Below, one piece after another: positions 1 through 27,980 of a DNA stretch of 27,980 nt (positions within the stretch are counted from its first letter, which is position 1; the number at the start of each line of letters is the position of its first letter). The notes beneath the pieces were generated by a model, which searched no databases, had not been told where the DNA came from, and saw only the letters and a program-made list of their open reading frames with translations. The position numbers were made by a program, and so were the translations under genes. The DNA comes from a bacterium (GTDB lineage Bacteria > UBA9089 > CG2-30-40-21 > SBAY01), in assembly GCA_040757115.1 (NCBI GenBank), contig JBFLYA010000026.1, positions 1 through 27,980 of the forward strand, in the 5' to 3' direction.

Positions 1-40
1 ACTAATAATTAATTTTTTAATTTTATTTTCAACCCCCACC

Positions 41-56
41 CCCCAATCTTGGGGGC
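41..56 (+). terminator. possible terminator hairpin of an upstream gene
   Basis: A C-rich arm (CCCCCA) and a G-rich arm (TGGGGG) form a short strong hairpin around an ATCT loop. It is followed only by CTTTA rather than a clear U tract. It could end transcription of a gene lying left of the window. The weak T tract keeps confidence low, and it could simply be one more intergenic palindrome. Confidence 0.3.
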
Positions 57-165
57 TTTAATAAGGAATTAGGATTGTGGCATTCAAAATGACCAACAAT
101 ATATATTATACGAGGACGATGAAAATGTAGTTTTGTAACTCAAGCAATTACAATAACTTACGAAC

Positions 166-217
166 ATTTTCAGGGGAAACGCTCATGAGTCTGCGACTCA
201 CAAATGACGATGAAAAT
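166..217 (+). repeat. structured repeat core, copy 1
   Basis: The unit runs from ATTTTCAGGGGAAACG to GACGATGAAAAT. The outer ends pair (ATTTTCA with TGAAAAT) and enclose an inner hairpin TGAGTC-tgc-GACTCA at 186-200. Three other copies keep the flanking sequence but have different inner stems that still pair. It lies about 180 nt upstream of the propeller-ATPase start, in the same orientation. Whether it acts as DNA (mobile element) or RNA (leader structure) cannot be decided here. Confidence 0.6.
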
Positions 218-398
218 TAATGGGACGCAGATTTACAGGATTTACAAGATAAAAACATCAAGAAACTCTAAGAAAATAACTATAGAAATACAATAATAAA
301 AAATTAATTTTAATCCTGTTCATCTGCGAAAATCTGCGTCCCATAAAATTAGAACCTGAAACACTGTAGATTGCGGATTAAAAAAGAGGTAAGGCTTG

Positions 399-3300
399 AT
401 GAAAAAGATGAATAAAACAGAAATAAAACTTGAGCTGAAGGAAAAATGGCAGACTTTTACAGAATGGTATGGATTGGCTGGTAATGCAATCTTTTCAATC
501 ATAGAGGATAGGCAGGGCAACTTATGGTTTGGAACTAATGGAGGGGTAACGATGTATGATGGGAAGGATTGGAAAACTTGGACAACCAGGGATGGATTGG
601 CTAGTGATGCAGTCCGGTCAATCATAGAGGACAGGAAAGGCAATCTATGGTTTGGAACTTGGGAAAAAGGGGTAAGCAGGTATGATGGAAGAAAGTGGAA
701 AACCTTTACAGAAAAGGATGGATTGGCTCATAATTGGGTCACTTCAATCCTAGAGGACAGGCAGGGCAATCTATGGTTTGGAACTGATAGAGGGGTAACG
801 ATGTATGATGGAAGGAAGTGGAAACCCTTTAGGAAAACCTTTACAGAAAAGGATGGATTGGCTAGTAATGCAGTCTGGTCAATCATAGAGGACAGGCAGG
901 GCAACCTATGGTTTGGGACCACTGGAGGGGTAAGTATGTATGATGGGAGGAATTGGAAAACCTGGACAACCAAGGATAGATTGGCTGGTGATAGAATCCT
1001 TTCAATCCTAGAGGACAGGCAAGGCAACCTATGGTTTGGAACTTGGAGAGGAGAGGTAAGGAGGTATGATGGGAAGGATTGGAAAACTTGGACAATCAAG
1101 GATGGATTGCATAGTAATAAAGTCCATTCAATCCTAGAGGACAGGCAGGGCAACCTATGGTTTGGAACTGATAGAGGAGAGGTAAAGAGGTATGATGGAA
1201 GGAATTGGAAAACTTGGACAACCAAGGATAGATTGGCTAGTAATGAAGTCCGGTCAATTATAGAGGACAGACAAGGCAATCTGTGGTTTGGAACTGATAG
1301 AGGGGTAAGTATGTATGACGGAAGGGATTGGAAAACCTGGACAACCAAGAATGGATTGGCTGGTAATATCATAGAGGACAAGCAGGGTAATCTGTGGTTT
1401 GGAACTTGGGGAGGAGGGGTAACGATGTACGATGGAAAGGAGTGGAAAACCTGGACAACCAAGGATGGATTGGCTGGTAATATAGTCCTTTCAATCATAG
1501 AGGACAGAAAGGCTAATCTATGGTTTGGAACTTATGGAGAAGGGGTAAGCAGATACACCCCAACCCATATCCTGGCAAAGGGCTACATGGATGATAACAA
1601 AGGCTTGCTTTATCCGGTTATCTACCAAATATTTGAGGAGGCAAAAGAGCCTTCCTCTTCTCTCAAAGACCTTTGTGAGCTTTACCAGCAGGAAGGCAAT
1701 CAACAATTTGTCAATATCCTTAATGTCTATTACCAACTAAGCTTGTTTACAGAGACCAGCAGAGTAGGTGGAATGATTGCCAGACTAACCCAGAATCCCA
1801 AACCTATTCTATCAAGGCTGGTTGAGATACTTGCAGAGGCTAAAGGGCTTCCTCATGGTGATGAGGTTTATCTTACCTACAAAGTCTTCTATCAGCTTAC
1901 CAATTGCCGGGCAATTGAGGATATTATCATCACCAGGGTTGATCTAAATAAGCTGTTTAAATGTGAAGATGTATTGCGGAAAGGGACAATGAATGCTTTC
2001 AAGGGATTGAATGAGATTATAGAAGCCCTATCTAAGTATGAAGAGGTAGAAGAGGTTGAGGCTAAATCAAGCTATCTTACAGGTTCAATAAGTTTATGTG
2101 AGGAGGCAACAAGGTTTGTTGATAAGGGGGTTTTAGAGCCAGAAAGGACACTTTTGCTCTATCTCCTTCCCCAGATTAGGGAAATCATTGGAAGGGCACT
2201 TAAAGCCCTTACCGGAAGGGCAGAGATTGTATGTGAGCTTAAGACAAAAGAGATGCCATTCAGGGATGAGATAGAGGTAGTCTTAGAGGTTAGGAACATA
2301 GGAAATAGTGTAGCAGATGATATAGATATTGAGATTTTAACCTCTAATGATTATAAGTTTGGGATGACGGGGATAGCTGTATCTCCTATTTCTCCCAGGA
2401 AAGCTAGACAGGTCTCCTTTAGACTTAACCCTCTGAAAAAAGGGCAAATTAGATTGCAATTCAGGATTACCTACAGCGACTTTGAGGCAAAGGGAAAGAC
2501 AATAGATTTTGCTGACCAGATAAGTTTTATTGAAAGGCAGGAGACAGAATTTAGGGAGATTGAAAGTCCTTATATAACTGGTCTTCCTCTTGCTCCCCAG
2601 AGCACGCTTTTCGTTGGTCGAAGTGAAGCGTTTGACTTCATAGAGCGATACTTAAAATCGGTCTCCAAAAAGAATATTTTAGTTCTTACTGGCCAGCGAA
2701 GATTAGGAAAAACCTCTTTGCTTAATCAAGTAATCGTCAAATTTAGCTCTAATTATCTCCCTGTATTAATAGATGTTCAGGGAATAGACAGTGATTCAAC
2801 AGAGGCTAAGTTTCTGCTTACGCTTTCAGAAAAGATTCAAGAGTCAGCAGAAAATCAGGGAATTGAGCTTGAGCTACCCCCAAAAGAAGAATTTTATGAA
2901 AGACCCGCTTCTACCTTTGAGCGATTGTTCCTAAAAAAGGTCTATAAGCTATTGGGAGAAAAACAAATTCTTCTTATGTTTGATGAATTTGAGAGTTTTG
3001 AAAAAAAGGATGGATTGATGAGGGAAGATATATTCGATTATCTTCGCCACTTAATGCAACATACTCAGATTTCCTTTATCTTTACGGGCACCCATCGTTT
3101 AGAAGAAATGACTGGTAATTACTGGAATGTTTTATTTAATATAGGACTTTACCATCAGATTGGGGTTTTGAAAGAAAAAGAGAGTATCTCTTTAATCGTT
3201 AATCCAACAAAACAAGCTATGACATACGATAAGTTAGCTATTGACCGGATACTCAACCTGACTGCAGGACATCCTTACTTTATCCAGCTCATCTGTGATG

Positions 3301-3719
3301 AATTGGTCCATTTGCATAACAGAGAAAGAAAAAGTTATATAACCATTGAAGATGTAAATAATCAACTGGCAGAGATTATTAAATCAGGCTATAATCATTT
3401 TAAATTTATCTGGGATACAACTTCAAATAGAGAAAAGCTCTTACTCTCATTACTTCCCAAACTTCTTCCAATGTGGGAATCAAAAATTACCCTGTCAAAT
3501 ATTATCATTGCTTTAGCCGAAAATAAAATCCAGGCTAAAAAAGAGGATGTTACAGAAACATTAAGAAATCTTATGGCTAAAGAGATTGTCCAGGATATCT
3601 CAATAGATGGCATATCCGGTCATTATCGGTTCAAGGGGGATATTTACCGGGTGTGGTTAGAAAGGTATAAAAAGAGGGCGATAGATGAAGAAAAGATTAC
3701 CTGGGAGGAAAATGATTGA
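399..3719 (+). CDS. Reg_prop beta-propeller / AAA-type P-loop ATPase fusion
   Basis: A cytoplasmic sensor-switch protein of 1106 residues with no signal peptide or membrane segment. Residues about 20-385 hold nine copies of a Reg_prop blade (GNLWFGT...YDG..WKT.T..DGL..N.V.SI.ED). A helical region follows to about 608, then a CARDB/NEW3-like beta domain at about 609-700. An AAA/STAND-like ATPase comes last, with Walker A GQRRLGKTS at 765-773 and Walker B LLMFDEFE (D862-E863). Reg_prop propellers usually sit in the periplasmic part of hybrid two-component sensors, so a cytoplasmic propeller driving an NTPase is unusual; a role as ligand-gated switch is inferred. I chose ATG 399 (AAGAGG at 384-389, 9-nt spacing) over the adjacent TTG at 396. 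The stop overlaps the next ATG as TGATG, which implies translational coupling. Confidence 0.85.
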   Translation: MKKMNKTEIKLELKEKWQTFTEWYGLAGNAIFSIIEDRQGNLWFGTNGGVTMYDGKDWKTWTTRDGLASDAVRSIIEDRKGNLWFGTWEKGVSRYDGRKWKTFTEKDGLAHNWVTSILEDRQGNLWFGTDRGVTMYDGRKWKPFRKTFTEKDGLASNAVWSIIEDRQGNLWFGTTGGVSMYDGRNWKTWTTKDRLAGDRILSILEDRQGNLWFGTWRGEVRRYDGKDWKTWTIKDGLHSNKVHSILEDRQGNLWFGTDRGEVKRYDGRNWKTWTTKDRLASNEVRSIIEDRQGNLWFGTDRGVSMYDGRDWKTWTTKNGLAGNIIEDKQGNLWFGTWGGGVTMYDGKEWKTWTTKDGLAGNIVLSIIEDRKANLWFGTYGEGVSRYTPTHILAKGYMDDNKGLLYPVIYQIFEEAKEPSSSLKDLCELYQQEGNQQFVNILNVYYQLSLFTETSRVGGMIARLTQNPKPILSRLVEILAEAKGLPHGDEVYLTYKVFYQLTNCRAIEDIIITRVDLNKLFKCEDVLRKGTMNAFKGLNEIIEALSKYEEVEEVEAKSSYLTGSISLCEEATRFVDKGVLEPERTLLLYLLPQIREIIGRALKALTGRAEIVCELKTKEMPFRDEIEVVLEVRNIGNSVADDIDIEILTSNDYKFGMTGIAVSPISPRKARQVSFRLNPLKKGQIRLQFRITYSDFEAKGKTIDFADQISFIERQETEFREIESPYITGLPLAPQSTLFVGRSEAFDFIERYLKSVSKKNILVLTGQRRLGKTSLLNQVIVKFSSNYLPVLIDVQGIDSDSTEAKFLLTLSEKIQESAENQGIELELPPKEEFYERPASTFERLFLKKVYKLLGEKQILLMFDEFESFEKKDGLMREDIFDYLRHLMQHTQISFIFTGTHRLEEMTGNYWNVLFNIGLYHQIGVLKEKESISLIVNPTKQAMTYDKLAIDRILNLTAGHPYFIQLICDELVHLHNRERKSYITIEDVNNQLAEIIKSGYNHFKFIWDTTSNREKLLLSLLPKLLPMWESKITLSNIIIALAENKIQAKKEDVTETLRNLMAKEIVQDISIDGISGHYRFKGDIYRVWLERYKKRAIDEEKITWEEND
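453..1556 (+). repeat. nine near-identical propeller blade repeats within the gene
   Basis: The word coding NLWFGT occurs nine times at roughly 111-135-nt intervals, and much of each unit is nearly identical at the DNA level. Blade 7 lacks about five residues between GLAGN and IIED. Blade 3 carries a small internal duplication (KPFRKTFTEKDG). This suggests recent amplification or homogenisation by recombination. Confidence 0.85.
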
Positions 3720-5278
3720 TGGAAGATAAAGAGACCTTAAGATGGTATCTTCAAAGGAAAGACAACAAACTCTATCGTAAATTTGCTTCCATTGTTGATG
3801 ACCTTAAGCCAATTCTTAATAGAGCAAACCAACGCTACTATTCTGACCATGGGGAGGAGCACTGTAAAAATGTAGAGAAGAACTTAGATGAGCTTCTGCC
3901 AAAAAAGATAAAGAATGATATGCCTCCTGAGGAAATATTCTGCCTTCTTCTTTCTATCTGGTTTCATGACATTGGTTTGATTGTTGAAATGAAAGAGGAA
4001 GAACCCTACAAGGAAAGGAGAGCTACTCATTCAGAGAGGACATACAACTATATCCATCAAAATTATGAATACTGGAGATTAGATGAGCCTTATGCTTTTG
4101 CCATAAAAGAGATATGCTATGCCCATTCGGGAAGTATAGAAAAAATGAAAGAGATTAGCCAAAGCCCAATAATTATTGGTCGTTCTTATGTCAGAACTAA
4201 GTTTTTGGCAGGACTTTTGAGAATTGCAGATGAACTTGATATTGGCTTTTGGAAGGTTCCTGCTGAATTACTAAGGCTTTGGAAGGTGCCTGAGCAAGAG
4301 ATGCCTTTTTTATTGAAAGACAGGCTAACCTCAGGAATAAAGATTGACCCTGACCTTTTTGAGATTAGAATTAACTTGCTCCTGAAGGAAAAAGATAGGG
4401 AATTTTCTGATAAGATTGAAGAAATGATAGAGAAAAAGATTAAGAATGAGCTTATCTGCCTTAGGGAGACTCTTAGAGAGAATAACTTAGGCTATAGGGA
4501 TGTAGATATAATTGTAACAAATTTTGGTCTGCCAAAGACTGCTATACCCGAAGAAAAACCATCGCCACCAAAAATCATACCGGAAAATCCCTATATCTCA
4601 GGGGTGCCAATAAGAGAACCAGAGGATTTCTTTGGACGGCAGGAAGAGATAAAAAGGATAATTATGCGTCTAAATAAAGGAGAATCTTCCTCTATTATTG
4701 GCCCGAGAAAAATAGGTAAGACATCCCTTCTTTATCAACTTATCCATCCTTCCAAACTAAAAGAAGAATATGGAGTAAATCCTGAAGAGTATATATTTGC
4801 TTTTATTGATTTGCAGGGGAAAAGAGAATATACAGAGGCAGAGATGGTTAATCTTTTCTCTACACAAATAGGTAGAAAAGAGAACAAAGCCTCCTTTGAA
4901 TCGCTTGCAAAAGGATTGAAAGGGCTTAAAAATAATGGGCAAAAGACAGTCTTTATCCTTGATGAATTTGAGAATATGTGTGAGAATAAGAAAATAACCT
5001 CCAATTTTTATGGGAATTTGCGGTCATTGAATCAGGCATTCTTATGCTCTTATGTAACCACTTCTATGAAATCATTGGCTGATTTGACAGATGATAAAGA
5101 GATAAAAGATTCTCCATTCTTTAATATCTTTGAATCCATCTACTTAGGGGTATTGACGATGGAAGAAGCAAAGGATTTAATAGTTCTTCCTGCAAAAAGA
5201 AGGGAATTGATTTATCTAAATACTCTCAGTTTATTCTGGGTTATACGGGTTATCACCCATTTTTTATTCAAGTTTTAG
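3719..5278 (+). CDS. HD-domain phosphohydrolase / P-loop ATPase fusion, frame broken near the 3' end
   Basis: The N-terminal half shows an HD-superfamily metal site: SDHGEEH (H44, H48), the dyad H83-D84 in WFHDIG, H104, H136 in YAHSG, and D171 in RIADELD. After a linker, an ATPase begins at about residue 290 with NPYISGVPI...FFGR, which resembles the ATPase of the preceding gene. It has Walker A GPRKIGKTS at 328-336 and Walker B FILDEFE (D415-E416). HD enzymes hydrolyse phosphate esters, often nucleotides; the substrate here is unknown. Start: ATG 3719 with GGGAGG at 3703-3708, overlapping the upstream stop by one base. The open frame ends with an atypical tail (VIRVITHFLFKF). The expected continuation GYHPFFIQVLASYIF lies in another frame up to 5325, so a 1-nt shift near 5194-5198 has removed the true C-terminus in this reading. 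Confidence 0.8.
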   Translation: MEDKETLRWYLQRKDNKLYRKFASIVDDLKPILNRANQRYYSDHGEEHCKNVEKNLDELLPKKIKNDMPPEEIFCLLLSIWFHDIGLIVEMKEEEPYKERRATHSERTYNYIHQNYEYWRLDEPYAFAIKEICYAHSGSIEKMKEISQSPIIIGRSYVRTKFLAGLLRIADELDIGFWKVPAELLRLWKVPEQEMPFLLKDRLTSGIKIDPDLFEIRINLLLKEKDREFSDKIEEMIEKKIKNELICLRETLRENNLGYRDVDIIVTNFGLPKTAIPEEKPSPPKIIPENPYISGVPIREPEDFFGRQEEIKRIIMRLNKGESSSIIGPRKIGKTSLLYQLIHPSKLKEEYGVNPEEYIFAFIDLQGKREYTEAEMVNLFSTQIGRKENKASFESLAKGLKGLKNNGQKTVFILDEFENMCENKKITSNFYGNLRSLNQAFLCSYVTTSMKSLADLTDDKEIKDSPFFNIFESIYLGVLTMEEAKDLIVLPAKRRELIYLNTLSLFWVIRVITHFLFKF

Positions 5279-5325
5279 CCTCTTATATATTTGATGAGAG
5301 AATTAAAGGAGAACTAAAGGAGTAA
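5199..5325 (+). other. out-of-frame C-terminal tail of the HD-ATPase
   Basis: Reading from about 5199 in the -1 frame gives GIDLSKYSQFILGYTGYHPF, followed by FIQVLASYIFDERIKGELKE and a TAA at 5323-5325. This matches the ATPase C-terminus of the upstream gene (LTAGHPYFIQLICDEL). Adding one A to the A5 run at 5194-5198 restores one 535-residue protein. The cause may be a real mutation, a slippage site or a base-calling error. The restored stop leaves only 8 nt before the next gene, as expected for an operon. Confidence 0.75.
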
Positions 5326-5333
5326 AAGCTAAA

Positions 5334-8300
5334 GTGGAACTAAAGGATATAAAGAGAAGATTTATGGAAGATATGGTTGGTTTCTTCCGATACGACTGGA
5401 AACACAGGAGTAGTCTTGAGAAGGAGATTATAAGGAGACTTGTGGAAAGCCCAGAGGAAGAAAAACAAAGAATTATTCAACACTATCTGGATAATCATAG
5501 AAAAGCAGTAGATGACCTGGTGCGTGGTGGATACATCATTTACGAAGAAGAAAAATATAAACTGGTGCCGGCTTTTATAGAAGGCGGCCTTGATTGGTCT
5601 GGGTATGATGAGGAAATAGATGAGAGGATATTAAAAGGAGCAGGAACAATTGAGTCACTCCTGAGAAGACGCAATGAGATTGACGAGATAATAAGGAAGG
5701 AATATAAACAGAAAATTACGGTTATGTTCACTGATATTGTTGGCTCAACTGAATATTTTCTCACAAAGGGTGATATTGCCGGAAGGGCAATGGTGCAAAG
5801 GCATAATGATATGCTTTTCCCGATAATTGAGAAACACAATGGTAAGATAATCAAGACAATTGGCGATGCGATTATGGCAGGGTTTGAGAAGGCACAAAAT
5901 GGGGTTCTTGTTGCAATTGAGATGCAGAAAGCTTTAGCAAAATATAACCAAGGGGCAGAGGATAAAATCCAGATTAGAATTGGTATTCACACAGGCTTGG
6001 CAATCACTGAGCCAGATGACATCTATGGCGATACAGTTCATATTGCCGCAAGGATTGAAGCATTGGCAGAAGGTGACCAAATTCTCATTTCTGGAGAAAT
6101 ATTCAAAGAGATTGAGCAAGAAGGGTTTAACCTCCGTTTCCATGGCAAATACCTGCTAAAAGGGCTGATAGAAGATGTGCCAATCTATGAGGTTCTTTGG
6201 GATGAGAGCCAAAAGCCAAGGAAACCTGAGATAAAGGTTAAGCCAGAAAAAGGACAGGTTAAAATGCCTCCCAGCCTGCATAACCAACTTCCACCTGAGC
6301 CAAATTTTGTGGGAAGGGTTGAAATGCTTAAGGCGATCACAGATTGGTACAAATCCCCTGAGGTAAAGATCGGCGCATTAGTTGGCTGGGGTGGGGTGGG
6401 AAAATCGGCATTAGTCAGAAAGTGGTATGATAGCTTAAAAGAAAATAACATCCATCCGGATGGCATATTCTGGTGGGATTTCTATAAGCTCCCTTCCCTT
6501 GACCATTTCATTGCCGCATTATTTGCTTATCTCTCTCAAGATAGATTCAAACTTGATGACTACAAGACATCATGGCAGAAGATAGACAAAATAAAAGAGC
6601 TTCTCCTTGAAAGGGAATATCTCATTATCTTAGATGGACTGGAACAGATGCAAAAATCGCAAACCGGCGAAGAATTTGGTAAGATGCAGCACCCAGAATT
6701 TACCGACTTACTCAAATACATTGCTGATGCAGATTTTAAAGGCTTGTGCCTGATCACTACAAGGTTCCCTTTAACTGACATCAAGAATTACCCAGGCTAT
6801 CAAAAGATTGAGATAGAGGAGTTACCAAAAGAGGATACCTGGCTATTGTTTCAAAGAATTGGTGTAAGAGGAACAGAGGATGAGATAGATGACATCTGGA
6901 AAGAATTTAAGGGCCATACCCTAAGCCTTGTTCTTTTGGCAAATTATTTAGGCCCTGGTGGTGATATTAAAAAAGCAAAGGAAATTCCTCCATTCTATTC
7001 TGACCAGAAGGCAGGGGGTAAGGCACATCGAATCCTTCTTTGGTATGATAAGCAATTAAATGAAGAACAAAGAAGATTTATGAAGATATTCTCCCTGTTT
7101 AGGGGTGCAGTCTCGGAAAGGGAGTTTAAGGAGGTATTCCAAACCAGGGTAGATTTTCATTTCCAGAGAATGCTAAATGACCTTTGCCAGAGAAGGCTCA
7201 TTACCAAAGGTTCTGATAATACCTACACCACCCATCCTTTAATCAAGGGCTACTTTGAGTCTATATTTGATAAAAAAGAAAAGAAGCTAACCCATAAAGC
7301 AATCTATGAATACTTTGGAAAGAAAGCGCCTGATAAGCCTGAAACATTAGACCAGATGCGCCCCCTGTTTGAGCAGGTATATCATGGATGTTCGGCTAGA
7401 CTTTATGATAAGGTGGATGAGGATGTTTATTGGGGGAAAATTCAACGGAGAGAAGAAGGTTTTCTGGTATACAAACTTGGTGTCTGGGAAACCGACCTAT
7501 CCCTTGTCAGAACCTTCTTTCCGGATGGTGATCTTTCAAAGATGCCCCTTGTAAGTGAGAAGAGGGTCCGGGGCTGGTTGCTCAATGAAGCAGGACTGGC
7601 ACTTCTTAATACAGGCCGGCCAAAAGAGGCAGAGGAGCTTTTCGTTCGAAAGACAAATATGCAAATCGAAGACAAAGACCGGAAAAACGCCTCTGCGGGT
7701 TATCAAAACCTGGCTGACCTCTGGTTTCGAGTAGGTAGGCTCAAGGAGGCAAATGAGAGTGCGAAAAAGGCCATTGAGATGGCAGAGAAAGCAGAGTCTG
7801 AGCAGTATATCGTAATTTCAAAAGCCTATCTTGCCTGGATACTTCATCTTGCGGGCAAGGATGAGGAGGCAGAAAAGGAGTTTCAGCAGGCAGATGAACT
7901 TTCAAGAAAGATCAGTGGGTATCAGCTTTATGCTATGCGGGGAATTTTCTATGCTGACTTCCTCCTCTCAATCAAGCAGATTGATGAGGCTTTTGAACTT
8001 ACCAAAGCAAACCTTAAGATCTGCCAGAGGAATAATTTTGTAAACGAGATCTCAAGATGTCACCGCTTACTGGGTGCAATTGAAAGGATAAAGGGGAAGC
8101 AGAAGGAAGCTGAGCCCCATCTTCAGGAGGCCCTTGAGATTGCCAGAAAAGTTGGCATGCCAGAGCTTGAAATCGAAGCCTTGCTTGAGTTGAGCAGGTT
8201 GTGGTTGGATATGAAAAGATATAAAGAGGCTATCTCTCAGGCAAACCAGGTCCTGAAGCTATGTGAAAGAACAGGCTTTTTACTCTACGAACCCGAGGCA

Positions 8301-8453
8301 GAGCTAATCTTAGCCAGGGCATATCTGGGGTTAAATGATCTTGACCAGACCAAAACCTTCGCCCAATCCGCTTACCAAAAAGCCAGCCAGATGCACTACC
8401 ACTGGCCCAGGGTTGAGGCTGAGCAGCTACTGCGAAATCTGAATCCGTGTTGA
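5334..8453 (+). CDS. class III nucleotide cyclase / STAND NTPase / TPR protein
   Basis: A 1039-residue soluble signalling protein. Residues 1-95 look helical or winged-helix-like. A class III cyclase domain spans about 127-290 with both metal aspartates (D134 in FTDIVGST, D178 in IGDAIMAGF), a substrate-side lysine (K174) and R240. The usual transition-state Asn is His236 (YGDTVHIAAR). The STAND/NB-ARC module starts at about 318 (PPEPNFVGR), with Walker A GWGGVGKSA 351-359, Walker B LIILDGLE (D434), an ITTR sensor and GHTLSLVLL. TPR repeats fill about 740-1039. Family knowledge says the cyclase makes cAMP or cGMP and STAND modules oligomerise on signal binding to TPRs; the coupling is inferred. 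The GTG start has GGAG at 5319-5322, 11 nt upstream; the first ATG (5364) is an alternative. It is the third gene of the apparent operon. Confidence 0.85.
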   Translation: MELKDIKRRFMEDMVGFFRYDWKHRSSLEKEIIRRLVESPEEEKQRIIQHYLDNHRKAVDDLVRGGYIIYEEEKYKLVPAFIEGGLDWSGYDEEIDERILKGAGTIESLLRRRNEIDEIIRKEYKQKITVMFTDIVGSTEYFLTKGDIAGRAMVQRHNDMLFPIIEKHNGKIIKTIGDAIMAGFEKAQNGVLVAIEMQKALAKYNQGAEDKIQIRIGIHTGLAITEPDDIYGDTVHIAARIEALAEGDQILISGEIFKEIEQEGFNLRFHGKYLLKGLIEDVPIYEVLWDESQKPRKPEIKVKPEKGQVKMPPSLHNQLPPEPNFVGRVEMLKAITDWYKSPEVKIGALVGWGGVGKSALVRKWYDSLKENNIHPDGIFWWDFYKLPSLDHFIAALFAYLSQDRFKLDDYKTSWQKIDKIKELLLEREYLIILDGLEQMQKSQTGEEFGKMQHPEFTDLLKYIADADFKGLCLITTRFPLTDIKNYPGYQKIEIEELPKEDTWLLFQRIGVRGTEDEIDDIWKEFKGHTLSLVLLANYLGPGGDIKKAKEIPPFYSDQKAGGKAHRILLWYDKQLNEEQRRFMKIFSLFRGAVSEREFKEVFQTRVDFHFQRMLNDLCQRRLITKGSDNTYTTHPLIKGYFESIFDKKEKKLTHKAIYEYFGKKAPDKPETLDQMRPLFEQVYHGCSARLYDKVDEDVYWGKIQRREEGFLVYKLGVWETDLSLVRTFFPDGDLSKMPLVSEKRVRGWLLNEAGLALLNTGRPKEAEELFVRKTNMQIEDKDRKNASAGYQNLADLWFRVGRLKEANESAKKAIEMAEKAESEQYIVISKAYLAWILHLAGKDEEAEKEFQQADELSRKISGYQLYAMRGIFYADFLLSIKQIDEAFELTKANLKICQRNNFVNEISRCHRLLGAIERIKGKQKEAEPHLQEALEIARKVGMPELEIEALLELSRLWLDMKRYKEAISQANQVLKLCERTGFLLYEPEAELILARAYLGLNDLDQTKTFAQSAYQKASQMHYHWPRVEAEQLLRNLNPC

Positions 8454-8479
8454 TTTGTGGGAATAGAAATAGAAAAAGT

Positions 8480-8805
8480 GTAGCCCAACATTCTATGTTG
8501 GCGGATAGAAATGGGGGATGGACAACTCAGGATAGAATCTTGGTATGTGTTTAGCGTGAGGATATTTTTTCCCGACGCTGAAGGCGTCAAACTTCACATA
8601 ACCGTAGATGCAATCTACGGAAGAAACACATACATGCACTCTGCAACCCTGAAAGGGTCGAATTTTATCCCTCGTTTAAAATTCAACCCTTTCAGGGTTG
8701 AGAAACATCGTAGATGTCCATTTCCGTAGGTTTCACCTACGGTTATGTTCAAACCTTTCAGGTTTGTATCCAATGCATAAATACGCTAAACACATACTGG
8801 GCTAC
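8480..8805. repeat. inverted-repeat-bounded array of small hairpins
   Basis: The outer ends are GTAGCCCA (8480) and TGGGCTAC (8798). An inner perfect 15-bp inverted repeat is GTATGTGTTTAGCGT (8543) with ACGCTAAACACATAC (8783). Inside are successive hairpins with mostly 3-nt loops: CCAACAT-tct-ATGTTGG, GACGC-tgaag-GCGTC, CCGTAGAT-gca-ATCTACGG, ACCCT-gaa-AGGGT, CAACCCT-ttc-AGGGTTG, ACATC-gta-GATGT, CCGTAGGT-ttc-ACCTACGG and AAACCT-ttc-AGGTTT. It may be a non-autonomous element or a hot spot for palindromic insertions. Confidence 0.65.
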
Positions 8806-8907
8806 CAAGCTAATGTCAAAATGAGAACCGCTTTATGCCAGCCTATAGCGGTTATTAACTGGAAGTTTACATAGGATAATACCCATAAATAAGGCATGAG
8901 AATAATC

Positions 8908-8985
8908 GTTCCGTTAGGAACATAATATCGGTAGAATAGATAGCTAAATCAATCAGTTCCGTAGGAACGATATATTGGTAGAAAT
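8908..8985 (+). repeat. two direct REP-like units
   Basis: Two hairpins (GTTCC-gtta-GGAAC at 8908-8921 and GTTCC-gta-GGAAC at 8956-8968) are each followed by the same tail, close to ATATATCGGTAGAA. A third unit in opposite orientation lies at 9148-9178. Conserved tail plus hairpin is the layout of repetitive extragenic palindromes mobilised by RAYT transposases. Confidence 0.7.
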
Positions 8986-9108
8986 TATATTAATAATCAG
9001 GAAGAACATCACAAAAAAAAGAGTTTCAGTGAAGAATATAAAGAATTTTTGCGAGCATTTAACATTAATTATGATGAACGATATATTTTTAAACCGATTG
9101 AATTTTAA
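8983..9108 (+). pseudogene. C-terminal remnant of a Y1/RAYT (IS200-like) transposase
   Basis: Translation gives NYINNQEEHHKK, then SFSEEYKEFLRAFNINYDER and YIFKPIEF before a TAA. This matches the recognisable C-terminal block of REP-associated tyrosine transposases (YI..QEEHH, then EEY..FL, then YDERY.F). The HUH motif, the catalytic Tyr region and any start codon are missing. The remnant joins directly to the tail of the second REP unit, so the 5' part was deleted at that repeat. It cannot be functional, but it explains the REP units on both sides. Confidence 0.8.
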
Positions 9109-9147
9109 CTATCTCATGCCTACGGCATTTATGTTTGTATGATATTT

Positions 9148-9178
9148 ATTTCTACCGATATATTGTCCCTATGGGACA
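9148..9178 (-). repeat. REP-like unit in inverted orientation
   Basis: The hairpin TGTCCC-tat-GGGACA (9164-9178) has, on the - strand, the same ATATATCGGTAGAAAT tail as the two units at 8908-8985, but a different paired stem. With them it brackets the transposase remnant in a head-to-head arrangement, as in BIME-type clusters. Confidence 0.7.
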
Positions 9179-9351
9179 TTATTTGTATGATATTTATTTC
9201 TGCTCTAATAGACCAGGGTGAGGAAAAGTTGATAAAGGATTTGTTTGATTCTATGCTCGCAGGCTGGAAAAAGAAAATACTAAATATCCTGAAGAAATTT
9301 GGAGGAGAAAGGATATTAAACATCTTAGAGGAGTAAAATCCATTAAGTGTG

Positions 9352-9402
9352 GAGGGGAAACGCTCATGCCCACAGGAAGTGGGCACAAACGAAGATGAAA
9401 AT
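9352..9402 (+). repeat. structured repeat core, copy 2
   Basis: It keeps GGGGAAACGCTCATG on the left and CACAAACGAAGATGAAAAT on the right. The inner stem is TGCCCAC-aggaa-GTGGGCA (9367-9385), different from copy 1 but still fully paired. The left outer arm ATTTTCA is not preserved. It lies about 130 nt before the STAND-TPR start at 9533. Confidence 0.6.
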
Positions 9403-9532
9403 AAGTAGTAAGCGGATTTAGCGGATTGAGCAGATAAAAAATCCGATTAATCCGCTCAATCCGATTACTAAAAAATAAAAATCTGTGTAATCTGCGAAAT
9501 CTGCGGATTATTTTCAGGGGAAATAGAATACC

Positions 9533-11869
9533 ATGAACTACAGTAAAGCATATCCATATTTAAAGGCCCTTCTGGAGGCATTGATAGAGGTAATAAAGCT
9601 AATACCAGTGGTAGGGAACCCTCTTGCTAAGTTTATCTCATCCTTATTTGAACAACTCAAGGTTTGGGACAAGAAGGAGATTAAACAGTTCGAATCTAGT
9701 CTCCACAATCAGACTCCACCTGAACCAAACTTTGTAGGTAGAATTGAGATGTTAAAGGCGATCACAGATTGGTATGGCTCACCTAAGGTAAAGATAGGCG
9801 CATTAGTCGGCTGGGGTGGTGTAGGGAAATCGGCATTGGTCAGAAAGTGGTTTGATAGCCTGAAAGAAAATAACCTCCATCCGGATGGCATATTCTGGTG
9901 GGGATTCTATCGCAATCCTTATCTTGAGCGTTTCCTTGAGGCATTATTTGTCTATCTTTCCCAGGATAGATTCAAACTTGATGACTACAAGACATCCTGG
10001 CAGAAGACTGATAAAATAAAAGAGCTTCTTTTGGAAAGGGAATATCTCATTATCTTAGATGGCTTGGAGGAGATGCAGAAATCGCAAAGCGGTGAAGAAT
10101 TTGGTAAGCTGCAACACCCAGAATTTACCGACTTACTCAAATCCATTGCTGATGCAGATTTTAGAGGCTTGTGCCTGATAACTACAAGGTTTCCTTTGAC
10201 TGACATCAAGAATTACCCAGGCTATCAAAAGCTTGAGATAGAGGAATTATCCAGAGAGGATACCCGGCTATTGTTTCAAAGGATTGGGGTAAGAGGAACA
10301 GAGGATGAGATAGATGACCTCTGGAAAGAATTTAAAGGCCATACCCTGAGCCTTGTTCTCCTGGCAAATTATTTAGGCCCTGGGGGTGATATTAAGAGAG
10401 CAAAGGAAATACCGCCATTTTATTCAGACCAGGAGGCAGGAGGAAAGGCGCGCAGAATGCTTCTTTGGTATGATAAACAATTAAATGAAGAACAAAGAAG
10501 TTTTATGAAGATATTCTCCCTCTTTAGGGGTGCAGTCTCTGAAAGGGAGTTTAAGGGAGCATTCCAAACCAGGGTGGATTTTCATTTTCAGAGAATGCTA
10601 AATGACCTTTGCCAAAGAAGGCTCATTACCAAAGGCTCTGATAATACCTACACCACCCATCCCTTAATCAAGGGCTACTTTGAGTCTATCTTTGATGAAG
10701 AAGAAAAGAGGCTGACCCATAAGGCAATCTATGAATACTTTGGAAAGATGGCAAAAGATATGCCAGAGACACTGGAAGAAATGCAACCCCTGTTTGAGCA
10801 GGTATATCATGGATGTTCTGCTGAGCTTTATGATGAAGTGCTTTATGATGTTTATTGGGAGAAAATTCAACGGGGACAAAAAGGTTTCCTGGTATACAAA
10901 CTTGGTGCCTGGGAGACTGATTTATCTCTTATAAGAAACTTCTTCCCAGACGAAGACCTTTCAAAGATGCCGCTTGTAAGTGAAAAGAGCAAACAGAGCT
11001 GGCTGCTCAATGAAGCAGGACTGGCACTTCTTTCTACAGGCCGGCCAAAAGAGGCAGAGGAGCCATTTTTGACAGCAGTCCGGATGGGTGTTGAGGCAAA
11101 AGACTGGGAAAACGCCTCTACGGGTTATCAAAACTTGACTGGCCTCCGGTTTCGAGCAGGTAGGCTCAAGGAGGCAAATGAGGGTGCCAAAAAGGCACAT
11201 GATGCAGCAGAGAAGGCAGGGTCTGAGAAGAATATCCGTAATTCAAAAGCCTATCTTGCCTGGATACTTCATCTCTTAGGTAAAGATGAGGAGGCAGAAA
11301 AGGGGTTTCAGCAGGCAGATGAACTTGAAAGAAAGATCAGTGGGTATCGGGATTACAGTATAACTGGAGTTTTCTATGCTGACTTCCTGATCTCAATCAA
11401 GCAGATTGATGAGGCTTTTGAACTTACCAAAGCAAACCTTGAGATCTGCCAGAGTGAAAATTGGCCGGATGATATCTCAAGATGTCACCGCTGCTTAGCT
11501 GCCATTGAAAGGCTAAAGGGAAACCATAAAGAAGCTGAGACCCATCTTCAGCAGGCTTTTGAGATTGCTCGCAGGGTGGGCGTTCCTGATCTTGAAATCG
11601 AAGCCTTGCTTGAGTTGAGCAGGTTGTGGTTGGATATGAAAAGATATAAAGAGGCTATCTCTCAGGCAAACCAAATCCTGAAGCTATGTGAAAGAACAGG
11701 CTTTTTACTCTACGAACCCGATGCAGAGCTAATCTTAGCCAGGGCATATCTGGGGTTAAATGATTTTGACCAGACCAAAACCTTCGCCCAATCCGCTTAC
11801 CAAAAAGCCAGCCAGATGCACTACCACTGGCCCAGGGTTGGGGCTGAGCAGCTACTGCGAAATCTGTAA
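9533..11869 (+). CDS. STAND NTPase / TPR protein with short hydrophobic N-terminus
   Basis: A 778-residue paralogue of the STAND-TPR part of the cyclase gene. STAND starts at about 62 (PPEPNFVGR), with Walker A GWGGVGKSA 93-101, Walker B LIILDGLEE (D176), ITTR and GHTLSLVLL motifs. TPR repeats fill about 480-778. In place of the cyclase there are about 55 residues with a hydrophobic, Gly/Pro-containing stretch (ALIEVIKLIPVVGNPLAKF, about 16-34), which may be a membrane-interacting effector or an adaptor helix. The last roughly 280 nt are almost identical to the cyclase gene while the early TPRs differ clearly, suggesting gene conversion. The TAA stop lies inside a GTAACCGTTCA repeat end, so the original terminus (…NLNPC in the paralogue) seems replaced. 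Start: ATG with AGGGG at 9516-9520, 12 nt upstream. Confidence 0.85.
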   Translation: MNYSKAYPYLKALLEALIEVIKLIPVVGNPLAKFISSLFEQLKVWDKKEIKQFESSLHNQTPPEPNFVGRIEMLKAITDWYGSPKVKIGALVGWGGVGKSALVRKWFDSLKENNLHPDGIFWWGFYRNPYLERFLEALFVYLSQDRFKLDDYKTSWQKTDKIKELLLEREYLIILDGLEEMQKSQSGEEFGKLQHPEFTDLLKSIADADFRGLCLITTRFPLTDIKNYPGYQKLEIEELSREDTRLLFQRIGVRGTEDEIDDLWKEFKGHTLSLVLLANYLGPGGDIKRAKEIPPFYSDQEAGGKARRMLLWYDKQLNEEQRSFMKIFSLFRGAVSEREFKGAFQTRVDFHFQRMLNDLCQRRLITKGSDNTYTTHPLIKGYFESIFDEEEKRLTHKAIYEYFGKMAKDMPETLEEMQPLFEQVYHGCSAELYDEVLYDVYWEKIQRGQKGFLVYKLGAWETDLSLIRNFFPDEDLSKMPLVSEKSKQSWLLNEAGLALLSTGRPKEAEEPFLTAVRMGVEAKDWENASTGYQNLTGLRFRAGRLKEANEGAKKAHDAAEKAGSEKNIRNSKAYLAWILHLLGKDEEAEKGFQQADELERKISGYRDYSITGVFYADFLISIKQIDEAFELTKANLEICQSENWPDDISRCHRCLAAIERLKGNHKEAETHLQQAFEIARRVGVPDLEIEALLELSRLWLDMKRYKEAISQANQILKLCERTGFLLYEPDAELILARAYLGLNDFDQTKTFAQSAYQKASQMHYHWPRVGAEQLLRNL

Positions 11870-12090
11870 CCGTTCAGGTAATCCTTTACCGCAGAGACGC
11901 AAGAGTTCGCAGAGAGGAAAATATCTTTTTTTTCGTGTTTTTCGCGTTTTTCGGTGTTTAAAAAGGCTTAAAAACAGTTAGTCGAAAGTAAGTATTAAAA
12001 GATTAATAAACAGGGAAAGACCCGAAATGCACAAAAAAAGGAAATTTCTGTCTCTGGTGAATAGATTTTAATTTTTTCTCTGCGTCTCTG
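11866..12090. repeat. truncated GTAACCGTTCA-type palindromic element
   Basis: It begins GTAACCGTTCAGG and continues into an arm with CCGCAGAGACGCAAGAG. It ends with the complementary-type arm TCTCTGCGTCTCTG, immediately interrupted by the next element at 12091. No gene is visible inside. Its first bases supply the stop codon of the upstream STAND-TPR gene. Confidence 0.55.
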
Positions 12091-12562
12091 GTAACCGTTC
12101 ACCGCAGAGACACAGAGACGCAGAGAAGAAAATTAAAATTTATGGACGATACGCTTAATCCCATCCTTGAGCACAGGAACATTAAAATTGATCAACAAAC
12201 CTACCCTTTTATTTATCATTTTTAAGTAGGTTAAAAGCTGTGCCTCATGAATTGGAAGTAATTGCTCCACAGTTTTTAATTCTACCACAACTTCTTCTTC
12301 AACAAGAAGATCTAACCGATAGCCACAATCTAATCTAACTCCTTTGTATCTTACAGGTAATTCAACCTGCCTTTTAAAATGTAACCCTAATATTGATAAC
12401 TCATAACATAAACATTCTTCATAGGCAGATTCCAACAAACCTGCTCCCAATGTTTTATGTATTTCAATGGCTGCACCAATAATCTTTTCTGTTATCTAAT
12501 TTATTTCCATGTCTTCTCTGTTCCTCTGCGTCTCTGCGGTAAATTACCACCTGAACGGTTAC
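12091..12562. mobile_element. 472-bp inverted-repeat element carrying a GxxExxY gene
   Basis: The left end is GTAACCGTTCACCGCAGAGA. The right end, read on the - strand, is GTAACCGTTCAGG..., then TTACCGCAGAGACGCAGAGG. Between the arms lies only the GxxExxY gene. No transposase is encoded. A second, internally replaced copy at 16478-16761 has the same ends and arms, which shows the unit moves or is copied as a whole. Confidence 0.65.
12133..12510 (-). pseudogene. GxxExxY protein (PDDEXK-like), nonsense mutation at codon 5
   Basis: The readable part (from TTG at 12450) shows [17 protein letters not shown], the motif that names the family, followed by [15 protein letters not shown], which resembles a PDDEXK nuclease-like D...ExK core. 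Upstream in frame is [16 protein letters not shown], normal for family N-termini, preceded by MEIN and a TAG at 12496-12498. Restored length is 125 residues, usual for the family. The copy at 16478-16761 has CAG at the equivalent codon, so TAG is probably a C-to-T change. GxxExxY function is not established. Expression of a shortened protein from an internal start is possible but unproven. Confidence 0.75.
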
Positions 12563-12571
12563 AAAATTTGA

Positions 12572-12600
12572 TTGACAGAAATCAGAAACTGTGATAGAAT
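12572..12600 (+). promoter_or_regulatory. sigma70-type promoter of coiled-coil gene 1
   Basis: TTGACA (12572-12577), a 17-nt spacer and TAGAAT (12595-12600) are close to consensus. They begin 9 nt after the end of the GTAACC element. The same promoter precedes copies 2 and 3. Confidence 0.75.
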
Positions 12601-12638
12601 AAACTTGTAAAGTTAATGAAATAGGAGGAATGATAAAG

Positions 12639-13070
12639 ATGATTAAGAAAATGATAGGTGGAGTAATATGTTTCCTTATTCTTACCCCTCAAGTTTATTC
12701 CGAGGAGGTTTATAAGATAGGAATTGAAGAGCGGCTCATTCGATTAGAAGAAGGACAGAAGGCATTGAATCAGAGATTTGATGATATGAATCAGAGATTT
12801 GATGATATGAATCAGAGATTGAACGATATGATGGGGATAATGCTTAGCGGTTTTGGGGTTTTGTTGGCTGGGATGTTTAGCCTGACTGGTTTTGTCATCT
12901 GGGACCGCAGAACGGCTATTGCCCCTGTGGCTAAGAAAACTCGAAAATTAGAAGAGGAAGAAGAGTTGATAGTAAAAGCTCTTTTAGAGTATGCAAATGT
13001 TGAACCAAAGATGCAAAAAGTACTCACCAGGTTAGGGCTTTATAAAAAGGAATTGCTTATCTCAACCTGA
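12639..13070 (+). CDS. small coiled-coil membrane protein, copy 1
   Basis: About 143 residues, family not recognised. The order is: signal-like N-terminus (MIKKMIGGVICFLIL..PQVYS), a helical stretch IEERLIRLEEGQ, three heptads NQRFDDM / NQRFDDM / NQRLNDM, one membrane helix (IMLSGFGVLLAGMFSLTGFVIW) followed by DRR, and a charged helical tail. F and M recur at 3-4 spacing, typical of a coiled coil. The predicted layout is coiled coil outside and tail in the cytoplasm. I prefer ATG 12639 (AGGAGG at 12623-12628, 10-nt spacing) to ATG 12630, which has only 1 nt. Two near-identical copies follow in tandem; the role is unknown. Confidence 0.75.
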   Translation: MIKKMIGGVICFLILTPQVYSEEVYKIGIEERLIRLEEGQKALNQRFDDMNQRFDDMNQRLNDMMGIMLSGFGVLLAGMFSLTGFVIWDRRTAIAPVAKKTRKLEEEEELIVKALLEYANVEPKMQKVLTRLGLYKKELLIST

Positions 13071-13406
13071 ACTTAGGTAAATAAACGGGTAACTATTCCC
13101 CACGAAGGGCACGGAGAGCACGAAGTGAAATTTGATGAATTATCGAATTCATGAAGCTCAAATATTAACATATATGGTAATACGTCAGTTATTTGGGGAA
13201 ATGAACATTAACCTGCGGAGGACAAAGCAATGAAAATAGTAGGCAAGTAGGTAGTAGGTAAGTAGGAAAGGGATAAAGGATGTGCACGGTATTCCTCTTC
13301 TGGGGGCAATGTCTCCCCCTTTCCTACTCTCCTACTTCCTACTTTCAGGAGAATCCCCCATTTCACTGACTCATTACCTTACAGGTCGAAAATATTTAAA
13401 ATTTGA
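13071..13406. other. intergenic spacer with palindromic element
   Basis: It begins with the end of the duplicated unit and a variant terminus GTAACTATTCC at 13088. A palindrome follows with arms GTAGGAAAGGG (about 13262) and CCCTTTCCTAC (about 13316), bounded by ATGAAAATAG (13228) and CTTTCAGGAGA (about 13344). The same bounding text occurs around the structured cores. No gene is visible. Confidence 0.55.
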
Positions 13407-13435
13407 TTGACAGAAATCAGAAACTGTGATAAAAT
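13407..13435 (+). promoter_or_regulatory. sigma70-type promoter of coiled-coil gene 2
   Basis: TTGACA (13407-13412), 17 nt, TAAAAT (13430-13435). Compared with copies 1 and 3 the -10 box has A instead of G at its third base. Confidence 0.75.
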
Positions 13436-13473
13436 AAAATTGTAAAGTTAATGAAATAGGAGGAATGATAAAG

Positions 13474-13926
13474 ATGATTAAGAAAATGATAGGTGGAGTA
13501 ATATGTTTCCTTATTTTTACCCCTCAAGTTTATTCCGAGGAGGTTTATAAGATAGGGATTGAAGAACGGCTCATTCGATTAGAAGAAGGACAGAAGACAC
13601 TGAATCAAAGATTGGATGATATAAATCAGAGATTTAATGATATGAATCAGAGATTTGATGATATGAATCAGAGATTGAACGATATGATGGGGATAATGCT
13701 TAGCGGTTTTGGGGTTTTGTTGGCTGGGATGTTTAGCCTGACTGGTTTTGTCATCTGGGACCGCAGAACGGCTATTGCCCCTGTGGCTAAGAAAACTCGA
13801 AAATTAGAAGAGGAAGAAGAGTTGATAGTAAAAGCTCTTTTAGAGTATGCAAATGTTGAACCAAAGATGCAAAAAGTACTCACCAGGTTAGGGCTTTATA
13901 AAAGGGAATTGCTTATCTCAACCTGA
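13474..13926 (+). CDS. small coiled-coil membrane protein, copy 2
   Basis: About 150 residues, nearly identical to the copy at 12639 but with four heptads (NQRLDDI, NQRFNDM, NQRFDDM, NQRLNDM). Each heptad is a 21-nt unit. Signal-like N-terminus, membrane helix and charged tail are unchanged (tail RREL instead of KKEL). The start was chosen as for copy 1: AGGAGG lies 10 nt before ATG 13474 and 1 nt before ATG 13465. The copies differ almost only in repeat number, so coiled-coil length appears to be the variable property. Confidence 0.75.
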   Translation: MIKKMIGGVICFLIFTPQVYSEEVYKIGIEERLIRLEEGQKTLNQRLDDINQRFNDMNQRFDDMNQRLNDMMGIMLSGFGVLLAGMFSLTGFVIWDRRTAIAPVAKKTRKLEEEEELIVKALLEYANVEPKMQKVLTRLGLYKRELLIST

Positions 13927-13945
13927 ACTTAGGTAAATAAACGGG

Positions 13946-14182
13946 GTAACCGTTCAGGCTATATATCAAAAGTGTAAGAAAGGGGATAAGGAGATAAGAG
14001 TGATATGGAGATAAGATAATAGAAATAGATTGAAATTTATAGAAATAGGTAGAAATTGATTGTGGAAAACAACAAATTTCCATAAATTTCTATTAGTTTC
14101 TATTAATTTCAATTTTTTTAATAATATCTCCCTATCTCCTTAATCTCCACATCTCCTTTTGTTACACCACCTGAACGCTTAC
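13946..14182. repeat. 237-bp palindromic element with GTAACCGTTCA ends
   Basis: The ends are GTAACCGTTCAGG (13946) and CCTGAACGCTTAC (to 14182). The arms are GATAAGGAGATAAG-like text on the left and CTCCCTATCTCCTTAATC on the right, with a second inner pair (AAATAGATTGAAATTTATAG with CTATTAATTTCAA-type text). There is no coding potential. It separates coiled-coil copies 2 and 3 and ends 9 nt before the copy 3 promoter, covering most of the gap between the genes. Confidence 0.65.
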
Positions 14183-14191
14183 AAAATTTGA

Positions 14192-14220
14192 TTGACAGAA
14201 ATCAGAAACTGTGATAGAAT
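14192..14220 (+). promoter_or_regulatory. sigma70-type promoter of coiled-coil gene 3
   Basis: TTGACA (14192-14197), 17 nt, TAGAAT (14215-14220), identical to the promoter of copy 1. Confidence 0.75.
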
Positions 14221-14258
14221 AAAATTGTAAAGTTAATGAAATAGGAGGAATGATAAAG

Positions 14259-14744
14259 ATGATTAAGAAAATGATAGGTGGAGTAATATGTTTCCTTATT
14301 CTTACCCCTCAAGTTTATTCCGAGGAGGTTTATAAGATAGGGATTGAAGAACGGCTCATTCGATTAGAAGAAGGACAGAAGACACTGAATCAGAGATTGG
14401 ATGATATAAATCAGAGATTTAATGATATGAATCAGAGATTTGATGATATGAATCAGAAATTTAATCAGAGATTTGATGATATGAATCAGAGATTGAACGA
14501 TATGATGGGGATAATGCTTAGCGGTTTTGGGGTTTTGTTGGCTGGGATGTTTAGCTTGACTGGTTTTGTCATCTGGGACCGCAGAACGGCTATTGCCCCT
14601 GTGGCTAAGAAAACTCGAAAATTAGAAGAGGAAGAAGAGTTGATAGTAAAAGCTCTTTTAGAGTATGCAAATGTTGAACCAAAGATGCAAAAAGTACTCA
14701 CCAGGTTAGGGCTTTATAAAAAGGAATTGCTTATCTCAACCTGA
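14259..14744 (+). CDS. small coiled-coil membrane protein, copy 3
   Basis: About 161 residues, the longest of the three. Heptads: NQRLDDI, NQRFNDM, NQRFDDM, a partial NQKF, NQRFDDM, NQRLNDM. The 12-nt partial unit keeps the reading frame but shifts the heptad register by four residues, which should introduce a stutter in the coiled coil. Membrane helix and tail match the other copies. ATG 14259 was preferred over 14250 for the same ribosome-site spacing reason. Confidence 0.75.
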   Translation: MIKKMIGGVICFLILTPQVYSEEVYKIGIEERLIRLEEGQKTLNQRLDDINQRFNDMNQRFDDMNQKFNQRFDDMNQRLNDMMGIMLSGFGVLLAGMFSLTGFVIWDRRTAIAPVAKKTRKLEEEEELIVKALLEYANVEPKMQKVLTRLGLYKKELLIST

Positions 14745-14872
14745 ACTTAGGTAAATAAACGGTAAATATTGTTCCATAGCCAGCGGTTTTACTTTCCATC
14801 ATTATCCTGCCGTGGTAATCGTTCAGGCTCACCTGTAAAATCTGTATTTATCTGCGTCCAATATAATTTCCT

Positions 14873-15835
14873 ATGGATTCAAGAGAAAAAATGCAAATAC
14901 TTGAAATTAAAGATTTAAATGTGCAATATAAAACCTCCAGAGGCTGTGTTAAAGCAGTAGATGGAGTATCTTTTGGGCTAAAAAAAGGTGAAGCGATTGG
15001 ATTAGTCGGTGAATCTGGATGTGGAAAAACATCTGTGGCGATGGCAATTATGAAACTTTTACCAAACAACGCTCAAATAATCTCTGGTCAGATACTCTTT
15101 AAAGATGAAGACTTAATCCCAAAGACAGATAAACAGATGCAAAAAATACGCTCAAGGTGTATTTCTTTGATTTTTCAATCGGCAATGAATGCCTTAAATC
15201 CAGTATATCGGGTTGAAAATCAAATAATTGAGGTAATCAGAAGGCATATCGCAATCACTAAAAAAGACGCCAGGATAAGGGTAAAAGAATTGTATGATTT
15301 AGTTGGAATGGATTATAGTTTTGCCAGGCAGTATCCCCATGAATATAGTGGTGGGATGAAACAACGGGCAATAATAGCTATGGCACTTGCCTGTAATCCA
15401 GAGATTATTATTGCGGATGAGCCGACAACCGCTTTAGATGTTATTGTTCAAGACCAGATAATAAAAAAAATCGTTGAAATTCAACATAAACTTAATATGG
15501 CTCTTATTTACATCTCACATGATATTGGGGTTATTGCGGAAACCTGCAATCGAGTGGCCGTAATGTATGCGGGGAAAATAATGGAATATGCACCAACGAA
15601 AATGCTTTTTAATACCCCACTGCATCCCTATACTCAAGGGCTTTTATCTTCTTACCCCACTATATCTGGTGAGAAAAGAAAATTATCCTCAATTCCACTT
15701 GAGTCAATGAATAAGTTTAATTCTGATGTTATTTGTAGCTTTTACCAGAGATGTTCATTTTCAAAGGATATTTGTAGGGAACAAAAACCTGTGTATCGTG
15801 AGATTGAAAAGGAACACTGGGTTTTATGTCATTAA
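14873..15835 (+). CDS. oligopeptide/dipeptide-type ABC transporter ATP-binding protein
   Basis: A 320-residue ATPase of the DppD/OppD group. Walker A GESGCGKTS 46-54, Q-loop FQ 101-102, signature YSGGM 158-162, Walker B IIIADEP 178-184 and the switch His in ISHD (H216) are all intact. The C-terminal region has the family's HPYTQGLLSSYP block and four cysteines (C288, C294, C301, C319), a pattern linked to an iron-sulfur cluster in some DppD proteins. Normally it pairs with a second ATPase, two permeases and a binding protein; none is present here. Start is uncertain: ATG 14873 or 14891, neither with a strong ribosome site. A cupin gene follows within 20 nt and is probably co-transcribed. Confidence 0.88.
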   Translation: MDSREKMQILEIKDLNVQYKTSRGCVKAVDGVSFGLKKGEAIGLVGESGCGKTSVAMAIMKLLPNNAQIISGQILFKDEDLIPKTDKQMQKIRSRCISLIFQSAMNALNPVYRVENQIIEVIRRHIAITKKDARIRVKELYDLVGMDYSFARQYPHEYSGGMKQRAIIAMALACNPEIIIADEPTTALDVIVQDQIIKKIVEIQHKLNMALIYISHDIGVIAETCNRVAVMYAGKIMEYAPTKMLFNTPLHPYTQGLLSSYPTISGEKRKLSSIPLESMNKFNSDVICSFYQRCSFSKDICREQKPVYREIEKEHWVLCH

Positions 15836-15843
15836 GGAGGTGA
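15834..15843 (+). promoter_or_regulatory. strong Shine-Dalgarno site of the cupin gene
   Basis: AAGGAGGTGA begins inside the stop codon of the ABC gene and sits 8 nt before ATG 15852. It settles the cupin start, since the in-frame open stretch extends back to 15726 inside the ABC gene. Confidence 0.85.
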
Positions 15844-15851
15844 ATTTAATA

Positions 15852-16187
15852 ATGGAAAGGGTTAATGAAAACGAAAAGGAATACCGCGGCGGTGATTCTG
15901 GGCCAAAATACCTATTTCGAGGGCAAAGAATGGAATGGGGGATTATCCGATTTAAGTCGGGGCAAACATTAGGGGCTCATTTTCATAATGAGGTAGAAGA
16001 AACCTTTTTTTTCATTTTCGGAACGCCTCAAATGGTGATTGATAACCAGAGTTATCGAGTTAAAGAAGGGGACGCATTTAAGATTTTACCAAAGGAAAAA
16101 CATGATATAATCAATGACACAGAAGAAACAATAAGAATTATCTTCATTAAAGTCCCTTATTTGCCAGAAGATAAGGTGAATTGTTGA
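15852..16187 (+). CDS. small single-domain cupin protein
   Basis: A 111-residue cupin_2-type protein. The core shows GAHFHNEVEETFFFI, then a conserved glycine turn (KEGDAFKILPKEKHDIIN), giving the usual metal ligands His-x-His, Glu and a later His. Such proteins bind small ligands or metals, or act as isomerases; the substrate cannot be told. It lies 16 nt after the ABC ATPase and is likely in the same transcript, so a link to the transported compound is possible. Confidence 0.85.
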   Translation: MERVNENEKEYRGGDSGPKYLFRGQRMEWGIIRFKSGQTLGAHFHNEVEETFFFIFGTPQMVIDNQSYRVKEGDAFKILPKEKHDIINDTEETIRIIFIKVPYLPEDKVNC

Positions 16188-16477
16188 GTTAACGACAACC
16201 CTTTAACTTGCTTATATTTCGTAACTATTCAGCCACTGATTAACACGGATTAGAACGGATAAATACAGAGAGCAGAGGGCAGAAAGCAGAGGACAACAGG
16301 AGAAAAAACCTTCAGCCTAATTACGGATACGGAAAACGGACACGATTTACGAATTTTGTAACCGTTCAGGTTATACATGAGAAGTGTAAGAAAGGAGATA
16401 AGGGGATTGGGGAGATGTGGAGATTATAAATTTCCTGGATAACTGGGCAAAATGGTCATGCAAAAAGACTAACTTTC

Positions 16478-16761
16478 GTAACCGTTCACCGCAGAGACAC
16501 AGAGACGCAGAGAAGAAAATTAAAATTTATGGACGATAGGCTTAACATCCCTGATTTTCATCAGTGCAAGCTCTTGAGTCCAACAACATTAAACTTGCCC
16601 TGATGAAAATCAGGGATGGATTAACAAATCTGGCTTGCCGGCTGAACATTCGGCAAGCAGGTCCTATGTATTTCAATGGCTACACCAATAATCTTTTCTG
16701 TTATCTGATTTCTTCTCTGTTCCTCTGCGTCTCTGCGGTAAATTACCACCTGAACGGTTAC
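16478..16761. mobile_element. internally replaced copy of the GxxExxY element with flanking direct repeats
   Basis: The ends and first about 65 bp match the left side of the 12091-12562 element (through TTATGGACGATA.GCTTAA). The last about 95 bp match its right side, including the GxxExxY N-terminal codons. The rest of the gene is replaced by two hairpins. The flanks carry an 8-bp direct repeat TAACTTTC (16470-16477 and 16762-16769), the pattern of a target-site duplication. Confidence 0.7.
16546..16618. repeat. perfect 19-bp inverted repeat inside the inner element
   Basis: CATCCCTGATTTTCATCAG (16546-16564) pairs exactly with CTGATGAAAATCAGGGATG (16600-16618). The pairing extends past one mismatch by GCAAG/CTTGC. 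A second hairpin GCTTGCCG/CGGCAAGC follows at 16633-16658. Together they replace the body of the GxxExxY gene. Confidence 0.8.
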
Positions 16762-16931
16762 TAACTTTCATAACCCCTAAACCAAACCAGCCTCCTAATC
16801 GTAATCCTTTCACCAAAAAACTCCTAAATATATCCCCTTATCTCCTTTATCTCCATATCTCCTTTTCTTACACTACCTGAACGCTTACAATATTTTTTAC
16901 CCATAAATTTTACACGCACCCAAAAAACCAG

Positions 16932-16960
16932 TTGACTTTTTAGAGATTGAGTGGTAAAAT
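16932..16960 (+). promoter_or_regulatory. promoter of the giant secreted protein
   Basis: TTGACT (16932-16937), 17-nt spacer, TAAAAT (16955-16960). Transcription would begin near 16967, leaving only about 6 nt before ATG 16974. This excludes the TTG at 16947 and the ATG at 16959 as starts if this promoter is used. Confidence 0.6.
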
Positions 16961-16973
16961 GCTATGGTGTCAA

Positions 16974-19900
16974 ATGACCAGATTAAATATTTTATTATGT
17001 ATGCTAATAATTTTTATTGCCAGCGCTTCCTCTGCTCAGCAACCCAAAAATATAAAACATTCCAATATTACTGCCACACAGTTTTTTGTCTCGTGGATTA
17101 CTGATGGAGTCGGAACAGGGGCAATTAAATATGGAACAAATTCTGCCAATCTTAATCTCATTGCTTATGATGAGAGAGGGGAAGAGATTCCAGATGATGT
17201 CCATCATATACGAGCTGTTGGCGTAACCGCTGAAACAACTTATTACTATGATATTCTCAGCGATGGTATCACTTATAATAACGCAGGACAACATTATACA
17301 ATTACTACCGGGACTGAATCGATACCTCCAACTGGTGACAATCCAGGATTTGGCACGATTACCAAGTTCGGTAATCCGGTTCAAAATCGTAGTTGCATAG
17401 TTTATTTAAAGCTACAGGAGAAAAATACCAATAACATTTCTGCCCTTCAATCTATGCTTGTAACTCATCCAGAAGGAATATGGGTTACTTACTTAAATAG
17501 TTTTACCAAATCAGATTTATCAGGTGAGTTTAAATATACGGTTAATTCTAACTATCAGTTGATAATTTTTGCTGAAGGCGCAAATGAAGGGGCGGCGGGG
17601 ATGATTCTCGATATAAAAGACCCACCACTTCATCAACCTGCCCCGGATTTAGAAATTGGTTCGGATACAACCCCTCCTTTCATTGATGACCCAAAACCTG
17701 TTTTCAATGCGACTCAGGTTAATGTCAATAGCAATATTACCCTCCATCTTAAAGACACGGGCTATGGAGCAGATGTAAATACTTTAGTTATGAAGATAAA
17801 CAATACAACAGTCACCCCAACAAAGATTGGCACACCGCAAGATTATTATATATTTTATATCCCGGCTCAACCTTTTGAATTCGGCACGCAGGTAAAAGTA
17901 AGTATTTATGCCAGAGACTTAGCCACGTCTGCGAATACATTAGATACATTCTACACATTTACCACAACATCTGACCCTAATCCACCAGTTATTACCGGGC
18001 GAATACCTGCCCCAAATGCGACTGAAGTTGCGGTAGATACAAATATTACTATCTTTCTCCAGGATATGGATAGTGGTATTGCCACCTCAACGATTATTAT
18101 GAAGGTAAATGGTGAAAGGGTATATCCACAAATAAGTGGTACTTTACCTAAATATTGCACCCTTGTTTATGACCCTGCTCAAGATTTTAAATATAGTCAA
18201 CTGGTCAATGTTTCACTTGAGGTAGCTGATAATTCCTCAAATCCTCTACAATCTACATATACCTTTATGACTAAACTGGATAATACCCCCCCCCAGACTT
18301 CAGTCCATATCCCGCAAAAAAATGATACCAATGTGCCAATTAATATTCTTATTCTGTTTAATATTATTGATGAAGACGCCGGTGTAGCAAGTTCGACGAT
18401 TGTCTTCAGAGTAAATGGGGCAACGATTACGACCTATTTGTTAAATGAAATTCCACAGGGCTATTTTCTTTATTATGACCCGCCGGTTGATTTTGACTAT
18501 GGGCAAATAATTGATCTCTATTTACAGGTAGAAGATTTTGCCACAGTCCCCAATAAACTTATTGAAAACTATACATTTACCATAACTACAGATATTATTC
18601 CACCAAAGGTTATCTATCGTAAGCCTGATATAAGAGAAACTCAAGTCCCGGTTGAAACAAACATTACCGTCTATATTCGGGATGACGAATTGGGTGTAGA
18701 TAAAAATTCGATTGTCCTGTTTGTAAATGAAGAAAATGTAACTGGCAAACTCACCATTACCGGGACAAAAACAGAGTATTTAGTCAATTATGACCCGACG
18801 GTTCACTTTGACTATAACCAGGTTGTCCGTGTCCGTATCAATGCCAAAGATTTAGCCAATAACCCTATGCCACAAGATGCCTATACCTTCACGACTAAAA
18901 TAGATGATATAAAACCTTATGTAACTGACCATTTCCCGGCTAAAGGAACTCAAGGGGTTAAGGTCGATACCACAATTATGTTCAATCTAAAGGATAATGA
19001 ATCTGGTGTGAATATTTCTACTATGATTTTTTTCGTAGAAGGTATTGATGTGACCTTAGAGGTGAAAATTACAGGGACAAAATCAGCCTATAATATCTTT
19101 TATAAACCAAAAGATAATTTTTATTATGGACAGGTAGTAGATATAATGATTAAAACCTTTGATTTTGGTTCAAATACTGTTGAAGAGATTTACTCTTTCA
19201 CGAGTGAGCCAGATATGATAAAACCTGAGATTTCTGACCAATTTCCTCCTAAGTGGGCAACCCAAACCCCCAAAAATACTGATATTCGCTTCATCATCTC
19301 TGACAATGAATCTGGAATAAATCCTGAAACGATTATCCTGAAGGTTAATGGTCTGCCGATATACATTAATAAAACGCCAATAACTCCTCCAAAGGCATAT
19401 TTAATTGCTTCAAATCTCCTTAATTTTGGGTATAATGAGGTTGTAGAGATATATATTGAGGCAGGGGATAATTTTGGTAATATCGCCACTGAAACATATA
19501 CCTTTACGACTATCCAGGATAAGAAAAAACCCTATACCGCTGAACATTACCCTGCACCGGCGGCAATAGATGTGCCGGTAGATACAAATATTATCGTGAG
19601 TGTTTGTGATGATGAATCTGGAGTAGTCAGGGAGAATATTTTATTAAAGGTGAACAATAGCACCATAACGACGATGAGTGTTTTCCCAATATTAAATGGT
19701 TTTACCCTTATCTATGACCCGATAAAGAATTTTAATTATGGGGAGGAAGTGCTTATTTATATTAAAGTTGAAGATAAGGCTGGAAATTTAGCCACACAAA
19801 CTTATACCTTTACCATCACAAAAGATATTACCCCACCTTATACCTCAGATTATAACCCGACTCCGTTTGCCGCAGATGTGCCAATTAATACAGATGTTGT

Positions 19901-22094
19901 GCTTCATATTCGAGATGATGGGATAGGTGTGGATGATTCGTCCATTGTGATGAAGGTAAATGATGTCCGTGTTTTCCCCATAATTATCCAGCCAATACAA
20001 AATCTTACCTTGATTTATCGACCGCCAGTATATTTTGGTTTTAATGAAGTGGTGAAAATAAATGTCATAGCAACGGATTTAGCCGGCAATACAATGACTC
20101 CAGTATTTTACACATTCACGACTACACTGGATAATCTCAGTCCTTCTATGACAGATATGATTCCTGCCCCAAATGCCACACAGATAGCCGTAGATACAAA
20201 TATTTCCCTCCATATTAAAGACCTCGGTGCGGGTGTGAAAAAAGACTCAATTTTGATGAAGGTGAACGGTCAAATAGTCACTCCGCTGATAAGTGGGACT
20301 AAAGAGGATTATACCATTTTTTATAACCCAATTTATGATTTTGAGGCAAATAAGCGGGTTTATGTTTATATCTATGCTGTAGATTTAGCCCAGATGCCAA
20401 ATGTCTTAGAACAAGAATATTTCTTTACCACGATTGATACCCATCCACCGTATGTTACAGACCAGATGCCCGCACCAGATTCCATTAATGCTCAACCGCA
20501 AACGGATGTTTTATTTCATATTAAGGATGATGGAATTGGCATAGATAAAACAACGATTAAGGTGATAATAAATGGAGCAACCATACCTTATCCTAATTAT
20601 CAAATTGATGGTTCGATTACAGATTTTACCTTTAGTTATAATCCGCCAGTAGATTTTGATTATAATCAAACCGTCTGGGTCACTATTATAGCTCGTGATT
20701 TTGTAGGAAATAGTCTAAATACGACCTATAAATTTTTTATCACAGATACCATTCCTCCTTACACCACAGACCATAAACCTGAAAAAGGAACTACAGGCGT
20801 ATTGATAGCCACTGAAATCGAGTTTCATATAAAAGATATTGGAGCAGGGGTAGATAAGACCTCTATCAATCTCTGGATAAACGGAAATAAAGTAGATGCC
20901 TTAGATATTACAGGAAATACATATCATTACATCGTTAAGCATAAACCTCAAATACCTTTTCAAATTGGGCAAATAGTCACCATCACGATTGAGGTAAAGG
21001 ATTTAGCAGTTTTGCCCAATACCCTTTATGAGGTTTATACCTTTACAACTAAATTTGATTATGACCCGCCAATGCTTCTCTGGGTAGTTGGAAAAGATAA
21101 TAACCATCTCATTGCTTTCTTTGATGATGAAAATCCACCAATAAATATTGGTAATGCAATGTTTCTTCTCTTTGAATCCAGAGCCCCACAAAAAACGATA
21201 AAGGTGTATTCTGCCAGTTTAGATGGAGGAAAAAATGTTAATTTAACAACAGATATTTTAAAAAACGAGGTATTTTATACATTGGTGGTAAATAATGTAA
21301 CCGATGCGGCAGGAAATCCTATTTTACCACCCAATAACCATGCTGAATTCTCCTTAAAAGACACACTGGAAGGGATAATTGAAAAAACGGATAACACTAA
21401 GGTAGAATTTTCACCAAATACCTTCGCGGAGAACATAGCCACGATTGAAATATATTCTTTGTCAGAAATAGCCACAATCACCCAGCAGGCAAATGATAAT
21501 GCCAGACAGAATAAAGAAATAAAGGGATTAGTTCCAAATACCACGCGGGTATTTATTGCCAGAAAGACAAATGGTGCTGAGGCTTTACCTGATGAGTTTT
21601 TAGCCAGCCCTGAGATAACGATTCCGTATCCTCCATTAGTTTCTAATCAGGAAGAAAAGGTATTTTATCGGATTTATCAATTAATTAACAATCACTGGGT
21701 AATAGTTCCTGGCAAACAAGAGGTAGATACCTTTGCGAACACTGTTAGTGTTAAGGTGCCACATTTTGGTATTTATCGGATTGCCGGTTCAAGTCCGGCA
21801 CCACAATTACCAGCCGATAAACTTATCAGTCAAACAGAGGTTTTCCCCAATCCATTTAAACCCAATCATTCCTTTATCTATTTCAGGAATTTTGCTGGAG
21901 CAATTACAATCAGGATATTCAACATTGTGGGAGAATTAATGAAAACGATAGAAATTCCAGCCGATGTCCATCAGCCGTATCCCTGGGATGTTAAGGATGA
22001 TGATGGCAAAGACCTGGCAACAGGAATTTATATCTATGTTATTACCAATTCAGTCGGGGATAAAGTTACTGGAAAGGTATCGGTTATCAGGTGA
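16974..22094 (+). CDS. giant secreted protein with Ig-like repeats and FlgD-like C-terminal domain
   Basis: A 1706-residue exported protein. A Sec signal peptide (MTRLNILLCMLIIFIASASSA, probable cleavage before QQP) is followed by a fibronectin-III-like domain (SWITDGVGTGAIKYG...TTYYYDI) and a second beta domain. About eleven Ig-like repeats of roughly 95-115 residues follow, each opening D..PP.......P....T.V.V.TNI...I.D...G and closing with Y.FTT. A distinct beta region leads to a FlgD-Ig-like C-terminal domain (VFPNPFKPN ... ITIRIFNIVGE ... LATGIYIYVIT). Such domains commonly end outer-membrane or secreted proteins of FCB and candidate-phylum bacteria. A cell-surface or adhesive role is inferred. 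Start chosen by signal peptide and promoter position. A C9 tract at 18286-18294 lies in repeat 3. Confidence 0.85.
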   Translation: MTRLNILLCMLIIFIASASSAQQPKNIKHSNITATQFFVSWITDGVGTGAIKYGTNSANLNLIAYDERGEEIPDDVHHIRAVGVTAETTYYYDILSDGITYNNAGQHYTITTGTESIPPTGDNPGFGTITKFGNPVQNRSCIVYLKLQEKNTNNISALQSMLVTHPEGIWVTYLNSFTKSDLSGEFKYTVNSNYQLIIFAEGANEGAAGMILDIKDPPLHQPAPDLEIGSDTTPPFIDDPKPVFNATQVNVNSNITLHLKDTGYGADVNTLVMKINNTTVTPTKIGTPQDYYIFYIPAQPFEFGTQVKVSIYARDLATSANTLDTFYTFTTTSDPNPPVITGRIPAPNATEVAVDTNITIFLQDMDSGIATSTIIMKVNGERVYPQISGTLPKYCTLVYDPAQDFKYSQLVNVSLEVADNSSNPLQSTYTFMTKLDNTPPQTSVHIPQKNDTNVPINILILFNIIDEDAGVASSTIVFRVNGATITTYLLNEIPQGYFLYYDPPVDFDYGQIIDLYLQVEDFATVPNKLIENYTFTITTDIIPPKVIYRKPDIRETQVPVETNITVYIRDDELGVDKNSIVLFVNEENVTGKLTITGTKTEYLVNYDPTVHFDYNQVVRVRINAKDLANNPMPQDAYTFTTKIDDIKPYVTDHFPAKGTQGVKVDTTIMFNLKDNESGVNISTMIFFVEGIDVTLEVKITGTKSAYNIFYKPKDNFYYGQVVDIMIKTFDFGSNTVEEIYSFTSEPDMIKPEISDQFPPKWATQTPKNTDIRFIISDNESGINPETIILKVNGLPIYINKTPITPPKAYLIASNLLNFGYNEVVEIYIEAGDNFGNIATETYTFTTIQDKKKPYTAEHYPAPAAIDVPVDTNIIVSVCDDESGVVRENILLKVNNSTITTMSVFPILNGFTLIYDPIKNFNYGEEVLIYIKVEDKAGNLATQTYTFTITKDITPPYTSDYNPTPFAADVPINTDVVLHIRDDGIGVDDSSIVMKVNDVRVFPIIIQPIQNLTLIYRPPVYFGFNEVVKINVIATDLAGNTMTPVFYTFTTTLDNLSPSMTDMIPAPNATQIAVDTNISLHIKDLGAGVKKDSILMKVNGQIVTPLISGTKEDYTIFYNPIYDFEANKRVYVYIYAVDLAQMPNVLEQEYFFTTIDTHPPYVTDQMPAPDSINAQPQTDVLFHIKDDGIGIDKTTIKVIINGATIPYPNYQIDGSITDFTFSYNPPVDFDYNQTVWVTIIARDFVGNSLNTTYKFFITDTIPPYTTDHKPEKGTTGVLIATEIEFHIKDIGAGVDKTSINLWINGNKVDALDITGNTYHYIVKHKPQIPFQIGQIVTITIEVKDLAVLPNTLYEVYTFTTKFDYDPPMLLWVVGKDNNHLIAFFDDENPPINIGNAMFLLFESRAPQKTIKVYSASLDGGKNVNLTTDILKNEVFYTLVVNNVTDAAGNPILPPNNHAEFSLKDTLEGIIEKTDNTKVEFSPNTFAENIATIEIYSLSEIATITQQANDNARQNKEIKGLVPNTTRVFIARKTNGAEALPDEFLASPEITIPYPPLVSNQEEKVFYRIYQLINNHWVIVPGKQEVDTFANTVSVKVPHFGIYRIAGSSPAPQLPADKLISQTEVFPNPFKPNHSFIYFRNFAGAITIRIFNIVGELMKTIEIPADVHQPYPWDVKDDDGKDLATGIYIYVITNSVGDKVTGKVSVIR
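18286..18294 (+). repeat. C9 homopolymer inside the secreted-protein gene
   Basis: Nine consecutive C residues encode the Pro-Pro at the start of Ig-like repeat 3 (NTPPQ). Other repeats code the same Pro pair without a long run. A gain or loss of one C would truncate the protein early. Confidence 0.8.
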
Positions 22095-22206
22095 GTGGTG
22101 TCCGGATAAAATCTGTATTTATTAGCCGGGTATCTATTTTCTTTATGTTAAAATCTTGAAAATCTGCGTTTATCTGCGTCCCCAAAAAGAGGAAGGAATA
22201 CATCTT

Positions 22207-22941
22207 ATGGTTAGCTGGTTAATATTTGTTAGTCTCTGGTTTATTGCATTGTCCTGCAGATTTAACTGGTGGAGAAAGGATAAACCAGGCATTCCTATTT
22301 TAATGTATCACAACATTGGTGTTGCACCCAAAACTGCAAATAATAAGAAATTATGGGTAACTGAACAAAAATTTAGACATCAGATGGCTTATTTGTATAA
22401 CTATGGCTATCAACCGATTACCTTTAAAGACCTTAGTTCTTTGCCAGATAACCCGGTGATTATTACCTTTGATGATGGGGCAAAAAATAATTATACGGTT
22501 GCCTTTCCCATTCTTAAGCAGTATAACTTTAAGGCATGTATGTTTTTATCTACCGCTCGCAGTGAACTCTCAACCGCAGAATTAAAAGAAATGCAAGATT
22601 TTGGAATAGAATTTGGCTCTCATACGAATACTCATCCAAATTTGCGCAAGATTAGTGAGGATACCGCAAAGGAAGAAATAACAGGCTCTAAAAAGATATT
22701 AGAAGAAAGATTGAACACACAAATCATTGCCTTTGCCTATCCTTATGGGGCAGGGGCTTATGATGAGAAAATTAACCAGATGGTCAAAGAGGCAGGATAT
22801 ACCTATGCCTGCGGCATCCGACAGGGAAAAGTAACTCTGCCCATAACAACTCCATATTGCTTAAAACGATTACTTATTCGGGGGGATGATTTAATGATTG
22901 ATTTTATACTTAACTTACGAAAAGGTCGAAGTCGATTTTAA
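22207..22941 (+). CDS. membrane-anchored polysaccharide deacetylase (NodB-homology family)
   Basis: 244 residues. An N-terminal membrane helix (WLIFVSLWFIALSC) is followed by the deacetylase fold. Motifs seen: PILMYHNIG, TFDDG (metal/catalytic Asp pair), SHTNTHP (metal histidines), and AYPYGAGAYD. Family members remove N-acetyl groups from cell-wall or exopolysaccharides such as poly-N-acetylglucosamine, outside the cytoplasmic membrane; the polymer here is unknown. ATG 22207 has GAGGAAGGA upstream at about 22189. The open frame continues upstream to 22156 through repeat text (ATCTGCG...), so the earlier start is unlikely. It follows the giant secreted protein by 112 nt. Confidence 0.87.
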   Translation: MVSWLIFVSLWFIALSCRFNWWRKDKPGIPILMYHNIGVAPKTANNKKLWVTEQKFRHQMAYLYNYGYQPITFKDLSSLPDNPVIITFDDGAKNNYTVAFPILKQYNFKACMFLSTARSELSTAELKEMQDFGIEFGSHTNTHPNLRKISEDTAKEEITGSKKILEERLNTQIIAFAYPYGAGAYDEKINQMVKEAGYTYACGIRQGKVTLPITTPYCLKRLLIRGDDLMIDFILNLRKGRSRF

Positions 22942-23034
22942 GATAAGTCCACGGCGTGAATACAAAGAACAATGAGAATAGCACGCTGATGACGCGGAGG
23001 TCGCGGATATTTCGCGGATAAAAAATATATTATA

Positions 23035-23319
23035 CTCGATATTCAAGTTTTTTAAAGATATAAAGATTTAACCGCAAAGAGCGCAAAGGAAGATTTCGCA
23101 AAGGACGCAAAGGAAGAAAAGAAACACTCTGCGGTGAACGGTTACTCAGATGGTAAATGAGGATTGCTTATAAATTTCAATGTATTAAGACTCTAAGGAG
23201 GGAATTAAAAGGGTGGTGAACAACCTATAATCTTTGCGTTCTTTGCGGTTAATTTCTTTGCGTTCTTTGCGGTTAAAAAAGGATAAACCACTTAATGTTA
23301 AAAAAACTTGAATATCGAG
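23035..23319. repeat. inverted-repeat element with perfect 19-bp ends
   Basis: CTCGATATTCAAGTTTTTT (23035-23053) pairs exactly with AAAAAACTTGAATATCGAG (23301-23319). The arms continue with CCGCAAAGAGCGCAAAGG on the left and CTTTGCGTTCTTTGCGG on the right. No coding sequence. It lies inside a looser outer inverted repeat, ATAGCACGCTGATGACGCGG with CCGCGTTATCCGTGTGCTAT. Confidence 0.7.
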
Positions 23320-23380
23320 TTATAGAAAAAATCAGCTAAAATCCCTTAAATCCGCGTTATCCGTGTGCTATTTTAACATT

Positions 23381-23432
23381 ATTTTCAAGAAAAAACTCTC
23401 ATAACCTTTGGTTCACAAATGAGGATGAAAAT
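23381..23432 (+). repeat. structured repeat core, copy 3 (degenerate)
   Basis: The outer arms ATTTTCA and TGAAAAT are kept and the right side CACAAATGAGGATGAAAAT is intact. The left inner part is altered (AGAAAAAACTCTCA). The inner stem is reduced to AACC-ttt-GGTT at 23404-23414. Confidence 0.5.
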
Positions 23433-23684
23433 AGTGGTAGGAGATAGAAGGTGGGAGGTAAGGAGATAGTCGTGAGGAGTGATGTTTTCTTTACTCTCTA
23501 CTTTCTACTCTCTACTCTCTACTTCCTATTTTCAGGGGAAACGGTCATGAACCGTGGGTTCACAAATGAGGATGAAAATAGTAGGTAGGAGATAGAAGGT
23601 GGGAGGTAAGGAGATAGTCGTGAGGAGTGATGTTTTCTTTACTCTCTACTTTCTACTCTCTACTCTCTACTTCCTATTTTCAGG
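23411..23684 (+). repeat. tandem duplication of a palindromic unit
   Basis: The segment GTTCACAAATGAGGATGAAAA...CTATTTTCAGG occurs at 23411-23536 and again at 23558-23684, almost identical apart from one extra base. Each unit is itself an imperfect palindrome: a TAGGAGATAG-type purine-rich left arm and a CTACTCTCTACTTCC-type right arm. Confidence 0.8.
23528..23579 (+). repeat. structured repeat core, copy 4
   Basis: ATTTTCAGGGGAAACGGTCA on the left and CACAAATGAGGATGAAAAT on the right, with inner hairpin TGAACC-gtg-GGTTCA (23548-23562). It matches copy 1 except for the stem, which differs yet still pairs. It lies at the junction of the tandem duplication, about 160 nt before clpB. Confidence 0.6.
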
Positions 23685-23738
23685 AGAACATCAGCGCTAA
23701 TCTGCGGTAAAATCTTGTAGGAAATAAAAGGTGATTTT

Positions 23739-26300
23739 ATGAGATTTGATAGATTAACATTGAAGGCTCAAGAGGCTGTTGCTCAGGCACAGGAAATTGC
23801 CCAGGAAGAAGGACATCAGGAAATAACACCAGAACATCTTTTACTTGCCCTGTTAAAACAGAAAGAAGGGATTGTTATTCCACTGCTTGGAAAATTGGGA
23901 ATAGACCCACATCAGTTGGCAGTTCAAGTTGAGGGAGAACTAAAGAAACTTCCCAGAGTTTCAGGTCCCGGGGCTGGCCAGATATATCTTTCTCCGCGGC
24001 TAAATCAGGTATTTAATGAAGCGACAAAGATAGCTAAAACACTTAAGGATGAATATATCAGCACCGAACATATCCTGATGGCAATTGTTCACGAAAATAA
24101 ACAATCTGGAATAAATAAAGATGATTTACTCAAAGCATTAGTAAGTCTTCGTGGGAGTCATCGTGTAGTTGACCAGACACCGGAAGATAAATATCAAGCC
24201 TTAAGTCGATACACTCGGGATTTGACTGATTTTGCCAGACGGGATAAACTTGACCCGGTCATTGGTCGGGATGAGGAAATAAGACGGGTGATGCAGGTTT
24301 TATCAAGGAGAACCAAAAACAACCCGGTGCTTATTGGTGAGGCTGGGGTAGGTAAAACGGCAATTGTTGAAGGATTAGCATTGCGAATTGCCTCTAATGA
24401 TATTCCGGAATCCTTGCGTGGGAAAAGGGTTTTGGCATTAGACATTGGTTCACTTATCGCGGGCACAAAATTCAGAGGTGAGTTTGAAGACCGTCTCAAG
24501 GCAGTTTTGAAGGAAATAGAAGATAGTGAAGGGGCAGTCATTCTTTTTATGGATGAACTGCATACCTTAGTTGGAGCTGGTGCGGCTGAAGGGGCAATTG
24601 ATGCCTCAAATATGCTTAAACCTGCCCTGGCAAGAGGAGAACTCCGCTGTATTGGTGCAACTACACTTGATGAATACCGCAAATATATTGAAAAAGATGC
24701 CGCTCTGGAGCGACGATTTCAACCGGTTTATGTCGATGAACCAACGGTTGAAGAAACTATTGGTATCCTGCGTGGGCTTAAGGAAAAATATGAGATTCAT
24801 CACGGCGTCAGGATAACCGATGCGGCTTTAGTTTCTGCCGCTAACCTCTCGGCACGCTATATCTCTGACCGTCAACTTCCTGATAAGGCAGTTGACCTGA
24901 TGGACGAAGCCGCTTCACGATTGAGAATCGAAATTGACTCACTCCCTGAAGAATTGGATGAAATTAGACGCAAGATTATGCAACTCGAAATCGAATCCGA
25001 GGCATTGAAAAAAGAAGATGATAAGAAATCCAGAGAACGACTGGAAGAAATTATCCAGGATTTAGCCAATCTTAAAGAAGATGAAAAAAAACTCACCACA
25101 CAATGGCAACTTGAAAAGGAGTCTATCTCCAGAATTCATCAGGTTAAATCTGAGTTAGAGGAAAAAAGATTTGAAGAACAACGGGCACAACAGATGGGAG
25201 ATTTAGAAAAAGCCGCAAAACTCAAATACGCCACCATTCCGGAATTACAAAAGAAATTAGAAGAAGAAAATAAAAAATTAGAACAAGCAAAAAGAATGTT
25301 AAAAGAAGAGGTGGATGAGGAAGATATTGCTGAAGTAGTCTCCAGATGGACAGGCATTCCCGTAGCAAAAATGCTGGAAACAGAAAAGGAAAAATTACTT
25401 CAAATGGAGGATAAACTTAAAAATCGGGTGATTGGTCAAGAAGAGGCAATTATGGCTGTAGCCAATGCTGTCCGTCGGGCAAGGGCTAATCTGGATGAAG
25501 AAAATCGGCCACTGGGTTCATTTATTTTTCTGGGTCCAACAGGCGTGGGCAAAACTGAACTGGCAAAAAGTCTTGCCTGGTTTTTATTTGACGCAGAAGA
25601 AGCAATGGTCAGAATCGATATGTCTGAATATATGGAAAAGCACTCAGTCGCAAGGTTGATAGGTGCACCACCAGGCTATGTTGGCTTTGAAGAAGGCGGA
25701 CAACTGACCGAAACTGCCCGCCGCAGACCTTACTGCGTTATCCTCTTTGATGAGATAGAAAAGGCACATCACGATGTCTTTAACATCCTTTTGCAGGTTT
25801 TGGATGATGGTCGGCTAACCGATGGTCAGGGAAGAACCGTCAATTTTAAGAATGCCATTATTATTATGACCTCCAATCTTGGCTCAAATTTAATTCAAGA
25901 AATAGAAGATGAATTTGAACTTAAACGCCAGATGAATGAAGTCTTACGAGCGAGTTTTAGACCTGAATTTCTGAATCGAATAGACGAAATTATCATCTTC
26001 CATCGGCTAAATAATGACCAGATAAAACAAATTGTTAACCTTCAGTTGAAAAGACTTGTGGATAAATTGGCAAAACAGGGGATTGGACTTAAGGTAACTG
26101 AATCAGCAAAAGAGTTATTGGCAAAAGAAGGATTCGACCCAACCTTTGGGGCAAGACCACTTAAACGCACGATTCAGCGACTTATTCAAAACCCATTAGC
26201 CCTAAAATTAATTCAAGGCGAATTCAAAGAAACAGATGTTGTGGTGGTTGATTATGACAACAAACTCCCAACTCAACTTAGCTTTTCCAGACAAAAATGA
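23739..26300 (+). CDS. clpB: ClpB disaggregase (Hsp100 AAA+ chaperone)
   Basis: 853 residues, full length for ClpB. The Clp N-domain covers about 1-145. The first AAA+ module has Walker [10 protein letters not shown] 200-208 and Walker B ILFMDELH (D272). A coiled-coil M-domain at about 400-530, rich in Glu and Lys, marks ClpB rather than ClpA or ClpC. The second AAA+ module has Walker [10 protein letters not shown] 599-607, Walker [10 protein letters not shown] (D671), and [11 protein letters not shown]. ClpB works with DnaK to extract proteins from aggregates in the cytoplasm. ATG is preceded by AAGGTGA. The next gene starts 20 nt after the stop and is probably co-transcribed. No heat-shock operator was recognised upstream. 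Confidence 0.95.
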
Positions 26301-26320
26301 TATTCTGATTAAAGGAAAAT

Positions 26321-27577
26321 ATGTTCACATTAAAGCAAATATTGCAACTTAGAAAATCCTTCAATGAGGTGAAGGAAAGAAAAAAGAAAAAAAGGTTTAA
26401 GATAAACAAAGGACTATTGCGAAGGTTTCGTGAAGAAAGTGTGGGCAACCAAAAATTACTCCAAAAAACAGTTGACCAGTTAAAATCCAATGGTATCAAA
26501 GTTATTTTAGCCGAAAAAAAAGATGATGCCTTAAATTTCTTAAAAGAAGAACTCAAAGATTATAATGTTATTGTCAAATCTAAATCAAATGTCTCCAAAG
26601 AACTTAAAATTACAGACTTTTTAAATGAGCTGGGAAAAACTGTTGTGGAAACCGACATTGGCGATAGACTTCTTCAGATTACAAATGAAAAGCCTTCTCA
26701 CCCAACCGGTCCCGCAAGTCATCTCTCCATAAATGATATTCAACTGGCTCTGGAAAATTACTTCGGACATAAAATAAGTAATGTTCCAGAAGAGATTGTG
26801 GCTGAGATAAAAAAGGATATAATTTCGTATATCAATAAGGCAGAAGTGGCAATTGTTGGAGCAAATGCGATTACCGCAGATGAAGGAGCAATTGTCATTA
26901 TCCATAATGAAGGGAATGTCTCGGAAATAATTCAAAAAACGAATAAATTGATTGTGGTTACTGGCGTGGAGAAGATATATAATAATTTGGAAAATGCCAT
27001 AACTATGGTTAAGGCTTTGACTTACAACGCCACTGGAGCAAAAACAACCTCATTTATCAACATTATCACGGCTCCAAGTAAAACTGCGGATATAGAGAAA
27101 AAGCTTATCAAGGGTGTTTATAGCCCACAAGAAATAGTCGTAATCCTCCTTAATAATAAAAGAGAACAGATTAGTCAAAGTAAGTTTAAAGAATTATTAT
27201 ATTGTATTGGTTGTGGTTTCTGCTTGGTTGCCTGTCCGATGTATTTAACTGTTGGAGATAGATACGGTGTGGATGAAAATATCGGCGGGAGAGGTATTTT
27301 ATTATCTTATTTAAGGGATGAAAACAAACAGGCGGCAAAAACAGCTAATCTTTGTCTGAGTTGTTTTAATTGTAAAAAAAACTGCCCGATAAATATTAAT
27401 ATTCCGAGGATGATGTGGCAGATACGGAAGATGGAGGGGCAAAATAATTTAGTTGCTTTTATATATGCTCATCTTGTCTATATAGTTAATTCATTTAAAC
27501 TAAATGTAACAAAATTGGGGAATTTTGATAGACAAAAAGCGTTAGTGGCGGAGAGGGTGGGATTCGAACCCACGTGA
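26321..27577 (+). CDS. LutB-like LUD-domain protein with two [4Fe-4S] motifs
   Basis: 418 residues as read. A LUD/LutB domain covers about 40-285, with SHPTGPASHLSINDI and the block ITADEGAIVIIHNEGN characteristic of the family. Two ferredoxin motifs follow: C295-x2-C298-x2-C301-x3-C305-P and C345-x2-C348-x2-C351-x3-C355-P. Family members take part in lactate oxidation with LutA and LutC, but neither partner is nearby, so the substrate is open. AAAGGA lies 4 nt before the ATG, 20 nt after clpB. The final residues (VAERVGFEPT) are antisense translation of the 3' end of a tRNA-Ser gene, and the C-terminal extension usual in LutB is absent. The native end is probably lost or replaced. Confidence 0.82.
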   Translation: MFTLKQILQLRKSFNEVKERKKKKRFKINKGLLRRFREESVGNQKLLQKTVDQLKSNGIKVILAEKKDDALNFLKEELKDYNVIVKSKSNVSKELKITDFLNELGKTVVETDIGDRLLQITNEKPSHPTGPASHLSINDIQLALENYFGHKISNVPEEIVAEIKKDIISYINKAEVAIVGANAITADEGAIVIIHNEGNVSEIIQKTNKLIVVTGVEKIYNNLENAITMVKALTYNATGAKTTSFINIITAPSKTADIEKKLIKGVYSPQEIVVILLNNKREQISQSKFKELLYCIGCGFCLVACPMYLTVGDRYGVDENIGGRGILLSYLRDENKQAAKTANLCLSCFNCKKNCPININIPRMMWQIRKMEGQNNLVAFIYAHLVYIVNSFKLNVTKLGNFDRQKALVAERVGFEPT

Positions 27578-27640
27578 GACTTTTTAGAGCCCCAAACCGC
27601 TTTCGAGGCGGTCCCGTTATGACCACTTCGGTACCTCTCC
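27546..27640 (-). tRNA. tRNA-Ser (anticodon CGA)
   Basis: On the - strand the acceptor arm GGAGAGG pairs with CCTCTCC, followed by discriminator G and an encoded CCA. The anticodon arm is ACCGC-CTCGAAA-GCGGT with CGA at positions 34-36, reading UCG. A long variable arm is present, as required for class II tRNA-Ser, and the T arm contains GGGTTCGAATCCC. It overlaps the end of the LUD gene on the opposite strand by about 32 nt. Confidence 0.95.
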
Positions 27641-27980
27641 TCTCTCCTCCGTTTTATCCGTGCTAATCCGTGTTAATCAGTAGTGGTGTCTGAAAATAAC
27701 TCTAATAGTGAAATCTATGCAGATTTGGTGTCCAAAAGGGATTTCCTCCAAAGAGCAAAATGCAAAACTCGTTTATAGTTTATAGTTGATAGTTTATGGT
27801 TTATAGTTTATGGTTTATAGTCCTTCAACTATCAACTATCTACTATCAACTATATTCCTCCAACTCTTTGAGAAACCCTGCTACTTCCTCTTTGAAATTT
27901 GATTTGTAATTTTGCATTTTGATATTTATATTTGATATTTAATATTTAATATTTGATATTTATTTGTTGTCTCCCTCAAA
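27641..27980. other. intergenic region with AT-rich palindrome
   Basis: No gene seen. After text resembling other repeat arms (TCCGTGCTAATCCGTGTTAA), an inverted repeat has outer ends CAAAATGCAAAA (27756-27767) and TTTTGCATTTTG (27910-27921) and inner arms TATAGTTGATAG (27781-27792) and CTATCAACTATA (27843-27854), all perfect. Between them are TTTATAGTTTATAG-type short-period repeats, and TATTTGATATTTAA-type repeats run to the window edge. Confidence 0.65.

What the first reader, a model, noticed from the sequence alone, without database searches (positions are those of the whole stretch)
399..8453. Three-gene operon: propeller-ATPase, HD-ATPase, cyclase-STAND-TPR
The sequence shows three genes with 1-nt overlap and 8-nt (restored) spacing. 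The first two share a related P-loop ATPase introduced by the same NPYI.G.P motif. The third couples a class III cyclase to a STAND switch. Sensor, possible nucleotide synthase and possible phosphohydrolase in one transcript suggest a self-contained second-messenger or conflict (defence) system. No known system with exactly this trio comes to my mind. No nuclease, protease or pore effector is evident, so signalling remains an equal possibility.
Basis: partly seen in the sequence, partly recalled or inferred. Interest (0 to 1): 0.78.

Follow-up and report, generated by a model that had tools for sequence, protein, structure and literature searches.

The report
Paired STAND operon, second gene broken
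What looked like a new three-gene signalling operon is a two-gene, immune-receptor-like ATPase operon whose second gene is broken into pieces; its last part is a module that bacteria and archaea combine with many different "weapon" domains (nuclease, protease, TIR, cyclase).

Summary
The DNA is as described: a propeller-ATPase (399-3719), an HD-ATPase (3719-, frame broken near 5200) and a cyclase-STAND-TPR reading frame (5334-8453), with a 1-nt overlap between the first two. The count of three genes is wrong. The first ~80 residues of "gene 3" are the missing C-terminal lid and winged helix of gene 2's nSTAND2 ATPase. A profile of that tail, built without the window, finds gene 3 at E = 5e-12; every other window frame scores at most 7.4 bits. 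Homologues elsewhere cross the junction in one open frame. So there are two ancestral genes: propeller-ATPase, and HD-CE–nSTAND2–class III cyclase–NB-ARC–TPR, the latter broken twice within ~140 nt.

The pair recurs: at six other loci in five genomes a gene-1-type ATPase adjoins an nSTAND2 partner carrying TIR, protein kinase, CHAT or no added domain. This resembles the published two-gene nSTAND2 conflict operon, but both ATPases here look active and the effectors differ.

The NB-ARC–TPR part is a multicopy cassette (80-85% protein identity between copies) whose N-terminal slot holds HNH, TIR, CHAT, trypsin, DUF4062 or cyclase. Best reading: an NLR-like conflict system, here probably decaying. 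New variant of a known kind; function untested.

The parts
399..3719 (+). Gene 1: Reg_prop beta-propeller (9 blade motifs, mean DNA identity 82% among the eight blades compared) + helical and CARDB-like linker + STAND/AAA ATPase (ATPase_2 match at ~2610-3284) with winged-helix tail; 'U-type' partner
   Evidence: Pfam; blades; closest to the sensor-side partner of six other ATPase pairs (E 1e-52 to 1e-19)
3719..5278 (+). Gene 2 reading frame as it stands: HD-CE domain + N-terminal part of nSTAND2; the last ~27 codons are read out of frame
3836..4393 (+). HD-CE domain with a full set of putative metal ligands: HG..H, HD (H83 D84), H104, H136, D171
   Evidence: Pfam; alignments
4622..5209 (+). 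nSTAND2 ATPase core, intact Walker A (GPRKIGKT) and Walker B (VFILDEF)
   Evidence: Pfam
5195..5210 (+). First frame break in gene 2; coding continues in another frame to TAA 5323-5325
   Evidence: nSTAND2 rises from 63.5 to 90.7 bits when read through
5311..5347 (+). Second frame break: 11-nt direct repeat GAACTAAAGGA at 5311 and 5337, 26 nt apart (not a multiple of 3), spanning the apparent gene 2/gene 3 boundary
   Evidence: sequence
5337..5573 (+). C-terminal lid / winged helix of nSTAND2, inside the N-terminus of 'gene 3'
   Evidence: profile of homologous tails without the window: E 5.3e-12 here, best of 5000 shuffles 10.6 bits vs 38.9
5334..8453 (+). 'Gene 3' reading frame: nSTAND2 tail, class III cyclase, NB-ARC STAND, TPR
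5697..6164 (+). Class III adenylyl cyclase domain: two metal Asp, adenine Lys and Asp and transition-state Arg present; transition-state Asn is His
   Evidence: Pfam; alignment to the active enzyme Ma1120; PMC4215837
6273..8453 (+). Mobile NB-ARC-TPR cassette starting at SLHNQ; ~87% DNA identity to three other copies, ending abruptly at its 5' edge
9533..11869 (+). Second copy of the NB-ARC-TPR cassette (edge at 9698) with a different, helical N-terminus (MNYSKAYPYLKALL); intact

Best explanation
The locus is a two-gene, NLR-like STAND conflict operon whose second gene is broken. Gene 1 is the sensor-side ATPase: a propeller made of near-identical blades on a STAND ATPase. The second gene was HD-CE-nSTAND2-class III cyclase-NB-ARC-TPR, about 1575 codons, and now lies in three frames. 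Shown by sequence: the domain content, the origin of gene 3's N-terminus in nSTAND2, the recurrence of the ATPase pair, and the use of the same NB-ARC-TPR cassette with many N-terminal effectors. Inferred: the propeller and/or the TPR detects an invader or its damage; the two related ATPases co-assemble with ATP; assembly switches on the enzymes carried by the second protein, the HD phosphohydrolase (nucleotide or nucleotide-signal breakdown) and the adenylyl cyclase (cAMP made as an alarm signal or at the cost of ATP), which stops or kills the infected cell. In this assembly the second gene cannot make one full-length protein, so the system is probably decaying, unless the breaks are assembly errors.
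For: Gene 3 N-terminus is the nSTAND2 tail: Pfam nSTAND2 goes from 63.5 bits (profile 15-201) in gene 2 alone to 90.7 bits (15-267) when read through into gene 3; homologues in G013, G016, G116, G123, G259, G283, own contig C81 and gene 1 cover the junction in one open frame; tail profile without the window E 5.3e-12. Pairing: six loci in five genomes have a U-type ATPase next to an nSTAND2 ATPase; each U gene is best matched by window gene 1, and the nSTAND2 query matches the N gene best or, at L170 and L171, about equally to the U gene. U partners carry GAF, TPR or membrane/CARDB-like regions; N partners carry TIR, protein kinase or CHAT. TIR and kinase sit C-terminal to nSTAND2, where the window has the cyclase. 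Cassette with exchangeable N-termini; abrupt DNA-level edge at SLHNQ. TPR evolves faster (dN/dS 0.41-0.56) than NB-ARC (0.07-0.13) between paralogues. Catalytic residues present in HD and cyclase.
Against: No defence activity is shown anywhere for these genes. No phage or plasmid defence context surrounds the window: downstream are ABC transporter, ClpB-like and LutB-like genes. In the sister family of the order the closest gene-1 relatives sit next to CheW, with no nSTAND2 partner visible in the stretch read, and nSTAND2 proteins in own C81 and G016 lie beside an ATPase-histidine kinase gene, which favours ordinary signalling for some relatives. The Asn-to-His change in the cyclase leaves activity uncertain. 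A shared transcript is not shown. dS is also lower in the TPR part, so the dN/dS contrast is only suggestive.
Confidence: 0.6

Rival explanations
1. Three separately translated genes; gene 3 starts at GTG 5334 with translational coupling and its N-terminal helix bundle is a separate domain that only resembles the nSTAND2 tail.
For: GTG 5334 follows an AAAGGAG at 5316-5322; the gene 3 frame is open for 1039 codons.
Against: The gene 3 N-terminus matches the nSTAND2 tail at E 5e-12, and gene 2's nSTAND2 lacks exactly that tail. In homologues the tail is in the same protein as the P-loop. In G003:C31 the related cyclase protein begins right at the cyclase (MPVPIEELLRKRNEIDE), without this tail.
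Confidence: 0.12
2. A cellular signalling device (stress or surface sensing through cAMP), not a defence system: STAND ATPases and class III cyclases are common signalling parts.
For: Gene-1 relatives next to CheW in genus g3; nSTAND2 beside histidine kinases and REC-cyclase genes in C81 and G016:C195; cyclase active-site residues mostly kept.
Against: Other partners of nSTAND2 are TIR, CHAT or protein kinase, and the NB-ARC-TPR cassette carries HNH, TIR, CHAT and trypsin. Patchy distribution, many broken copies and swapped N-termini are typical of conflict genes.
Confidence: 0.28
3. The breaks are assembly or sequencing errors and the organism has one intact HD-CE-nSTAND2-cyclase-NB-ARC-TPR gene.
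For: Draft assembly of 462 contigs; both breaks lie within ~140 nt; the direct repeat at 5311/5337 could be misassembled.
Against: Other copies of the cassette are also split (C120; G001:C167; G003:C281; G016:C57; L117), which fits real decay; no reads could be inspected. This rival does not change the two-gene reading, only whether the gene is alive.
Confidence: 0.3
4. Programmed frameshifting joins the frames.
For: The first break lies at an A-rich stretch (GCAAAAAGAAGGG) with a shift to the -1 frame.
Against: The stretch is not a canonical slippery heptamer; a second shift would be needed within ~140 nt, after a stop codon.
Confidence: 0.03

Closest known systems
Two-gene nSTAND2 operon, a predicted counter-invader system (Kaur et al. 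2021, eLife, PMC8195603, Fig. 6C)
   Same: Two adjacent genes, each with a related STAND ATPase core and variable fused domains; gene 2 matches Pfam nSTAND2
   Different: Published: NTP-binding motifs of one partner eroded, effector most often GT4 or HEPN on that inactive partner. Here both ATPases have intact Walker motifs, gene 1 does not pass Pfam nSTAND2, and the second gene carries HD-CE, a cyclase and a whole NB-ARC-TPR cassette
NLR-like STAND proteins with swappable N-terminal effectors (AP-ATPase/NB-ARC + TPR; conflict systems of Kaur et al. 2020, PMC7159879)
   Same: NB-ARC + TPR with HNH, TIR, CHAT, trypsin or cNMP cyclase at the N-terminus
   Different: In the window the cyclase is not N-terminal but follows another STAND module, giving two STAND switches in one ancestral reading frame
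Class III adenylyl cyclase Ma1120 (PDB 4wp3, 4wp8, 4wp9)
   Same: Closest solved cyclase (E ~1e-21); same metal Asp, adenine Lys/Asp, Arg; both lack the transition-state Asn
   Different: His instead of Ala at that position; embedded in a STAND protein
Pycsar (PycC cyclase + membrane or TIR effector)
   Same: Weak cyclase-domain similarity (PADLOC PycC E 1e-7)
   Different: No cNMP-sensing effector gene adjacent; different architecture

Membership tests
Two-gene nSTAND2 operon (PMC8195603) | Two adjacent genes whose constant cores are related STAND ATPases | tested here: met
   1-nt overlap of genes 1 and 2; ATPases related; same U/N pairing at six loci in five other genomes
Two-gene nSTAND2 operon (PMC8195603) | Both cores belong to the nSTAND2 family | tested here: inconclusive
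   Gene 2 yes (63.5 bits, 90.7 read through); gene 1 not listed by Pfam nSTAND2 at E 0.01, though related to it
Two-gene nSTAND2 operon (PMC8195603) | NTP-binding motifs of one partner eroded | tested here: not met
   Walker A and B intact in both window genes and in the six other U/N pairs
Two-gene nSTAND2 operon (PMC8195603) | Effector most often GT4 or HEPN on the inactive partner | tested here: not met
   HD-CE, cyclase and NB-ARC-TPR here; TIR, kinase, CHAT at other loci
NLR-like NB-ARC-TPR with exchangeable N-terminal effector | NB-ARC P-loop ATPase followed by TPR | tested here: met
   Pfam; GWGGVGKS, LIILDGLE conserved
NLR-like NB-ARC-TPR with exchangeable N-terminal effector | Different effector domains on one conserved core | tested here: met
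   HNH, cyclase, trypsin, CHAT, TIR, DUF4062 on one cassette; edge at SLHNQ
NLR-like NB-ARC-TPR with exchangeable N-terminal effector | Immune or cell-death activity | not testable with these tools
   No experiment available
Class III nucleotide cyclase | Catalytic residues: two metal Asp, Lys/Asp for adenine, Asn/Arg pair | tested here: met
   All but Asn (His here); the active enzyme Ma1120 has Ala there
HD phosphohydrolase | H...HD...D metal ligands | tested here: met
   H48, H83-D84, H104, H136, D171 conserved with distant relatives; substrate not determined; Foldseek only weak hits to GppA and HD-GYP
Pycsar | Adjacent cNMP-sensing effector gene | tested here: not met
   No such gene in the window

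The most novel reading that the evidence does not exclude
Two stacked STAND switches in one polypeptide: a propeller/nSTAND2 ATPase pair that, when triggered, controls both an HD phosphohydrolase and a cyclase already under its own NB-ARC-TPR receptor, so that signal synthesis and breakdown are gated by two receptors. It arose by joining a mobile cyclase-NB-ARC-TPR unit to an HD-CE-nSTAND2 gene.
Probability: 0.2. Interest if true: 0.65.

Novelty: new variant of a known kind. Interest (0 to 1): 0.45.

Why it matters
It replaces an apparent new trio by a simpler and testable statement: a paired-ATPase operon, with both partners apparently active, that recurs across distant genomes and carries exchangeable effectors. 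The four copies of one NB-ARC-TPR cassette in a single genome (HNH, cyclase, two helical N-termini) give a clear case of recent effector exchange at a fixed hinge, and the same cassette in ANME-1 archaea shows exchange between domains of life. If confirmed, the set offers natural variants for asking whether one receptor part works with any effector.

Tried and rejected
Three-gene operon: rejected by the nSTAND2 tail in gene 3. Conserved trio elsewhere: none seen in the phylum (19 genomes held) or in the 290 relatives searched. The HD-CE orthologues across the order (HD-CE-nSTAND1-HEAT, ~1150 aa) have lost several HD ligands and are a different, vertically kept family. Pycsar: no adjacent effector. 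Single-protein scans of genome contigs with gene 2 and of viral contigs with gene 3, and a plasmid tblastn with the read-through protein, found nothing. HD-CE structure model (pLDDT 66) gave no Foldseek hit below E 0.001; the best were GppA and HD-GYP, so the substrate stays open. A paper search for the name HD-CE found nothing relevant. Programmed frameshift: no canonical site, and two shifts would be needed.

Full report
Observation. The reading frames and domains are as described: gene 1 399-3719 (Reg_prop propeller + ATPase), gene 2 from 3719 (HD-CE + nSTAND2) and a frame 5334-8453 (class III cyclase + NB-ARC + TPR). Genes 1 and 2 overlap by one base (TGATG).

The third gene is not a separate ancestral gene. 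Gene 2 alone matches Pfam nSTAND2 at 63.5 bits over profile positions 15-201. Read through both breaks, the match is 90.7 bits over 15-267 and extends into the gene 3 residues. With the read-through protein as query, homologues in G013, G016, G116, G123, G259, G283, contig C81 of the same genome and window gene 1 cover the junction in one open frame without stops. Aligned, they show the same helix-turn pattern (…FRYDWKHRSSLEKEIIRRL… against …FEYIWQHLDNAEKKVLIKL…). A profile of these tails built without the window finds gene 3 at E 5.3e-12 (38.9 bits, window ~5337-5573); the next best of 99 window frames scores 7.4 bits and the best of 5000 shuffles of gene 3's first 120 residues 10.6 bits. In G003:C31 a cyclase 67% identical to gene 3's over residues 105-311 starts its protein exactly at the cyclase, without this tail. 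The second break coincides with an 11-nt direct repeat, GAACTAAAGGA at 5311 and 5337, 26 nt apart; a small duplication is a plausible cause (inference).

The pair recurs. Among the nSTAND2 relatives, six loci in five genomes (G063, G254, G259 twice, G123, G078) have a neighbouring gene whose ATPase is of the gene 1 type. Gene 1's ATPase finds these partners at E 2e-52 to 2e-19, against 3e-9 for gene 2. In a tree of the ATPase domains gene 1 falls among these partners; support values are modest. Gene-1-type proteins carry GAF, TPR or membrane and CARDB-like regions (one, in G254, has the ATPase alone); nSTAND2 partners carry TIR (G063), protein kinase (G123) or CHAT (G078), or nothing recognised. 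TIR and kinase follow the nSTAND2 tail, the position the cyclase has in the window. Gene order is reversed at two of the six loci (G078, G259:C83). A two-gene operon with nSTAND2 in both proteins has been described as a predicted counter-invader system (PMC8195603); there one partner's NTP-binding motifs are eroded, whereas here both partners have intact Walker motifs. I therefore call it a relative, not a member. In other relatives nSTAND2 sits beside an ATPase-histidine kinase (C81, G016:C195), and gene-1 relatives in genus g3 stand next to CheW without an nSTAND2 partner in the stretch read, so signalling uses exist.

The NB-ARC-TPR part is a mobile cassette. The same genome holds three more copies: window 9533-11869, contig C53 and contig C120, 80-85% identical in protein and ~87% in DNA, with similarity stopping at the SLHNQ codons (window 6273 and 9698). 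Their N-termini differ: cyclase (window), HNH nuclease (C53; Pfam HNH 36 bits), two related helical N-termini (9533, C120). In other genomes the same cassette carries cyclase, HNH, trypsin-like protease, CHAT, TIR, DUF4062 and a short IYQAGRDI-type segment; hosts include ANME-1/Methanophagales archaea, UBA9088 and Stahlbacteria. The CHAT, TIR and one trypsin case are distant relatives of the cassette (23-34% identity), and the DUF4062 case keeps only the start of it. In L115 a small neighbouring frame has a similar segment and a hydrophobic C-terminus, as in amyloid-signalling pairs (inference; not tested). Between three paralogues the TPR region has dN/dS 0.41-0.56 and the NB-ARC region 0.07-0.13; dS is also lower in the TPR, so this is a hint only.

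Enzymes. The cyclase keeps the metal-binding Asp pair, the adenine Lys and Asp and the transition-state Arg, and has His for Asn. Ma1120, the closest solved relative, has Ala there and is an active adenylyl cyclase (PMC4215837). HD-CE keeps the HD-superfamily ligands, unlike the order-wide HD-CE-nSTAND1-HEAT family, which has lost some. HD-CE is also found with NB-ARC-TPR (G137), nSTAND5-TPR (G016), STAND-TPR (C65), C-terminal to NACHT-HEAT (C53) and, on a viral contig, with a phosphoribosyltransferase-like domain. The fold model is of moderate quality and gives only weak matches to GppA and HD-GYP, so the substrate is unknown.

Mechanism (inference). Detection by the propeller and/or TPR, ATP-driven co-assembly of the two related STAND ATPases, and release of the HD phosphohydrolase and adenylyl cyclase activities to stop the cell. 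As assembled, the second gene cannot yield the full protein. Either it is decaying, as several other cassette copies are (C120, G001:C167, G003:C281, G016:C57, L117), or the draft assembly is wrong here. Reads were not available.

Verdict. It is a new variant of a known kind (paired STAND operon plus NLR-like cassette), of moderate interest.

Noticed in passing
L029 (contig C53) 15183-19949 and L086 (G014:C45) 3295-7571: The same three-gene order in two genomes: RelA/SpoT-like synthetase (Pfam RelA_SpoT 31 bits in C53), an ATPase of ~445 aa and an AAA-TPR protein (with near-identical TPRs in C53); possibly a ppGpp-type conflict operon.
   Followed up: partly
L029 5064-8747: NACHT-HEAT-HD-CE protein (1227 aa) with HD-CE at the C-terminus and an N-terminal 'IEVIQAGRDVHIH' segment like that of the archaeal cassettes.
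   Followed up: partly
L163 (contig C65) 4476-10609: HD-CE-STAND-TPR protein of 1710 aa followed by a subtilase gene (Pfam Peptidase_S8 90 bits).
   Followed up: partly
L115 2772-5643 and 6210-7120 (Methanophagales): Small frame with 'EQHAGRDIFNIARDLNI' and a hydrophobic C-terminus just before a cassette protein with 'RDIYQAGRDVVIK', then a second cassette with a trypsin-like N-terminus; looks like an archaeal amyloid-signalling NLR pair.
   Followed up: no
window 9201-9360: 97.5% identical to the 3' end of a nucleotidyltransferase-like gene that precedes the cassette on contig C120 (L031 1633-2310): a remnant suggesting that the cassette was duplicated with neighbouring DNA.
   Followed up: partly
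window 12630-14744: Three tandem, nearly identical genes for a small secreted/coiled-coil/TM-like protein (MIKMIKKMIGGVICFL...), differing in the number of 7-residue repeats.
   Followed up: no
L032 (contig C81) 1628-12212 and L107 (G016:C195) 3880-9421: nSTAND2 protein (RapZ-like or propeller N-terminus) next to an ATPase-GAF-histidine kinase; in C81 followed by response regulators including a REC-cyclase.
   Followed up: partly
L113, L121 record titles: Contigs labelled Nitrospira and Marinifilum have the same lengths and genes as contigs of G003 and G006, genomes of this phylum, so the labels are probably wrong.
   Followed up: no
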